Positions 1 through 64,000 of a stretch of DNA of 64,000 bases are shown here, in pieces. Position 1 is the stretch's first letter. The number at the start of each line of letters is the position of its first letter. The notes under the pieces are model-generated. The model saw nothing but the letters and a program-made list of their open reading frames with translations. It made no database searches and was not told where the DNA came from. Position numbers and translations under genes: made by a program. This DNA comes from an uncultured Dehalococcoidia bacterium (GTDB lineage: Bacteria; Chloroflexota; Dehalococcoidia; Lucifugimonadales; UBA3495): NCBI GenBank assembly GCA_951813535.1, contig OX638345.1:4146608-4210607 (forward strand), read 5' to 3'.

Positions 1-444
1 GGAAACCTTCGGCTTTCGGACTGGCACGTGGTCAGAGACCTGTCTGAGCAAAATGAGCGGCGCATCACAGCGGCAGTGCCCGGAGAGAGTTGGGCTAGTA
101 TTCCCGAGGACCTGCGCCCCGACTGCCATCAAGGGGCATATGTAGGATTTACCAACGTGTACGGACGCATGGAATGGCATCAACCATCGCCAACGATCAC
201 TGCAGGCTGCACGACATTCAGTAAAGGCCGGTTTGGCCATCCGGTAATGAACCGTACGATTTCAGTTAGAGAGGCGGCATTGCTTCAAACGTTCCCTCGA
301 ACGTATAAGTTCGATGTCCCTTACATGGAACACGTTTGCAACATGATTGGCAACGCCTTGCCGTGCGACTTCGCCGAAGCATTGGCCAAGCAATGTTATG
401 ATACGATGTCACGCTTCATAGTTGATGAAAACGGCAGAGGCTGA
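1..444 (+). CDS. DNA (cytosine-5-)-methyltransferase, C-terminal part (5' truncated)
   Basis: The frame is open from the first base, so the gene begins upstream of the window and only about 147 C-terminal residues are seen. The fragment has the end of a C5 DNA methyltransferase: PSPTITAGC (motif IX region), then SVREAALLQTFP and IGNALPCDFAEALA (motif X, which packs against the SAM-binding core). These segments follow the target-recognition domain in this family. The catalytic PCQ and ENV motifs are outside the window. The stop lies inside a strong hairpin. Whether it is a restriction-modification or orphan enzyme cannot be told from here. Confidence 0.85.
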   Translation, partial: GNLRLSDWHVVRDLSEQNERRITAAVPGESWASIPEDLRPDCHQGAYVGFTNVYGRMEWHQPSPTITAGCTTFSKGRFGHPVMNRTISVREAALLQTFPRTYKFDVPYMEHVCNMIGNALPCDFAEALAKQCYDTMSRFIVDENGRG

Positions 445-460
445 TCTCGCCTCTGCCGTT
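430..460. terminator. Bidirectional hairpin terminator between convergent genes
   Basis: A perfect 12-bp inverted repeat (arms 430-441 and 449-460, AACGGCAGAGGC and its complement) with a 7-nt loop. It overlaps the methyltransferase stop codon and lies 21 nt beyond the end of the convergent thiolase gene. There is no clear T-tract, so factor-independent termination is inferred from the hairpin and its position only. Confidence 0.6.
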
Positions 461-480
461 CGTCGCATCGTAGCTGCGTC

Positions 481-1680
481 CTACTTCCGCTCGAAAACCG
501 CCGCCACACCCTGGCCGCCGCCCACGCACATGGTCTCGAGACCCCACTGGGCATCCTGACGCTGCATCTCGTGGAGCATGGTGGTGAGGATGCGGGCGCC
601 GGTGGCGGCAATGGGATGGCCCAGGGAGATGCCGGAGCCGTTGACGTTCAGGTTGTCCTCGTGGGGCAACTGCCACTCGCGCAGCACCGCCAGAACCTGC
701 GCCGCAAAGGCCTCGTTCAGCTCGATGATGTCCATGTCGCCCAGCGTCATGCCGATCTTGTCCATGACCTTGTTCACCGCCGGCACGGGCCCGATGCCCA
801 TGGTGGCGGGATGGCAACCGGTGACGGCCCAGCCGCGCAGGAAGGCCATGGGCTCCAGACCCAACTCTTCCAGCTTGTCCTCGGCAACCACCAGGCAGAC
901 GGAAGCCGCATCGTTCTGGCTGCTGGCGTTGCCCGCCGTGACCACGCCGTCGCGCATCACCGGGCGCAACCGGCCCAGCACTTCCATGGTGGTGTCGGCG
1001 CGAGGGCCCTCGTCGGCGTCGAAGATCTTGGGGTCGCCGCGACGCTGCGGAATGCTCACCGGCACGATCTCGTCGGCGAACTTGCCCGAGTCTCGGGCCG
1101 CCACGGCGCGCTGGTGGCTGCGCAGCGAGTACTCGTCCTGTTCCTCGCGAGGAATTTCGTACTCGCGGGCCAGGTTCTCCGCCGTCTCGACCATGCCGCC
1201 GGGGATGGGGCCGAACCGCTCGTCCGGCGCGATGGTGACGCGGGCGCGAGCCAGACGGTCGTGGAAGGTCACCGAGCCGAACCGCGCGCCCCAGCGGGAC
1301 TCGTTGCTGTAGAACTCCGCGCTGCTCATGCTCTCCGCGCCACCGGCGATGACCACGTCGGCGTTCTCCGTCTGGATCAGCATGGAGGCGTTGAGGATGG
1401 CCTGGAGACCCGAGGAACAGCGGCGGTCCAACTGGTAGCCGGGGACCTCGATGGGCAGGCCCGCCTTGAGGCTGGCGAGCCGTCCGATGGCGGGGTTTTC
1501 GCCGGACGGGTAGCCGTGACCCAGGATCACGTCATCGACCCTGGCCGGGTCCACGCCGCTGCGTTCCAGCGCGGCCTGGATCACCGTGGATGCCAGCTCG
1601 GCGGCGGGAATGTCGCGGAGCGCTCCGCCGAAATTGCCGACGGCGGTGCGGACCGGGGAAACGATGGCTACTCCTCTCAT
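481..1680 (-). CDS. Acetyl-CoA acetyltransferase (thiolase)
   Basis: A 399-residue thiolase, the usual family length. The catalytic set is complete: nucleophilic Cys88 in LDRRCSSG, His355 in SLGHPIAATG, and Cys385 in CVGGGQG near the C terminus. It should condense two acetyl-CoA or cleave 3-ketoacyl-CoA in the cytoplasm. The exact chain length cannot be assigned. The ATG is preceded by AAGGAGG at good spacing, which fixes the start. It stands alone on the minus strand, with 157 nt separating it from the next upstream-lying gene. The two enoyl-CoA hydratases in this window could supply other beta-oxidation steps. Confidence 0.9.
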   Translation of the reverse strand: MRGVAIVSPVRTAVGNFGGALRDIPAAELASTVIQAALERSGVDPARVDDVILGHGYPSGENPAIGRLASLKAGLPIEVPGYQLDRRCSSGLQAILNASMLIQTENADVVIAGGAESMSSAEFYSNESRWGARFGSVTFHDRLARARVTIAPDERFGPIPGGMVETAENLAREYEIPREEQDEYSLRSHQRAVAARDSGKFADEIVPVSIPQRRGDPKIFDADEGPRADTTMEVLGRLRPVMRDGVVTAGNASSQNDAASVCLVVAEDKLEELGLEPMAFLRGWAVTGCHPATMGIGPVPAVNKVMDKIGMTLGDMDIIELNEAFAAQVLAVLREWQLPHEDNLNVNGSGISLGHPIAATGARILTTMLHEMQRQDAQWGLETMCVGGGQGVAAVFERK

Positions 1681-1837
1681 GACGGCCTCCTTGGGGCGCG
1701 GAAATTGCCGACATCAATGGGGCCGGCGTGAATGCTGGATGGTGCAGGCATGATACCCGCTGGGGGTCAGGGTGTAAAACCGGCGTGACCCACCAGAAGT
1801 CACGTTCCGAACACCGTCGAACGCTGGGGAATCGAAT

Positions 1838-2542
1838 TCAGAACCCGCAGGCATCCCATGCCCGGGCGAACACTGCGTCCAGCATCGGCTCGGTCAGTCG
1901 GCCCGTCTGGGTGTTCTGCTGGCTGGGGTGGTAGCAGGCGATCAGCAGGGGCCCGCCATCTGGTAATAGAGTCGCCACGTCGTGGCCGAAGGGCGGCTTG
2001 CGTTCCGGCGGCGTGCGCCCTGCGGCGGCGTAGGATCGCAGGAAGGCATCGAAGGCGATGCGACCCAGGGCGACCACCGCGCGCAGGTCGGTCAGCAACT
2101 CGATCTCGCGGACGATGTAGGGCTGACAGTTGGCCAATTCTTCGCGCGTCGGCTTGTTGGCCGGCGGCGCGCAGCGGCCGGCAGCGGTGATCAGCGCCCC
2201 GTGGAGTTCCAGGCCGTCACCGGGTCGAGTGGATTCGGGCTGGTTGGCGAAACCGGCCCGGTGCAGTGCGCCGAACAGCCAGTCGCCACTGCGGTCGCCC
2301 GTGAACATGCGGCCAGTGCGGTTGCCCCCATGGGCCGCCGGCGCCAGTCCAACAATGAGCAGCCGAGCGTCGGGATCACCAAAAGCCGCCAGCGGTCGTC
2401 CCCAGTAGTCCTCCTCCCGGTACATCCGGCGCTTGACCCGGGCGGTCTCCTCCCGCCACTCCACCAGACGCGGGCAGGCGCGGCAGGCGACAACCTGCTC
2501 CTGGACCTCGCCGATGCTGGCAACATCTGAAACGTCAGGCAT
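1838..2542 (-). CDS. Uracil-DNA glycosylase, family 5 (UDGb-like)
   Basis: About 234 residues. It removes uracil, and in this family also other deaminated bases, from DNA. Visible motifs are [19 protein letters not shown] (active-site motif of families 4/5; family 5 lacks the usual catalytic Asp/Asn and has Ala in this loop) and [12 protein letters not shown] (minor-groove loop HPS). Cysteines consistent with a 4Fe-4S cluster are present (CRAC near the N terminus, RCAPP centrally, CYHP late). I chose the ATG at 2542. An upstream GTG (2563) and ATG (2548) are in frame, but the GTG lies inside an intergenic inverted repeat. It follows hyuB on the same strand. Confidence 0.85.
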
Positions 2543-2551
2543 GGTCATATG

Positions 2552-2622
2552 GCATGGATGCACAGGATAAACGGGAATGATCCGTCAATGGTTCGATCCT
2601 TGTGTATCCTGTTCATCCATGC
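2552..2622. repeat. Intergenic inverted repeat, 18-bp arms
   Basis: Arms 2552-2569 (contains ATGGATGCACAGGATA) and 2605-2622 match in 17 of 18 positions as an inverted repeat around a 35-nt centre. It fills the space between the UDG and hyuB genes, both on the minus strand. It could act as an intercistronic hairpin or be a dispersed palindromic element. No second copy was noticed in the window. Confidence 0.6.
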
Positions 2623-2626
2623 AAAT

Positions 2627-4231
2627 TCAGTGCTGGTGTCCGTGGTCAGGCGTCGGCGCGCCCCAGCCACCGCCACCCGGCGTGCGGATGCTCAACACGT
2701 CGCCAGCCTCGACGTCCAGGGTTTCCTTGCCGGCAAGGTGCACCTCTTCGTAGCCGCCCTTCAGCAGGACGTTCTCGCCGTGCTCGCCGTGGTGGCCGCC
2801 ATGGTAGCCAGGCGGAGCGTACCGACGCCGTTCGGACAACACGGTGACACGGGCAGGACTGAGAAACTCGACGTCCCGGATCAGGCCGTCGCCGCCACGG
2901 TGCAGCCCGTCGCCTCCGGAGCCACGGCGCAGCGCGTACCGCCGCAGGCGCAGCGGGAAGGCAAACTCCAGCGCCTCCACGGGCGTGTTCATGGTGTTGG
3001 TCATGTGGGTGTGGATGCCGGACACGCCGTCCTTGTCGGGACGCGCGCCCATTCCGCCGCCGATGGTCTCGTAATACACGTAGGGCTTGTCGCGGGAAAT
3101 GTCGTGCCCGCCGATGATCATATTGTTCATGGTGCCCTGGGAGGACGCCGGAATCCGGTCCGGCATGGCCTGGCTCATGGCGGCAAGCAGCACGTCGGTG
3201 ATGCGCTGGGAGGTCTCCACGTTGCCGCCGGCCACGCCGCGCTGGGGCAGCGGGTCCACCAGGCTCCCCCGGGGCGTGATGACCTCCACCGGCCTCAGGC
3301 AGCCCTGGTTGGCCGGAGCCTCATCGCCCACGACGCAGCGCACGACGTACAGGCTGGCGGACACGGTGACGGCACGCGGGGCGTTGATGCAGCCGGGCCT
3401 CTGGTCGGCGGTTCCGGTGAAGTCGATCTTCATCCGGTCGCCGTCCACGGTCACCGCCACCGAGATGCGCACCGGCTCCTCAGTGAGACCGTCGTCGTCC
3501 ATGTAGTCGGTCACGTTGTAGGTGCCGTCGGGGATCTCCGTGATGCGACGGCGGGTCAGACGCTCGGAATAGTCCAGCAGCGCGTCCATGTGCTCGAGGG
3601 TTTCGTCCAGCCCGTACCGTTCAGCGATTTCGGTCAGACGCTTGTCGCCCACCCGGATGGACGCGATCTGCGCGGCCAGGTCGCCCTGCCGGTCCTCCGG
3701 CGTGCGGGAGTTGCGGCAGATGAGCGCGATGACCTCCTGGTTGATGCGCCCGCCCCGGGACAGCTTCAGGGGAGGAATGATCAACCCCTCCTGGTAAAGC
3801 TCGGTGGACAGGGGCATGGAACCGGGCGCCATGCCGCCCACATCGGAGTGGTGGCCCCGGTTGCTGACGTAACCGATCAACCGTTTCCCGTCCTCAGCGT
3901 CAACATACGCCGGCGCAACCAGCGTGATGTCCGGCAGGTGGGAGCCACCCATATAAGGGTCGTTGAGAATGACGATGTCGCCCGGCCTGAGCCCACGCGG
4001 AAAGGTCTGCAGGGCTGCTTGCACCGAGGCCGGCATCGCGCCGAGATGCACCGGTTGGTGCGCGGCCTGCGCCACCATCTCGGCGGCGGGGTTGAACAGT
4101 GCGCAGGAGAAGTCCTGCCGCTCCTTCATGTTGGTGGAGTAGCTGGTTCGCTGCAGAGCCACGCCCATCTCCTCGGAAACGGAGATGAACATGTTCTTGA
4201 AAACTTCCAGGCTGATGGCGTCAACGGGCAT
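2627..4231 (-). CDS. Hydantoinase B / oxoprolinase family protein (HyuB)
   Basis: A 534-residue protein of the hydantoinase B family. The N terminus has the typical SEEMGVALQRTSYSTNMKER, then DFSCALF, and PGDIVILNDPYMGGSHLPD. The C terminus has glycine-rich GGGDGLHRGGDG and SIRTPGGGGWG. With HyuA it forms an ATP-dependent amidohydrolase acting on hydantoins, 5-oxoproline or related cyclic amides, or an acetone-carboxylase-like enzyme; the substrate cannot be read from sequence. Its partner hyuA lies 1.4 kb upstream in the same direction, separated by a PIG-L deacetylase and a small protease, which is an unusual order for this pair. Confidence 0.9.
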   Translation of the reverse strand: MPVDAISLEVFKNMFISVSEEMGVALQRTSYSTNMKERQDFSCALFNPAAEMVAQAAHQPVHLGAMPASVQAALQTFPRGLRPGDIVILNDPYMGGSHLPDITLVAPAYVDAEDGKRLIGYVSNRGHHSDVGGMAPGSMPLSTELYQEGLIIPPLKLSRGGRINQEVIALICRNSRTPEDRQGDLAAQIASIRVGDKRLTEIAERYGLDETLEHMDALLDYSERLTRRRITEIPDGTYNVTDYMDDDGLTEEPVRISVAVTVDGDRMKIDFTGTADQRPGCINAPRAVTVSASLYVVRCVVGDEAPANQGCLRPVEVITPRGSLVDPLPQRGVAGGNVETSQRITDVLLAAMSQAMPDRIPASSQGTMNNMIIGGHDISRDKPYVYYETIGGGMGARPDKDGVSGIHTHMTNTMNTPVEALEFAFPLRLRRYALRRGSGGDGLHRGGDGLIRDVEFLSPARVTVLSERRRYAPPGYHGGHHGEHGENVLLKGGYEEVHLAGKETLDVEAGDVLSIRTPGGGGWGAPTPDHGHQH

Positions 4232-4294
4232 TGGGGTATCGCTCCTGGCGCGGTGGCTGGCGTTTTGGGTCGGGTAGCTGCGAGGTGCAGCATT

Positions 4295-4714
4295 CTAAAT
4301 GGTAAGTTCACCGCGAATCAGCTTGCGGTTCTTGGCGTCTGCGGCCAGCGCGAACGCCTCCAATGCCATGGCTCCGAGCAGGATTTTTTCGCGGCTGGTG
4401 CCAAACACGACGTAAACGGGTCTGGTGCGTCCTTCCAGTTCCATATCAGCCCACCCGATGGCAAGTTCCTGCACCGAGCCATCGGCGAGACTGAACAACT
4501 CTATTTCATCGCGCGGGATAGCCAGTTCGTCCAAAATGTGCTCCGGGATGACGGTATATGACGCCCCGGTGTCCACCAGACCGTTCAGCGTCCGCTCGCG
4601 GCCGTCGACGCGATTCCTGATGGTGAAATCTACCCTGAAAGTTCCCACTTCGCCTCCGATGGTCGTTCCCGGGAGAATGATCCAGTCCCGGTCGGGTTGG
4701 TGCTTTTCAATCAT
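4295..4714 (-). CDS. Retropepsin-like aspartic protease (clan AA, single domain)
   Basis: 139 residues. The motif LVDTGASYTVIP is the Asp-Thr-Gly catalytic loop of retropepsin-like proteases, and ILLGAMALEAF near the end is the matching hydrophobic-hydrophobic-Gly element. Single-domain proteins of this kind would need to dimerise to be active. The ATG has GGGAGG 6 nt upstream. It sits inside the hydantoinase operon, between the PIG-L gene (58 nt) and hyuB (63 nt). Three relatives lie in tandem near 49-50 kb, but this one is longer and diverged. Proteolytic activity and substrate are unknown. Confidence 0.75.
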   Translation of the reverse strand: MIEKHQPDRDWIILPGTTIGGEVGTFRVDFTIRNRVDGRERTLNGLVDTGASYTVIPEHILDELAIPRDEIELFSLADGSVQELAIGWADMELEGRTRPVYVVFGTSREKILLGAMALEAFALAADAKNRKLIRGELTI

Positions 4715-4771
4715 CGTGACCTCCCGGTTTTAGTTTGAATATGGGTACCGAGATTCTGCAATGGGCAAGGA

Positions 4772-5593
4772 TCAAAGTGCCGCCAGCAAGTCCACTGCGC
4801 CCGCCGGCGCCGCCAACTGATAGTACTCCGTACCCATCAGCCAGCGCATCACCTCCTGCGGTAGCTGCTCGAAGGGGCCGTCGCTGCTGATCTGCGTCCG
4901 GTGGCACGAGAGCGATTCGATCTTGGTATCCACCCACGCAGAGATGTCCAGCGTGGTGGTCACTTCCTCGTCGGGCGTGCCCAGGGTATCCACCGCGTCC
5001 ACCGCGAAGGGCGGCGTTATCCCTCGGTCGGTCATCTCCTGCCACATGCGCTGAAACACGCTGCGGGGGAAGCAGACGTAGTAGAGCAGGGGCGTGGCCG
5101 CGTCGGGGTCGGAGGCGCGCTCGGCGGCGGCGGTGGCGTGGGCGCACATGGTCTTGTGGTCCGGGTGGCCGTAACCGCCGGTCGGGTCGTGGGTTATGAC
5201 AACGTGCGCGTTGACCTCGGCGATGATGCCGCGCAGTCGCTCCACCACGGTTTCTGTGTTTGCGTTGCAGTACGCGTTTGGGTGGTTGTTGTCATCCCAG
5301 CCTTCCATGCCGCTGTCCCGATAATCCAGGAACCGCACGTCGCTGATGCCGGTGATGTCCATGCCGTTGCGCAGTTCCTGCTGGCGCACTTGCCACAGGT
5401 TCTCCGGCGTGGCCAGCGCGGGGTCGCTGATCTCGCCAATGTCTCCGTTTGTAGCGCAAACCAGTGTGATCCTTGCTCCGCCGGCCGCCAGCATCGCCAG
5501 CAGACCCCCCGAGGCAAACCCCTCGTCGTCCGGATGGGCGTAGCAGGCCAGCACCGAGAGGCGGGAAATGTCGATCGCCTGCGCCGCGCTCAT
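4772..5593 (-). CDS. PIG-L family deacetylase (LmbE-like)
   Basis: 273 residues. The zinc-binding AHPDDE motif is near residue 20, and the third ligand region is GGYGHPDHK around residue 140. The family deacetylates N-acetylglucosamine-type sugars or related amides such as mycothiol precursors; the substrate here is unknown. The start codon overlaps the hyuA stop (ATGA, 5590-5593), so the two are translationally coupled. That makes a joint role with the hydantoinase likely. Confidence 0.88.
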   Translation of the reverse strand: MSAAQAIDISRLSVLACYAHPDDEGFASGGLLAMLAAGGARITLVCATNGDIGEISDPALATPENLWQVRQQELRNGMDITGISDVRFLDYRDSGMEGWDDNNHPNAYCNANTETVVERLRGIIAEVNAHVVITHDPTGGYGHPDHKTMCAHATAAAERASDPDAATPLLYYVCFPRSVFQRMWQEMTDRGITPPFAVDAVDTLGTPDEEVTTTLDISAWVDTKIESLSCHRTQISSDGPFEQLPQEVMRWLMGTEYYQLAAPAGAVDLLAAL

Positions 5594-7611
5594 CTGACCG
5601 CCTCCACGACCGGTTCCAACAGCAGGTTGCCGTAGGGATCAACCTCGCCCGCCCATCGCGGTGGCACCACGATGGTGGTGTCCAACTGCAAGAGCAGCGC
5701 CGGCCCGGCGATCCGATTGCCGGTTTGCAGGCGGTCCCGATCGTACAGCGTCGTGTCCATCGCGCCCTGAGCAAAAACGACCTCAACGGTGTCGACTCGT
5801 GCGTGGGATGCGTCGCCGCCGCTATCCGGAGCGGGTTCCAGAATCGGTTTGTCCACCGCCAGTTCCAGCTTGAGCCGCAGGTTGACCACCTCGACCGGCA
5901 GCGCGCGGTCGGCGTAGCCAAACCGTTGCAGGTGGGCCGCGTAGAACTCCGAGGCGATGCTGCGGGTCAGGTCGCCTCGACCGGTCAGCGACGGGCAGTC
6001 CACGGTCAGCTCGAACGATTGCCCCACGTAGCGGACATCCAGGAACCGGCGAGGCACCATGGCATCCGCAGGCAGTCCCTCCTCCACCAGTTCGGCGCGG
6101 GCCAACTGTTCCATGCCGTGGAACTCTTCCTCCAGGCGCGCCTTGTCCAGGTCCTCGCCTCGCAGCATCACGGTGCGGGAATAGTCCTTGACCACGTCCG
6201 CGATGGCGACGCCCAGAGCCGACAGGATGCCGGGATGCCCGGGGACCAGCACCCGGGGTATGCCCAGCTCCGCCGCCAGCTCACAGGCGTGCATCGGACC
6301 CGCGCCCCCAAAGGGAACCAGCGTGAACTCTCGGGGGTCGTACCCGCGTTCCAGCGAGATGGCGCGGATGGCGCGCTCCATGTTGGAGTTGACCACGCGG
6401 ATGATACCCAGCGCCGTATCAGTGGCCGATGCGCTGATGCCGGATGCCAGGTCGGTCATCAACGACTGCGAGCGTCCCTGGTCCAGCGTCATGCGCCCGC
6501 CCAGGAACCCGTCCGACCGCAGGCGGCCCAGCGTCAGGTTCGCGTCGGTCACCGTGATCCGATCTCCCGTTCCGTAGCACGCCGGGCCCGGGTCCGCGCC
6601 GGCCGACTGCGGGCCAACCACCAGCGCTCCGCCGGCGTCCACCCGCGCGATGGAGCCGCCGCCGGCTCCCACCGTGTGGATTTCGATCATCGGCACGCTG
6701 ACCGGGTAGCCGCCCAGGTTCGCGGAAGTGGTCTCCTTGATGCGTCCGGGGCACAGCGACACATCGGTGGAGGTGCCGCCCATATCCAGCGTGATGATGT
6801 CGGGATACCCTGCCTGCACGCCCGTGTAGAACGCCCCCACCACCCCGCCGGCCGGCCCGCTCAGGATGGTGCGCACCGGCTGGTCCGCCGCCAGGCTGGC
6901 GGTGATGCTGCCGCCCGACGACTGCATGACTCGCAAACCGTGGCCCAATACCGATTCCAGTTGCGTCAGGTAACGCGCCATCACCGGCCCCACGTACGAG
7001 TTGACCACCACCGTGCTGGTGCGCTCGTACTCCCTGAACTCCGGCAGGATGCGGGACGATATCGATATGAACGGCCGGTTGGGTAGCCGGGCCAACCGCT
7101 CGGCCAGGATCTCCTCGTGCACGGGATTGAGGAACGAGAACAGGAACGACACGGCCACCCCGTCCACCTCGGCTGCGCCGAGCAGATCCACCAACGCGTC
7201 GATCGATTCCGGCGTCAGATCATCGAGTATGGTTCCCGTGTAATCAATGCGTTCCGGCAGCCCGAAGCGCAACTGCCAGGGAGCCAGGGGTTCGGGACGC
7301 TCCATGGACAGGTCATACAGGTCGGCGCGGTTCTGGCGTCCGATCTCCAACACGTCCTCGAAGCCCATGGTGGTGACCAGGGCGGTCCGCCCTCCCTTGC
7401 CCTCCAGCAGAGCGTTGGTTGCCACGGTGCTGCCGTGGATGAAATCCGCGCCGTCCACCTCAACGCCGGTGTCGCGCACCCCTGCAGTGATGCCGACCGA
7501 CGGGTCGGCCGGCGTGGAGGGGAGCTTGTGGACGGAAAGAACGCCGTCCCGAAGGACGGCAATATCGGTAAAAGTGCCGCCGACATCGATGCCGACTACG
7601 GTGGTTGGCAT
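5590..7611 (-). CDS. Hydantoinase A / oxoprolinase family protein (HyuA)
   Basis: 673 residues with the ASKHA-fold ATPase signatures of hydantoinase A: GIDVGGTFTDIAVL at residues 5-18, ILSGPAGGVVGAF, and TLDMGGTSTDVSL. A glycine-rich VPFGGAGPMHA sits near residue 440. It is full length for the family. It should supply ATP-dependent phosphorylation or ring opening together with HyuB encoded further along the same strand. Its stop overlaps the PIG-L start by 4 nt. Start ATG at 7611 has only a weak distant AAGGA. AlaX lies 65 nt upstream on the same strand. Confidence 0.9.
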   Translation of the reverse strand: MPTTVVGIDVGGTFTDIAVLRDGVLSVHKLPSTPADPSVGITAGVRDTGVEVDGADFIHGSTVATNALLEGKGGRTALVTTMGFEDVLEIGRQNRADLYDLSMERPEPLAPWQLRFGLPERIDYTGTILDDLTPESIDALVDLLGAAEVDGVAVSFLFSFLNPVHEEILAERLARLPNRPFISISSRILPEFREYERTSTVVVNSYVGPVMARYLTQLESVLGHGLRVMQSSGGSITASLAADQPVRTILSGPAGGVVGAFYTGVQAGYPDIITLDMGGTSTDVSLCPGRIKETTSANLGGYPVSVPMIEIHTVGAGGGSIARVDAGGALVVGPQSAGADPGPACYGTGDRITVTDANLTLGRLRSDGFLGGRMTLDQGRSQSLMTDLASGISASATDTALGIIRVVNSNMERAIRAISLERGYDPREFTLVPFGGAGPMHACELAAELGIPRVLVPGHPGILSALGVAIADVVKDYSRTVMLRGEDLDKARLEEEFHGMEQLARAELVEEGLPADAMVPRRFLDVRYVGQSFELTVDCPSLTGRGDLTRSIASEFYAAHLQRFGYADRALPVEVVNLRLKLELAVDKPILEPAPDSGGDASHARVDTVEVVFAQGAMDTTLYDRDRLQTGNRIAGPALLLQLDTTIVVPPRWAGEVDPYGNLLLEPVVEAVR

Positions 7612-7676
7612 TTGGGGTCAATCCTTACTCTGTCCGCCGGATAGCCTTGTCGATATCTGGCGGACGTTACATTCAG

Positions 7677-8396
7677 TCAGTCGGCCAACGCGATGCGCAG
7701 CCGTTTGTTGATACGTCCCTTGCTCTCGTGACCGACGACTTCGATGCGGCCCACCTCGCTGGTGTTGCGCACGTGAGTGCCTCCGTCGGCCTGGAGATCC
7801 AGACCCTGGATGTCGATGGTGCGGACTTCGGTGATGCCCGACGGCAGCAGATTGATCTTGGTGCGAATGAGGTCGGGATGCGCGTCGGCCTCGGGTCGGC
7901 TCAGGACACCCACTCCGATGTCCCGTCCTTCCGCCACCTCGGCGTTGATGCGCGATGCGACTTCGCCGGCGAACTCGGCCGACATATTTTCCAGCTCGAA
8001 ATCCATGCGCGCGCGGCCGGGCTGCATATCGCCGCCGGTGACCAGCGCTCCGTAGTCCCGCCACACCACGCCGCACAGGATGTGCAGGGCCGTGTGGGTT
8101 CGCATCAATAGATAGCGTCGTTCCCAGTCGATGGCGCCATGCACCGCAGCGCCCACCGCCGGCCGGTCGGAGCCGTCTATGGCATGCACAATGGAACCGC
8201 CCGCTCGGGATGCCTTCGTAACGCGAAACTCGGCTCCCGACGCATCGGTCAGCGTGCCCACGTCGCAGGGCTGTCCCCCGCCTCCGATGTAGAAGGCGGT
8301 ACGGTCCAGCACCACTCCGCCGTCATCCGTAATCTCGGTTACGGTGGCGTCGAACTCGGATACATAGGCGTCGGTCAGAAACAGCAACTCGGTCAT
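7677..8396 (-). CDS. Alanyl-tRNA editing protein (AlaX-like)
   Basis: About 239 residues matching the C-terminal editing part of alanyl-tRNA synthetase, acting in trans to hydrolyse Ser-tRNA(Ala) or Gly-tRNA(Ala). The N terminus has FYIGGGGQPCDVGTL, and the zinc site has RTHTALHIL (His-x3-His). The second zinc motif reads ADGGTHVRNTSEVG, with Asp where the AlaRS form has Cys before GGTH. The ATG at 8396 is preferred over an upstream in-frame start at 8417 because GAGG lies 6 nt before it and conserved sequence begins there. It is transcribed away from dnaN. Confidence 0.85.
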   Translation of the reverse strand: MTELLFLTDAYVSEFDATVTEITDDGGVVLDRTAFYIGGGGQPCDVGTLTDASGAEFRVTKASRAGGSIVHAIDGSDRPAVGAAVHGAIDWERRYLLMRTHTALHILCGVVWRDYGALVTGGDMQPGRARMDFELENMSAEFAGEVASRINAEVAEGRDIGVGVLSRPEADAHPDLIRTKINLLPSGITEVRTIDIQGLDLQADGGTHVRNTSEVGRIEVVGHESKGRINKRLRIALAD

Positions 8397-8443
8397 GGTA
8401 GCCTCGCCACAGGTCACAGCGCGATTTGTCCGGAGTGGCGCCC

Positions 8444-8472
8444 ATTATACCAAGCGACCCCCATGCTATAAT
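8444..8472. promoter_or_regulatory. Back-to-back -10 boxes for alaX and dnaN
   Basis: A perfect TATAAT at 8467-8472 on the plus strand lies 33 nt before the dnaN start. A perfect TATAAT on the minus strand (8444-8449) lies 47 nt before the alaX start. The two boxes are 17 bp apart, so each sits about where the other promoter's -35 hexamer would be. No good -35 hexamers are visible. The two promoters would therefore compete for polymerase. Box identity is seen; function is inferred. Confidence 0.5.
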
Positions 8473-8505
8473 TTCGCCCAATCTCATAGCACGGATTAAT
8501 GCGAT

Positions 8506-9666
8506 ATGCGCCTGTCATGTCTTCAGGAAAACTTGGCCCGCGGACTGGGTGTGGTGAGCCGGGCAGTGGCCAGCCGATCGACGCTGCCAATAACTCAAAA
8601 CGTTTTGCTCCGCACCGATCAGGGCATGCTGATGCTGTCCGCCACCAACCTCGAAATCGCCATCACCACCTGGATCGGCGCGATGATCGAGGAAGAAGGG
8701 GCGATCACCGTGCCCCACCGCCTGTTGTCGGACTGGGTCAACACGCGTCCCAGCGACCGGATCGATCTGGACCTGGGCGGACCTGACACCGACGGCGCAG
8801 CCGGCGGCGGCAGCGTTTTGCACCTCGCCTGCGGTCGCGCCATGACTCATATCAACGGCGCCGACGCCGCAGACTTCCCGCCCGTTCCGCAGGTCGACAC
8901 CGGCACGGCCATCGACATCGACCCCAGCGTCCTGCGCTCCGGGATCAGCCTCGTGGAGTTCTCCGCCGCCACCGACGAATCGCGCCCGGTGTTGACCGGC
9001 GTGGAACTCAAGCTGAACGAGTCCAACGTGACTATGGCCGCCGCCGACGGCTTCCGCCTAGCCGTGTATTCCGGTCAGATTTCCCAGTCGGTGGACGAGG
9101 AAATCAAGGTGATCGTCCCGGCCCGGACCATGCGGGAAGTTCAACGCCTGGCCTCGGAACAGAGCAGTTCCGTCCAGATGACCCTGTCCCCCGACCGCGG
9201 ACAGGCCATGTTCAAGTTGGAGCACGTTGAGATCGTTTCCCAGCTGCTCCAGGGCAGCTTCCCGAACTACGAGCAGCTCATCCCCGAGCGGTACGAGACC
9301 CGAGCCGTGATGGAACTGGACGACCTGAAACGCGCCACGCAGTCGGCGTCGGTCTTCGCCCGGGACGGCAGCAACATAGTCCGGCTGGAGATGATGCCCC
9401 AGGAAGCCAGCGACGGCGGCCAGCTCAAGGTCTCCGCGCGCTCCGAAGAGGTGGGCGACAGCCTGGACGAGTTGGACATCGACCAGTTGGACGGCGAGGA
9501 CGCCAAGATCGCCTTCAACGTCCGCTATCTCCAGGACATCGTGAACGTGCTGGGCCGCGGCAAGGTCGCAATCGAAGTGACCAACTCCTCGAGCCCCGGC
9601 GTGTTCCGTCCCGCCGACTCCGACCGGTACGTACATGTGGTTATGCCGATGTACGTCCAATGGTAG
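8506..9666 (+). CDS. dnaN: DNA polymerase III subunit beta (sliding clamp)
   Basis: 386 residues, typical of bacterial beta clamps. It forms the ring that tethers DNA polymerase III to DNA. Recognisable segments: LPITQNVLL (domain 1), VEFSAATDESRPVLTGV (domain 2), MAAADGFRLAVY, GSFPNYEQLIPE, and the C-terminal VMPMYVQW corresponding to the family's terminal LMPM motif. There is an acidic, glycine-rich insert around residues 87-100. The start follows a TATAAT box by 33 nt with no obvious Shine-Dalgarno. dnaA and recF are not adjacent. The next gene, an SRAP protein, begins 12 nt after its stop. Confidence 0.95.
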   Translation: MRLSCLQENLARGLGVVSRAVASRSTLPITQNVLLRTDQGMLMLSATNLEIAITTWIGAMIEEEGAITVPHRLLSDWVNTRPSDRIDLDLGGPDTDGAAGGGSVLHLACGRAMTHINGADAADFPPVPQVDTGTAIDIDPSVLRSGISLVEFSAATDESRPVLTGVELKLNESNVTMAAADGFRLAVYSGQISQSVDEEIKVIVPARTMREVQRLASEQSSSVQMTLSPDRGQAMFKLEHVEIVSQLLQGSFPNYEQLIPERYETRAVMELDDLKRATQSASVFARDGSNIVRLEMMPQEASDGGQLKVSARSEEVGDSLDELDIDQLDGEDAKIAFNVRYLQDIVNVLGRGKVAIEVTNSSSPGVFRPADSDRYVHVVMPMYVQW

Positions 9667-9678
9667 TAGCGTCCCGCC

Positions 9679-10383
9679 ATGTGCGGGCGGTTCGGCCTCT
9701 TCGCTGAGCTGGGGGACCTGGCCGGCCATTTCGATTTCCGGGCTGAGCCCCTGCAGGGGTCCTACCTCCCGCGCTGGAACATCCCTCCCACTTCGCCCGT
9801 CCTGGCCATCAGCGCTGACGGCCACGACCGCGCGGCCAGCATGATGCGCTGGGGCCTGACGCCCTCCCGTGGGCGCAACAGCAAGTCGGCTCCGCGGCTC
9901 TTGTTCAACGCGCGCGCCGAAACCATCGACCAGCGACCCATCTTCCGAAGCGCCTTTGCGGGCCGCCGGTGCCTGGTGCCGGCCAACGGGTTCTACGAAT
10001 GGAAGGCCGGAGCGGGGCGAACCAAAACTCCCCAGTGGGTTTCACACCGCGATGGTCATCCCGTCGCTTTCGCCGGCATCTGGTATGCCGCGCAACCCAG
10101 CGACGAGAGCCAGGCGGTATGCGTGATCATCACCACCGCTGCGAATGCGCTGGTGGCGTCCATACACGACCGCATGCCGGTGATCCTGCCGCCCGATCAG
10201 TACGACCCGTGGCTCTCCGGCCAGACCGACCCCGACGCCTTGCTGGAGCTATTGAACTGCCGGGATTGGCCGGAAATGTCGGTGCGCGAGGTTCCCTCGG
10301 CGGTCAACCGGGTGGCCAACGATGGACCGCATCTCATCGCTGACGACGGGACGGGCGAAGCACCGCCGCGCCTGTTCCCGTAG
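9679..10383 (+). CDS. SOS response-associated peptidase (SRAP; YedK/HMCES family)
   Basis: 234 residues. The protein begins Met-Cys-Gly-Arg-Phe; after Met removal, Cys2 forms a thiazolidine crosslink to abasic sites in single-stranded DNA and protects them. Other family residues are visible: NARAETI, RCLVPANGFYEWK and HDRMPVIL. It is the expected length. It lies 12 nt downstream of dnaN and is very likely co-transcribed, placing an abasic-site shield with the replication clamp. The active cysteine, glutamate and histidine regions all appear intact. Confidence 0.92.
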   Translation: MCGRFGLFAELGDLAGHFDFRAEPLQGSYLPRWNIPPTSPVLAISADGHDRAASMMRWGLTPSRGRNSKSAPRLLFNARAETIDQRPIFRSAFAGRRCLVPANGFYEWKAGAGRTKTPQWVSHRDGHPVAFAGIWYAAQPSDESQAVCVIITTAANALVASIHDRMPVILPPDQYDPWLSGQTDPDALLELLNCRDWPEMSVREVPSAVNRVANDGPHLIADDGTGEAPPRLFP

Positions 10384-10415
10384 CTGAATTCGCCGGCGCC
10401 CGGTCACATCTCCGA

Positions 10416-12638
10416 TCAGTCGTTTCCCACCTCGAGCGCCTCCGCCACCAGCTCGTGCTCGTCCTCGTCGTCTGGCTCGTCGGCGACGGGCTCGGGCGGA
10501 TGCAGCGGCAGATCGATAGTCATCTCGGTGAACTCGCCCGGCTCGGATTGGACCAGTATCTCCCCGCCATGCCGGCGAACGATGTCGTTGCAGATCGACA
10601 ACCCCAGGCCGGTGCCCTTGTCCGTGGGCTTGGTGGTGAAGAACGGATTGAACATCTTTTCGATAACTTCCGGCGGCATGCCCGTACCGTTATCGCGGAT
10701 GCGTACGTGGATTCTATCTTCATCGTACTGAGTGGACAGCCATAGCGTGGGCGAGTAATCAGACCCGCCTCCGTCTCGCTCCATGGTCATGCGCTTTTCG
10801 TTGGTTGCGTAGCAACCATTGTTGACGATATTCAGGAAAACGCGACCCAGGTCCTGCGGATTGACGTCGATCTCTCCCATCGAGTCGTCGAAGTCGTACT
10901 GTAAGTCCAGCTGGAAGTTGGGATCCGTCGCCCTGGTGCTGTGATAAGCCAGGCGGGCGTGTTCATCCAGCAGGTTGTTGATGTTGGTGGGCTGATGACC
11001 GACAGATTCGCGGCTCATCATCAGCATGTCGTGCACGATACGGTTGGCCCGGTCTCCGTGGCTTCGAATCCGCTCCAGGTTCCCGCCCAGCTCGTTGAAG
11101 ATGTCCTCAAGCAGGTCCTGCTGCTCTTCGTTCAGTTGGCCGTCCTCGCTCTCGTCCAGCGTTTCCTTCAACTCCTCCAGCAGCTCTTCCGATACCTCAG
11201 AGAAGTTTTTCACGAAGTTCAACGGGTTCCGGATTTCGTGCGCCACTCCGGCGGTGAGCTCACCCAGAGCGGCCAGTTTTTCCCGCATTACGATCTGGCC
11301 CTGCGCGGTGTTGAGGTCGGTCAGGGCCTGTTCGAGTTCGCCGTTCTTGCCCTGGAGTTCTTCCGCCAACTCCTCCACCAGATTCAGCCGCTGGATTTCG
11401 ATGGCGTGCTGACGGAAGATCTCCAGCGCCGCCGCCATTTCGGCCACTTCATCGCGGCCCCGGATTTCCGCCCGCGCTTCCAGGTCGCCGCCGGCCATCT
11501 GCCGCATCCACTGCGACAGCATCTCGATGCGGTGCAGGAGAACCCGCCCCACAAAGAGCCACGCGATCAGGATCGCGCCCACGATGCTGAAGCCGGTGAT
11601 GGCCAGCAGCAGCGTGCGGCCCGTGAATATCGCCTGGTTCGAGGCCTCGGTAGCAACCTCCGCGCTGTTCCTGGCGGTTTGGACCAGGAACTCCATTTCG
11701 CCAAGCAGCAGTACGGCAATGTCATGGTTGTTGCCCAAAAGGACGACCTGGAGGTCCGCGAGTTCGAGCTGACGCTTGCGCAATTCGAAACCATTCTCGT
11801 CACCGGCTCCCAATTCCAGCAGGCGCGAGAAGAGGGGCGTCAGTTCCGAGTGGATTTCCGTGCCGGACAACCGGCTCAGGTTACGATTGATGTGAAAGAC
11901 CGATGACTCGAACCGTTCCCGCAACGGCTCGATCAGAGACGGATCGGAAACCGTGCTCGCGCTGGCCAGAATTTGCGTTGCTATGTTGACGTTGCTCTGC
12001 AGTTCGGAAAGGTAATGGAACCGGGTGAGCTCGTCCTCCGCTCGATATGCCACTTCCTCCGCCGGGGGTTCTCCCAGTTTCCGGTAACCGGTAACCGTGT
12101 AAAACAGTTGATCGTCGCGCGCCGGAGCGACGATGTGGTCGAGCTGAGACCTGAGTTCGGTCAGCTCGGTTTGCAGCCCGTCTGATTGATCCTCCAGAGC
12201 AAACCTCTCCGAAATTCCTTCCTTAACGTCACCGATATTGAGCAACAGGGTGTCGGAGTACGCCAATATGCGGACGAACTGTTCTTTCTCGGTCTCATCG
12301 GCGCGACTCTCCAGGACCGCCAGTTGTTGCTCAAACGCCTGGTGGGCTTCGTCGATGCGTGCGCTGACCACGGCGACTTCATCCGCGTTGGTGGCCGTGG
12401 GCAGCGCCGCGGCGTCCGCCACCAGGGCGCTGCTGAATTGAGCGACGTCAAACGCGGCGGCCAGGTCCGGAACGCTGCGCTCGTTGACCCGGTTCTGGGC
12501 ATCGCCCACCTGGTCGAAGGAAAACCAACCAACCAGCGCCGCCGCGAAGGTAAGACAAACCGCGCCCCCCAGCGCCAGGTACAGCTGGGAAGAGATGCGA
12601 TAACGGAGTTCGAGAATTTTGATCAGTGTTGCCATCAT
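10416..12638 (-). CDS. Transmembrane sensor histidine kinase with HAMP domain
   Basis: 740 residues. Transmembrane helix 1 is near residues 17-38 and helix 2 near 333-360, enclosing about 295 residues of mostly helical extracytoplasmic sensor. HAMP follows (about 356-412), a short coiled coil, then HisKA with GVAHEIRNPLNF (phospho-acceptor His near 466). The HATPase domain has the N box NIVNNGCYAT, RDNGTGMP and GTGLGLSIC. The acidic C-terminal tail is rich in Asp/Glu. Its start overlaps the stop of the upstream ligand-binding lipoprotein by 4 nt, implying that protein is its sensor input. No separate response regulator follows; the receiver-PP2C protein nearby is the best candidate partner. 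Confidence 0.9.
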   Translation of the reverse strand: MMATLIKILELRYRISSQLYLALGGAVCLTFAAALVGWFSFDQVGDAQNRVNERSVPDLAAAFDVAQFSSALVADAAALPTATNADEVAVVSARIDEAHQAFEQQLAVLESRADETEKEQFVRILAYSDTLLLNIGDVKEGISERFALEDQSDGLQTELTELRSQLDHIVAPARDDQLFYTVTGYRKLGEPPAEEVAYRAEDELTRFHYLSELQSNVNIATQILASASTVSDPSLIEPLRERFESSVFHINRNLSRLSGTEIHSELTPLFSRLLELGAGDENGFELRKRQLELADLQVVLLGNNHDIAVLLLGEMEFLVQTARNSAEVATEASNQAIFTGRTLLLAITGFSIVGAILIAWLFVGRVLLHRIEMLSQWMRQMAGGDLEARAEIRGRDEVAEMAAALEIFRQHAIEIQRLNLVEELAEELQGKNGELEQALTDLNTAQGQIVMREKLAALGELTAGVAHEIRNPLNFVKNFSEVSEELLEELKETLDESEDGQLNEEQQDLLEDIFNELGGNLERIRSHGDRANRIVHDMLMMSRESVGHQPTNINNLLDEHARLAYHSTRATDPNFQLDLQYDFDDSMGEIDVNPQDLGRVFLNIVNNGCYATNEKRMTMERDGGGSDYSPTLWLSTQYDEDRIHVRIRDNGTGMPPEVIEKMFNPFFTTKPTDKGTGLGLSICNDIVRRHGGEILVQSEPGEFTEMTIDLPLHPPEPVADEPDDEDEHELVAEALEVGND

Positions 12639-13927
12639 TTTTCTTCGCTCCCCAATACATCCTGCGGCAAGACATCCAGGGGAATGTACTCGCCATCTTC
12701 CCCGATCATCGTCAGGAAGACCGCGTCAGACCACTGGTTGCTCTCTTCCTCGCTGTAACGCAGTTCCACGCCGTTCATGTCAATTGGCTGGGCGTTGCGG
12801 AGCACGCTCAAAAAACAGGCGCGGGTCAAATCGTCGCCGCATCGCTCCAAACCGGCAATTGCCAGGCGACCCGCCATGTACCCTTCCAGGGACACGAACC
12901 CCGGCTCCACCCGAGGGTCGTATTCTGCCAACGCTGCCTGGTAGGAGGCTACAACCGGGTTGGACGTATCCGTAGGGAACGGGACGACCTGGGTGACAAT
13001 CACGCCCTTGCCGCCGGTACCCAGCTCCTCGGCAAGGGCGTTGCTTCCGACAAAAGAAACGGTCATAAACACGGGGTTCATGCCTATTTCCCTTGCCCAG
13101 GCAATCACCGCAGCCACCGGTTGGTAGGCGCCGATCACGATCACCGCCTGGGGTTGCCCTTTGCGCACGTCGAGCAATCCCGTTTTCACGGCGGTGGTAT
13201 TTCTCTGGTACAGACCGACGGCCACCGGGTCCAGGTAACGCCGGTGCAGCGCGGCGCTTGCGCCGTTGAACCCGGCTCTGCCGAAAGAGTCGTCCTGGTA
13301 CAAGACCGCGATGCGCTCGATGCCAAGGTCCTCGGTCAGGCGTTCCACCATCTCCTCGGTTTCCTGGTTATAGGAGGCCCTCAGGTTGATTACGCTGCGG
13401 AGTTTGGGGTCCCGCAGAAAAGCGGCTCCGGTAAAGGGCGCGATGTAAGGCACGCCAGCCGATTCTGCCACCGGCACGGCGGAACGCGATGTCGGTGTGC
13501 CAACGGCGCCAATTAACGCGAAGATATCCTCGTCTTCGATGAGTTCCGTTGTATTGACAATGGCAAGCTCCGGCTCGTAGGTGTCGTCTCGGGTCACCAA
13601 CTCCAGCCGGCGTCCGTTCACCCCGCCGGCCCGGTTTACCTCGGCAAACGCGGCTTCGATCCCGTGGTTCATGCCGATGCCGAGCTGCCCGGCGGGGCCG
13701 GTGAACGCGGCCGATTGCCCGAACACGATGCGGTCTTCGAATACCCCCGGATCCTCGCGATCCGCCGTGGGAGACATGACCATATGCCGCGGCATAGGCG
13801 TGGGTACGACGGCCTCCGCAACGGCGTTGGCGCCGGCGCTGGCGTCGGGACCGCATGCCGCCAGCACGAAAAGGCACGCGACCGCGATGGCTGAGAATGC
13901 CTTGGCGAGTGGGTTGGTCCAGGACAC
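12635..13927 (-). CDS. Periplasmic-binding-protein-like lipoprotein (Leu/Ile/Val-binding type)
   Basis: 430 residues. An N-terminal lipoprotein signal ends at LFVLAAC-G (Cys near residue 24), then a low-complexity linker, then a type I periplasmic-binding fold. Key segments: IVFGQSAAFTGPAGQLG, NGRRLELVTRDDTYEP, ALIGAVGTPTSRS, and RSVINLRASYNQETEEMV. These match the branched-chain amino acid/urea-binding family. There is no ABC permease or ATPase next to it. Instead its stop overlaps the histidine kinase start by 4 nt, so it probably presents a ligand to the kinase. The start is GTG with AGAGG 7 nt upstream. Confidence 0.88.
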   Translation of the reverse strand: MSWTNPLAKAFSAIAVACLFVLAACGPDASAGANAVAEAVVPTPMPRHMVMSPTADREDPGVFEDRIVFGQSAAFTGPAGQLGIGMNHGIEAAFAEVNRAGGVNGRRLELVTRDDTYEPELAIVNTTELIEDEDIFALIGAVGTPTSRSAVPVAESAGVPYIAPFTGAAFLRDPKLRSVINLRASYNQETEEMVERLTEDLGIERIAVLYQDDSFGRAGFNGASAALHRRYLDPVAVGLYQRNTTAVKTGLLDVRKGQPQAVIVIGAYQPVAAVIAWAREIGMNPVFMTVSFVGSNALAEELGTGGKGVIVTQVVPFPTDTSNPVVASYQAALAEYDPRVEPGFVSLEGYMAGRLAIAGLERCGDDLTRACFLSVLRNAQPIDMNGVELRYSEEESNQWSDAVFLTMIGEDGEYIPLDVLPQDVLGSEEK

Positions 13928-14045
13928 CGACTAGCCTCTGATCTCACCGGATGACGGCGCTGCGGCGTGGAACCGTGGAAACAACAGCCTGGCAGCTACG
14001 CGGCGAATCGACGGTGCGGCGCAGTCGGGACCGCGATCGTCACAT

Positions 14046-14459
14046 TCACTCCGTCTTGAGCTTGGTCATTGCCAGCTTGTTCTTGCCGTCCTCTCTGCTG
14101 TACCGCATCTCGTCCATCATCGTTCGTACGATATGGACCCCCAGCCCGCCAATGGGCCGTTCCCCCAGCGGCGCCGAGATGTCAGGCGAGTCCAAATCTT
14201 CCAGCGGGTTGAACGGCCGGCCGTCGTCGGCAATCTCCACGGTCACTCTTTCCGAGTCGGAAACCAGCGATATTTCAATATCCCCGGTTGCGCCGCTGTA
14301 ATTTACGATGTTGACGCCCAATTCTTCCAGAACAAGGTTCAATTTGAAAACCAGATCCGGAGGCCAGTTGTCTCGCTCGGCGAATTCCTCGACCGCCGCC
14401 GGGATCAGCTCAAGCTGCTCATGGCTCGGCGCTATTTTCAAATCCACCCGGGCGGTCAT
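14046..14459 (-). CDS. Anti-sigma factor serine kinase, RsbW-like ATP-binding protein
   Basis: 137 residues, a stand-alone GHKL ATPase. The N box is LVLEELGVNIVNYS (Glu plus Asn for Mg-ATP), the G1 box is IADDGRPFNP, and the G2 box is GGLGVHIVRTMMDEM. RsbW/SpoIIAB-type proteins phosphorylate a STAS antagonist and sequester a sigma factor or another target. The start overlaps the PP2C stop (ATGA), and the STAS gene is the first gene of the run, giving the full partner-switch trio. No sigma factor gene is in the window. Confidence 0.85.
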   Translation of the reverse strand: MTARVDLKIAPSHEQLELIPAAVEEFAERDNWPPDLVFKLNLVLEELGVNIVNYSGATGDIEISLVSDSERVTVEIADDGRPFNPLEDLDSPDISAPLGERPIGGLGVHIVRTMMDEMRYSREDGKNKLAMTKLKTE

Positions 14460-15631
14460 GGCACCGTCTCACTGCGGCGGAAAATGAGGCAGGTAATATC
14501 ATCAAACTGCGCGACATTCCCCGCAAATTGGTTCACGGCATCAAAGACGGCCTGCGTCGCCGTTTCAGCCTCGCGGTGCGGCTGCGCTGTGAACACCTGC
14601 TTCAGCCGCTCCATCCCGAACTCCTCGGCGCCCTCGTTTACGGCCTCCGTAACACCGTCAGTGTAAAAGACAACGGTGTCGCCCGCGGCGGTGGTAATCG
14701 TTCGTTCGTCGTAATCCATGCCCGGCATGACACCCAGCGCGATCCCGTTTGTGCCGGGCAACACCGTGGAAGTGCCGTCAATGTGAACGATGAGCGGCGC
14801 GTTGTGGCCTCCATTGGCGTAGGTCAGTTCCCCGGTGGCCGGATCGTACACCGCGTAGAACAGGGTGACGAACATCATGGCGTCGTTGTCGTCATACAGC
14901 AGGTCGTTGACTTCGGTGAGGACTTCGCGTGGGGACTTGAGCCCCATCGCCGCGCTCTTGAGGAGCGTCCGGCTGGCCATCATGAACAGCGCGGCGGGCA
15001 CTCCCTTGTCCGAGACGTCCGCCACGGCCAGCCCAATTCGACCGTTGTTCAAATATATGACGTCGAAGAAGTCGCCCCCCACAACCCGGGCGGGGGTCAT
15101 GCTGCCGTGTATCTGGAATCCGGGTTGACGCGGGAACTCCGTGGGCAGGATCGACTGCTGCATCTTGTTGGCGACGTCGAGCTCGTTTTCCAACGCCACC
15201 AGCCGTTCTCGCGACGCCGTCGCCGCTCTCCACGCTTCGAGGTTGGTCAGGGCCCGCTCGATGGTGATGCGCAGGTCTTCAAAATCGACCGGCTTGGTGA
15301 CGAAATCGAACGCGCCCAGGTTCATGGCGGAGCGAATATTTTTCATATCGCCATAGGCGGAGATGATTACGGCGTGTATGTCCGGCGCCACCTCCGGTAT
15401 ATGCGACAACAACGCCAGCCCATCCATCTGAGGCATGTTGATGTCGGACAACACCATATCGATTTCGTCGTCCTGATTCAGCGTCTCGAGCGCCTCCACC
15501 CCGTTCTGCGCAAAGACGAACTGATAACGCCCCGAGCGAATCGCCCGCCGCATCCGCTGTAGTACCAGCGGCTCCAGGTCAGGCTCGTCGTCGACCACGA
15601 GGATCCGGTATGGCCCTGACGTATCTGCCAT
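14456..15631 (-). CDS. Response regulator with PP2C-type phosphatase output (RsbU/SpoIIE-like)
   Basis: 391 residues. N-terminal receiver: acidic pocket VVDDEPD, phospho-acceptor Asp63 in LSDINMP, Lys in FVTKPVDF. A coiled linker around residues 130-165 (RERLVALENELDVANKMQQ) joins it to a SpoIIE-type PP2C domain with GGDFFDV, AVADVSDKGVPAALFM, YANGGHNAPL and FYTDGVTEA metal motifs. Such proteins dephosphorylate a STAS antagonist when the receiver is phosphorylated. I prefer ATG 15631, right before the receiver, to an upstream ATG at 15670. Overlaps the RsbW-like gene by 4 nt. Confidence 0.9.
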   Translation of the reverse strand: MADTSGPYRILVVDDEPDLEPLVLQRMRRAIRSGRYQFVFAQNGVEALETLNQDDEIDMVLSDINMPQMDGLALLSHIPEVAPDIHAVIISAYGDMKNIRSAMNLGAFDFVTKPVDFEDLRITIERALTNLEAWRAATASRERLVALENELDVANKMQQSILPTEFPRQPGFQIHGSMTPARVVGGDFFDVIYLNNGRIGLAVADVSDKGVPAALFMMASRTLLKSAAMGLKSPREVLTEVNDLLYDDNDAMMFVTLFYAVYDPATGELTYANGGHNAPLIVHIDGTSTVLPGTNGIALGVMPGMDYDERTITTAAGDTVVFYTDGVTEAVNEGAEEFGMERLKQVFTAQPHREAETATQAVFDAVNQFAGNVAQFDDITCLIFRRSETVP

Positions 15632-15707
15632 GATTCCATCCCTGACGGGCGATCTACGCCCGCTCACCATGTATTTGGGTCGTGAAGCCGGCTATGCTTC
15701 AAAAAGA

Positions 15708-16046
15708 TTAACCTTTCAGCGCGGCGATAGCTTCTTCCTGGGACGGATGGATGGCGATGACCTGGTCGAAACCGCTGATTTCAAATACTTCCCTTACGGT
15801 TCCCGACAGTGCGCACAGCGCGAAGCCGGAATTCTGTCGCTGCAAGGTCTTTGCGGTTTGCAGAACCACCCGAAGGCCCGCACTACTGATGTACGTCAGC
15901 TTCTCCATGTCGAGGATAACGACCTGGTCGGTAGGTTCGATGGCTGCATCCAGATCTTCGAGGAAGCGCTGCGCGTTGGTGCTGTCGACGCGTTCGGCAG
16001 CCTCAATTATCAGAGTGCCCTGATTCCTCTGGAAATCAATTGCCAT
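15708..16046 (-). CDS. STAS-domain anti-sigma factor antagonist (RsbV/SpoIIAA-like)
   Basis: 112 residues, a single STAS domain. The phosphorylation loop reads TYISSAGLRVVL, with Ser54/Ser55 where SpoIIAA has the phospho-serine. It should be phosphorylated by the RsbW-like kinase and dephosphorylated by the PP2C protein. The start at 16046 is set by AGGAG 8 nt upstream and by where the domain begins. A longer frame reaching 16193 has no such site and looks noncoding. It heads the signalling run, 76 nt before the receiver-PP2C gene. Confidence 0.88.
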   Translation of the reverse strand: MAIDFQRNQGTLIIEAAERVDSTNAQRFLEDLDAAIEPTDQVVILDMEKLTYISSAGLRVVLQTAKTLQRQNSGFALCALSGTVREVFEISGFDQVIAIHPSQEEAIAALKG

Positions 16047-16398
16047 GATGCTGTCTCCTGAATTTCGCTGGCAGTTATTGGAGACACTGGCGACCGCGTC
16101 AACGCTCGCCAATGGCTCATGCCGGTTTTCGGTGAATTGTATCATCGAATCGGATTTTGTGTAGCCTGTTCCCAAACGGCTTATCGCACACATGTCTGGC
16201 CCGACCCCAACATTGTCAACATTATCGTCCTTCCTTACCCACCCTTTAACAAGCGATTGTCAGCTGTGCCACTTCAAGCGCTTCGCTCCCGTCCTCGCAC
16301 TTCGCCTGCTGACTCTGTGCGTTGACGGAACCGTCAGCGGCAAATAGACTGCGTTCAATTCAAACGGCTTCAAGGCTCCGAATCGGAGGAGAATCACG
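16047..16398. other. Intergenic region between divergent STAS and UGSC genes
   Basis: 352 nt without a credible gene. It should hold the promoters of both the minus-strand signalling operon and the plus-strand UGSC gene. A minus-strand TTGACA (16214-16219) and a minus-strand TACAAT (16136-16141) occur but are not correctly spaced with each other, so I do not call a promoter. The GGAGGA at 16385-16390 is the ribosome-binding site of the UGSC gene. Confidence 0.5.
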
Positions 16399-18120
16399 AT
16401 GAAGTTGCAGATCATGTCCCCGGCCGCGGCCCGCGTTGACTTCAAGGTGCCGCCGGCCCCTCGCCTGGAAACCCTCGAAGGCAAGACCATCGGCCTCTAC
16501 AACAATATGACCGGCGGAGCCGACGTGGCCGTCAACCGTGTCGCCGAGCATCTCGGCCGCCGCTTCTCCAACGTTAACTTCGAGACCTACGGCGGCAATC
16601 TGCGCGACGGCCGGCCAGCCCTGAGCCGCGGAGTGCACATCGACGATGAGGAAGCCGCCCGCATCGCCAACGAGGTGGATGCAATGGTGGGCGCCGCTGC
16701 GCATTGAGGGGGCTGCACGTCGTGGCTTGCCCACGACATGGTTGCAATGGAAAAGGCCGGCGTGCCCGCCGTGGGCATCGCCGCGCGCAGCTTCGCCCGG
16801 GCCTGGCAGTCCTGCGTGGATGGCTGGGGACAGCCCGCCACCGCCTTCGTCACCATCCCCCACGCCTGCACCGGCCAGCAGCCCGACTACATCCACGGGA
16901 TGGTGGACGAGCAAATCGACAACATCATCCTCGGTTTGACCCGGATGTCCGCGTCGGCCGACCTTTCCGGCGGCGCCAACGGCCACAGTGAGACCGACGT
17001 ATTCACCGTTGAACTGGACGACACGCCCCTGGGCCTCGACGCGGTAAATCGTTTCATGGAAGAACGCGACTGGAGCGACGGTATGCCCATCGTGCCGCCC
17101 ACTCCCGCTGCCGTCGAAGCTATGCTCAAGGGCACCCGCCGCGACCCGCAGGACGTGGTCATTGTGATGGAGCCGGGGTTCGGCCTGGCCACCGTCGAGA
17201 AAATCGCCATCAACGCGGTGATGGCCGGCTGCCAGCCCGCGCAGTTCCCCATCCTGCTGGCCGCCCTCGAGTGCATCGCCCAGCCCGAGATGAACCACCG
17301 CGATATGCAGGTGTCCGGCCACACCGAGGCCCCGCTGATCCTGGTCAACGGTCCCATCGCCGCCAAAGCCGGAATCAACTACGGCACGTCGGCCATGGGC
17401 CCGGGCGTGGTCAACAAGGCCAACACCGCCATCGGCCGCGCCCTGCGCCTGTGCCTGATCAACATCGGCTACTGCAAGGCCGGCGCCGGCGACCCCAACT
17501 TCATCGGCCTGCCCACCAAGTTCGGCATGTGCATCGCCGAGAACGAGGAGGTCAGCCCCTGGCAGCCCTATCACGTGGACAAGGGGTTCCGCCCGGACGA
17601 GAGCGCGGTCACCGTGATCACCGTCACCGGCCCCACCGACATCCTCGACGCCGGATCCAGGGACCACAACGATACGCTGAACAACATCGCCTCCATGATG
17701 TTCTACCGTCACGCCGGCGGAGGCAGTTGGATCAAGGGCCGACAGTCTGCCCAGGTGGGGCACACCAACCAGCGGGTCGAGTACCAGAGCCCGTACCATC
17801 CCATCATGCTCAGCCCCTCCCGGGCCGTGATCCTGGCCGAGGCCGGCTTCAGCAAGCGCGCCACCCAGGAATGGCTGCACGAGCATTGCCGCGCCTCCCT
17901 GCGCGACGCCATCGGCCCGGCCGGAATGCCCACCGATGCCAACGGCAAGTGGCTCCGTCACCCGGAACTGCAGCGCCTGGCCGACGACCCCGAGGCCACG
18001 ATCCCCGCGCTGGAGGACCCGGAACAGTACCTGCTGTTCGTCACCGGCGGTTCTACCCACTACGCCAACTTCTTCTACGGCACCTACGGCATTGCCACCA
18101 TGCCCGTCGAGGACGTGTAA
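16399..18120 (+). CDS. UGSC-family protein with in-frame TGA, probable selenoprotein
   Basis: A 573-residue protein if TGA at 16705-16707 is read as selenocysteine (residue 103). The frame before it (KTIGLYNNMTGG, then ARIANEVDAMVGAAAH) and after it (GGCTSWLAHDMVAMEKAGVP) reads continuously as one UGSC-type domain. The motif is Sec-Gly-Gly-Cys, where the family has Sec/Cys-Gly-Ser-Cys. A perfect 7-bp hairpin starts 11 nt after the TGA. The N-terminal domain (about 1-195) is followed by a large second domain starting near WSDGMPIVPPTP, whose function I do not know. The ATG has GGAGGA 8 nt upstream. The sequence after the TGA has no ribosome-binding site of its own before ATG 16738. The alternative is a nonsense mutation splitting a Cys-type homologue (TGC/TGT to TGA). 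Function is unknown; a redox role is inferred from the U-x-x-C motif. Confidence 0.8.
16719..16737 (+). promoter_or_regulatory. Candidate bacterial SECIS hairpin
   Basis: GTCGTGG (16719-16725), loop CTTGC, CCACGAC (16731-16737): a perfect 7-bp stem inside the coding sequence, beginning 11 nt after the in-frame TGA. In E. coli formate dehydrogenase mRNA the SelB-binding hairpin lies at a similar distance from UGA, and bacterial SECIS elements generally follow the UGA closely. If the closing G-C pair opens, the loop begins with G, as in many bacterial SECIS loops. The structure is seen; SelB binding is inferred. Confidence 0.6.
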
Positions 18121-18149
18121 CTTAAAGGGCGCAACTCGACGGGGAAAAT

Positions 18150-18608
18150 ATGCCGGCAATTCGGGACGAATCACGTTGGGCTGTACTTGGCGTTTTGCTG
18201 AGGAAAGACGGTTTTTCGCAAAAGGAAGCGGCACAGTTCGTCAACTGCTCCGATCGGGCGGTGAAGCAAGCCTTACGTGTCCGTGAAAAAGGCGTGCGCG
18301 AACCTTGGGTGGCGGTTGTGGCCGGAGAGGTTGCCGTCGGGGACGCGGAGACGTTGGTCAGGCGATTCGAGAATGACGGTGCGGAGCAGACCACAGCCCT
18401 CCAACGGGTGTGCAATGGTGAAATCAGCAAACTGAGGCAACACCGAGCCGGCTTGATGGACAGCAAATCCACTTTCAGGGGGATGGCGCACAAATTCGCC
18501 AAAGCGCCGAGCCCCGATTGGTCGTTCACCCCAGAGCAGGTGGAGGAAGGGATCAGCATTGCGGAAGAGGGCCTTGAAGTGGACGCTAAGACATGGCCCA
18601 GCTACTGA
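18150..18608 (+). CDS. Small helix-turn-helix protein, possible antitoxin
   Basis: 152 residues. An N-terminal helix-turn-helix is plausible at residues 22-45 (GFSQKEAAQFVNCSDRAVKQAL). The rest is charged, with no family I recognise. The frame starts 29 nt after the UGSC stop, with GGGGA just upstream. Its 3' end overlaps the ATG of a MazF-like frame by 16 nt, an arrangement common in toxin-antitoxin pairs. That position, plus the DNA-binding segment, suggests an antitoxin or autoregulator. This is inference only. Confidence 0.6.
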   Translation: MPAIRDESRWAVLGVLLRKDGFSQKEAAQFVNCSDRAVKQALRVREKGVREPWVAVVAGEVAVGDAETLVRRFENDGAEQTTALQRVCNGEISKLRQHRAGLMDSKSTFRGMAHKFAKAPSPDWSFTPEQVEEGISIAEEGLEVDAKTWPSY

Positions 18609-18943
18609 GGGGGAGATAAGATTGGGTAAATATTGAAACAGTCAGTCAGGTAGTGGGGCATGAACAGGGTAATCGTCGTCCTGCCCTGATATTGAGCAAT
18701 GATCGTTTCAACGCTGCATCGCAGTTGGTTATCGTGGCTCTGGTGGGTTCCTCCGAATCGAACCGAAGCCGGACGACAGCCGTCCAGATCCGGTCAGTGC
18801 AGATGCTAATAACACCGTCGTGGGTATTGACCGAGCAAATTCGGACGTTGTCGGCACAGCGCATGGGTGACCTGATTGGCACGATGTCAAAAGATGAGTT
18901 GGAGGTCGTGCTGGAACACGTTTTCCAGCTAATGTATCAATGA
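18593..18943 (+). pseudogene. MazF/PemK-like toxin with early in-frame stop
   Basis: The frame from ATG 18593 starts MAQLLRG, meets TAA at codon 9 (18617-18619), and continues as WVNIETV then VGHEQGNRRPALILSND, a clear MazF/PemK signature. Around the stop, GGG-AGA-TAA-GAT-TGG would read as the expected Gly-Glu-Ile-Arg-Trp if one G were added and one T removed. This points to a compensated double indel or a homopolymer sequencing error in GGGGG. A GTG at 18653 could restart translation but would omit the first beta strand. The C terminus is complete. The ATG overlaps the preceding HTH gene by 16 nt, as in TA operons. Confidence 0.65.
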
Positions 18944-19006
18944 TCACGCGATCACGCACTGCGATGGATCCGTGTCGTTCCTTAGCCAACGAGGCCGGAG
19001 AGTAGC

Positions 19007-19933
19007 ATGCCCCGTACACCCGCCGACCAGTACGTCAGCAAGGTCCGCAAGCCGGAGGACATCGACCGGTTCTGGGACGACGTGCTGGCGGAAACCGCTC
19101 AAATTCCCCTGGAACCGGAGGTGGTTTACGACCCCCTCCGGTCCACCGCGCTCATCGATGTCTACGAGGTTTTCTTCACCAGCCTCGACCACGTGCGGAT
19201 CGCCGGGTGGTACGCCGTGCCCCGCCAGCGCGAGGGCCCCTTGCCGGGCCTGATCCAGGTACCTGGGTACAACATGGAGCCCCCGGTGCCCAAGAACTGG
19301 GCCGCCCGGGGGTATGCCGCCTTCAGCGTCGCGCCACGCGGCAAGCTGCGGAGCAATCGCCAGTTCAACCCCGGCTACCCGGGCCTGCTGACCTATGGCA
19401 TGGTGGACCGGAACACCTACTCCTACCGGGGCTTCTACATGGATGCCTGCCGTGCCGTGGATTTCCTGCTGGGCCGGGAAGAGGTCAACGGCGAGCGCAT
19501 CGGCGTCACCGGCCACAGCCAGGGCGGCGGCCTCACCGTGTCCACGGCGGCGCTGCGCCCCGAGATCAAAGCGGCAGCGGCCGGCGCGCCGTACCTCTGC
19601 GGCTACATGGACTCCATCGAACTGACCGACGCCTATCCCTACCAGGAGATTGCCGATTATCTTCGGCTCTACCCGGATAGCCGGCAGCAGGTGGAGGACA
19701 CGTTGGCCTACTTCGACGGCATCAACCTGGCCCATCGCATCACCTGCCCCATCATAATCAGCGTCGGCCTCCAGGACAGCACCTGCCCTCCCGAGACGGG
19801 CTTTGCCACGTTCGACGCCATCGCCAGCGACGATAAGAAGATGTACGCCTACGACGGCCACGGCCACGACGCCAACAACCACGAGCATGCCGCGGTCGTG
19901 GACGCCTTTATGGCCGCGCACCTGAAGGACTGA
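19007..19933 (+). CDS. Acetylxylan esterase / cephalosporin-C deacetylase-like hydrolase (AXE1)
   Basis: 308 residues, close to the usual length of the AXE1 family. The catalytic triad is visible: Ser in VTGHSQGGG (near residue 183), Asp in SVGLQDSTCPP, His in DGHGHDANNHE. Also present are the family's oxyanion-side segment VPGYNMEP and the RGF-type region PRGKLRSNRQF. It likely removes acetyl or other short acyl groups from sugars or related compounds in the cytoplasm. GGAGAG precedes the ATG. A diverged paralogue that has lost the serine lies 0.4 kb downstream, separated by a small HEPN-like gene. Confidence 0.85.
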   Translation: MPRTPADQYVSKVRKPEDIDRFWDDVLAETAQIPLEPEVVYDPLRSTALIDVYEVFFTSLDHVRIAGWYAVPRQREGPLPGLIQVPGYNMEPPVPKNWAARGYAAFSVAPRGKLRSNRQFNPGYPGLLTYGMVDRNTYSYRGFYMDACRAVDFLLGREEVNGERIGVTGHSQGGGLTVSTAALRPEIKAAAAGAPYLCGYMDSIELTDAYPYQEIADYLRLYPDSRQQVEDTLAYFDGINLAHRITCPIIISVGLQDSTCPPETGFATFDAIASDDKKMYAYDGHGHDANNHEHAAVVDAFMAAHLKD

Positions 19934-19942
19934 CGAAGTCCT

Positions 19943-20320
19943 ATGACGCAACTGCAAACTCCTCAAGCCATTTTCGCCGATGCCCGTGCCATGCAGGCTC
20001 AAGCCCTGGAACGCCTGGCGCATGGTGACATCAGGGACGCCGCCGAAAAAGCATGGTGCGCGACCAAACGTGCTACCGACGCCCTCATCCTGGCCCGCAC
20101 CGGTGAAGAACCCGGTCCCACGGGCCTTACCAGCGACTGCCTGGACGACTTGGTGATCTCCGAACCTGCTGCGGCTCCCCTCCAAGGCCGCTACTACAGC
20201 CGTCTCAGTCAACTGCACGGCGCCTGCTTCTACACCGGCGCGTGCAATCAGCACACGGAGCGCCGCATCCGCGAAACCGCGCAGTACATCAGCGACGCCG
20301 AAGTATTGGCCGCTGCGTAG
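19943..20320 (+). CDS. Small helical protein, HEPN/PaREP1-like
   Basis: 125 residues, mostly helical. The segment DIRDAAEKAWCATKRATDAL resembles the core helix of PaREP1/HEPN-type proteins, which act alone or with nucleotidyltransferases. A second helix pair (YYSRLSQLHGACF) may complete the bundle. No RX4-6H ribonuclease motif is evident. It begins 9 nt after the AXE1-like gene, so it is probably in the same transcript. The function is not known. Confidence 0.55.
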   Translation: MTQLQTPQAIFADARAMQAQALERLAHGDIRDAAEKAWCATKRATDALILARTGEEPGPTGLTSDCLDDLVISEPAAAPLQGRYYSRLSQLHGACFYTGACNQHTERRIRETAQYISDAEVLAAA

Positions 20321-20358
20321 TCCCGCCCCAACTCACCAACCTGGACCTTAATATACCC

Positions 20359-21276
20359 ATGACCACCCTCACCGACGTCAAACCCAGCGATTTCGACAGC
20401 TACTGGCACGACGTGCTGGCGGAACTGGCCCGGTTCCCGGTCGCGCCGGAGGTGCAGGACCTCCCGCTGCGCTCCACCGATTTCGCCACCGCCTACGGCG
20501 TGCGCCTGACCTCCCTGGGCCCCTACCGCCTCTACGGCTATCTGAGCATACCGACCGGCGACGGCCCCTTCCCGGCCCGATACCACCTGCCCCGCTACGG
20601 CAGCGTCACCGACCTGGTGCCCCAGGGGCAGGCCAACGGCCAGCGCCGGGATCACGTCACCTTCGCCATCTGCGTACGGGGGCAGCGCCTGGCGGACCAG
20701 CCCTACGCGGCGGCCTTCCCCGGCCAGCTCACCGACGGTATCGACGATCCCGCGACTTATGTGTACCGGGGCATCGTCGCCGACTGTGTCCGCGGTCTCC
20801 AATACCTGGCAGCCCGGCCCGAGGTGGACGCCACCCGCATCGCCGCCATCGGCAACGACCTCGCCCTGACCACGGCCGCGTTGTGTCCGCAGGTCACCCA
20901 CCTGGTGACCACGCCAACCCTGCTCTACGCCACCGCCGAGCTGGCCCCGCGCACCAGCGCCTATCCCCTCGAGGAGATCAACGACTACCTGCGATCGCAT
21001 CCGACCCGTCGCGATGCAGTGCAGAACACGCTGTCCCACTTCGACCTGCGCTGGTTCGGCTCCAGGGTAAGCGCCGCGACGCTGCTGATGGCCGGGGCGG
21101 ACGGCGCCGCGCTGGACGCGGCCGCCCTGCAACCGTTGATCGACGACATCAGGGGCGAAACGACCGTCCACAAGGCGGAACATTCCGGCTATCGGGATGG
21201 ACGCTACGCTGAGGAATGGCTAGCCGAAAGGTTCGGCATGGCTGAGCCCAGCCTGCCGCCCCACTGGCAGGACTGA
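20359..21276 (+). CDS. AXE1-like hydrolase paralogue lacking the serine nucleophile
   Basis: 305 residues from the ATG at 20359. It aligns by eye along its length with the preceding AXE1-like esterase: DFDSYWHDVLAELARFPVAPEV, the LRST segment, then YVYRGIVADCVRGLQYL and EEINDYLR. The nucleophile elbow reads IAAIGNDLALT, so the GxSxG serine is replaced by Asp. The acid-residue region reads AGADGAALD. It may be a non-catalytic or altered-function relative. It ends 4 nt before the next alpha/beta hydrolase, so the genes form one cluster. Confidence 0.72.
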   Translation: MTTLTDVKPSDFDSYWHDVLAELARFPVAPEVQDLPLRSTDFATAYGVRLTSLGPYRLYGYLSIPTGDGPFPARYHLPRYGSVTDLVPQGQANGQRRDHVTFAICVRGQRLADQPYAAAFPGQLTDGIDDPATYVYRGIVADCVRGLQYLAARPEVDATRIAAIGNDLALTTAALCPQVTHLVTTPTLLYATAELAPRTSAYPLEEINDYLRSHPTRRDAVQNTLSHFDLRWFGSRVSAATLLMAGADGAALDAAALQPLIDDIRGETTVHKAEHSGYRDGRYAEEWLAERFGMAEPSLPPHWQD

Positions 21277-21280
21277 TCCC

Positions 21281-22054
21281 ATGTCCTACGTGAACCTCCC
21301 CGGCGTCGACCTCTGGTACGAAGACACCGGCGGCGACGGCATCCCGGTGGTTTTCTGCCACGCCGCCTCGGGCACCTGCGACTGCTGGATCTACCAACTC
21401 CCAGCTTTCACACTGGCCGGCTACCGCTGCATCACCTACGACCGGCGCACCTGGGGGAAGTCCCGCAACACCGACGAAGCCCTGCAGCCCGGCTACCAGG
21501 ACGATGACCTGCACGGCCTGGTCGAGCGCCTGGGCCTGGACCGGTTCCACCTCATCGGCACCGCTGCCGGCGGAATCACCGCCATCGGATACGCGCTGGC
21601 CCACCCCGAGCGGGTGCGCAGCCTGGTCGCGGCCAACACCATCGCCGGCATCCAGGACCCGGAGTACCTGGAGGTGCTGGACCGCATCCGCCCGCCGGAA
21701 ATCCGCAACCTGCCCGTGGAGCTCTACGAACTGGGACCGTCGTACCGGGGCACGGACCCCGATGGCGCGGCCCGCTGGCTGGAGATCGAGCACGCCAGCC
21801 GACCCTACGGCCGTCTGCCGGCCCAGCCGCTGCGGGAGCCCACCACCTACGCGCGGCTGGCCACCATGAGCGTGCCCACCATGGTGCTGTCCGGCGAGTC
21901 CGACCTCGCGTCCCCGCCGGCGCTCATGCGTATGCAGGCGGAACACATCCCCGGCAGCCGCTTCGTGTCGCTGCCCGAGGCTGGCCACGCTGCTTTCTGG
22001 GAACGCCCACAGGTGTGGAACGGCCTGGTGCTGGAGTTCATCGGGCAGCATTAG
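21281..22054 (+). CDS. Alpha/beta-fold hydrolase with Ala at the nucleophile position
   Basis: 257 residues with the alpha/beta hydrolase fold: oxyanion segment VVFCHAASG, YDRRTWGKS, elbow HLIGTAAGGITAIG, Asp region LSGESDLASPP, and His in EAGHAAFWERP. The elbow has Ala where the catalytic Ser is expected (GTAAG instead of GxSxG); the Asp and His positions look normal. It could be a cofactor-free enzyme of a different mechanism or an inactive homologue. It begins 4 nt after the previous gene. Its 3' end overlaps the convergent gene on the other strand by 17 nt. Confidence 0.8.
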   Translation: MSYVNLPGVDLWYEDTGGDGIPVVFCHAASGTCDCWIYQLPAFTLAGYRCITYDRRTWGKSRNTDEALQPGYQDDDLHGLVERLGLDRFHLIGTAAGGITAIGYALAHPERVRSLVAANTIAGIQDPEYLEVLDRIRPPEIRNLPVELYELGPSYRGTDPDGAARWLEIEHASRPYGRLPAQPLREPTTYARLATMSVPTMVLSGESDLASPPALMRMQAEHIPGSRFVSLPEAGHAAFWERPQVWNGLVLEFIGQH

Positions 22055-22799
22055 GCGATGGCAGCTCCAACGGCTCGTTGAAATGGGAGAAACGCATGTC
22101 CATCGAGTATCGGTACGCGAACCACTCTCCCACCGCAGGGAACGAGCCTTCCATCGTGTAAGCATGTAGCAACCCGTCTTCAGCGCCCACCCATGCGGTG
22201 ACCGTCACGGTTCCGGCCAGCATCTGGGCGCGCAGTCCTCCCTCACCGCCAGCGACGTCTTCGCCCCAGGTTTCCTTCACCGGCTGAGCCATATCCACTG
22301 TGCCGGTGATCTTGTTGACGCGCACGTCCCGTAAAACTTCCTCCCCTTCTTGCGAAACGTCGGTAAGGCTGTCCAGAATCTGAAAATGATCCGTGGGGCT
22401 GGGGAGGTTGGTGGTCGCCGGCCCGCTTCCGGGGGCCGACCATTGTTCCCACGGCCCGGCGTCGCTTTCCCGGTGATATTGCGCGCCGTCCAGCAGCAGC
22501 GTCTCGCCGTATTTCCCGTTTTCCGTTGCCGTGACGTGCATCCCCTCATCGACCACGACGGTTGCCTCGGTGCGGACCTCCTGGTGTTCCGGCCCGCCCT
22601 CGACATGAACGGTGAACCGGGTGTCAATGCTGAATTTGTACGTTGCCAGGACCGAGGGGTCGACCCGGCCTGGATGCACTATTCCCTCTGCCGAGAAGGG
22701 GCCGGGCGATGGCGCGAACACCAACCACCCTGCTATCGCCAGCGTCGTTATTCCAGTAACGACGACGGCCGATATCAGCAACTTCCAACGGATCAGCAT
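22038..22799 (-). CDS. Membrane-anchored LppX/LolA-like protein
   Basis: 253 residues from ATG 22799. An N-terminal transmembrane/signal helix (ISAVVVTGITTLAIAGWLVF) is followed by an extracytoplasmic domain of alternating beta strands (TYKFSIDTRFTVHVEGG, then TEATVVVDEGMHVTATENG, and a late ITGTVDMAQPVKETWG). This resembles the LppX/LprG/LolA half-barrel fold that binds lipids. Assignment rests on pattern, not on unique motifs. A longer frame from 22856 adds a basic leader of doubtful reality. It converges on, and overlaps, the hydrolase gene. Confidence 0.55.
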   Translation of the reverse strand: MLIRWKLLISAVVVTGITTLAIAGWLVFAPSPGPFSAEGIVHPGRVDPSVLATYKFSIDTRFTVHVEGGPEHQEVRTEATVVVDEGMHVTATENGKYGETLLLDGAQYHRESDAGPWEQWSAPGSGPATTNLPSPTDHFQILDSLTDVSQEGEEVLRDVRVNKITGTVDMAQPVKETWGEDVAGGEGGLRAQMLAGTVTVTAWVGAEDGLLHAYTMEGSFPAVGEWFAYRYSMDMRFSHFNEPLELPSPNAAR

Positions 22800-23037
22800 G
22801 ACGCTTTCGGGTTTAAGTCTATCGCGTACCGGCATTCGACAGTCCCACCTGCACACGAATTGCGATAGGGAGGCGGGGGGCCGGCAGGCGCAGTTTCACA
22901 CACCATCACCTCGCGCCCGGTCGGTTAATCTGTACGCCTCACGGTTTCTGGTGTAGATTATTCGGCGGCGGCGCGTCGTAAAACAGATTGAGTTGCCGCC
23001 CCATACATCGGAAATTCGCAGTCCTGGAGGGACACCC

Positions 23038-24201
23038 ATGGCGGACGCACCCCTGTTTCCCGTTACCGTGGTCGGAAGCTGGCCCCGGTCCACCGAGTTG
23101 ATCCGCGCCCTGCGCCGCAAGGAAGCGGGCGAGATTACCTATAGCGAGTTCAGTGCGCTGGCCGACGACGAGGTGCTGGCGTGCATCCGGGCTCAGGAAG
23201 AGGCCGGAGTGGACATCATCAGCGACGGCGAGCAGCGGCGGGACAACTTCTACTCCTTCGCCGTGGACAAGCTCACCGGCATGCAGCTGATGAAGGTGTC
23301 GGAACTGCTGGATTACTCCAGCGACCGCGCCCGCATGGAAGAAGTACTGCGCGCCCTGGACGTGCCGTCCTTCGCCATCAAGAGCCCCATCGTGGTCGAC
23401 AAGATCGGCAAGCGCACCGGCCTGGCCCTGGACGAGCTGGCCTACATGCGCGAGCACACCGACCGGCAGATCAAGGTTCCCCTGCCCGGGCCCTACATGC
23501 TCACCCGCTCCGCCTGGTTCGAGGGCCTGTCGGACCGGGCATATCCCACGCCCGACGACTTGGCCCGGGACGTGGTCGAGATCCTGCGCGAGGAGATCAT
23601 CGCCCTGCGCGATCAGGGCTGCGACTTTGTGCAGCTGGACGAACCCACCCTGTCCCAGGTGGTCTTCGGCGAAGAGACCACCGAAACCTTCATGTGCGCC
23701 GCGCTGCCCAACCGCCGCGATCCCACCGACGAACTGGAGATGGCGGTGCGGTTGATGAACGAGACCCTGGACGGCATTGGCGGCATCAAGACGGGCGTGC
23801 ATATCTGCCGCGGCAACTGGAGCAAAAAGGAAGAGGTCCTGCTCACCGGCAACTACGGCCCCATGCTTCCCTACCTGGTTCAGATGAACATCGACCAGCT
23901 GGTGCTGGAGTGCGCCACTCCCCGCGCCGGCGAGATGGAGGTGTTCAAGGAATACAGCAACGAGAAGGAGATCGGCTTCGGCGTGGTCAACCCGCGCACC
24001 GATGAGATCGAGCCGGCGGAGCAGATCGTGGAACGCGTCAAGGAACTGCTCCAGTACTTCGACCCCGACAAGATCTACCTCAACCCCGACTGCGGTTTCG
24101 GCACCTTCGCCGAGCGCAACGTCAACACCCACGAGATGGCCGCCAAAAAGATGGCCGTGATCACCGACGCCGCGGAGATCCTGCGCGCGGAGTATGCGTA
24201 G
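23038..24201 (+). CDS. Methionine synthase II (cobalamin-independent)-like protein
   Basis: 387 residues, matching only the C-terminal catalytic half of MetE. Core segments are VVGSWPRS, DIISDGEQRR, DFVQLDEPTLS, the zinc-ligand GVHICRGNW, LECATPRAG and NPDCGFGTFA. Full MetE is about 750 residues; such half-length proteins transfer methyl groups or cleave C-S bonds with varied substrates. The ATG 23038 has GGAGGG 6 nt upstream, so an upstream in-frame start at 22993 is unlikely. Followed by a small gene overlapping its last 8 nt. Confidence 0.85.
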   Translation: MADAPLFPVTVVGSWPRSTELIRALRRKEAGEITYSEFSALADDEVLACIRAQEEAGVDIISDGEQRRDNFYSFAVDKLTGMQLMKVSELLDYSSDRARMEEVLRALDVPSFAIKSPIVVDKIGKRTGLALDELAYMREHTDRQIKVPLPGPYMLTRSAWFEGLSDRAYPTPDDLARDVVEILREEIIALRDQGCDFVQLDEPTLSQVVFGEETTETFMCAALPNRRDPTDELEMAVRLMNETLDGIGGIKTGVHICRGNWSKKEEVLLTGNYGPMLPYLVQMNIDQLVLECATPRAGEMEVFKEYSNEKEIGFGVVNPRTDEIEPAEQIVERVKELLQYFDPDKIYLNPDCGFGTFAERNVNTHEMAAKKMAVITDAAEILRAEYA

Positions 24202-24577
24202 GGATGACGCTGCGCCGTTGCCGCGCATTTTGACGGCTGGAGGCGTTCAGCGGGAAATTACCCTCCACGTTCACCGGCAATCGTATGCGCGTAACGAAAT
24301 CACCGTGGAGAATCTGATCGACGTTCTCGAGAATTGGGTGGCTCGTGGTATTCGATACGATGAATCCGGCAGGCCCAGCATGGCTCACTTGGGATGGATC
24401 GCACACGGAGGCTCACAACGCTTGATGCGGGTGGCGGTCTCAATGGATGATCAACGGATCGCCACCGCGTTTGCGGACACGCCGGCCACCGACAAATGGA
24501 ACAGCGGAGACTTCGACTACTTTCAGCGGACCTATGAGGAATGGGAGATACGAAATGAAGCTGAAAGTGCATTATGA
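24194..24577 (+). CDS. Small DUF4258-like protein, possible toxin
   Basis: 127 residues. The segment LHVHRQSYARNEITVENLIDVL resembles the DUF4258 pattern in which a His/Arg-rich strand precedes a helix. The following region ends in strands such as MRVAVSMDDQRIATAFAD. It overlaps the MetE-like gene by 8 nt at its start and the DUF2283-like gene by 23 nt at its end. DUF4258 and DUF2283 genes are often adjacent and are considered toxin-antitoxin-like. Family assignment is by eye and tentative. Confidence 0.55.
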   Translation: MRRDDAAPLPRILTAGGVQREITLHVHRQSYARNEITVENLIDVLENWVARGIRYDESGRPSMAHLGWIAHGGSQRLMRVAVSMDDQRIATAFADTPATDKWNSGDFDYFQRTYEEWEIRNEAESAL

Positions 24578-24959
24578 CCCTGATTGTGATGCAATTGGCG
24601 CCAACTACGGGCAGCCCAGTGGCGCGACCCGCGAAGTCGAAGGACTTGGCTGGGTCATGATTGACCTGCCAGACGAAAAGAGCCACGAACCGATCGCCCT
24701 GGAAGTCATCGGCATCAGCGCGTGGCTGCCCCTCGGCAAGCGCGGCTACCGCGACGAAACTGACACCCTCACCTTTGGCAACGGTGCGGAGAACGCGGCC
24801 GTAATCGGCAAAAATGGCGACCTGATCACGTACTGGCGTCGCGATTCATCCGCTCCCGGCGGTTTGACGGTCTTCGCTGTTGACCTGCGCAATGCATCAA
24901 AGAACTTGGCTCCGGCGATCGAAGCGATGTCCAAGACATTGCACGTCTCCAACAGTTAA
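24555..24959 (+). CDS. DUF2283-like protein, possible antitoxin partner
   Basis: 134 residues from ATG 24555. The N terminus KLKVHYDPDCDAIGANYG matches the DUF2283 pattern of a short strand followed by D-x-D-A, and TREVEGLGWVMIDL follows. The C-terminal part (about residues 65-134) is longer than a typical DUF2283 protein. It overlaps the upstream DUF4258-like gene by 23 nt, so both are on one transcript. An in-frame start at 24447 would add residues lying inside the upstream gene and is less likely. Confidence 0.55.
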   Translation: MKLKVHYDPDCDAIGANYGQPSGATREVEGLGWVMIDLPDEKSHEPIALEVIGISAWLPLGKRGYRDETDTLTFGNGAENAAVIGKNGDLITYWRRDSSAPGGLTVFAVDLRNASKNLAPAIEAMSKTLHVSNS

Positions 24960-25017
24960 CCGGAACGAAGAGCACCAACCCGCACTATCAATCACATTGG
25001 CAGCTAAGGAGTTCAAC

Positions 25018-25554
25018 ATGGCGCAGCAAGAAGGAAATCTCAACGGTCTGCCCCGGGAGAAACTGGCCGAGGTGCTGGACTCCTTCAGGGACCCGGAAGT
25101 CTTCAACGCGGTAACCGGCCCCTGGAAGTCCCGCGTGGTCTGGCAGGACGGCATGCGCGCCCGCGCCTACATGCGCAACCACCAGGTTGACATGGACGAG
25201 CCCGGCGACCTCACCGCCACCGACGTGGCCGCCAGCGCCCACGAGCAGTTGCTCTCCGCCATCGGCAGCTGCATGACCGTCGGCTTCGTGGTCAACGCCA
25301 CCAAGCAGGGCGTCCGCGTCCACGACCTGGAAATCGCCGTGGAAGGCTACTTCGACAACATCCGCAAGTGGGCCGGCGTCGAGGACGAGGGCAATCCCGG
25401 CTACGGGCAGATCTCGGCCAAGTGCTTCGTCCGCGCCGACGCCGACGAGGACACCCTGCGGGAAATCTGGCGGCTCGCCGTGGAAGGCTCTCCCGTCACC
25501 CAGTCGGTGGCCAACCCCACCTCCGTCCAAACCGAATTCGAAATGGTCGGCTGA
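25018..25554 (+). CDS. OsmC family protein
   Basis: 178 residues with the OsmC fold. The peroxidatic cysteine is in LLSAIGSCMTVGFV. The region that carries the second, resolving cysteine reads VEGSPVTQSVANPT, with Ser in place of Cys. It is thus closer to single-cysteine OsmC-like proteins than to classic two-cysteine hydroperoxide reductases. AAGGA lies 7 nt before ATG 25018. Its stop overlaps the start of the rhodanese gene (TGATG). Confidence 0.85.
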   Translation: MAQQEGNLNGLPREKLAEVLDSFRDPEVFNAVTGPWKSRVVWQDGMRARAYMRNHQVDMDEPGDLTATDVAASAHEQLLSAIGSCMTVGFVVNATKQGVRVHDLEIAVEGYFDNIRKWAGVEDEGNPGYGQISAKCFVRADADEDTLREIWRLAVEGSPVTQSVANPTSVQTEFEMVG

Positions 25555-26327
25555 TGGCAACGTTCGTTACAGCGGACTGGGTCGCCGAGCGCATCGGCCA
25601 GCCGGGATACCTGGTAATCGATCCCCGGTCGGCCATGCGCTATCTCATGGGCCACCTGCGCAGCGCCGTCAGCGTACCCTACAAGAAGTTGCAGGCCCCC
25701 GACGGACGCCTGGGCGCGCCCGAGCAACTCGCCGCCGCCTTTGGCGACGTTGGCCTCGGGGACGACGTCACGCCGGTCCTCTATGACCACCAGGACGGGC
25801 GCAACGCCGCCATGGCGGCCTGGGTCCTGGAGTACCTCGGCCGGAGCGACGTCCACATCATGGACCTGCGCTACGAGGTATGGAAAGACGAGGGCCGCGA
25901 AGTCCTGTACCGTCCGGTCGCTACCCAGGCGGCCACATTCTCGTTCAATCTCAATCCGTCAATCCGCGCCTCCCTGGACGACGTCGCCAACGCCGGCTCG
26001 GCCACGCTGGTGGACGCCCGCTCGCCGGAGGAATACCGGGGCGAGGTCGAGATGGACCATCGCCCGGGGCGAATCCCCGGCGCCATCAGCCTGCCCCACA
26101 ACGAGTTGGCCGGCTCGGATAGCAGATTGCTGGCCGATCAGGACACGCTGCGCCAGCGACTGAGTGCGGCCGGCCTCGCCGAGGGCGAACCCGCAATCGC
26201 GTATTGCCGCAGCGGAATCCGCGCCTCAGTCACGTGGCTGGCCTTGACGCAGATGGGATATTATGCAACGTTGTATGACGGTTCCTACGCCGAATGGATG
26301 GATAGCGACCAACCGGTAGAAGCCTGA
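25554..26327 (+). CDS. Tandem-rhodanese sulfurtransferase
   Basis: 257 residues with two rhodanese domains. The C-terminal domain has the active loop AIAYCRSGIRASVTW with a catalytic Cys. The N-terminal domain has LYDHQDGRNAAMAAW where the Cys would be, so it is non-catalytic, as is usual in tandem thiosulfate/mercaptopyruvate sulfurtransferases. The second domain also has the VDARSPEEYRGE segment. Translation start overlaps the OsmC stop by one base, implying coupling and a shared role in sulfur or peroxide handling. Confidence 0.88.
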   Translation: MATFVTADWVAERIGQPGYLVIDPRSAMRYLMGHLRSAVSVPYKKLQAPDGRLGAPEQLAAAFGDVGLGDDVTPVLYDHQDGRNAAMAAWVLEYLGRSDVHIMDLRYEVWKDEGREVLYRPVATQAATFSFNLNPSIRASLDDVANAGSATLVDARSPEEYRGEVEMDHRPGRIPGAISLPHNELAGSDSRLLADQDTLRQRLSAAGLAEGEPAIAYCRSGIRASVTWLALTQMGYYATLYDGSYAEWMDSDQPVEA

Positions 26328-27221
26328 AATTACGAATGCCGCGTGGCCGATAGGTTGCCATGAGGCCCAGGGCGTCACACATCGCCATGTGGCGCAGGTA
26401 ACCACTCATCCGGGGGATAACCGGACCGGCTAGATAGCATGGCATCTACCCGGGTCCCGGCCCGGCCCGACGCGTCCACACTCATGTGCGCACGCAGGGA
26501 AAGCGGGCTGACATGCGAAACGCAGCGGTCGTCCCAGTATCTGGCTAGGTCGACACGCAAGATCGATTGGATGCTCAGGCCCGCGCCGCGGGGTCGCATC
26601 GGCGCATCGCGCCGTCACGTTTGGCTCTCACGTGATTGGCCGCAAGGCATTTCCGTAGCTGACGCACTCGCGCGTCAGTTACCCATTCGACCGTTTTGGG
26701 TACTGCGCTTGACAGGTGACATGATCCGGCGTGCACATGGGACCCTTTCTGCACAAGTCGCAGGTGCGTTTTCCGACGTGCGTACCCCAAATAGCACAAT
26801 TCGTGAGCGCCCGGTGCTAATGAAAAAACTGCCCGGCATATGTTATGTCAGGCGGGGTTTGCACGGTACAATTGCCCTCGCGCCCTCGCGCCCTCGCGCC
26901 CGCGCGCCCGCGCTACGCATCGCCAATCGCGCCTTGACTCCGGAGCATCACCTAGCATGCCGAACACGACCGACTTCACGCATTCGGTAACCGTGCACTG
27001 GTGGGCATTCGGTCTCATTGGGTTTTTCGCATGGCGGTGCTGGAGATCGCCATCGGCGCGGTATCGATCCCCTTCGCGGTGGTGGCCACCGTGCCTTCCC
27101 TCACCGTTGTAAATCATAGCATTCGACACACCAAGAGCGTCTCATTTCCTGCATACCGTTGATCGGCCCATTACGCCATCCCAAGCAGCCCGACTAATTC
27201 GCGGCCACCAGACGAAACCGT
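26328..27221. other. Gene-poor 894-nt region with possible remnant ORF
   Basis: No convincing gene. The region includes a short hairpin (CTGACGC 26659-26665 and GCGTCAG 26672-26678) and an 8-bp tandem repeat (26875-26914). A possible small membrane-protein remnant starts at ATG 26957 (HWWAFGLIGFF) and is continued only after a frame change by ATG 27030 (AVLEIAIGAVSIPFAVVA). A 183-codon frame at 26439-26990 is arginine/serine-rich and not protein-like. Base composition is mixed. Confidence 0.45.
26875..26914. repeat. 8-bp tandem repeat, five units
   Basis: Three copies of CCCTCGCG followed by CCCGCGCG and CCCGCGCT, all in register. It is a GC-rich microsatellite-like tract in noncoding sequence. 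Such tracts can vary in copy number by replication slippage. Confidence 0.8.
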
Positions 27222-29129
<1,908 letters not shown>

Positions 29130-29306
29130 GCCCTGGTTTCCGCCGGATTTCCCTGGCTGATTGCCTCCCGGTAGCAGGAGTCGCCTGGCGGGTTACGGAC
29201 CGCGATCCGGCCAAAGCTGGCGTGGGCGCGCATTGCGCCGGCGCTCGCGGCGTGGCAATCTCACTTCATCAAATCCATACCGCTGCGAACCACAAAGGAG
29301 TCAGCC

Positions 29307-30155
29307 ATGCCGCCGAACCTGGTGCCCTACCTGCTTTACGAACCCGAGGACTCGGGCATCCTGTGGATCAAGTTCAACCGGCCGGAGCGGATGAACGCGC
29401 TCATCGGCTCATCCGAGGAGAACGGCACCGTCGCCAAGGTGGGTGAGTACATGCGCGCCGGCGACGACGACCCCAACGTGCGGGTCATGGTTCTCACTGG
29501 CGTCGGTCGCGGTTTCTGCTCCGGCGCCGACATGCGGAGGGACAACTCGCCGGACATCACGGGCGAGAACTTCGTGGGCAACCGGGGGACCATCGAGGGG
29601 CCCGACGCCGCCCGGGAGCACTTCTACCACGGCTTCACCAAGCTGCACCGCGACATCTCCCAAGTGCGCAAGCCCACCATCGCCATGATCAACGGGCCGG
29701 CCGTCGGGTCGGGCATGGATATGGCGCTGCACTGCGACATCCGCCTCGGCTGCGAGAACACGCGCTTCATCGGCTACCAGCAACTGGGCCAGATCATCGA
29801 AAACGGCGGCAGCTACTACCTGCCCAGAATGGTCGGCCTGGGCCGGGCGCTGGAGTTCGCCTACACCGGCCACCTCGACGCCAAGCGCGCCTACGAATGG
29901 GGAATGCTCAACTACCTGGTTTCATCAGAGGAACTGGAGCAGACCACCCACGACCTGTGCGACCGGATCATCCGCACGCCGCCCATGGTGCAGTGGATCA
30001 GCAAGCGCATCATGCGCGCCGCCCTGGACAGCACGCTGGAAACCACGATGACGCTCACGTCCAACGCCGGCGGCATCCTCAGCGGCTCCGAGGATGCGCA
30101 CGAGGCGAGGCGGGCGTTCCTCGAAAAGCGGGCTCCGGAATTCAAGGGACGGTAG
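29307..30155 (+). CDS. Enoyl-CoA hydratase/isomerase family protein
   Basis: 282 residues of the crotonase fold. CSGADM and NGPAVGSGMDMALHCD carry the oxyanion-hole backbone positions, and EWGMLNYLVSSEEL lies near the C terminus. Where classical hydratases have Glu144/Glu164, the sequence reads GYQQLGQIIENGGSYYLPRMVG, so the specific reaction is uncertain. AAGGAG lies 6 nt before the ATG. It may act in acyl-CoA degradation. It is not next to a CoA ligase or thiolase. Confidence 0.85.
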   Translation: MPPNLVPYLLYEPEDSGILWIKFNRPERMNALIGSSEENGTVAKVGEYMRAGDDDPNVRVMVLTGVGRGFCSGADMRRDNSPDITGENFVGNRGTIEGPDAAREHFYHGFTKLHRDISQVRKPTIAMINGPAVGSGMDMALHCDIRLGCENTRFIGYQQLGQIIENGGSYYLPRMVGLGRALEFAYTGHLDAKRAYEWGMLNYLVSSEELEQTTHDLCDRIIRTPPMVQWISKRIMRAALDSTLETTMTLTSNAGGILSGSEDAHEARRAFLEKRAPEFKGR

Positions 30156-30241
30156 GCGCGCCCGACCATGGTCGCCGGGTTCCGGATCACGAACGCAGGT
30201 ACAATGCGGTCCACCGCCACGCGAGGCCAGCGAGGTTCAGC

Positions 30242-30946
30242 ATGACCACGCCCAGGACACCAAAATCCCCAGCGCACTTCCGACTGCCGGATCCGCCGCA
30301 GCGCGAGCCTGACGAGATGACCCAATACGATCACCTCTTCAAAACCGGCAGTTCCCACTATCTGGCCCTGCACTTCGGAAGCCCCGAAACGACGCTGGTG
30401 GAAGCCGACCGCTGGATGATTTCGCACCCGGGTGAAAACAGATCCCGGGCCAGGCGTCCCGACCTGCTCATCGCGTTCGACGCGGACCCGGCTGCGTATC
30501 AGGCCAACAACGGGTACGTCGTATCCATTCAGGGCAAGCCGCCGGACTTCGTCATGGAGGTTGCTTCGATCAGCACTGCGGAAACCGACGTGGGGGCGAA
30601 ACGGGACGAGTACGCCGCGCTGGGCATTGCCGAATACTGGCGCTTCGACGAGACAGGTCAATACCACGGAGCGCGGTTGGCTGGCGATAGGTTAGTAGAT
30701 GGCCGGTACATCCCCATCCCAATCTAGGAGTTGCCCGACGGCAGCCTTCAAGGACACAGTGACGCCCTCGACCTGGACCTGCGCTGGGAACATGGCGAGT
30801 TGGGTTGGTACGACCCGGCGACCGGGCGGCACATCACGACCTTCGACGACGAGCGATCGCGGGCTGATCGCGCCGAAGCGGAACTGATTGCCGCTGCAGC
30901 CCGCATCGCCGAGCTGGAAGAGCGGCTCCGCAGTCAAAACCTGTGA
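30242..30946 (+). pseudogene. Uma2 family (DUF820) nuclease-like gene with in-frame TAG
   Basis: The frame from ATG 30242 encodes a Uma2-type restriction-endonuclease fold: RRPDLLIAFD, PPDFVMEVASIST, RDEYAALGIAEYWRFD and YIPIPI. A TAG at 30725-30727 (codon 162) interrupts it. Beyond the stop the same frame continues as ELPDGSLQGHSDALDLDLRW and a C-terminal coiled coil (RADRAEAELIAAAARIAELEERL), which is how related proteins normally end (PIPIEELPDG). The TAG most likely replaces a Glu codon. The N-terminal 161 residues retain the presumed catalytic core, so a truncated product is possible. Confidence 0.75.
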
Positions 30947-30973
30947 ACCGAGGCTGATGTACTCGTAATCGTG

Positions 30974-31007
30974 AGTGCAGGGGCGATACGCCATTCGCCC
31001 CTGCACT
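30974..31007. repeat. GGGGCG-type palindromic element
   Basis: 13-bp perfect arms (30974-30986 and 30995-31007, AGTGCAGGGGCGA) around an 8-nt loop. It lies between the convergent Uma2 remnant and nitroreductase genes. It shares the AGGGGCGA...TCGCCCCT core with elements at 46742 and 52237. It may serve as a bidirectional terminator. Confidence 0.7.
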
Positions 31008-31025
31008 ATTCTCGATACCCTCAAT

Positions 31026-31547
31026 TCAGTCGGCGAACGTCAGTGCCTGCCCGAACTTCTCGCCGTGGGCGATTTCCGACATGGGCTTGCGCGGCGTGCC
31101 CGTGCCCGGCTCTCGCATGACGCGGTACCCGAAGGGCAGCACGGTGATCAGCTCCAGGTCTTCAGGGATGCCCAGCAGGGCCTTGACCTGGTCCTGCGCT
31201 TCCCCCCGGACTCCAACGAAGCAGGTGCCCAGGCCCTCCGACCAGGCCACCAGTTCCATCTGCTGCAGGGCGCGGCCGGCGTCGAGCTGAGCGCGCCGCG
31301 CGCCGTCCATCACGATGGCGATGGCGACCTGGGACTTCCCGATGAATGTCCCCTGGGTGCAGATTTCACCGAGCTGCTTGATCGTGTCGGGGTCCCGGAC
31401 CACGATGAAGTGCCAGGGCTGGGTGTTGCTGGAGCTGGGCGCCCAGCGGGCGGCCTGCATAATTTTGTGTAGGACGGCATCGGACACCGGCTGGTCAGTG
31501 AAATCGCGGACGGTGCGACGGGTCCTGATGGCATTGAATACGTCCAT
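31026..31547 (-). CDS. Nitroreductase family protein
   Basis: 173 residues of the FMN-dependent nitroreductase fold. The N terminus has AIRTRRTVRDFTDQPV (phosphate-binding Arg-Arg), then QAARWAPSSSNTQPWHF, and SEGLGTCFVG near residue 120. It reduces nitro compounds, quinones or similar with NAD(P)H. The start at 31547 is fixed by GGAGG 7 nt upstream; an in-frame ATG at 31583 lies beyond that site. It is downstream of a small membrane protein gene and SMP-30 on the same strand. Confidence 0.87.
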   Translation of the reverse strand: MDVFNAIRTRRTVRDFTDQPVSDAVLHKIMQAARWAPSSSNTQPWHFIVVRDPDTIKQLGEICTQGTFIGKSQVAIAIVMDGARRAQLDAGRALQQMELVAWSEGLGTCFVGVRGEAQDQVKALLGIPEDLELITVLPFGYRVMREPGTGTPRKPMSEIAHGEKFGQALTFAD

Positions 31548-31579
31548 GTTGAAACCTCCGGGCAATGGGTCAAGATGTT

Positions 31580-31954
31580 TCACGATTGGTCAACGCTGGC
31601 TTTGGCTCGGACCGGGACCAAGATGGCTCCCAGTAGCAACGCGATGGCCGCCGGTGAGTAAAACAGGCCTACTGACAAAATCCCCACCCAGCAGAAACCG
31701 AACAAGGCGAAGGCGAATATAAACAGCAGGGTTTTGCGAATGAAGCGCCGTTCGTCGAGATGCCGGATTGACAGTAACGCCAGGCCGGTCAGCGCTACCG
31801 GAGCAGCCAGGGCCGGAGCGGCGTCAATATCCCCGGCGGGAAGTACCAGAACGGCAAATCCGACGGAGACGACCCAAGCCAACCCGTGAGCGGTCCACAA
31901 CGAAAATTTCGATGGGCTGCCCCGCGCGACGACAGTCAGCAGGCGGCGTATCAC
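31580..31954 (-). CDS. Small multi-pass membrane protein
   Basis: 124 residues with four likely membrane helices: LAWVVSVGFAVLVLPAG, APVALTGLALLSI, TLLFIFAFALFGFCWVG, and YSPAAIALLLGAILVPV. I do not recognise a family. The start is GTG at 31954, overlapping the SMP-30 stop (GTGA), which suggests translational coupling. The annotated start is based on this overlap; no ATG occurs in the frame nearby. Confidence 0.6.
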   Translation of the reverse strand: MIRRLLTVVARGSPSKFSLWTAHGLAWVVSVGFAVLVLPAGDIDAAPALAAPVALTGLALLSIRHLDERRFIRKTLLFIFAFALFGFCWVGILSVGLFYSPAAIALLLGAILVPVRAKASVDQS

Positions 31955-32868
31955 CGCACCGGCGGCCACATTATCCAGCCGCGGCGGCCGGTGTTGCGCA
32001 GGCGCAGCAGATGGCCGCCCAGCGTGGTGACGTACAGGCTGCTCTGGTCGGCGTCGCCGAAGCAGCAGTTGGTCGGCATGTCGACCCCCACGGGCATTGG
32101 GTACGTCTCCAGGACGCGCCCCTCGGGCGTCCACACGTAGAGCATGGGGCCGGGGCCGGTGGCCCAGTTGCCGGCCGTGCCGACGATGTTGCCCTCGGAG
32201 TCCAGGCACATACCGTCGATGCCGCGCTGGGGGCCACGATGGTCGGAGCCGAACTGGTGCAGCACGACGTACCGGCCCAATGACCCATCCTCGTTGATGG
32301 GGTAGGAGCGCAACTCCCGCACACCGGTCGGTTCCGGATCGGTCTGAATGATGTAGAGAGTTTGGTCATCGGGGGAGACCAGCAGCCCGTTGGTCCCGGT
32401 GGTGTCGAAGGTGACCTGCTGGCAGGTGTAGGAGCCATCGGGCTGGGGGTCGGCGCGCAGGATATCGCGGCCGCCCATCTCGGGCTGCTCGCTGGGGTCG
32501 ATGTTGCCGGCGTTCCACGGGTTGCTGAACCAGATGCGACCCTGCCGGTCGATGGCCAGATCGTTGGGGGTGTTCAGGCGCTGGTCACCCAGACGGTCAA
32601 CGATGGTCGTTGTGGTGCCGTTGGCTTCGAAGCGGACGATGACCCGGCCGCCGGAGCAGCACCCGTACAGCCGGCCCTCGGCGTCAAAAGCCAGTCCGTT
32701 GGTGTGGTTGGTGTTTTCACGGTGGACGGTGCACTCGCCGGTATCAGGGTGGTAGGCCATGATCCGGCTGGCCGGGATGTGGGTGAAGAGAAGGCGGCGG
32801 CCGTCCCAGGCGGGTCCTTCGGTCAAACGGCTGAAGGGTCCGGCGACGTGCTCCCATTGCAGTGCCAT
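31951..32868 (-). CDS. SMP-30/gluconolactonase-like beta-propeller enzyme
   Basis: 305 residues, a six-bladed propeller of the SMP-30 type. Metal-binding positions fit: Glu in TEGPAWDG, Asn in NTPNDLAIDRQG, and Asp in GIDGMCLDSEG. It likely hydrolyses a sugar lactone. The conserved C-terminal signature NCCFGDAD is shared with a second SMP-30 gene at 47958-48890. AGGAGG lies just upstream of ATG 32868. The next gene overlaps its stop. Confidence 0.88.
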   Translation of the reverse strand: MALQWEHVAGPFSRLTEGPAWDGRRLLFTHIPASRIMAYHPDTGECTVHRENTNHTNGLAFDAEGRLYGCCSGGRVIVRFEANGTTTTIVDRLGDQRLNTPNDLAIDRQGRIWFSNPWNAGNIDPSEQPEMGGRDILRADPQPDGSYTCQQVTFDTTGTNGLLVSPDDQTLYIIQTDPEPTGVRELRSYPINEDGSLGRYVVLHQFGSDHRGPQRGIDGMCLDSEGNIVGTAGNWATGPGPMLYVWTPEGRVLETYPMPVGVDMPTNCCFGDADQSSLYVTTLGGHLLRLRNTGRRGWIMWPPVR

Positions 32869-33036
32869 ATTGTCCTCCTGGATCACGTATGGGGATTTGT
32901 CCTCAATGAGCCGGACCCGCGCATCAGGATAAGCGGGAATCGGCGCGGTGCGCCCGGCACGGCGCTATTGTATGCCACCCCAAAGGCAAAGTCATCGCGG
33001 GGGAGTTGGTTGGCGCCAGAGACGCGGAATTGCCGC

Positions 33037-33066
33037 TTGTTTGGTGGCCGCGTTTACGGTTATAGT
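33037..33066 (+). promoter_or_regulatory. Candidate promoter of the second nitroreductase gene
   Basis: TTGTTT (33037-33042), an 18-nt spacer and TATAGT (33061-33066), 49 nt before the start codon at 33116. The hexamers are near consensus (4 of 6 and 5 of 6). Only a sequence match; not tested. Confidence 0.4.
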
Positions 33067-33115
33067 GTGGGCACTTACCGTCAGTTTGTTTCCATCCTAA
33101 ACGGGGGTTGTTGAG

Positions 33116-33718
33116 ATGACACAGAACAGTCGATTGCGCAGCGGCAACGTTGCCGCACCGGAGACCGGCGTTACCGTCTACGAGGCTATCCACAATCGTC
33201 GGATGAACAACGAGTTCACCGATGCGGTGCCCAGCCAGGAATCGCTGCATCGGATGCTGGACGCGGCGGTGTGGGCTCCCAACCACCGGTTGACCAACCC
33301 GTGGCGGTTCTTCGTGCTGGAGAAGGGCGGCGAGAAGCGCGCCGAGGTGGCGCAATTGGCCTACGACAACCTGTTCGCCCGCAGCGGCAACCACGAAAAC
33401 GCCGACGGCAGCCGCCAGCGGGTGCTGGACGCTCCGGGCCTGATCTACGTGTACAGCGTTCCCGCCGACAGCGAGGAAATGACCCAGGAGAACTACGCGG
33501 CGGCGTGCTGCGCAGTGCAGAACCTCCTGCTGGCCGCGGTGGCCGAGGGTCTGGCCGGCGACTGGAGCACCGGCAACACCACCCGGCACCCCGACCTGGC
33601 GGAAACCCTGGGCGGCGAATCCGACTGGACGATGGTCGGGGCGCTGTTCATCGGGCAGCCGGCGCGTCCGTCGGCTTCCGTGCGCGCGCCGGCGGATGAA
33701 GTGACCGCCTGGCTATGA
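33116..33718 (+). CDS. Nitroreductase family protein
   Basis: 200 residues with the nitroreductase fold. VYEAIHNRRMNNEFTD has Arg-Arg for FMN phosphate, then LDAAVWAPNHRLTNPWRFF, and the late segment LAGDWSTGN. It is distinct from the minus-strand nitroreductase at 31 kb, with a different C terminus. Cytoplasmic FMN oxidoreductase; the substrate is unknown. It has its own candidate promoter. Confidence 0.87.
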   Translation: MTQNSRLRSGNVAAPETGVTVYEAIHNRRMNNEFTDAVPSQESLHRMLDAAVWAPNHRLTNPWRFFVLEKGGEKRAEVAQLAYDNLFARSGNHENADGSRQRVLDAPGLIYVYSVPADSEEMTQENYAAACCAVQNLLLAAVAEGLAGDWSTGNTTRHPDLAETLGGESDWTMVGALFIGQPARPSASVRAPADEVTAWL

Positions 33719-33814
33719 TCCGAACCCCGGGCTCCAACGGCCACCCTCGCTCCGGGGCGGGGGTGGCCGACTTGCGCTATACTGACCGCCGATTCATAGC
33801 GCAAGGAGACTCCC

Positions 33815-34321
33815 ATGCCCTGGGCAGAGACCATAGTTGACACCCTGAAGAAGTGGGACACGTCGCTCATCGCCTACGTGCCCGATATCTCCATCGACCG
33901 GGTGACCAGCATCATCAACGAGGACCCGTTCTTCCACCTGGTGTCCTGTACCCGCGAAGAGGAGGCCGTCGGCGTGGCCGTTGGCAGTTATGCCGTGGGC
34001 CGCAACGCCGCCGTGTTCATGCAGTCCAGCGGATTTGGCAACAGCATCAACGGCATCGCCAGCCTGTGCCTGCCGGCGCGGACGCCCATCCCCATCTTCA
34101 TGAACCTGCGCGGGCAGGTCGGCGAGTTCAACATCGCGCAGGTGGCCATGGGCCGCAACACGACGTCCATCCTGGATCTGTTCGGCATCGCCCACTACAC
34201 CATCGAGAGCGAGGACCGGATGGACACCCTGCTGGACGGCGTGATGAAGCTGTGCCACGCCCACCGGAACCCGGTCGCCATCTGCATGACCCCCATGCTC
34301 CACGGAGGCAAAATTGCTTAG
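33815..34321 (+). CDS. TPP-dependent decarboxylase, alpha (PYR) subunit
   Basis: 168 residues equal to the N-terminal pyrimidine-binding domain of TPP decarboxylases. SCTREEEAVGVAVGSY carries the catalytic Glu that activates TPP, and MQSSGFGNSINGI follows. It resembles the alpha subunit of sulfopyruvate decarboxylase (ComD) or phosphonopyruvate decarboxylase. AAGGAG precedes the ATG. It overlaps the beta subunit gene by 8 nt, so the two chains form one enzyme. The substrate is not certain. Confidence 0.8.
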   Translation: MPWAETIVDTLKKWDTSLIAYVPDISIDRVTSIINEDPFFHLVSCTREEEAVGVAVGSYAVGRNAAVFMQSSGFGNSINGIASLCLPARTPIPIFMNLRGQVGEFNIAQVAMGRNTTSILDLFGIAHYTIESEDRMDTLLDGVMKLCHAHRNPVAICMTPMLHGGKIA

Positions 34322-34871
34322 GTTCGACGCCACCCAACTGGTCCTGCGCCACGCCGGGGATTCGCCCGTCGTGGGCAATCTGGGGCCCACCAGCGATGAG
34401 CTGTACCACGCCGGCCACCGGGACCGGAACTTCTACACCTACGGCAGCATGGGTCTGTGCTCCTCCATCGCCCTGGGCATGGCCCTGTCCACCGACGACA
34501 AGGTGATCTCGCTGGACGGCGACGGCTCGTTGCTGATGAACCTGGGCGCCATCGCCACCATCGGCCGCGAGAACCCGTCAAACCTGGTCGTGGTGGTCTG
34601 GGACAACGAGATGTGGGGACAGACCGGCGGTCAGGACAGCCACACGGCCACCAACACCAACCTTGAAGAGGTCGCCAATTCCTGCGGCATCACCAGGACC
34701 GCCACCGTGAACGACCTCGAAACGCTGGAAGAGACCTTTGGCCGGGCCATGCGCGAGCCGGGCCCCTGGTTCATCGTCGCCAAGATCGAGGAGGCCGACG
34801 AGTACATGCCCGTCGCCCCGGTGGAACCGGAATTCACGCTGTACCGCTTCCGGAATACGTACGTGGAGTAG
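34314..34871 (+). CDS. TPP-dependent decarboxylase, beta (PP) subunit
   Basis: 185 residues with the TPP/Mg-binding motif LDGDGSLLMNLGAI then VVWDNEMWGQTGGQ, the GDG-x-N type signature. It is the diphosphate-binding half that pairs with the alpha subunit upstream, as in ComE. The start is TTG at 34314, with GGAGG immediately upstream inside the alpha gene, overlapping it by 8 nt. A longer fused enzyme is not encoded. Probable sulfopyruvate- or phosphonopyruvate-type activity. Confidence 0.8.
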   Translation: MLRFDATQLVLRHAGDSPVVGNLGPTSDELYHAGHRDRNFYTYGSMGLCSSIALGMALSTDDKVISLDGDGSLLMNLGAIATIGRENPSNLVVVVWDNEMWGQTGGQDSHTATNTNLEEVANSCGITRTATVNDLETLEETFGRAMREPGPWFIVAKIEEADEYMPVAPVEPEFTLYRFRNTYVE

Positions 34872-34890
34872 TGGCTATTTCAGCAGCAGC

Positions 34891-35601
34891 GTGAACTACA
34901 GCGACTACATCATCTACGCGGACGAGAGCGGAGATCCCAACCCGGCGCCAATCGACGCTAACTATCCAGTCTTCGTGCTCAACTTCTGCGTGTTTCGGAA
35001 GGACCACTACGCCGCTTCGGTGCTACCAGCCGTGGCGGCTCTCAAGTTCCAGCATTTCGGGCATGACGCGGTGGTGCTGCATGAACAGGATATCCACCGT
35101 GGGAAACCACCGTTCGATTTCAATGGGAACGATCAGGAGCAGGCTTCATTCAGACATGAACTCAACACCTCTATAGCTGGAATGGATTTCGGGATTATCG
35201 CCGCCGCAATTGATAAACCCCGATTGACGCAGACAACTGTTTCCGACGTTTATGGGCTAGCGCTGCAGCGCTGTATGGAACAGGTCTATAGATTTTTGGA
35301 GACCTGTGGACAGCACGGGTCAATCACCCACATCGTTCTGGAAAGTCGAGGCCGCAAAGAAGACGCCGGGTTGATGCAGGCGTTCCGACGTATTGGAGCC
35401 GGCGACAACGGGCTTGGTAAGATAATGCCGGGTTTCGATATGGTTTTCGCGGCCAAGAAGAGCAATTCCATCGGCTTGCAGATCGCAGATCTTACAGCCT
35501 ATCCAATAGGGCGGAGCTATGTCGCTCCTGACAAGCCGAACCGCGTATGGGAAGCGCTGGTAAAGCCAAAGCTATTGAACAAAGTGGCGATCTTTCCGTG
35601 A
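34891..35601 (+). CDS. DUF3800 domain protein
   Basis: 236 residues. IIYADESGDPNPAP at the N terminus is the DUF3800 Asp-Glu-Ser-Gly motif, and the C-terminal SIGLQIADLTAYPIGR is the paired Q-x-A-D motif. DUF3800 proteins have an RNase H-like fold and occur near defence or mobile genes; the role is unknown. The start is GTG 34891, about 19 nt after the TPP beta stop. A terminator follows its stop. Confidence 0.78.
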   Translation: MNYSDYIIYADESGDPNPAPIDANYPVFVLNFCVFRKDHYAASVLPAVAALKFQHFGHDAVVLHEQDIHRGKPPFDFNGNDQEQASFRHELNTSIAGMDFGIIAAAIDKPRLTQTTVSDVYGLALQRCMEQVYRFLETCGQHGSITHIVLESRGRKEDAGLMQAFRRIGAGDNGLGKIMPGFDMVFAAKKSNSIGLQIADLTAYPIGRSYVAPDKPNRVWEALVKPKLLNKVAIFP

Positions 35602-35614
35602 CTCAACGAAAAAA

Positions 35615-35638
35615 CCTCGGAGTGATCCGAGGCTTTTT
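35615..35638 (+). terminator. Rho-independent terminator after DUF3800 gene
   Basis: CCTCGGA (35615-35621), loop GTGA, TCCGAGG (35626-35632), then CTTTTT. It is preceded by an A-run, so it could also act on the opposite strand. It ends the plus-strand run that starts at 33116 or 33815. Confidence 0.85.
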
Positions 35639-35883
35639 GCCAAGTTGGGGCTGCCCATCGGCCCAAGCTGCGGAGTCCGTACCACTCCAAACCCGCAGCC
35701 GGCCTGAACACATGGAAGGCCCTAACGAAGGTCGTGTGCCTTCGCCGGCCGGAGCCACCCCCAATCTCGTCTTAATGCTATACCACACTGGTATCGCGGT
35801 CAACGTTTGCCACCCCCGCCTGCTTGGTCTATCATTGGCCCCGGCGGCCGAGGCCGCTCACTTGCGCTTACGGCGCCGAGGAG

Positions 35884-36960
35884 ATGACCAGCCCGATGAC
35901 GCAGGCCGCGAGCTCTTCACAAATCGAATCCGATGCAAACGGTGCGGTCGCTATCGCCCAGCGGAGCGCGGACGCAGAAGCGCTGCCCGAGGGACTCACC
36001 GCCGACGACCTGGTGGAAGTGTGCCGGCAGATGATCCTGGTCCGGACCATGGACGAGCGCATCTGGATGATGAACCGGCAGGGCAAGGTGCCAATCGCGG
36101 CCTCTTGCCAGGGACACGAGGCCGCGGAGCTGGGCTCGCTGCTGGCGGCGCAGAAGGACGGCGACTGCTTCCATTTCCCGTATTACCGTGACTTGGCCGT
36201 CAAGATGGCCGCGGGCCTCACGCCGCGGCAGGTGATGCTGTCCTTCATGGGCAAGGAGGGCGAACCCTACTCCGGCGCGCGCCAATTCCCGCTGCAGGGG
36301 GCGGACCTGCCACGAAAAATCATCCAGATATCCAACGTCGTCGCCGCCGGCCTCACCCAGGGCGTGGGGTACGCGCTGGCGTGCAAGATGATGGGCGAAA
36401 AGACGGTGACCATCTGCTACTTCGGCGACGGTGCGACCAGCCAGGGCGAAACCCATGAGGCCATGAACTTTGCCTCCATCCACCGGCTGCCCGTTATCTT
36501 CGTCTGCGAGAACAACAAGTACGCCATATCAACGCCGCAGGACTCACAGATGGTGATCAGCGATGTCGCGGCCCGCGCCGAAGGCTACGGATTCCCCGGG
36601 TTTGTGATCGACGGCCTGGACCTGATCGCCTGCTACGAGGCGACACGGCAGGGCATCGCCCACGCCCGCAGCGCCGGCCCGGTGTTGATCGAGATGAAGG
36701 TCGAGCGGTTCATGCCTCACACCACCGACGACGACGACCGGCGTTACCGGGACCGGGACGCGCTGGATGCCGCCCGTCAGTTCGATCCGGTGGCCGTTTT
36801 CCCGTCCCAGATGGTATCGCGGGGCATACTCACCCAGGAGCAGCTGGACGCCTTCCGCTCCGACGCCACCCAGCAGGTCAACGACGCCACCGACTTCGCC
36901 GACGCGGCGCAACCTCCGGACGCGTCGACGATCGGCGACCATCTGTACGTCCAAGGATGA
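35884..36960 (+). CDS. 2-oxoacid dehydrogenase E1 component, alpha subunit
   Basis: 358 residues. TPP motif CYFGDGATSQGETHEAMNF with VIFVCENNKYAISTP, and the substrate-region PYYRDLAVKMAAG. It forms an alpha2-beta2 E1 with the next gene and decarboxylates pyruvate or a branched-chain 2-oxoacid, passing the acyl group to E2. Residues 16-33 are low complexity. ATG 35884 is used; a second ATG at 35896 is equally possible. The stop is 7 nt before the beta subunit start. Confidence 0.88.
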   Translation: MTSPMTQAASSSQIESDANGAVAIAQRSADAEALPEGLTADDLVEVCRQMILVRTMDERIWMMNRQGKVPIAASCQGHEAAELGSLLAAQKDGDCFHFPYYRDLAVKMAAGLTPRQVMLSFMGKEGEPYSGARQFPLQGADLPRKIIQISNVVAAGLTQGVGYALACKMMGEKTVTICYFGDGATSQGETHEAMNFASIHRLPVIFVCENNKYAISTPQDSQMVISDVAARAEGYGFPGFVIDGLDLIACYEATRQGIAHARSAGPVLIEMKVERFMPHTTDDDDRRYRDRDALDAARQFDPVAVFPSQMVSRGILTQEQLDAFRSDATQQVNDATDFADAAQPPDASTIGDHLYVQG

Positions 36961-36967
36961 GCACAGC

Positions 36968-37951
36968 ATGCCAGAGATGACCGTAATTGAAGCAGTGCGT
37001 TCCGCGCTCCACGAAGAGATGGAGCGCGACGAGCGCGTTTTCGTGATGGGCGAGGACGTGGGCCAGCGCGGCGGCGTATTCCTGGCCACCCAGGGATTCA
37101 TCGAAGATTTCGGCCCGCAGCGCGTGATCGACTCCCCGCTGGCCGAGGCGTCCATCATGGGTATCGCCCTGGGCGCCGCCTTCCGCGGCATGCGGCCGAT
37201 ACCAGAGGTGCAGTTCTCCGACTTCGTATGGCCCAGCGTCAACCAGCTCATCGGCGAGGCCGCCCGCGCGCACTACGGCACCAACGGCGCGCTGAAGGTG
37301 CCGATGACCGTACGCATCCCCTACGGTGGCGGGATCCGCGGCGGACTCTTCCACTCGCAGAACGTGGAAGCCCTGTTCTTCCATACCCCCGGCCTGCTGG
37401 TGGTCACGCCGTCCACTCCCTACGAGGCCAAGGGCCTGCTCAAGTCGGCCATCCGCGACGACAATCCGGTCATCTTCCTGGAACACAAGAAGACCTACCG
37501 CCTCGTCCGGGGCGAAGTGCCCGACGAGGAGTACACCCTGCCCATCGGACCAGCCGACATCAAGCGGGCGGGCTCCGACGTCACCGTGGTCAGCTATGGC
37601 CTGGCCATGCACTACTGCCTGGCCGCGGCGGAGGCGGTGGCCGCCGACGGCATCGGCGCCGAGGTTGTCGACCTGCGGACCCTCAAGCCTCTGGACACCG
37701 AAACCATCCTGGACTCGGTGAAAAAGACCGGCAGGCTGCTGGTGGTCCACGAGGACAACATCAGCGGCGGCATCGGCGCCGAGATCGCCGCGCTGGCGGC
37801 CGACGAGGCTTTCGAGTACCTGGACGCGCCCATCGCACGCCTCTGCGGCCCTGACGTACCGACCATGCCCTTCGCCCAGACGCTGGAAGACGCCTACATG
37901 CCCAGCCCGGACGCCATCGCCGCCGAACTCCGCCGCCTGGCTGCTTACTGA
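36968..37951 (+). CDS. 2-oxoacid dehydrogenase E1 component, beta subunit
   Basis: 327 residues, the usual length for E1 beta. VFVMGEDVGQRGGVF, PLAEASIMGIALGAA, PEVQFSDFVWPSVNQL, RIPYGGGIRGG and the C-terminal HEDNISGGIGAEIAA are family segments. The Glu in MGEDVG is the TPP-activating residue. It lies between E1 alpha and E2 genes. The long in-frame extension upstream overlaps E1 alpha and is not used. Confidence 0.9.
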   Translation: MPEMTVIEAVRSALHEEMERDERVFVMGEDVGQRGGVFLATQGFIEDFGPQRVIDSPLAEASIMGIALGAAFRGMRPIPEVQFSDFVWPSVNQLIGEAARAHYGTNGALKVPMTVRIPYGGGIRGGLFHSQNVEALFFHTPGLLVVTPSTPYEAKGLLKSAIRDDNPVIFLEHKKTYRLVRGEVPDEEYTLPIGPADIKRAGSDVTVVSYGLAMHYCLAAAEAVAADGIGAEVVDLRTLKPLDTETILDSVKKTGRLLVVHEDNISGGIGAEIAALAADEAFEYLDAPIARLCGPDVPTMPFAQTLEDAYMPSPDAIAAELRRLAAY

Positions 37952-37982
37952 TCACGCCCAACCGATCACCGAGGACCGTCCC

Positions 37983-39404
37983 GTGGCTCAACTCATCGAA
38001 CTTCCCCACGTCGGCGAAAGCGTCGTCGAAGGCACCATCGGCAAGTGGCTCAAGCAGCCGGGCGACCACGTCGAACGCTACGACCCGCTGGTGGAGGTGG
38101 TGACCGACAAGGTGACCATGGAAGTGCCCTCGCCGGTGTCGGGCGAGTTGCTGCGCATCATCGCCCAGGAGGGCGAGACGGTCCCCATGGGAGCGCCCAT
38201 CGCCGAGGTCGACGACGGCAGCGGCCCGGCGACCAGCGAGCCGCCGCCGGCGTCCCAGGCGACTGCGCCAGCGCCCGCACCGGCCCAAACCTCGCCGGCC
38301 TCGTCGACCCCGACTTCGTACCTGATCATGGACGCCCGTCCGGTGGGCCCCACCGGCGGATCAGCGGTGGAAGCGCAGAGCCAGGAAGGAGCGGAGACTC
38401 CGGCCGAACCCGCGCCGGCCGCAACAGTGACACCGACCGTGATCCGGGCGGTCGACCAGGACCGGGAGACCAGCGTCGAACGTGCGCCGAACCGGCTATC
38501 TCCAGCGGTGCGCCGGCTGGCCGCCGAGCACAGCCTGGACGTTGATCGCATCGCCGGCACCGGCATGGGCGGACGTGTCACCAGGAACGATGTGCTCCGC
38601 TACCTGGAGCAGCAGGCGGCCATCGTCGCGACGGCGGTTCCCGCGACTGCGCCGAGCATCCCCGCTCCCGTTCCTGCGGCAGCAGCCGCACCGGCGACTC
38701 CGGCTGCCGACGAGGAGCGTGTTGCGCTGACACCGGTGCGGCGCATGATCGCCGACGCCATGGTGCGCTCGGTGACTCAGATCCCCCACGCCTGGAGCAT
38801 GGTGGAGGTGGACATCACCAATCTGGTCGGCCTGCGCACTCGGGAGCGCGACCAGTTCCGCTCCCGCGAGGGCGTCAATTTGACCTACCTGCCCTTCGCG
38901 CTGAAGGCCGTCGCCTCCGCGCTGAAGGACAATCCCACGATGAACGCGTCATGGGGTGACGACTGCATCATTCTCAAGCGCCGGATCAACCTGGGCATCG
39001 CCGTGGCCGCGCCCTCCGGCTTGGTGGTGCCGGTGATCCACGACGCCGACCGGCTGAGTATTTCCGGCCTCGCCCACGCCGTCGCTGACCTGTCGGAACG
39101 GGCCCGCGGGGGAACCCTGCGGCTGGACGACGTGCAGGGCGGCACCTTCACGGTGAACAACACCGGCGCCCTCGGCAGCGTCCTCGGCGGGCCGATCATC
39201 AACCACCCCCAGGCTGGCATCCTGACCACCGAGGCCGTTCAGCAACGTCCCATGGTTATCAACGACGCCATCGCCATCCGCTGGATGATGAACCTGTGCC
39301 TGTCCTTCGACCACCGGATCAACGACGGCGCCGAATCGGGCGCGTTCATGCAGTCGGTGAAGGCTCGCCTCGAGGCGATGGATGGCGACACGCCCATCTA
39401 CTGA
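37983..39404 (+). CDS. Dihydrolipoamide acyltransferase (E2) of 2-oxoacid dehydrogenase complex
   Basis: 473 residues. The lipoyl domain (1-78) has Lys43 in VVTDKVTME for lipoylation. An Ala/Pro-rich linker follows, then the peripheral E3-binding domain (PAVRRLAAEHSLDVDRIAGTG), a second linker, and the catalytic domain ending SFDHRINDGAESG (His-Arg-x-x-Asp-Gly). The GTG start has GAGGA 6 nt upstream. No E3 (dihydrolipoamide dehydrogenase) gene is in the window, so E3 must come from elsewhere. The lipB gene overlaps its end. Confidence 0.9.
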   Translation: MAQLIELPHVGESVVEGTIGKWLKQPGDHVERYDPLVEVVTDKVTMEVPSPVSGELLRIIAQEGETVPMGAPIAEVDDGSGPATSEPPPASQATAPAPAPAQTSPASSTPTSYLIMDARPVGPTGGSAVEAQSQEGAETPAEPAPAATVTPTVIRAVDQDRETSVERAPNRLSPAVRRLAAEHSLDVDRIAGTGMGGRVTRNDVLRYLEQQAAIVATAVPATAPSIPAPVPAAAAAPATPAADEERVALTPVRRMIADAMVRSVTQIPHAWSMVEVDITNLVGLRTRERDQFRSREGVNLTYLPFALKAVASALKDNPTMNASWGDDCIILKRRINLGIAVAAPSGLVVPVIHDADRLSISGLAHAVADLSERARGGTLRLDDVQGGTFTVNNTGALGSVLGGPIINHPQAGILTTEAVQQRPMVINDAIAIRWMMNLCLSFDHRINDGAESGAFMQSVKARLEAMDGDTPIY

Positions 39405-40083
39405 CGGCGCGGAAATCGCGGCGGGTGAGGGAACCTGCCGCATCATCAGGGCCGGCGTGGTGGATTACCGCGAGGCGTGGGACTGGCAGGTGCGAATAGC
39501 CAGCGCCGTGCGCGACGGTTCCGAGCCCGAAACCCTGCTCCTGCTGGAGCATCCCCACACATACACCCGTGGCCGGCTGGCCCCCGACAGCGATCTGTTG
39601 CTGGACGAGGCGACGCTGGCCGCACGCGGCATTGCCCTCGTCGAAACCGACCGGGGCGGCCTGATCACGTACCACGGCCCGGGTCAGTTGATCGCCTACC
39701 CCATCATCCGGCTGCGCGGCCGTGGCGGCCCCCACTGGTACGTCCGCACCCTGGAGCAGGTCATCATCAGCGTGCTCGCCGAGTTCGGCCTGACCGCCAC
39801 CACCGTCGACGGCCGCACCGGCGTCTGGACGGCAGACCAACAGCGCAAGATCGCCGCCATCGGCGTGAAGATCGCCGGCGGCGTCGCCTACCACGGCTTC
39901 GCCATCAACGTCGACCCCGACCTGGCAATGTTCGACGGCATCATCCCGTGCGGCATCACCGATCGCACGGTGACCAGCATGGCCGCCGAGCTGGGGCGGG
40001 CGGTGGATATGGCCGCGGTCGCGGCGAGCGCAGAGCGGGTATTTTGCGATAAGTTGGGAACAGCGGCGGATTGCGCGGTTTGA
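39382..40083 (+). CDS. lipB: Octanoyl-[acyl carrier protein]:protein N-octanoyltransferase
   Basis: 233 residues. LipB signatures: LLLLEHPHTYTRGR, RGGLITYHGPGQL, RKIAAIGVKI (catalytic Lys), and GIIPCGITDRTVTS (catalytic Cys). It attaches octanoate to E2 lipoyl domains; LipA then inserts sulfur. It overlaps the E2 gene by 23 nt, a functional link since E2 is its substrate. The start is taken at 39382; later starts are possible. Confidence 0.9.
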   Translation: MATRPSTDGAEIAAGEGTCRIIRAGVVDYREAWDWQVRIASAVRDGSEPETLLLLEHPHTYTRGRLAPDSDLLLDEATLAARGIALVETDRGGLITYHGPGQLIAYPIIRLRGRGGPHWYVRTLEQVIISVLAEFGLTATTVDGRTGVWTADQQRKIAAIGVKIAGGVAYHGFAINVDPDLAMFDGIIPCGITDRTVTSMAAELGRAVDMAAVAASAERVFCDKLGTAADCAV

Positions 40084-40114
40084 TCGCTTGCCGGCCATGT
40101 CCTTCCCACGGGCG

Positions 40115-40684
40115 CTAACTCTGACGCGGCCCGAAGGCGAAAATATCGGCCACCGCGCACGCAAACCCGGGCAGCACCGGGTCGCCCCTGACAATATCGT
40201 CTATGCCATAGCGAATCACCGTACCGTCATCATGGTGGGCATACACTTCCCGCGTTTCGGGATATGCCACCAGTACCAACCGGACGCCGGCTTCCAGCCA
40301 CATTTGCGTCTTGGCGTCGGCGTCCGGCTGTCTGTCGTTGGGCGATACCACCTCCAGAACCAGATCGGGGATCACGTCGGCATAGCCGCGCGACGGCGGC
40401 GGTTCCGCCATGCGCTCATAAGAGATGAACCCGTAATCGGGCGCGCGGACGGTGTCAGGGTTTCGCTCAACGTTCACGCCGGTATCGGCAGCCACGCCGT
40501 GGCCAAGGTCGTGGTCCTCAATGAAATTCCCCATACGCCGGCCGAGCCGCGCGGCGACCATGCCGCGCTCGTGGCTTGTGGGCGGCATTTCAATCAGTTC
40601 CCCCCGGACCAGCTCGTAGCGCTTGCCGTCGTCCGGCATGGCCATGAGATCATCGGCGGTTAGCAGCTTTTTGGCGGTGGTCAT
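40115..40684 (-). CDS. Uma2 family (DUF820) endonuclease-like protein
   Basis: 189 residues of the Uma2 restriction-endonuclease fold. TADDLMAMPDDGKRYELVRG, VRAPDYGFIS, PDLVLEVVSPND, and MWLEAGVRLVLVAYPE contain the expected Asp, Glu and Gln/Lys positions of the PD-(D/E)xK core. The role is unknown; this family is common in Chloroflexota and cyanobacteria. The start at 40684 is chosen over an in-frame ATG at 40702. It is complete, unlike the copy at 30.2 kb. Confidence 0.83.
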   Translation of the reverse strand: MTTAKKLLTADDLMAMPDDGKRYELVRGELIEMPPTSHERGMVAARLGRRMGNFIEDHDLGHGVAADTGVNVERNPDTVRAPDYGFISYERMAEPPPSRGYADVIPDLVLEVVSPNDRQPDADAKTQMWLEAGVRLVLVAYPETREVYAHHDDGTVIRYGIDDIVRGDPVLPGFACAVADIFAFGPRQS

Positions 40685-40874
40685 TGCCAGGCTCCGCTTC
40701 AACCAGGATTGGTCCAGACAACATTAACCGTAGCACAGATCAGAGGCGGAAAATCATCGCGCTCGCCACTGCCAGATCGTTGGGCGGACCCATCGCAATA
40801 GCAACGTGCCGCCAAGCCGGGAACCATCCGGCATCAACTGCTCCGGATAGCCGGCGAAGAACCGTAGGGCTGCG

Positions 40875-41642
40875 CTAGCTGATGCGGGGCCGGTTCTCGC
40901 CGCCGTCCTCGTCTGCGGCAGCATCGTCGCGGAGGCTGCGGCGTCGGGAGCGCGGGCTGCGCTCGGGAGCAGGGTCCGGCTCGGCCGGCGGCGCCGGTTC
41001 GGCCTCGGCCGCCCCGTTGGTCGCCGGTTCGGGACCAGCAGCGGCGGTGGCATCGGTCATGTCAGCGGCGGTGGATTCCACCACGTCGGGCGCGTCCTCA
41101 CCCGATTCGGGTTCTTCCGGCGGCGCGTACTGGGGATAGGCCCGGCGGAAGTCGGCCAGCGCCGAGTCCAGGTACCGGTGCATCTCCTCCGGCTCGCGGA
41201 CTTGTATAGGAACACGCTTGCGGTTGTTGGTGTACACGCGCAGGGGATCGCCCATGAACCCGCGATCGCTGGCGACTTCGCGGATGTCGCTGAAGTGAAT
41301 GGTGCGGCGTCTGGGCGTGCCGAACATGATGATGAGCGCGTCGGAATAGACCCGGTACTGCCGCGGCGACGTGAGCCACGAATAGGCCCCCACTCCCAAC
41401 CCTACGACAATCAGCAACCAGGCCCCGCTGCCGCTGCTGCGGCTGGGCGCCGGTGTTTCGCCCTCCCCGCCCGACTGCTCAGTCTGAGCGGCAGGTTCGG
41501 CCGGCACGTCATCGCCGCGGCGGGCGTCGGTGAACAGCTGGTAGAGACCGAAAAGGATGACGGCGGCGGCTAGGATCAGGGTCAGATTGAATCTCACCCG
41601 ACTGGGCGCCCAGTAAATGAGTGTAGTTTCGGGCTGCTGCAT
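40875..41642 (-). CDS. Membrane protein with PH-like domain
   Basis: 255 residues. Two membrane helices (about 20-38 LILAAAVILFGLYQLF and about 75-90 LLIVVGLGVGAYSWL) flank an Ala/Pro/Gln-rich loop. A bacterial PH-like segment follows (YRVYSDALIIMFGTPRRRTI, residues 95-160). The tail (160-255) is a disordered Pro/Ala/Glu stretch ending in basic and acidic clusters. The function is unknown. Confidence 0.55.
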   Translation of the reverse strand: MQQPETTLIYWAPSRVRFNLTLILAAAVILFGLYQLFTDARRGDDVPAEPAAQTEQSGGEGETPAPSRSSGSGAWLLIVVGLGVGAYSWLTSPRQYRVYSDALIIMFGTPRRRTIHFSDIREVASDRGFMGDPLRVYTNNRKRVPIQVREPEEMHRYLDSALADFRRAYPQYAPPEEPESGEDAPDVVESTAADMTDATAAAGPEPATNGAAEAEPAPPAEPDPAPERSPRSRRRSLRDDAAADEDGGENRPRIS

Positions 41643-41842
41643 ACTCTATTCGCACCTGCCTGCCGTGTTCGCTTATGGTTGCGCACAACAGCGTCATGCT
41701 GCCCGTGCGACGGCGAATATGTTACCACACGGCTGGTCGAGCCAATCTGGCCGGAGCAGCCTGCCTTTGGATGCTAGAATTGAACGTGCTGCGCAACCGA
41801 TGCCACGTAACCGCATCTACTAATCGACGGAGGCCGGGCAAA

Positions 41843-42178
41843 ATGCTGAACTTGAGCGCTGACGAACAGGCTTGGGTAGATGAGTTTCGCCGACAAATAG
41901 GTGAGCAGTTCCCCGGCCTGCTGGAAGACATTATCATCTTTGGCCCGTATTCCCGCGGCATTTCCGACCCTGAAGTGGAAATGTTCACCCTGGTACTGAT
42001 CAAGGATGGCGACAATAAAAAGACGGAAGCAGTCGCCGATCTTGGTTACTACGTCGATTTGGACACTACGCTGGTGTCTCCAACGCTGCTGGTCCGCACG
42101 ATGGCGGAATGGGAGGAATCCAAGCGCAAGCAGGGCGGGATTTACCAATGGGCGCACGACGGGGTCAGCGCGCTATGA
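41843..42178 (+). CDS. Minimal nucleotidyltransferase-like (MNT) protein, degenerate
   Basis: 111 residues. IIIFGPYSRGISDPEVEMF corresponds to the MNT GSx10DxD active site, but Ser is Pro and the DxD aspartates are Glu and Phe (GPx10EMF). The start at 41843 is set by GGAGG 9 nt upstream. It overlaps the next gene's start by 4 nt (ATGA). In known pairs the MNT acts as antitoxin by modifying the HEPN toxin; this one looks catalytically dead, so it would need to neutralise by binding. Confidence 0.68.
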   Translation: MLNLSADEQAWVDEFRRQIGEQFPGLLEDIIIFGPYSRGISDPEVEMFTLVLIKDGDNKKTEAVADLGYYVDLDTTLVSPTLLVRTMAEWEESKRKQGGIYQWAHDGVSAL

Positions 42179-42591
42179 GTGAATCTCTCGCCATTGCGGA
42201 ATGGCAGCGTGCTGAAGACTGCCGCCAAGTGGCTCACTTATGTCTCCAGCATGGATTCTACGCCGGCGCGATTGCCCGGTCTTACTTCGCAGCGCTACAC
42301 GCTGCCAAAGCGGCGCTAGCCTTGCACGATGTTGCACCCCGCCGCCACCGCGCCTTAAGCAACCTGTTCGGGCAGCATATCGTGCTAACGGGTCTGATAG
42401 AAGGGCATTGGGGTTCTGTCATCGGGAGACTCGCTGATCTGCGCCTAGCCGCTGACTACGATATTAGGGTGATTTTCAGCGAAGCGGACGCCTCCAGCGC
42501 GTGCCAACGGGCTGACGCTTTCGCCAATCGCACCCATGTCCTGCTGACGCGCACCGTTGCCCCCGAACGATTGCTGCCGCACGACAACTGA
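42175..42591 (+). CDS. HEPN-domain protein, probable toxin partner of MNT
   Basis: 138 residues from ATG 42175. The segment AGAIARSYFAALHAAKAAL contains Arg-x6-His, the RX4-6H ribonuclease motif of HEPN toxins. It is a helical bundle with a second conserved stretch DLRLAADYD. Start overlaps the MNT stop (ATGA). The two make a typical HEPN-MNT module on one transcript. RNase activity is inferred from the motif. Confidence 0.75.
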   Translation: MSESLAIAEWQRAEDCRQVAHLCLQHGFYAGAIARSYFAALHAAKAALALHDVAPRRHRALSNLFGQHIVLTGLIEGHWGSVIGRLADLRLAADYDIRVIFSEADASSACQRADAFANRTHVLLTRTVAPERLLPHDN

Positions 42592-42688
42592 CGCAGCATC
42601 GCTTGCTTGACCCTGTCCAGCGATGATGCCAGAATTGACGCCGACAATACCGATACCATCACTCACCGCACAACAGGAGGCGACGGCC

Positions 42689-43474
42689 ATGCTGATCTGC
42701 AGGTTTCGCACGGGAGATCGGGTAGCCCACGGCATCGTTGACGGCGACACCGTCGTGGAAGTACAGGGAGGCCTGTTCGACGGCCTGAAAGAGTCGGGCA
42801 GCAAGTACGCTTTGAGTTCGGTCAAATTGCTGGCTCCGGTGGTCCCGCCCACCTTCTACGCCGCCGGCATCAACTTCCCCGAGCACGTCACCTGGGCCGC
42901 CCAAATGCGCGGCGAGGAGCCCAACCTCCCCAAGAAGGCCGACGTGGGCTACCGGGCGGTCAACGCCCTCACCGGCCAGGGCGACCCCATCATGGTGCCG
43001 GCCGACGCCACCGAGGAGTTGCAGTACGAGGGCGAGGTGGTCGTGGTGATCGGCAAGGAGTGCCGCAACGTCAGCCAGGACGAGGCCCTGGACTACGTCC
43101 TCGGCTACAGCATCGGCAACGACGTCAGCGAACGCTACTGGCAGCGCAACGACCGCACCATGTGGCGCGCCAAGAACACCGACACTTTCAAGCCCATGGG
43201 GCCGTGGATCGCCACCGGCCTTGACCCCGACGAGCTCCACGTCACCATCCAGGTCAACGAGCGCGTCGTCGGCGAATACGACCTCAAAACCGCAATCTTC
43301 GGCGTCCGCGAGTACATCAGCGACATGAGCAAGTACCTCACCCTGATCCCCGGTGACATCCTCTGGATGGGCACCGACGGCGCCACCGAAAACATGAAGG
43401 ACGGCGACGTCTGTGACATCACCGTCAACGGTATCGGCACGCTCAGCAATCCGGTGGTGTGGGGCAAGGCCTGA
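42689..43474 (+). CDS. Fumarylacetoacetate hydrolase family protein
   Basis: 261 residues. Metal ligands are visible: Glu-x-Glu in LQYEGEVVVVIGKE, and Asp in GYSIGNDVSERYW. The late PGDILWMGTDG is also typical. It hydrolyses or decarboxylates a 2-oxo-4-ene type acid; the substrate is not known. AGGAGG lies 8 nt before ATG 42689, which overrides an upstream in-frame start at 42623. Followed by a GGGGCGGA hairpin. Confidence 0.88.
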   Translation: MLICRFRTGDRVAHGIVDGDTVVEVQGGLFDGLKESGSKYALSSVKLLAPVVPPTFYAAGINFPEHVTWAAQMRGEEPNLPKKADVGYRAVNALTGQGDPIMVPADATEELQYEGEVVVVIGKECRNVSQDEALDYVLGYSIGNDVSERYWQRNDRTMWRAKNTDTFKPMGPWIATGLDPDELHVTIQVNERVVGEYDLKTAIFGVREYISDMSKYLTLIPGDILWMGTDGATENMKDGDVCDITVNGIGTLSNPVVWGKA

Positions 43475-43497
43475 TTGACCTCCTCACCACTCGAGAT

Positions 43498-43519
43498 GGG
43501 GCGGACATCTCTCCGCCCC
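43498..43519. terminator. GGGGCGGA hairpin after FAH gene
   Basis: GGGGCGGA (43498-43505), loop CATCTC, TCCGCCCC (43512-43519), 23 nt after the FAH stop. It belongs to the same loose GGGGCG-rich hairpin group seen between other genes. There is no T-run, so a terminator role is tentative. Confidence 0.5.
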
Positions 43520-43548
43520 TGCATTTTCCGCTCAGTCGCCGGTAGATC

Positions 43549-44382
43549 ATGACCACTTCCGGCGACGCTTCGGTATGTCAGCGGTGCGGTTCGACTCACG
43601 CCGCTGAGCACCGTTTCTGCGGTGTTTGCGGCGCCGAGCTTCATCCCGCCGAAGCGCCCCCGGCCGTAGCCAACGAGATTGACCGGCTGGCCGGCGCTCC
43701 GTATGTACCCGAACGTGAAGCCCCCGCTTCCGGCCGCGCCCCCATGGCGTCGGACCAAGCCTACTCCGGGCCGCAGGACGACGCGTTCCCCTACTACATC
43801 CCTCCCGGACGCATCATCGCGCTGACGGTGCTCAGCTCGGGCCTCTACGTCTTTTACTGGATGTTTGCCACGTGGCGGCAATACCGGGAGCACACCGGCG
43901 AAATCGCATTTCCGGTGATGCACGCACTGTCGCTCCTGGTGCCGATATACCAGTTCTTTCGGCTCCACGCCCACATGCGCGTGTACCAGGAACTGATGGA
44001 GCAGCGCGGAGTCCCCACGACGCTCAGCCCGGCACGCATTGTGCTCATTTACTTCGGGGTCGTCCTCCTGGGAATGGTGTCTTTCATCCTGCCGGCCGAG
44101 GAGCCTCTGACGACGACCCAGCAGGCGGCATACATCGCCATCAACGTTGGACAGGTCACGCTGCTGTCCTGGATACTCTGGCAGGCGCAAACCAACATCA
44201 ACCGGTTCTGGCAGCACCGGCTGGGTATCAGGCTGGGCTGGATGCCCCTGAGCTTCGCCGAAATAGCGGTGGTCGCGGTGGGGCTGATACTCGGTTGGGG
44301 AATGCTGGTAATAATTTTAATTGACCCATCATTGTTGAACGTCGGCGTTGAAGTCCCCGCCGGAACGAATACCGCGCCATAG
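43549..44382 (+). CDS. Zinc-ribbon membrane protein (DUF4234-like)
   Basis: 277 residues. N-terminal zinc ribbon: CQRCG and CGVCG. A disordered linker leads to a membrane domain with about four helices (IIALTVLSSGLYVFYW, ARIVLIYFGVVLLGMVSFI, and AEIAVVAVGLILGWGMLVI). GLYVFYWMFATWRQY is typical of DUF4234. The function is unknown. It is a single gene with about 160 nt before the next one. Confidence 0.7.
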   Translation: MTTSGDASVCQRCGSTHAAEHRFCGVCGAELHPAEAPPAVANEIDRLAGAPYVPEREAPASGRAPMASDQAYSGPQDDAFPYYIPPGRIIALTVLSSGLYVFYWMFATWRQYREHTGEIAFPVMHALSLLVPIYQFFRLHAHMRVYQELMEQRGVPTTLSPARIVLIYFGVVLLGMVSFILPAEEPLTTTQQAAYIAINVGQVTLLSWILWQAQTNINRFWQHRLGIRLGWMPLSFAEIAVVAVGLILGWGMLVIILIDPSLLNVGVEVPAGTNTAP

Positions 44383-44539
44383 CTATGATTTTCGCGTTGC
44401 CCCGCTCCGCAATGATCGGGCGCAGACCCGCACGCCAATACTGACCATCCGGATCTTCAGTTAGTCCGCCACCGCTGATCCGGCGGTGATCCTGCGCCCG
44501 GGTGAGGCGCATCGGGAAACAGATAAATATGCAGGGGGA

Positions 44540-46063
44540 ATGATGCCCTTTTTCTGGCTGATTGCCGTGTTCGCGGCGTACTTCGTAATGCTCATCGCCA
44601 TCGCGGTGGCCGGCGCCCGCCGCATGCGCGACATGTCCGAATACGTGCTGGGCGGCCGGCGGCTCAGCAGCCTGACCGCAGCCCTGAGCGCCGGGTCATC
44701 CACCACCAGCGCGTGGACCATGCTGGCGCTGCCCGCCCTGGCTTTCACCTTCGGCGGGGTGGAAATCTGGGTCCCGGTCGCCATTGTGATCGGCGTCTGG
44801 CTGAGTTGGACCTTCATCGCCAGCCGGCTGCGCCGCTACACCATCGCGGCCGGAAACGTGCTCACCATACCCGAGTTCTACGAGGTTCGGTTCGGCGAGC
44901 GCACCGGCACGCTGCGCACCGTCGCGGGCCTCACCACCATGCTGTTCGTGATCTTCTACGTCAGCTCCGGCCTGGTCGGGGGAGCAAAGCTGCTGGAGAC
45001 GGTGTTCGGGTTGGACTACGTCACCGGCGTTACGGTGACGCTGATCGCCATCGCTTCCTATACCCTGATCGGTGGGTTCATGGCCGTGTCCCGTACCGAC
45101 GTCACCCAGGCCCTGCTCATGGTGGCGAGTCTGCTCATCATGGTGATCGCCCTGGCCGGCTGGACCGAGAACCCATTCCTCGAGATCGGCAACTACTCGT
45201 TGGACTGGCTGAACCCCTTCAACAACCGAGACGGATCCAGGATCACGCTGGCCGCCGCCGCGTCCATGGCCGGCTGGGCCGTCGGCGGACTGGGCGCTCA
45301 ACGAATACTGCAGCGGTTCATGGCGCTGGAGAGGGAGGACCAGGTCAAGCGCAGCCGGCGAATCTCAATCGCCTGGCTGATCTCGGTGTTCGTGCTCGCC
45401 GTGATGCTGGGCCTCATCGCGCGGCCGGCATTGGCCGAAATCGGGATGCTGGACCTGGCATCGGATCCGGAGCGAGTCTACCTGGTGATGGCGGAAGTGT
45501 TCTTCCACCCGGTGGTCACCGGCCTGCTGCTGACCGCGGTGATCGCGGCGGTGATGAGCACCGCGGACTCGCAACTGCTGCTGGCTTCCGCAGTGGCCAC
45601 CGACGATCTGCCATTCATCCGTACCTTGGCCTACCGGGTCACCGGCAACGCCCGCGTCTGGCTCGGACGACTGTTGCTGGTGATAATCGGCGTGGGAGCG
45701 GCGGCAATTTCCGTGTATTACCCCGGATCCATTGCTCATCTGGTCAGCTACGCCTGGGGCGGCATGGGCGCGGCCTTCGGTCCGGCGACCCTGCTGACGC
45801 TGTACTGGCGCAGGTTCAATTCCTGGGGCGCCCTGGCGTCGATACTGGCGGGAACGTTGGCGGCATCAGCGTGGGCGCTTCTGGATGGCGGACCGTCTGG
45901 AGTGTGGGACATCCAGCCGGCGACGCCGGGCTTCATCATAGCGACCCTGGCGGCAGTCACTGTCACCTGGCTCACCCCATCACCGTCAAGCGAGGTGGTG
46001 GATCTGTTTGATAAAGTAAACGGCCCCAGATCATCCGGGGCCGTGACTGCTGCCGAAGCCTGA
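44540..46063 (+). CDS. Sodium:solute symporter family transporter
   Basis: 507 residues with about 13 membrane helices, the solute:sodium symporter (SSS) fold. SEYVLGGRRLSSLTAALSAG is typical of the N terminus, and the helix 5-6 region has SYTLIGGFMAVSRTD. It imports an unidentified organic solute with Na+. The Met pair at 44540/44543 follows GGGGGA closely; a start at 44486 is in frame but less likely. Its last codons contain a hairpin (CGGCCCC 46021-46027, GGGGCCG 46037-46043). Confidence 0.87.
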   Translation: MMPFFWLIAVFAAYFVMLIAIAVAGARRMRDMSEYVLGGRRLSSLTAALSAGSSTTSAWTMLALPALAFTFGGVEIWVPVAIVIGVWLSWTFIASRLRRYTIAAGNVLTIPEFYEVRFGERTGTLRTVAGLTTMLFVIFYVSSGLVGGAKLLETVFGLDYVTGVTVTLIAIASYTLIGGFMAVSRTDVTQALLMVASLLIMVIALAGWTENPFLEIGNYSLDWLNPFNNRDGSRITLAAAASMAGWAVGGLGAQRILQRFMALEREDQVKRSRRISIAWLISVFVLAVMLGLIARPALAEIGMLDLASDPERVYLVMAEVFFHPVVTGLLLTAVIAAVMSTADSQLLLASAVATDDLPFIRTLAYRVTGNARVWLGRLLLVIIGVGAAAISVYYPGSIAHLVSYAWGGMGAAFGPATLLTLYWRRFNSWGALASILAGTLAASAWALLDGGPSGVWDIQPATPGFIIATLAAVTVTWLTPSPSSEVVDLFDKVNGPRSSGAVTAAEA

Positions 46064-46078
46064 TCGTCGGAACTGCCG

Positions 46079-46699
46079 TCAGACGCCGAGGGCAATCTGG
46101 ACCATTCGTTTTTCCAGAGCGAGGGCCATCTCGGTGGCCAGCGGCGTCCGGTCGTGTTCGCCGATGGAACCCACGAACGCCACGCCCAGCAGGCGGCCGA
46201 CCCGGAAGTCGATCACGGTGGACGATAGCAGGCCCGCCGGGCCGCCCTGCAGCACGTACAGTCCCACCGACTCGTCGTAGAACCCGTCCGTTTCAACCTT
46301 CTGCACCGACACTATCTGCTGACCGGAACCAACGCTCTCGCCCACGTTGTCCTCAAAATCCTTGACGAAGATATCGGACATCCAGCCCGAGACCTGATCC
46401 GGGTTCTCAAACAGGTGGACCACCGTGGCTCCCACGAAATCCACGCCGCTGGCCGGGGATACGTCCGCGGTTGGGACGAACTCCCGCATGAACCCGCCGA
46501 TGCGTCCGGCGGTGCGAAAACGGTCGGCCGTGCTGCCCTTGAAGCCGTTCTCGGCCATCTCCTGGTTATCCAGCGGGCCGCTCCTGGCTAGTTGGTAACC
46601 GAGCAGCGATTCGGGCAAATCTGCAGCTTCCAACGCCATGTATTCCAAATCGGCCTCGCCGACGCGAAAGGTGGCGTTCCACAACGGGTTGGATGACAC
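46079..46699 (-). CDS. Conserved hypothetical protein
   Basis: 206 residues with no family I recognise. It is probably cytoplasmic and soluble: no signal peptide or membrane helix. Mixed segments are VDFVGATVVHLFENPDQV, LLSSTVIDFRVGRLLGVAFVG and a final helix. GTG start with GGAGGA 9 nt upstream. It converges on the symporter gene with a 15-nt gap. A palindromic element lies just upstream of it. Confidence 0.6.
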   Translation of the reverse strand: MSSNPLWNATFRVGEADLEYMALEAADLPESLLGYQLARSGPLDNQEMAENGFKGSTADRFRTAGRIGGFMREFVPTADVSPASGVDFVGATVVHLFENPDQVSGWMSDIFVKDFEDNVGESVGSGQQIVSVQKVETDGFYDESVGLYVLQGGPAGLLSSTVIDFRVGRLLGVAFVGSIGEHDRTPLATEMALALEKRMVQIALGV

Positions 46700-46741
46700 T
46701 GGGTTATTCCTCCGGTGGGCTTCCTGATTCGGCCTCGATGT

Positions 46742-46765
46742 AGGGGCGAATGATCATTCGCCCCT
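46742..46765. repeat. 24-bp palindrome, GGGGCGAAT family
   Basis: A perfect palindrome with core GGGGCGAATGATCATT and its complement. It lies between two minus-strand genes (46699 and 46794). The same core recurs at 52237-52264, extended by two bases on each side. Confidence 0.85.
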
Positions 46766-46793
46766 CCTGAACGGGCTCGATGCAAAGACGGTC

Positions 46794-47873
46794 CTAGGCG
46801 GCAATCATGGGATACACGTGGCGGCCGCGGGACATCTCCACCGGCACGTCGGTGCGGGTCCACTCGTTGCCGCCATCGTTGCTGCAATAGACGTGGCCGT
46901 CGCGGTCGCAGCAGTAAACGTTGCGCGACGCGTTCCGGTCGATGGCGATCTGGAACATCCGCGCCGGCGCCACCTCGCCGATGTCCACGCGCTCCCAGGT
47001 CTCACCGGCGTCGGTGGACCGCACCAGTACGCCGGCGTCCACGGTGCCGGCCGGCGCGCTGCCGCCGCCGGCTCCGGCCGCCAGGTACATGCGGTTGGGG
47101 TCATTGGGATCCACGACCAGGTCGCGGCAGTAACTGCCGCCCTCGAACATCTCTTCGATGGGAACGAACTCCCACGACTCGCCGCGCTCCCGGCTGCGGA
47201 ACATCGCCAGCTGGGTGATTATGTACACCAGACCGGGCTTGCTCGGATTGACCTGCACGCCGTGGAGGTCCACCGGCCCGAGGCGGGTGTAGTGCCCGTC
47301 GGTGATGCAGGACCAGGTGTCCCCGCCGTCGCGGGACGCGATGAGGCCGCCGACTTCGATGGCGCCGTACACGTCGTCAGGATGCGCGGGATCAATGCTG
47401 ATGCCGATGACGCGCTTGCAGATTTCGTGGGGGTTCATCGTGATGTGGGGATGGACCAACCCCGCAGTGTTCATCTGCTGCCAGGTGTTGCCGCCGTCGT
47501 TGGATCGGCAAACGCGTCCCCCGTCGTACCCGGCGAACATGATCGAAGAGTCGTTGGGGTGGGCGGCCAGCGACCACACGTCGCCGCTCAGCGTATCGGT
47601 GCGCCGCCAGTTCTCGCCCCGGTCGTCGCTGCGATACACGCCGTCCTGGGTGCCGGCGTAAATGGTGGCCGGTTCGTCGGGGTGGGCCAGCAGGGCGCGG
47701 ACCTGGGGGTTTTCCGGCAGGCCGTTCTCGATGCAGGCCCAGTCGGACTGGCCTTCGGTGAGCCGGTACATGCCACCCTCGCCCAGGGGAGTCCCCTCGG
47801 CGCCGATGATCAGGGCGCTCTCGCCGGCCAGGCCGACGTATACGTTGGTGTTATGCGCAGTCACGGTTGTCAT
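46794..47873 (-). CDS. Asp-box (BNR) repeat beta-propeller protein
   Basis: 359 residues with at least five SxDxGxxW-type Asp boxes: SDDRGENW, SNDGGNTW, SRDGGDTW, STDAGETW and SNDGGNEW, plus a variant SRERGESW. The fold is the six- or seven-bladed propeller of the sialidase/Ycf48 type. No signal peptide is evident, so it is likely cytoplasmic. The activity is unknown. AGGAG lies 8 nt upstream of the ATG. SMP-30 is the next gene upstream on the same strand. Confidence 0.75.
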   Translation of the reverse strand: MTTVTAHNTNVYVGLAGESALIIGAEGTPLGEGGMYRLTEGQSDWACIENGLPENPQVRALLAHPDEPATIYAGTQDGVYRSDDRGENWRRTDTLSGDVWSLAAHPNDSSIMFAGYDGGRVCRSNDGGNTWQQMNTAGLVHPHITMNPHEICKRVIGISIDPAHPDDVYGAIEVGGLIASRDGGDTWSCITDGHYTRLGPVDLHGVQVNPSKPGLVYIITQLAMFRSRERGESWEFVPIEEMFEGGSYCRDLVVDPNDPNRMYLAAGAGGGSAPAGTVDAGVLVRSTDAGETWERVDIGEVAPARMFQIAIDRNASRNVYCCDRDGHVYCSNDGGNEWTRTDVPVEMSRGRHVYPMIAA

Positions 47874-47957
47874 TGCGTAATCTCCTGAGGGTGCTTCGCG
47901 GATGCGGTTTTGCAGATTGTTGGGGGAACGGTGCGCCTTGTCAAGGGTAAACCAGCG

Positions 47958-48890
47958 CTACGGCCACATGATCCAGCCGGTGCGGTCGGTGCGGGCGCGG
48001 AAGAGGTGGCCGCCGCCGGTGGTGACATAGAGGGTGCGCATGTCGGCGTCGCCGAAGCAGCAGTTGGTGGGCCGGTCCACGCGCATGGGGTGGGTTTCCA
48101 GCACGCGGCCCTCGGGCGAGAAAACGTAGATCATCGGCCCCGGGCCAGCCGCCTCCCAGCCGGCGCAGGCTACGATGTTGCCATCCACGTCCAGCGTCAT
48201 CCCGTCGACGCCCCGTTGTACGCCCTGGCTGCCCTGGCCCCGCAGGTCGCCGTCGGCGGCCCCGCCGTCGATCCCGAAGGTGTGCAGGGTCTTGTACTCG
48301 CCCAGCGAACCGTCGTCGTTGATGGGATAGGCGCGCAACTCCCGGCGGCGATCCGCTCCGTAGTCGCTCTGGGCGATGTAGAGGGTGCGCTGGTCGCGGC
48401 TGATCAGGATGCCGTTGGGCCGGCTGATGTCGGTGGTGGCACGCACCAGGTCCCACTGGTCGTTGCCCCTGGGGTCCAGCCGAAGCACCGACATGTGGTC
48501 CAGTTCCTGCGGCCCGCTGTCGCCGATGCCGGAGTACGGGTCGGTCAACCAGATACGGCCCGACTTGTCGACGACCAGGTCGTTGGGATTGTTGTGCCGC
48601 TTGCCGTCCAGGAGGTGAGGCATTGACGTGGCGGTATTGCTGGCGGCGTCGAAGCGGGCGATGCGTCGCCGGCCCTGCTGGCACCCGTAAAGGTTGCCGT
48701 TGGCGTCGAAGCACAGGCCGTTGGTGTTGAAGGCCTCGGTGAAGTACTCGGAGACTTCGCCGGTCTTGGGGTCGTAGCGCAGAATCTTCGACTCTGGGAT
48801 GAGGGTGAACAGCAACGCTTCGCCATCCCAAACCGGCCCTTCCGCGGTGCCGCCGTATGGTCCGGCGACCAGTTCAAAGCTCCAGGACAT
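47958..48890 (-). CDS. SMP-30/gluconolactonase-like beta-propeller enzyme (paralogue)
   Basis: 310 residues. EGPVWDG, NNPNDLVVDKSG and GVDGMTLDVDG supply the usual metal-binding Glu, Asn and Asp. The C-terminal NCCFGDAD and GWIMWP are shared with the SMP-30 gene at 31951-32868, so the two are paralogues. AGGAGG lies just before the ATG. A lactonase role is inferred. The neighbouring Asp-box propeller may belong to the same operon (84 nt apart). Confidence 0.88.
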   Translation of the reverse strand: MSWSFELVAGPYGGTAEGPVWDGEALLFTLIPESKILRYDPKTGEVSEYFTEAFNTNGLCFDANGNLYGCQQGRRRIARFDAASNTATSMPHLLDGKRHNNPNDLVVDKSGRIWLTDPYSGIGDSGPQELDHMSVLRLDPRGNDQWDLVRATTDISRPNGILISRDQRTLYIAQSDYGADRRRELRAYPINDDGSLGEYKTLHTFGIDGGAADGDLRGQGSQGVQRGVDGMTLDVDGNIVACAGWEAAGPGPMIYVFSPEGRVLETHPMRVDRPTNCCFGDADMRTLYVTTGGGHLFRARTDRTGWIMWP

Positions 48891-48996
48891 GGGGAACCTC
48901 CTGTGGTTTGTCGCCGCAGTTTAGCATGGGTAGCAGGGTCAAGGCCGACAATTGACGCACTGAGGCAGCAACATTATCATCGACGCTGGTGACAAA

Positions 48997-49350
48997 GTGG
49001 GAACCTTCAACGTAAAGGTCAGCGTCGGACATCCGGCGGGTGGGGATTTGTTCCCGGTGTCAGCCCTGGTTGATACCGGCGCAACCCACTCGATGATGCC
49101 TCAATCGTTGATGGCGCGCTTGCGAATTGCGCCGTTGCGGGCCAGCCGCTACAGCATTGCCGACGGTAGCACCATTGAGTACCACGTGGCCGATGCACGG
49201 TTTGGCCTTGGTGGGGAAGTCCGATACTGCCCGGTGATTTTTGGGCCAGAGGATGAATTCCTGGTAGGAGCGACCACACTGGAGATTTTCGAACTGGTCG
49301 TTGATCCGTTGGGCGAGCGTCTCGTTCCCGCAGACAGGCTGACGCTGTGA
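48997..49350 (+). CDS. Retropepsin-like aspartic protease, tandem copy 1
   Basis: 117 residues. The catalytic loop is LVDTGATHSMMP, and the second element is FLVGATTLEIF. Start GTG 48997 (GTGGGAACC) parallels the start of copy 2. Single-domain, so it would work as a dimer. It shares GTFxVxxxVGHPxGGD with copy 2. It is the first of three adjacent paralogues. Confidence 0.68.
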   Translation: MGTFNVKVSVGHPAGGDLFPVSALVDTGATHSMMPQSLMARLRIAPLRASRYSIADGSTIEYHVADARFGLGGEVRYCPVIFGPEDEFLVGATTLEIFELVVDPLGERLVPADRLTL

Positions 49351-49438
49351 GCGTCCAACGAAAACAGCCCGTTGAGTCTCAATTCACGCTGACAACCGTG
49401 CGTCGGAGTATCGAAGCGCAATATCCGGAGAGTAGCCA

Positions 49439-49798
49439 GTGGGCACTTTCTACGTCGACATCGACGTCGGCCATCCGCTGGGAGGCGATTTCCTGCCGGT
49501 ATCCGCGCTGGTAGATACCGGGTCGACTCATTCGGTCATACCGGAATCCCTGCTGGCGTCCTTGAGCCTTGCGCTGTTAGAACGCCGAACGTATCGAATA
49601 GCCGATGGCAACTTCGTTCAACGCGATGTGGGAGAAGCCCGATTCCGCATTGACGGCAGAGAGCGCACCTGCACTGTTATTTTCGGCTCCGAAGGACAGT
49701 ATCTGCTGGGAGCAACGACCCTGGAAGACTTTGACTTGATGGTTGACCCTACCCAGCCTAACCCCAGCCTCGTTTCCATCGACGAATTGCTGCTGTAG
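49439..49798 (+). CDS. Retropepsin-like aspartic protease, tandem copy 2
   Basis: 119 residues with LVDTGSTHSVIP and LLGATTLEDF. GTG start at 49439, 88 nt after copy 1. It has the N-terminal GTFYVDIDVGHPLGGD segment in common with copy 1. The C terminus NPSLVSIDELLL resembles copy 3. Probable single-domain protease; target unknown. Confidence 0.68.
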   Translation: MGTFYVDIDVGHPLGGDFLPVSALVDTGSTHSVIPESLLASLSLALLERRTYRIADGNFVQRDVGEARFRIDGRERTCTVIFGSEGQYLLGATTLEDFDLMVDPTQPNPSLVSIDELLL

Positions 49799-49888
49799 CT
49801 ATCCGGTGCGCTGCTTGAACAGAAAAGGAGAGAACTCGCGGGAACCTTTCGAGTAGAAACTGGCGTAGGCCATCCCCAGGTCGGTGAC

Positions 49889-50197
49889 GTGCATCCAGTG
49901 TCGGCATTAGTTGATACCGGTGCAGGTCACTCTATGATGCCCGCAGCGCTGTTGGAGCAACTTGGCCTGACGCCTCTGGAACGCCTCCGGTTCAAAGTCG
50001 CTGATGGCCGACGGGTGGAGTATGACGTAGCCGACGCTCGCTTTAGCATTTTCGGCAGGGAACGATTTTGCCCCGTCATTTTCGGCCCGGAAGGCCAATT
50101 TTTGCTGGGCGCCACCACTTTGGAGATATTTAATCTGATGGTCGGTCCCACGGAGGTAAATCCCAGACTGGTTCCCATAGAGGAAGTGAACCTGTGA
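49889..50197 (+). CDS. Retropepsin-like aspartic protease, tandem copy 3, start codon lost
   Basis: The homology extends upstream of 49889 to about 49838: the frame reads GTFRVETGVGHPQVGD, but the codon matching the GTG start of copies 1 and 2 is GCG (49838-49840). An AGGAG lies at normal distance before it. The next in-frame start, GTG 49889, gives a 102-residue protein that keeps LVDTGAGHSMMP and FLLGATTLEIF but loses the first strand. It could be a pseudogene or be started at a CTG or at 49889. Confidence 0.55.
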   Translation: MHPVSALVDTGAGHSMMPAALLEQLGLTPLERLRFKVADGRRVEYDVADARFSIFGRERFCPVIFGPEGQFLLGATTLEIFNLMVGPTEVNPRLVPIEEVNL

Positions 50198-50239
50198 TTC
50201 ACTTGCCGGGTGACAGATAACCCCATCATTACAAACTGT

Positions 50240-50262
50240 GGGGCGGGTTTGAAACCCGCCCC
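50240..50262. terminator. GGGGCGGGTTT hairpin
   Basis: 11-bp arms (50240-50250 and 50252-50262) of GGGGCGGGTTT and its complement; the folded form would have a slightly larger loop. It lies between the convergent copy 3 protease and the ABC permease, so it could end both transcripts. Confidence 0.55.
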
Positions 50263-50291
50263 TTGCAATTGTCGGTATGATGCCGTGCCCC

Positions 50292-51239
50292 CTAGCGTCC
50301 CCGCAGCCTGGGGTCCAGCGCGTCGCGCAGCGCGTCGCCCAGGAAGTTGATGGCGAACACCACCACCGATATGGCGATGCCGGGGAACACCGCCAGCCAC
50401 CAGGCGATGCGAATCTCCTCGGTGCCGCGGGTGAGCATGCCGCCCCAGGTTGGGATATCCGGCGGGACGCCCACGCCCAAGAAGGACAGCGAAGCCTCGA
50501 TGATGATGGCGAAGCCCAGGGTGATGGTACCCAGCACGATATAGCTGGCCAACACGTTGGGCAGGATGTGCTTCAGCATGATGCGGATCGAGCCGGCGCC
50601 GATGGCCGTGGCCGCCAGCGTGTAGTCCAACTCCTTGATGCTCAGCACCTGCGAGCGGATCACCCGGATGGTTCCCGGCAGGAGGATCACCAGCAGCGCC
50701 ATGATCACGTTGTTGGCCGAGCCGCCGAGAACGGCCACCAGGCCCAAGGCAAGAATAATGGGCGGAAAGGCCATCATGGCATCCACAATCCGCTGAATGG
50801 CCAGGTCCACCACTCCCCCGATGTAGGCGCTGAGAATGCCAATCAGGGCGCCCAGGGTCACGCCGATACCCACGCTGAGCAGGCCGACGTATATGGAAAT
50901 CTGCGAACCGGCGATAATCCGGCTGAGCTCGTCTCGGCCCAGGTGATCGCTGCCCAACCATGCGCCGGGTTGCGGCGACAGGTATTTCTCTTCGTGCGCG
51001 CGCACATCCAGCGGATCGTGGGGCAGGACTCCCGGGACAACATAGGAAACCGCCGCCGCCAGTATTGTGAGAATGATGATAACCGCACTGATCGCGCCAA
51101 GGGGCTTGGACCGGGAAAAAGCGGCTACCTTCTGCACCCGGGTCTGACGGGGGCGCATCCCCTGGATCTGAAATTCGGCTTCGCCGTCGCCCAGCGTTCG
51201 CACGGCGTTGGTTGTAGTCATTCTGTCGACGCTCCTCAA
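50292..51239 (-). CDS. Dipeptide/oligopeptide-type ABC permease, DppC-like (cassette 2)
   Basis: 315 residues. An N-terminal OppC-type helix (AISAVIIILTILAAAVSYV) is followed by the PHDPLDV segment, LGSDHLGRDELSRIIAGS and five further helices. The EAA loop is present (TLGFAIIIEASLSFLGVG). It is the second inner-membrane subunit of an importer for peptides or similar solutes. It is last in cassette 2, 21 nt after the DppB-like gene. A paralogue is at 54510-55430. Confidence 0.9.
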   Translation of the reverse strand: MRSVDRMTTTNAVRTLGDGEAEFQIQGMRPRQTRVQKVAAFSRSKPLGAISAVIIILTILAAAVSYVVPGVLPHDPLDVRAHEEKYLSPQPGAWLGSDHLGRDELSRIIAGSQISIYVGLLSVGIGVTLGALIGILSAYIGGVVDLAIQRIVDAMMAFPPIILALGLVAVLGGSANNVIMALLVILLPGTIRVIRSQVLSIKELDYTLAATAIGAGSIRIMLKHILPNVLASYIVLGTITLGFAIIIEASLSFLGVGVPPDIPTWGGMLTRGTEEIRIAWWLAVFPGIAISVVVFAINFLGDALRDALDPRLRGR

Positions 51240-51260
51240 ATGGTCAAAGTAGCATGAGTG

Positions 51261-52217
51261 CTAGGCGTACCGGATTCGGGGGTCCAGCAAACCGTACAGG
51301 AGGTCAACCAGGAGGTTGATGATTACGATGGACACCGCGATGACGATGATGATCGCCTGGATGGTGGGGAAGTCGCGCTGGAACACCGTCTCGATGAGCA
51401 GGGTCCCGATGCCGGGCACCTTGAAGATGCTCTCGATGATGACCGTGCCGCCGAAGAGACGCCCGAACTGCCAGCCCGATATGGTCAGGATAGGCAGCAC
51501 CGCGTTCTTCAGGCCGTGGCGCACCAGCACGATGCGCTCGCCCAGGCCCTTGGCCCGAGCCGTGCGCATGTAGTCCTCGCGGATTATCTCCATCATCGAG
51601 GAACGGGTAACCCGGGCGATGAAGGCCATGTCGTAGAAGCCAAGCGCGAGCGCCGGCAGGAACATCTGCTGCAGGTTCTTCCAGGGGTTATCCCACAGGT
51701 CCTCATAGCCCAATGGAGGCAGCCAGCCGAACCCGCGAGACAATACCAGCACCACCAGCAATCCGGCGAAGAACGTTGGTATCGATATGCCCACCAGCGC
51801 AATGACCCTTGAAAAGTAATCGATCACGCTGTCGGGCTTGATGGCGGAAATCACCCCCAATGGAACGGCGAAGACTACGGCGATCAGGATGGCCAGAACG
51901 GCCAACTCCAATGTCCGGAAGATCCGGTCTCCAACCAGCTTGCTGACGGGCTGTCCGGACCGCCAGATGGAAGTCCCCAGGTCGCCCTGGACCAGCCCGC
52001 CGACCCAGTCCACGTATTGGACGACGATCGGCCGGTCCGTGCCCAACTGGCGGCGCAGGTCCTCAAGTTCTTCCTGGGTGAAAGTGGCGTCGCCCTCGCT
52101 CAGGATGACCAAGGCCGGGTCGCCCGGCAGCAGCCTCATCACCGTGAACACGATGATAGACACTAGCAACACCGTCGGGATAATGAGCGCGATGCGTTTC
52201 AACGCGTACTGTCGCAT
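51261..52217 (-). CDS. Dipeptide/oligopeptide-type ABC permease, DppB-like (cassette 2)
   Basis: 318 residues. N-terminal RIALIIPTVLLVSIIVFTVM and RLLPGDPA are typical of DppB; six membrane helices and the EAA segment SSMMEIIREDYMRTARAKGL are present. It pairs with the DppC-like protein. It lies downstream of the solute-binding gene, separated by a 98-nt gap that holds a 28-bp palindrome. Paralogue at 55493-56446. Confidence 0.9.
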   Translation of the reverse strand: MRQYALKRIALIIPTVLLVSIIVFTVMRLLPGDPALVILSEGDATFTQEELEDLRRQLGTDRPIVVQYVDWVGGLVQGDLGTSIWRSGQPVSKLVGDRIFRTLELAVLAILIAVVFAVPLGVISAIKPDSVIDYFSRVIALVGISIPTFFAGLLVVLVLSRGFGWLPPLGYEDLWDNPWKNLQQMFLPALALGFYDMAFIARVTRSSMMEIIREDYMRTARAKGLGERIVLVRHGLKNAVLPILTISGWQFGRLFGGTVIIESIFKVPGIGTLLIETVFQRDFPTIQAIIIVIAVSIVIINLLVDLLYGLLDPRIRYA

Positions 52218-52236
52218 GGAATATGCCCTTCATACA

Positions 52237-52264
52237 GTAGGGGCGAATGATCATTCGCCCCTAC
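52237..52264. repeat. 28-bp palindrome, GGGGCGAAT family, inside ABC cassette 2
   Basis: A perfect palindrome whose core equals the element at 46742-46765. It lies between the solute-binding protein gene and its permease genes. A hairpin here could stabilise the upstream mRNA or reduce readthrough, so that binding protein exceeds permease. That effect is inferred. Confidence 0.85.
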
Positions 52265-52315
52265 AAATGGGTTCGCCGAGTCACTATGCCGGAAATTTGG
52301 TCCCGGTGTATTGGA

Positions 52316-54235
52316 TTAGCGGTCCAGCCACACGTCTTCGTACTTGAACTGGTACTGCACTGTTTGAGGAGCGTTGAAGCCCTTGACGTCTCGATGGACC
52401 ATCCAGAGCAAGCCACCCAATTGCATCGTTACCCAATGGTTGTCTTCAAAGCTGTGCAGCCACAGTTCGGCTTCCTTGTTGATTTCCTGGCGGGCATTCA
52501 CATCCTGCTCCACCTTCTGGCGCTCGAACCACTCCTCCAACGATGGACTCGACCAATCGGTGTAGTTGCGAGTGCCACCTTTTCGGTAAACACCGCCGTA
52601 GATGGCATCGAGGTCATACACTACCATGCCCTCGCCCTGACAGCTGATTTCCCAGTCACCCGCGGAATCGGCGGCGCGGGACGTGCCGTACTTGGCATAG
52701 CCGGCCGCGCTGGGCAGCGTCTCAATGTCACCGGTGATGCCCAAGTTATCTTGCAACTGCTGCTTGACAACCTGGCACTGGTCGGGATAGTTGCCAACCT
52801 GGCGCACGGTGTACTGTACTTCAAAGCCGTCGGCAAAGCCGGCCTCGGCCATCAGCGCTTTGGCGTCGGCCAGGTCCTTCTGTCCCTCAGGGGTGTCTTT
52901 AGGGCGAATGCCGGGCCAGGCGTTGCACTCGTCATTAGAGTGTGCCAGGCCCATCAATGGGCAGTAGCTGCCGGAGGTATTGTCGAAGACACGCTCGTCA
53001 ACCTCCTGCCGGTCAACGGTCAGGTTGATAGCCTGCCGCACCTTATGGTCCTGGAATTGGGGCTTCTTGATGTTGAGCATCAGGCCCCAGTTGGTGCCTG
53101 CCGGGATAGGGTGCGCCACGTACTCGCCGTTGGTGCTCTTTTCCAAGTCAAGTTTTTGAGTCGGCGACAGGTTGTCGAAACCGCCGTTGGTCATGTCAAT
53201 CTGGCGGGCCTCGAACTGAGCAATGAGCCGGTCTTTGGCCGTCCCGGGGAAGATGTAATGCTCAATGCGGTCAACGTAAGGCAGTCCGTCCTTGAAGTAA
53301 TTTTCGTTCTTGTTGACCTTGTAGAAATCACCGACCTGGTACTCTTCAAGGATGAACGGGCCTGAGGTCGTTCCACGGTCGATGATGTTCTCGCCCAGGT
53401 TCAGGAAGCAAGGGTTGGCAGCGTTGCGTATCTCGCAGTTGGGATCCGAGTCCAACATATGGCCCGGCAGCACCTTGGCGTAGTCGATGGCCATGAATTT
53501 GATGAATGTGCCGGAGGCAAACTGCAGGTTGAACTCGACGGTCTTGTCGTCGATGGCCCGCAGCACCGCGTCCTGGTTGGTCGGCGTGCAGTCGCCGCCC
53601 TCCTTGTCCACCACTTCCATCTTGACGGTGTAGTTACGCCAGAGGCCGGAGCGCCCTGTGCCGTTGCAAGGGTTGGCGTAGCGGCGCATTGTGGTGATTA
53701 TGTCTGCCGAGGTGATCTCGGTGCCGTCGGTCCACTGCATGTCATCCCGCAGGTGGAAGGTATAGGTCAGGCCGTCAGGACTCACGTCCCACGACTCGGC
53801 CAGGTCGCCGGTGACGGCGGCGGTGTCCACCGGGTCGAACTGCACTATCTGGTTGTACAGCTGCGAGTAGGAAATCACGCTGGACAGTGAGCCTGAGCCC
53901 AGGGGATCCCAGTCTTTGGTATCGGCGTAAGCCGACATTATCAGGGTGCCGCCGCCCTGGGCGCCGGCGCTGGGCGTCGGCGTAGCAGCCACGCGCGGCA
54001 CGGCCGTGGGCGCCGGAGTGTTAGTGGGGCGCACGGTAGCGGCCATGGCCTCGGGGATCGGAGTGTTGGTCGGTTGTTCCATCGCGGGCGCTTGAGTGGC
54101 GGCCGGCTGTGCCGGAGCCGCGGGAGCGGGCGGCGCTTCGGCTCCGCCGCAAGCGATGCCGACCATCAACGCAGCGGCGCCCGCGATCAGCGGCAGCGTC
54201 CGCAGGAATGGTCGGCCCAGGGTAAATGGCTTCAT
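52316..54235 (-). CDS. ABC transporter solute-binding lipoprotein, family 5 (cassette 2)
   Basis: 639 residues. The lipoprotein signal ends at MVGIAC-G (Cys near 29), then a Pro/Ala/Thr linker to about residue 92, then the SBP family 5 domain: SAYADTKDWDPLG, LAESWDVSPDGLTYTFHLRDD, ADIITTMRRY, PQFQDHKVRQAINLTVDR. It binds peptides or similar solutes outside the membrane. GGAGG lies 12 nt upstream of the ATG. A TTCACA/TTATAT promoter sits upstream. Paralogue at 56570-58456. Confidence 0.9.
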   Translation of the reverse strand: MKPFTLGRPFLRTLPLIAGAAALMVGIACGGAEAPPAPAAPAQPAATQAPAMEQPTNTPIPEAMAATVRPTNTPAPTAVPRVAATPTPSAGAQGGGTLIMSAYADTKDWDPLGSGSLSSVISYSQLYNQIVQFDPVDTAAVTGDLAESWDVSPDGLTYTFHLRDDMQWTDGTEITSADIITTMRRYANPCNGTGRSGLWRNYTVKMEVVDKEGGDCTPTNQDAVLRAIDDKTVEFNLQFASGTFIKFMAIDYAKVLPGHMLDSDPNCEIRNAANPCFLNLGENIIDRGTTSGPFILEEYQVGDFYKVNKNENYFKDGLPYVDRIEHYIFPGTAKDRLIAQFEARQIDMTNGGFDNLSPTQKLDLEKSTNGEYVAHPIPAGTNWGLMLNIKKPQFQDHKVRQAINLTVDRQEVDERVFDNTSGSYCPLMGLAHSNDECNAWPGIRPKDTPEGQKDLADAKALMAEAGFADGFEVQYTVRQVGNYPDQCQVVKQQLQDNLGITGDIETLPSAAGYAKYGTSRAADSAGDWEISCQGEGMVVYDLDAIYGGVYRKGGTRNYTDWSSPSLEEWFERQKVEQDVNARQEINKEAELWLHSFEDNHWVTMQLGGLLWMVHRDVKGFNAPQTVQYQFKYEDVWLDR

Positions 54236-54321
54236 AGTTGTTTAGAACCTCCACGTATCGTTATTACGATTGAGTGCCTTTGCGGATGGGCGGTAAAGGG
54301 GCTATTGTCCGCAATCAGAAA

Positions 54322-54351
54322 ATATAATCCCCGGCCGTGGCCAATTGTGAA
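54322..54351 (-). promoter_or_regulatory. Candidate promoter of ABC cassette 2
   Basis: On the minus strand TTCACA (54346-54351), an 18-nt spacer, and TTATAT (54322-54327), about 87 nt before the solute-binding gene start. Matches to consensus are moderate. The position downstream of a terminator supports a separate transcription unit. Confidence 0.45.
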
Positions 54352-54454
54352 ATTAACCACAAACCGTGAGATACGAGCGAGAATGGTAGACCACCCGGTT
54401 CACCGTGTCAATAGCTAATGTGTGGGAACAGTCGCCACGGTTACGAATTACGCA

Positions 54455-54486
54455 CAAAGTAAAGCCCCTTCCGATTGGAAGGGGCT
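54455..54486 (-). terminator. Terminator of ABC cassette 1
   Basis: 10-bp perfect arms (54463-54472 and 54477-54486, AGCCCCTTCC and its complement), loop GATT. Read on the minus strand the stem is followed by TTTACTTTG, a partial T-run. It starts 23 nt after the permease stop at 54510, ending the cassette that begins at 58456. Confidence 0.75.
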
Positions 54487-54509
54487 ATCCAACGCAATGT
54501 ATTTCGACC

Positions 54510-55430
54510 CTACCGGCCGCGTAGCCGCGGATCCAGGGTGTCCCGCAACGCGTCGCCCAGGAAGTTGACCGAAAACACCACCACGGAAATGGCAATGCCG
54601 GGGAAAACCGCCAGCCACCAGGCGGTGCGAATATACTTTTGCGCTCCCTCCGTCAGCATCCCTCCCCAGGTGGGAATGTCCGGTGATACCCCCACCCCCA
54701 GGAACGTCAGCGACGCCTCGATGATGATCGCCAGTCCCAGGGTGATAGTGCTCAGCACAATGTAGCTGGCGGTTACGTTCGGCATGATGTGTCGCAGCAT
54801 GATTCGCCAGGGGCGCGCCCCGATGGCCTGGGCCGCCAGCGTGTAGTCCAGCTCCTTGATACTCAATACCTGCGAGCGGATCACCCGGATCGCGCCTGGC
54901 GTCAAAATCACCACCAGCGCGGCCACGATGTTGTTGATCGACGGCCCTAACGCCGCCGTGAGGCCCAGAGCCATAATGATGGCCGGGAATGCCATCAGAG
55001 CGTCGACGATGCGTTGAATGGCGAGATCAAGGACCCCGCCGACGTAGGCGCTGAGAATTCCGATGACGGTGCCCAGCGTGATACCGATGATCACGCTCAT
55101 CAAGCCGACGTACATGGATACGCGAGCCCCGTAGATGATCCGGCTCAGCACGTCCCGGCCCAGTTCATCTGCGCCAAGGAGAGCGCCGGCCTGTGGTGCC
55201 GCGAAGGGTTCGTGCTCCAGGTCCAGCGGGTCGTAGGGCGAAATGACCCCCGAGAAGACCGCCGTCAGGATCGTCAGGATGATGATGCCGGCGCTGACCG
55301 CGCCCAGTGGTTTCGTGCGGGCAAAGGCCACCACCTTTTGCAGCGTGGTCTGCTTAGGGTGCATGTCCAGCAGCTGCGCTTCAACTGCCGCCATGTCGGT
55401 CACGGGTTGTCCGGTATTGGTGGTGGTCAT
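54510..55430 (-). CDS. Dipeptide/oligopeptide-type ABC permease, DppC-like (cassette 1)
   Basis: 306 residues. Helix AVSAGIIILTILTAVFSGV, ISPYDPLDLE, LGADELGRDVLSRIIYGA, and EAA segment TLGLAIIIEASLTFLGVG. The cytoplasmic N-terminal segment (MHPKQTTLQKVVAFARTKPLG) also matches its counterpart in cassette 2, showing duplication. It is the last gene of cassette 1, followed by a terminator. Confidence 0.9.
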   Translation of the reverse strand: MTTTNTGQPVTDMAAVEAQLLDMHPKQTTLQKVVAFARTKPLGAVSAGIIILTILTAVFSGVISPYDPLDLEHEPFAAPQAGALLGADELGRDVLSRIIYGARVSMYVGLMSVIIGITLGTVIGILSAYVGGVLDLAIQRIVDALMAFPAIIMALGLTAALGPSINNIVAALVVILTPGAIRVIRSQVLSIKELDYTLAAQAIGARPWRIMLRHIMPNVTASYIVLSTITLGLAIIIEASLTFLGVGVSPDIPTWGGMLTEGAQKYIRTAWWLAVFPGIAISVVVFSVNFLGDALRDTLDPRLRGR

Positions 55431-55492
55431 CCTATGCTCCGTGGTCGACTGTTCACTTTGCGGGATGAGAGGGCTGCAAAAAGATTCGAGCC

Positions 55493-56446
55493 CTAGGCGT
55501 AACGGATGCGTGGGTCAAGCCAGCCGTAGAGCAGGTCCACAAGCAAGTTGACGACCACTATTGACAGGGCCACGATAACGATGACGGCCTGGATGGTTGG
55601 AAAGTCTCGCTGGTAGATTGAGTCGATCAGCAACTGGCCCACGCCGGGTATCAGGAATATCTTCTCGATGATCACCGTGCCGCCGAAAAGACGCCCGAAT
55701 TGCCAACCGGAAATCGTCAGGACTGGCAAAACTGCGTTTTTGAGACCGTGGCGGGATAGCACCATGATCTCCCGGAGCCCCTTGGCCCGGGCGGTCCGCA
55801 TGTAGTCCTCACGCAGGATCTCCATCATCGACGAACGCGTTACCCGTGCTATGAACGCCATGTCGTAGAAGCCCAGCGCCAGCGCCGGCAGCATCAGCTG
55901 CTTGATATTGGTCCAAGGGTCTTCCCAGATGTCCTCGTAGCCCAAAGGCGGCAACCAACCGAAGGCGCGTATCAGCACCAGGGTCAATAAGATGCCGCTG
56001 AAGAACGTCGGGATGGAAATGCCCACCAGCGTAAATACCCTGGAGAGGTAGTCCAGCGGGCTGTCCGGCTTGATGGCGGATATAACTCCCAGCGGCACCG
56101 CGCACACCACCGCCAGCAGGATGCCCAGGATGGCCAGTTCGATGGTGACCGGAATGCGCTGGCCCAGACGCTCCATCACCGGGCCGCCCCACCAGTACGA
56201 GGTGCCGAAGTCACCCTGCAGGATACCGCCGATCCACTCGAAGTACTGGATTGGGATGGGCCGGTCGGTACCCAGTTCGGCCCGGAGCTGCGCCAGTTCC
56301 TCCTGCGTGTAGACGGCATCGTCGGCGCTCAATATCGCCAGCGCCGGATCCCCGGGAATCAGCCGCATCACCACGAAAACGATAACCGTGACCAGCAACA
56401 CCGTCGGTATGAATAGGCCAATTCGTTTGATGGTGTACTGTCGCAT
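55493..56446 (-). CDS. Dipeptide/oligopeptide-type ABC permease, DppB-like (cassette 1)
   Basis: 317 residues, highly similar to the 51261-52217 product: RIGLFIPTVLLVTVIVFVVM, RLIPGDPALAIL, SSMMEILREDYMRTARAKGL. Six membrane helices. It lies downstream of the solute-binding gene with a 123-nt gap carrying a GC-rich hairpin, and upstream of the DppC-like gene (62 nt). Confidence 0.9.
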   Translation of the reverse strand: MRQYTIKRIGLFIPTVLLVTVIVFVVMRLIPGDPALAILSADDAVYTQEELAQLRAELGTDRPIPIQYFEWIGGILQGDFGTSYWWGGPVMERLGQRIPVTIELAILGILLAVVCAVPLGVISAIKPDSPLDYLSRVFTLVGISIPTFFSGILLTLVLIRAFGWLPPLGYEDIWEDPWTNIKQLMLPALALGFYDMAFIARVTRSSMMEILREDYMRTARAKGLREIMVLSRHGLKNAVLPVLTISGWQFGRLFGGTVIIEKIFLIPGVGQLLIDSIYQRDFPTIQAVIVIVALSIVVVNLLVDLLYGWLDPRIRYA

Positions 56447-56474
56447 TGCTCAAGCCTCGCCCGGCCGCCCACGA

Positions 56475-56503
56475 CGGGGCGGGAGGAACCTGTATCCGCC
56501 CCG
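56475..56503. repeat. GC-rich hairpin inside ABC cassette 1
   Basis: CGGGGCGG (56475-56482) and CCGCCCCG (56496-56503), 13-nt loop. It lies between the solute-binding gene and permease genes, the same place where cassette 2 has its 28-bp palindrome. The sequence differs from that palindrome. Confidence 0.6.
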
Positions 56504-56569
56504 CCCGTCTGGACGTTATTCCAATGTCCAACTGCTGGATAATTCCTCGATACTAATCGGACTGGATCC

Positions 56570-58456
56570 TTAGCGGTCCCACCACAGGTGCTCGTGTTTG
56601 AAGCCGTACTGCACGGTCTGCGGGGCGTTGAACCCTTTGATGTCGCGGTTCACTACCCAGAAATTCCGGCCCAGGGTCAGGCTGACCCAGTGGTTGTCGT
56701 GGAATTCGTGGAGCCAGATCTCCGCTACTTTGTTGATCTCCCGGCGCTTCTCCGGGTCCAATTGCACCTTCTGCTCTTCGAACCACGCATTCATCTCGGG
56801 GGTTTCCCAGTCGGTGTAGTTGCGGGTGCCGCCCTTGAGGAAGATGCCTCCATACACGGCGTCAATATCGAAGACGGTCATGCCGTCGGCCTGGCAGCCC
56901 ACGTCCCATTCGCCGTTGGCATCGGCCGGCCGGGACGTGCCGTATTTGGCGTAGCCTGCCGCGCTGGGATAGGTTTGGATTTCGCCGGTGATGCCCAGGT
57001 GTTCTTCCAGGTCCTGCTTGATGACCGAGCACTCGGCCACATAGGTGCCCACCTGCCGCGCCGTATATTCGATTTCAAACCCGTCGGGGTATCCCGCTTC
57101 CGCCATCAGTTGCCTGGCTCGGGCAATGTCTTCCTGCCCGCCCGGGGTGTCCTTGGGACGCATTCCAGGCCAGGTTACGCACTCCTCGTAGTCGTGGGCC
57201 AGACCAACCAGCGGGCAGTGGCCGCGACCCGCCCCGTGCAGCGACCGCTCGTTCACCTTCTGCCGGTCCACCGCCAGGTTGATGGCCTGGCGCACCCGGT
57301 GGTCGGTGAAGGGTTCCCTCTTCACGTTGAGCATGAAGCCGCGGGTCCCACCCAGCACCTCGTGCGCCACGTACTCGCTGTTGGTAGACGTCTCGATGGC
57401 GTAGTTCTCCGGCGCCGTCAGGTTGTTGGCCGCGGCGTTGGACATGTCGATCTGTCCGCCCTCCACCTGAGCGATGAACGTGGCCGGGACGGTGATGATG
57501 AAGTGCTCGATGCGGTCGAAGTAGGGCAGCCCTTCCTTGAAGTAATCAGGGTTCCGGTTGACCGTGTAGTGGTTGCCGGACTGGTACTCTTCCAGTATGA
57601 AGGGCCCCGAAGTGGCCTGATGATCCAGGATGTTCTCCGCGAGGTTCAGGTCGATGTCCTGTTCCAGCAGGTGCTTGGGCAGGATCTTTGCGTAGTCAAT
57701 TGCCAGGAACTTGATGAACGCGCCGGAGGCGAAGGCGAGGTTGTACTCCACCGTATAGTCGTCCACCTTGCGTATCACTTCGTCCGCGTTAAGGGCCGTG
57801 CAGTCCGCTTTGTCCGCAAGTTCCACCACCTCGATGGGGATGGTGTACTGCCGCCACAGGCCGGAGCGGCCGCGACCATTGCAGGGGTTGCCGTAACGCT
57901 GCATGGAGTACACCACGTCGTCGGCGTCCAGAGTTTCACCGTCGGTCCACTTGATGCCCTCGCGCAGGTGGAAGGTGAACGACGTGCCCTCCTCGTTGGT
58001 CTCCCAGCTTTCCGCCAGGTCACCCACGACCGCGGTGGGGTCTTCAGTATCAAACTGAACAACCTGGTTGTACAACTGCGAGTAGGAGATCACGCTGGAC
58101 AGGGAGGACGACCCCAGCGGGTCCCAGTCCTTGGTGTCCGCATAGGCAGACATATGAACCAGGCCGCCGGACTGTGGCCCGCTGCTAGGAACCGGCGTGG
58201 GAGCGGTGCGAATCACCGTCGTGGGCGCCGGTGTGCTGGTCGGGCGGATAGTTGCCAATGGCGGCGGAGTAAACGTGGGAGTGGGGTCCGAGACAGAAGC
58301 CGGGGCTTGTGCGGCGGGAGCGGCGGTGGCTGGCTGCGCTTGGGCCGCCGGCGCCTGAGTGGCTTGAGGCGTTTCCGCCGCGCCCCCGCACGCTATCCCT
58401 ATAACCAACATGGCTGCAACGCACGCCATTGGGATCGTTTTCAGGTACTTAGACAT
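56570..58456 (-). CDS. ABC transporter solute-binding lipoprotein, family 5 (cassette 1)
   Basis: 628 residues. The lipoprotein signal ends at LVIGIAC-G (Cys near 23), then an Ala/Pro/Gln-rich linker, then an SBP family 5 domain: SAYADTKDWDPLGSSSLSS, LAESWETNEEGTSFTFHLREG. It is closely related to the 52316-54235 product along its length, so cassettes 1 and 2 are duplicates. AGGAG is 8 nt before ATG 58456; an upstream in-frame start at 58477 is not used. Confidence 0.9.
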   Translation of the reverse strand: MSKYLKTIPMACVAAMLVIGIACGGAAETPQATQAPAAQAQPATAAPAAQAPASVSDPTPTFTPPPLATIRPTSTPAPTTVIRTAPTPVPSSGPQSGGLVHMSAYADTKDWDPLGSSSLSSVISYSQLYNQVVQFDTEDPTAVVGDLAESWETNEEGTSFTFHLREGIKWTDGETLDADDVVYSMQRYGNPCNGRGRSGLWRQYTIPIEVVELADKADCTALNADEVIRKVDDYTVEYNLAFASGAFIKFLAIDYAKILPKHLLEQDIDLNLAENILDHQATSGPFILEEYQSGNHYTVNRNPDYFKEGLPYFDRIEHFIITVPATFIAQVEGGQIDMSNAAANNLTAPENYAIETSTNSEYVAHEVLGGTRGFMLNVKREPFTDHRVRQAINLAVDRQKVNERSLHGAGRGHCPLVGLAHDYEECVTWPGMRPKDTPGGQEDIARARQLMAEAGYPDGFEIEYTARQVGTYVAECSVIKQDLEEHLGITGEIQTYPSAAGYAKYGTSRPADANGEWDVGCQADGMTVFDIDAVYGGIFLKGGTRNYTDWETPEMNAWFEEQKVQLDPEKRREINKVAEIWLHEFHDNHWVSLTLGRNFWVVNRDIKGFNAPQTVQYGFKHEHLWWDR

Positions 58457-58768
58457 CGTAGCTACTCCTGTATGCACAAATTATGGTTGGTGAAAGGCAT
58501 TGACGCAGGATGAGAGGACCACTGCTATCATGTTTCGCCTTTTGACCTGCCGAGTTTAATCATAATTGTCCATATAGTCAATAATTTTTATCATATTTCG
58601 TAATATATCGCTACGTAATGTACGATTATGAACTAAATCACGAATCGCAATAATCCAACCGGCGTTCCGCACCGCGTTGCTGCGAATCTCCCGCTGTTGA
58701 CTACGCGTCGTCACGCCGATAGGCTTTTTGCCTGTTGCACACCATCCACCTCCAGGAGCGCCTGCCCC
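58457..58768. promoter_or_regulatory. AT-rich intergenic region with probable divergent promoters
   Basis: 312 nt without a gene. About 58545-58660 is strongly AT-rich, unlike the rest of the window. A minus-strand TTGACT (58576-58581) is followed after 17 nt by TAAACT, a modest -35/-10 pair for cassette 1. The plus-strand promoter of the downstream enoyl-CoA hydratase must also be here. AGGAG before 58456 and CAGGAG before 58769 are the two ribosome sites. A minus-strand frame through the region is not protein-like. Confidence 0.5.
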
Positions 58769-59620
58769 ATGACCGACACCGCCGCCGTACAAACTCCAGC
58801 CGTCGATGCGCCGGTTGATGCCAGCGGACATATCCTCGTCCGCCGCGAATCTCCGGTTGCGACCGTGACCATCAACCGGCCGGCCCAACGCAACGCCATT
58901 TCGCTTGATATGTGGGTGCAGCTGACCGCACTGTTGCGCGATCTGGACGCCGACCGGGACGTCCGTTGCGTCGTGATCACCGGCGCCCCGAGCCCGGATG
59001 GAGGAGCAGAGGCGTTCTCCGCCGGCGCGGACATCAGCGATTTCGAGCAGCACCGCAGCGACTCCACCAAGGGGCGTGTTTACAACGCGGCCGTCGACGG
59101 GCTGCTGGAGACGGTGGGAGAGATCGGCACCCCGGTCATATCGATGATCCGCGGGTTCGCCGCCGGCGGCGGCTGTGAGCTCGCCGTCGCCACCGACCTG
59201 CGCATCGCCGCCGAGGGCAGCCGCCTGGGCATACCGGTAGCGCGCCTGGGCATCACCATCGGACACCGCGAGATGTACGGGCTGGTGAACCTGGTGGGCA
59301 AGGGCAACGCCCTCTACATCCTCCTGTCGGGCCGGCTGCTGGAAGCCGACGAGGCCCTCCGCATTGGCCTGGTCAACCAGGTGGTGCCCTCGGACCGGCT
59401 GGAAGAATTCACCTACAAGCTGGCCGCCGACATCGCCGCCCTGGCTCCCCTGTCCCACGCCGTCAACAAGAAGACCATGAACCAGGTGCTGGCCAAGCCC
59501 TCTCTCGATCTAACCCCGGAGGAAGCGGAACTTCCCCTGGGTCAGTTCGACACCCGCGACTACCACGAGGGATTTCGCGCCTTCCTGGAAAAACGCCGAC
59601 CCCAATTCATCGGCGAGTAG
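58769..59620 (+). CDS. Enoyl-CoA hydratase/isomerase family protein
   Basis: 283 residues of the crotonase fold: NRPAQRNAISLDMW, FSAGADISDFEQH, and RGFAAGGGCELAVATDLRIA (oxyanion hole). The Glu positions of the classical hydratase fall in GIPVARLGITIGHREMYGL, so substrate is uncertain. ATG 58769 has CAGGAG 10 nt upstream. It is distinct from the 29.3 kb gene. The TlyA gene begins 11 nt after its stop. Confidence 0.87.
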   Translation: MTDTAAVQTPAVDAPVDASGHILVRRESPVATVTINRPAQRNAISLDMWVQLTALLRDLDADRDVRCVVITGAPSPDGGAEAFSAGADISDFEQHRSDSTKGRVYNAAVDGLLETVGEIGTPVISMIRGFAAGGGCELAVATDLRIAAEGSRLGIPVARLGITIGHREMYGLVNLVGKGNALYILLSGRLLEADEALRIGLVNQVVPSDRLEEFTYKLAADIAALAPLSHAVNKKTMNQVLAKPSLDLTPEEAELPLGQFDTRDYHEGFRAFLEKRRPQFIGE

Positions 59621-59631
59621 CGGCTGATCCG

Positions 59632-60405
59632 ATGCCAGGCCCTCCGCAGCAGCAACCGCGCCGGCGGAACCGCCAACGCGCCGACGTGCTGCTGGTGGAG
59701 CGGGGCCTGGTGGAGAGCCGAGAGCAGGCCCAGGCCCTGATCATGGCCGGCGCGGTGCTCTCACCGGCGGGGCCGGTGCAGAAGGCCGGCACGTTCCTGG
59801 ACCCCGACACGCGCCTGGAACTTCGCGAGCGTCTTCCTTACGTCAGTCGCGGCGGCGTCAAGTTGGCCCATGCCCTGGACGCCTGGGCGCAGCCTCACGG
59901 CGTACCGCTGGACGGTATCACCGCCCTGGACGTGGGCGCCTCCACCGGCGGGTTCACCGACTGCCTGCTCCAGCGCGGCGCGGCGCGCGTCTACGCCATC
60001 GACGTGGGACACGGCCAACTGCACTACCGACTGCGTCAGGACCCGCGGGTAACGTGCATGGAGAAGGTCAACGCCCGGTACCCCTTCGATCTGCCGGAGG
60101 CCGTCGATCTGCTGGTCACTGACGTGTCCTTCATATCTCTAACCATGGCGTTGCCCGAGCCGTTGACGCACCTGAAGCCGGGCGGATATGCCATCGCGCT
60201 CGTCAAGCCCCAATTCGAGGCCCGCCGCGGCGAGGTCGGCAAGGGCGGAATCGTTCGTGACGACGCCCTGCGCACCGACATCCTCGCCAGGGTCCAGGAA
60301 TGGCTGGCATCGCGCGACGATGTCACCCTGCTTGACACGATCCCGTCGCCGATCACGGGAGACGCGGGAAATCGGGAGTTCCTGACGCTTCTGCTCAGGC
60401 ATTAA
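59632..60405 (+). CDS. tlyA: TlyA family rRNA 2'-O-methyltransferase
   Basis: 257 residues. An N-terminal S4 RNA-binding domain (about 17-78, RADVLLVERGLVESREQAQALI), then YVSRGGVKL and the SAM motif ALDVGASTGGFTDCLL, plus LLVTDVSFISL and LVKPQFEA. It should methylate ribose 2'-OH of 16S and/or 23S rRNA. It is full length. The NAD kinase/recN cluster seen with tlyA in many bacteria is not here. Possibly co-transcribed with the preceding hydratase. Confidence 0.9.
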   Translation: MPGPPQQQPRRRNRQRADVLLVERGLVESREQAQALIMAGAVLSPAGPVQKAGTFLDPDTRLELRERLPYVSRGGVKLAHALDAWAQPHGVPLDGITALDVGASTGGFTDCLLQRGAARVYAIDVGHGQLHYRLRQDPRVTCMEKVNARYPFDLPEAVDLLVTDVSFISLTMALPEPLTHLKPGGYAIALVKPQFEARRGEVGKGGIVRDDALRTDILARVQEWLASRDDVTLLDTIPSPITGDAGNREFLTLLLRH

Positions 60406-60521
60406 TAATAAGCGTAATTCGGCGGCAATCCGCGTAGATCTAAACCCTTCACGTTACCGTATACGTAGTTTATCCCCATTCTGTTCGATGTAATTTGACG
60501 CCCGCAACTGGGGGGATCCAG

Positions 60522-63500
60522 ATGATAATTCTGACCAAGTTGGCCCTGCAAAGTCGGACGGTCACCGTCATGATCTTGATCCTCGTGCTGGCGGGCGGCA
60601 TCTACGCCTACCAGCAGTTGCAGCAGGAGCTTTTCCCCGAGATCAGTCTGAGAGTCATCAACGTCTCGACTTCCTACGAGCAGGGCACGCCGTACCAGGT
60701 ATCCCAGGAGGTCACCAAGCCCGTCGAGGACCTGATCATCGGCATGGAGGGCCTCAAGGAAGTGACCTCCACGTCACGATCCAATCGTTCCCAGGTGAGG
60801 GCCAGTTTTGAAAACAACGTGGATATCGAGGAGGCTGAGGCGGAAATCGTCAGTCGGGTATCCGGCCTGCGGCTTCCGGACAACGCGGGCGAGCCCCGCG
60901 TGTTCGAGCTGACCCCTAACCGGCGACCGGTCACCGAGTTGAGCGTATCCGGTCAGCGGGATATTCCTGAGTTGCTCAGGATCGTGGAGCGGCAAATAGC
61001 GCCACCGATCCAAGCGGTGCCGGGCGTGTTTGAGGTGGACATTGAGGGAGGGGTCAATGAGCAGGTCGTCGTCACCGTGGACCCGGCGTTGCTTAGCACC
61101 TACGGGCTGTCCATGCAGAACGTCATCGGCGCGCTGCAGAGCAACTCGGTGGACGTGAACGCCGGCAGCGTGGAATCCGCTGACGGCACGGTGACGGTCC
61201 GCGCCTTTCATGGCTATTCTGATTTGGATAGCATAAGAAACCTCCCGGTTGGTTTTTCCCGTCCCGCCGGGTCGCCGGCATCCCCTCGCCCCACCGGCAA
61301 TAACGCCACCCCCATCCGGATGTCAGAAGTCGCCGACGTGCGGGTTGCCACGCCGGAGGCCACCACCATCTCCCGCACCAACGGCCAGCCCAGCGTCAGC
61401 CTGAGCGTCCATAAGACCGGTGACGGCAACACCATCGAAATCACCCACGCCATTGACGATTTGCTGGCGGAACTGCACGAACAACTTCCGCCGGACCTGG
61501 AAATCTCGGTGGTCGAAAGCCAGGCTCCCCGTCTGGAAGAGGAACTGGGCAAAGTTCTCGGGCAGGGTATGCAGGGATTTTTGTTCGCCGTGGCCGCAGT
61601 ATTCCTCTTCCTGCTGCAACTGCGGCCGCGGCCCTTTGCCGGCATCGCCAACGCTATCCGGCCCACCATCATCATCGCGTTGTCCATCCCCCTCAGCGTG
61701 ATGATAACGATGCTGGTCATGGCCCTGTTCGACTGGGCGCTGAACTTCATGAGCCTGGCCGGCCTGGCCATTGCCGTAGGCCGGATCGTGGATGACAGCA
61801 TCGTCGTGCTGGAGAACATCTACCGGCATATCCAGGAAGGCAGCCCCCGCGCCGTGGCGGTAATCGCCGCCACCCAGGAGGTCAGCCCGCCCGTCGTCGC
61901 GTCCACCCTGACCACGGTGGCGGTATTCGTGCCTCTGGGATTCCTGCCGGGCGTGGTCGGGCAGTTCTTCTCCCCCTTCGCTCAGACCGTGTGCGTATCC
62001 CTCCTGGCGTCCACCCTGGTCGCCCTCACGGCCGTCCCGGTGCTGGCTTCCTGGTTCCTGCGCACGGGCGACATGGTAGACGATCCCGCCAACCCCCGAG
62101 GCGACACCTACCTGCAGAAGCTGTACACCCCGGTGCTCCGGCTGGCCCTGCGCTTCCGGCTGACCACCGCCGTCGCCAGCATCCTGGTGGTGCTGGCCAG
62201 CCTGACGCTCATCCGGACGCTGCCCGTCGAACTGTTTTCACAGGGGCGAACCGAGGGCATTCGCATCGACCTGAACCTCAGCGGCAATCCTTCTACCATC
62301 CAACTGGTGGAAGAAGTAAGCGTCGTCGAAGGCATATTGGATGAGTTTGTCTCGACGGGAGCCGTCGCAAGCTACCAGGTAACCCTGGGCGCCAGCAGCC
62401 GAAGCTTCGGGTCCACCGCCGATGCGGCTTTCGACCGGGCCGGGTTCAACATCCTGCTGGGAGAGAATGCTCCGGACGACCTCGACGAACAAATCAGGAG
62501 CGCCTTGCCTGAAAAGCAAGACGTCACCACCCGCGTTTTTGCGGACTCCGGCGGGCCGGGGCGTGGCGGCGGCCTGCGCCTCACCCTCACCGGCGCCAAC
62601 TACGAAGACGTGCGCATCGCCACCGACCGATTGCGGTCCGCCGTCGAACGCGACCCCGGCGTGCGCAACGTGCAGACCAACATTGTGGACGGTCGAGAGG
62701 AACTGACCATCGCCATCGACCCCGACGCCGCCGGACGCTACGGCCTGTCCACGATGAGCGTCGCCAATCAGATCCGCACCTGGATGCGCGGCAGCGACGT
62801 CGCCGAAATCGACATGGGCGGAGAAACTCTGGACGTGGTGGTGCGCGCGGTTGCCGAAGCCGTGGACGACCCGTCGGATCTCCCACTCCTGCCCATCGGC
62901 AGCAACGCCGGAGCCATCCCGTTGGGCAGCATTGCCGACACGCGGCATACCGTGGGTCCCACCGTGGTCACCCACTACGACGGCCACCGCTCCGCCACCG
63001 TTTCCGGCGGGTTGGCCGGACGGGACGCCGGCGCCATCGGCGAACGCGTTGACGCCATCGTCGCCGCCACGCCCCTTCCCCCAGGCGTCACCGTGCGATC
63101 CGGTGGCACCTTCAGCGACATCCGCGAGGAGTTCAACAACGTTTATGTCGCCATGGTCATCGGCGTTTCCCTGGTTTACCTGGTCATGGTGGCCACCCTG
63201 GGTTCGCTGAAGATCCCCTTCATCGTGGTGCTCAGCATGCCGCTGGCCGTGGTGGGCGCGCTGATCGCGCTGGTCATCACCGACCGGTCATTGAGCCTGC
63301 CCGCCCTGATGGGGTTCCTGCTCCTGGTGGGCATCGTGGTGACCAACGCCATCGTGCTTCTGACCTTCGTGCACCAGCAGCGTCGCGCCGGCCTGGAGCC
63401 ACTGGAAGCGGTGATGTCCGCCGGCCGGACCCGCGTGCGTCCCATCCTGATGACCGCGTTCACCACCATCCTGGCGCTGATCCCCCTTTCGCTCAGCGAA

Positions 63501-63758
63501 TCGGCCGGGTTGGTCGGCGCGGAGTTGGCCACGGTCGTCATCGGCGGCCTGATCAGTTCCACCTTCCTCACCCTGGTGGCGGTCCCGGTGGTCTACATGC
63601 TCTTCGAGGAATCCATCCCCAACCTCTACCGCCGCGTGCTGCGGCTACTTGGAATATCGCAAGCGAGAACCCAGGCTGAGCCGGATCAGGCGCGCACGTT
63701 CGCCGCAACCGACATCGAGGCCAACCCCGAACCGGGCGGCTCCCCGGCCTCTGATTGA
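60522..63758 (+). CDS. RND family efflux transporter permease
   Basis: 1078 residues with the RND architecture: one N-terminal helix, a large periplasmic loop (about 30-350), six helices, a second loop (about 560-850), and a final set of helices. IAVGRIVDDSIVVLENIYRH carries the Asp-Asp pair of the proton relay in helix 4. Full length for the HAE/AcrB class. No membrane-fusion or outer-membrane component is adjacent. GGGGGGA lies 6 nt before ATG 60522; an earlier in-frame start at 60495 is less likely. Confidence 0.9.
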   Translation: MIILTKLALQSRTVTVMILILVLAGGIYAYQQLQQELFPEISLRVINVSTSYEQGTPYQVSQEVTKPVEDLIIGMEGLKEVTSTSRSNRSQVRASFENNVDIEEAEAEIVSRVSGLRLPDNAGEPRVFELTPNRRPVTELSVSGQRDIPELLRIVERQIAPPIQAVPGVFEVDIEGGVNEQVVVTVDPALLSTYGLSMQNVIGALQSNSVDVNAGSVESADGTVTVRAFHGYSDLDSIRNLPVGFSRPAGSPASPRPTGNNATPIRMSEVADVRVATPEATTISRTNGQPSVSLSVHKTGDGNTIEITHAIDDLLAELHEQLPPDLEISVVESQAPRLEEELGKVLGQGMQGFLFAVAAVFLFLLQLRPRPFAGIANAIRPTIIIALSIPLSVMITMLVMALFDWALNFMSLAGLAIAVGRIVDDSIVVLENIYRHIQEGSPRAVAVIAATQEVSPPVVASTLTTVAVFVPLGFLPGVVGQFFSPFAQTVCVSLLASTLVALTAVPVLASWFLRTGDMVDDPANPRGDTYLQKLYTPVLRLALRFRLTTAVASILVVLASLTLIRTLPVELFSQGRTEGIRIDLNLSGNPSTIQLVEEVSVVEGILDEFVSTGAVASYQVTLGASSRSFGSTADAAFDRAGFNILLGENAPDDLDEQIRSALPEKQDVTTRVFADSGGPGRGGGLRLTLTGANYEDVRIATDRLRSAVERDPGVRNVQTNIVDGREELTIAIDPDAAGRYGLSTMSVANQIRTWMRGSDVAEIDMGGETLDVVVRAVAEAVDDPSDLPLLPIGSNAGAIPLGSIADTRHTVGPTVVTHYDGHRSATVSGGLAGRDAGAIGERVDAIVAATPLPPGVTVRSGGTFSDIREEFNNVYVAMVIGVSLVYLVMVATLGSLKIPFIVVLSMPLAVVGALIALVITDRSLSLPALMGFLLLVGIVVTNAIVLLTFVHQQRRAGLEPLEAVMSAGRTRVRPILMTAFTTILALIPLSLSESAGLVGAELATVVIGGLISSTFLTLVAVPVVYMLFEESIPNLYRRVLRLLGISQARTQAEPDQARTFAATDIEANPEPGGSPASD

Positions 63759-63913
63759 TTGCGTGAAGTATCCGTCCCGCTGGGTGCGACGTTCCTGACA
63801 GCGCGCCAGCAACCGACCCGATGGCTCGGAACTTGCCGCACGCGCGTCGACGCGAAATTCGGGTATCATAATCGTGCTCGTACGCCAACTATCAATTTCA
63901 CAAGGAGGCGGTG

Positions 63914-64000
63914 ATGGCTACCGCCGGACCGGACACCATCGCCCAATGCGTCGAACAGGCCGTTGCCTTCCTGGCGCAGTCGGACCGTGAATTCGACGCG
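63914..64000 (+). CDS. Start of a gene cut by the window end
   Basis: 29 residues (MATAGPDTIAQCVEQAVAFL...) in an open frame that runs off the end. A strong AAGGAGG (63902-63908) precedes ATG 63914 (GTG at 63911 is also in frame). A helical N terminus with a pattern like small domains that bind nucleic acid or other proteins. No function can be assigned. Confidence 0.5.
   Translation, partial: MATAGPDTIAQCVEQAVAFLAQSDREFDA

Follow-up and report, generated by a model that had tools for sequence, protein, structure and literature searches.

UGSC selenoproteins were described in 2008 in the Global Ocean Sampling survey, together with a fusion of the UGSC domain to a second domain, Unknown_1 (PMC2398784, Fig. 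S1A). Few selenoproteins are as abundant in ocean metagenomes as those of the UGSC family, which is listed as uncharacterised in function in a 2026 review (PMC13188914). No paper on selenoproteins of SAR202 was found in the literature searched; a 2017 mBio paper on systems of tRNA-Cys was set aside, as it is not about UGA.

Here we analyse a stretch of 64,000 nucleotides (the window) from a SAR202-like member of the Chloroflexota, whose genome is assembled as one 4.38-Mb contig, and which carries a gene of this family. The predicted product resembles described members of the UGSC family (PF24696/NF041046) in the position of its selenocysteine (Sec) and in the U-G-x-C motif around it, and differs from them in having UGGC instead of UGSC and a large additional C-terminal domain. 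It also resembles the fusion of the Global Ocean Sampling survey, which joins a UGSC Sec domain to a conserved domain of unknown function in aquatic bacteria; Unknown_1 is likely the C-terminal domain of the window protein. An earlier note on this DNA, made from its letters alone, had announced a probable new selenoprotein, a claim that is not supported, since Pfam, NCBIfam and published work already name the family, and a UGSC/Unknown_1 fusion was reported in 2008. What the window gene adds is a remote link to the Sec proteins GrdB and PrdB, and a near-obligate partner domain.

The fused gene and its family

The gene is one continuous frame of 573 codons, interrupted solely by a TGA, and opens at ATG 16399, seven bases downstream of a GGAGGAG (Table 1). 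Gene callers of the ordinary type cut such genes in two at the TGA. The UGSC-family assignment of the earlier note is supported by a Pfam match well above the curated cut-off (residues 5-181 against PF24696, E = 3e-27, 96.2 bits versus a cut-off of 25). The match to the NCBIfam equivalog NF041046 falls below its cut-off (83.5 versus 125 bits), and the window gene is therefore placed in a divergent branch of the family. Searches of Rfam over the window and of PHROGs returned no match, and ARAGORN found no tRNA in the window.

Table 1. Features of the fused selenoprotein gene, in window coordinates
Feature	Position	Strand	Description and basis
Fused selenoprotein gene	16399..18120	+	573 aa, Sec at residue 103; translated with TGA = U
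Shine-Dalgarno-like GGAGGAG	16385..16391	+	Seen in the nucleotide sequence itself
In-frame TGA for selenocysteine (U103 in the motif U-G-G-C)	16705..16707	+	Homologue conservation and host Sec machinery
UGSC domain (PF24696), residues 5-181, modelled as Rossmann-like	16411..16941	+	Pfam match and AlphaFold2 model
C-terminal partner domain, 'Unknown_1'-like, residues ~205-573	17011..18117	+	Without a Pfam/NCBIfam family; next to paralogues it is encoded by a gene of its own
Bacterial SECIS-like hairpin, 7 bp, loop CUUGC	16719..16737	+	Synonymous-codon folding control and pairing across homologues

The closest homologues come from metagenome-assembled genomes labelled SAR202 cluster bacterium or Dehalococcoidia. 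A scan of genome contigs yielded 35 close orthologues (L043-L077, 67-97% identity), all of which share the layout of the window gene. The UGGC motif had been regarded as unusual; it is fixed in these 35/35 orthologues, and a paralogue and a distant homologue, one of each, have it too. Across these sequences UGGC is the clade's variant, in which the general form U-G-x-C is kept and the strict form U-G-S-C is not.

Decoding of the in-frame TGA

We regard it as almost certain, given the conserved TGA, the full host machinery and a selected hairpin, that the TGA is decoded as Sec at residue 103 by SelB with Sec-tRNA(Sec), guided by that hairpin. If the TGA were instead a true stop or a sequencing error, the locus would hold a pseudogene or two genes in one frame, the second of which could start at an internal ATG at 16738. 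However, the TGA and the UGGC motif are retained in 35/35 close orthologues from independent assemblies, which excludes an assembly error for TGC or TGT; to the earlier question of whether homologues have Cys or Sec at this residue, these orthologues answer with the Sec codon. About 30 distant fused homologues were also aligned (28-40% identity, most of them taken from 393 surveyed genomes of this class), and all except one keep the TGA, in a motif that reads UGSC, UGTC, UGAC, UGQC, UGNC or UGGC. The lone exception, L080, has AGC at this codon and an N in the next, within a damaged stretch. The coding sequence is under purifying selection before the TGA (dN/dS 0.03-0.13) as well as after it (0-0.24). 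Moreover, reading of the sequence found no ribosome site upstream of ATG 16738, and a start there would drop the motif together with half of the fold of the Sec domain. The note's description of a lone TGA at the redox position of an otherwise continuous frame, with a downstream reading that lacks its own ribosome site, thus agrees with the frame and its conservation. On these alignments, assembly error and pseudogene are excluded for the window gene, and the chance that the TGA is a stop or an error is practically nil.

One distant fused homologue outside that alignment (L131, in genome G178) has DTRSG in place of the Sec motif, with neither Sec nor Cys; judging by its sequence, the redox residue is lost in one distant lineage.

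The machinery that the earlier note predicted was recovered in full by a search of the host genome, which encodes SelA, SelB, SelD and a tRNA-Sec (66 bits, anticodon UCA), all above curated cut-offs. The genome has eight genes of the UGSC family, and every one of them contains a single in-frame TGA. Among the 393 surveyed genomes of the class, 131 contain UGSC, and every UGSC match listed, about the 150 best, has exactly one TGA. A tRNA-Sec was detected in 116/131 of the UGSC genomes versus 154/262 of the others (Fisher p = 4.8e-10, an optimistic value, as the genomes are related). The 15/131 UGSC genomes without a tRNA-Sec match count against the explanation as a whole; filters were stricter in the tRNA-Sec search, and some of the 15 genomes are incomplete. 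Genome G027, 96% complete with 7% contamination, carries at least eight UGSC genes with TGA, but no tRNA-Sec passed the search threshold there.

In principle, UGA could be read as Cys or Trp instead of Sec, through a suppressor tRNA or an altered genetic code. Two of the UGSC paralogues in the host end in frame at a TGA stop, such that UGA also serves there as a normal stop. Together with the full Sec pathway, in which the SelD gene itself has an in-frame TGA, and with the selection on the hairpin behind the UGA, this makes a Cys or Trp reading very improbable and argues for Sec. A second type of selenoprotein is also encoded in the host genome (C1:4347022-4348224; L138:2523-3725), GrdB/PrdB-like and with U-P-L-C at an in-frame TGA.

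The perfect 7-bp hairpin that had been noticed 11 nt after the TGA was found again at the same place, with arms GTCGTGG (16719-16725) and CCACGAC (16731-16737) around the loop CTTGC. Folding it, as had been proposed, gave a divided answer: its region is not unusually stable against plain dinucleotide shuffles (z = +1.26, not significant), yet it is stable beyond synonymous recodings, a control in which the codons for the peptide behind the TGA are replaced by synonymous ones drawn from the gene itself before folding. In this control, the window gene reached a z of -2.07 and 64 related homologues a mean z of -2.03. In 11 representatives, the mean z at the hairpin offset was -2.36, the lowest of all offsets, compared with -0.12 (sd 0.31) at 83 other offsets; for separate UGSC genes (n = 36, window gene included) it was -1.55. 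The folded genes are related, and these values do not come from independent samples. Two homologues with a differently paired hairpin (TTCCTGG-GTTG-CCAGGAA, pairing read by eye) gave z values of -5.4 and -5.7. Over 80 distinct sequences, 89.6% of cells are paired at the hairpin, and shifting the partner by 1-4 columns lowers pairing to 18-47%. The hairpin is under selection beyond its protein coding.

Fold and remote relatives of the Sec domain

An AlphaFold2 model built on 38 aligned homologues (pLDDT 87, pTM 0.89) shows strands and helices of the UGSC domain alternating in Rossmann order; U103 comes immediately behind strand 95-101 and ahead of helix 104-119. The domain is accordingly predicted to be Rossmann-like, with a strand-helix order other than that of the thioredoxin fold, unlike the thioredoxin fold suggested for UGSC in 2008 (PMC2398784). 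The structural matches at residues 24-193 of the model are Rossmann-like folds with Z up to 10.9, a score that identifies a common fold only. Foldseek with the whole model matched PDB entries only in part, Foldseek against a viral library found nothing, and PDB sequence searches with the protein and both domain profiles found no relative.

Profile comparison connected the domain to known Sec proteins. The UGSC profile aligned with the Sec domain of GrdB (P = 2.4e-7, 93% probability) and with a PrdB-like U-P-x-C group (P = 3.8e-5), in both cases Sec on Sec, while control profiles gave 0.37 (a Rossmann family of SDR type) and 0.35 (the protein's own C-terminal domain). The GrdB and PrdB-like profiles matched each other at 5.9e-28. 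A direct search with PF07355 (GRDB) did not match the window protein at E up to 1. From the profile similarity we conclude, with moderate confidence, that the UGSC domain and the GrdB/PrdB Sec domain are remotely related.

Alternatively, the protein could be a thioredoxin-like thiol-disulfide or peroxide redox protein, as suggested for UGSC in 2008, with a C-terminal domain that only anchors or regulates it. The U-x-x-C motif is consistent with such a role, but the predicted Rossmann fold with its structural matches, the profile similarity to GrdB/PrdB, and the many invariant polar residues of the C-terminal domain, as in an enzyme, all point elsewhere, and we consider this rather unlikely.

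The partner domain and a proposed function

Residues ~205-573 matched nothing convincing in Pfam or NCBIfam (24 homologues tested). Foldseek with this domain alone found no credible match (best E 0.77), and the top row in VIA, a class I fumarase, scored Z 5.5, within the range of chance; the absent structural match does not by itself prove a new fold. Profile comparison detected no homology to GrdE (P = 0.77). The similarity to GrdB (PF07355) and the PrdB-like group lies in the Sec domain, as a remote profile match with Sec on Sec, whereas the system differs from glycine reductase in that its C-terminal partner is unrelated to GrdE by profile and that GrdE (PF09338) was not found in the host genome.

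The seven other UGSC genes of the host are unfused, and a homologue of the C-terminal half adjoins them. In the class survey, the full-length query, whose matches lie largely in the C-terminal half, hit 131 genomes; the UGSC model also hit 131, and 129 are shared. A tree of 26 C-terminal domains clusters fused and split forms; two changes of fusion state are most parsimonious on this tree, and a single origin is also possible. In these genomes, the C-terminal domain is a near-obligate partner of the UGSC domain by co-occurrence, and we infer from this tight association and from the fusion that the two form one functional unit.

The C-terminal domain has many invariant polar residues, among them Asp227, Thr235, Asn342, Arg347, Lys374 and Glu381. 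These residues, together with a weak structural resemblance of the modelled domain to class I fumarases, would also suit an arrangement in which catalysis lies mainly with the C-terminal domain, as a lyase or dehydratase for instance, and the Sec domain acts as its redox switch or electron donor. The fumarase score is at chance level, however, no Foldseek match accompanies it, and Cys278, a possible metal ligand, is Ala in the UGTC group; we judge this arrangement distinctly unlikely.

We favour a Sec-dependent reductase whose substrate is bound by the C-terminal domain, an explanation to which, mechanism included, we give an even chance. Following insertion of Sec103 by SelB and Sec-tRNA(Sec) under guidance of the hairpin behind the UGA, Sec103 would act as the nucleophile at the start of the helix that follows the third strand of the Rossmann-like UGSC domain. 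Cys106 would be the likely resolving thiol of the U-x-x-C motif, as the model and its conservation suggest, and the C-terminal domain would probably hold the substrate through its invariant polar residues. Most likely, a small catabolic substrate of organic nature would be reduced or reductively cleaved in a Sec-dependent way, after which a thioredoxin-type donor would regenerate the enzyme from its selenenylsulfide.

Gene neighbourhoods were examined for 31 fused genes, and no gene family recurs in more than 13/31 of them; with no widely conserved neighbour, synteny does not name the substrate. Downstream of the window gene lie two AXE1-family esterases, an alpha/beta hydrolase and a MetE-like protein, and some UGSC paralogues lie near genes that, from their translated reading frames, are SDR-like, GMC-oxidoreductase-like, CoA-transferase-like or NHL-repeat-like. 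As annotated, these neighbours of the window gene and its paralogues are compatible with organic-matter catabolism. Directly behind the fusion gene (18150-18940) lies a pair consisting of an HTH-like gene and a PemK/MazF-type toxin gene, for which a search of the same site in L043, L044 and L073, the closest relatives, found no counterpart, and which, from this comparison, looks like a recent insertion. A divergent regulatory block upstream (10416-16193), kept in the closest relatives only, encodes a histidine-kinase-like sensor (named by reading its sequence), a periplasmic binding protein, an HATPase, a SpoIIE phosphatase with a receiver domain and a STAS protein.

More broadly, we tentatively raise the possibility, itself rather doubtful, that the UGSC domain and its C-terminal partner constitute a third, pyruvoyl-free branch of the GrdB/PrdB superfamily of Sec reductases, which would have expanded in marine Chloroflexota, would carry a substrate-binding domain of unrecognised fold, and would reduce or cleave poorly degradable organic compounds. 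This SAR202-like bacterium encodes eight selenoproteins of one family, and the remote GrdB/PrdB link, together with the near-obligate partner domain, gives the UGSC family a testable function.
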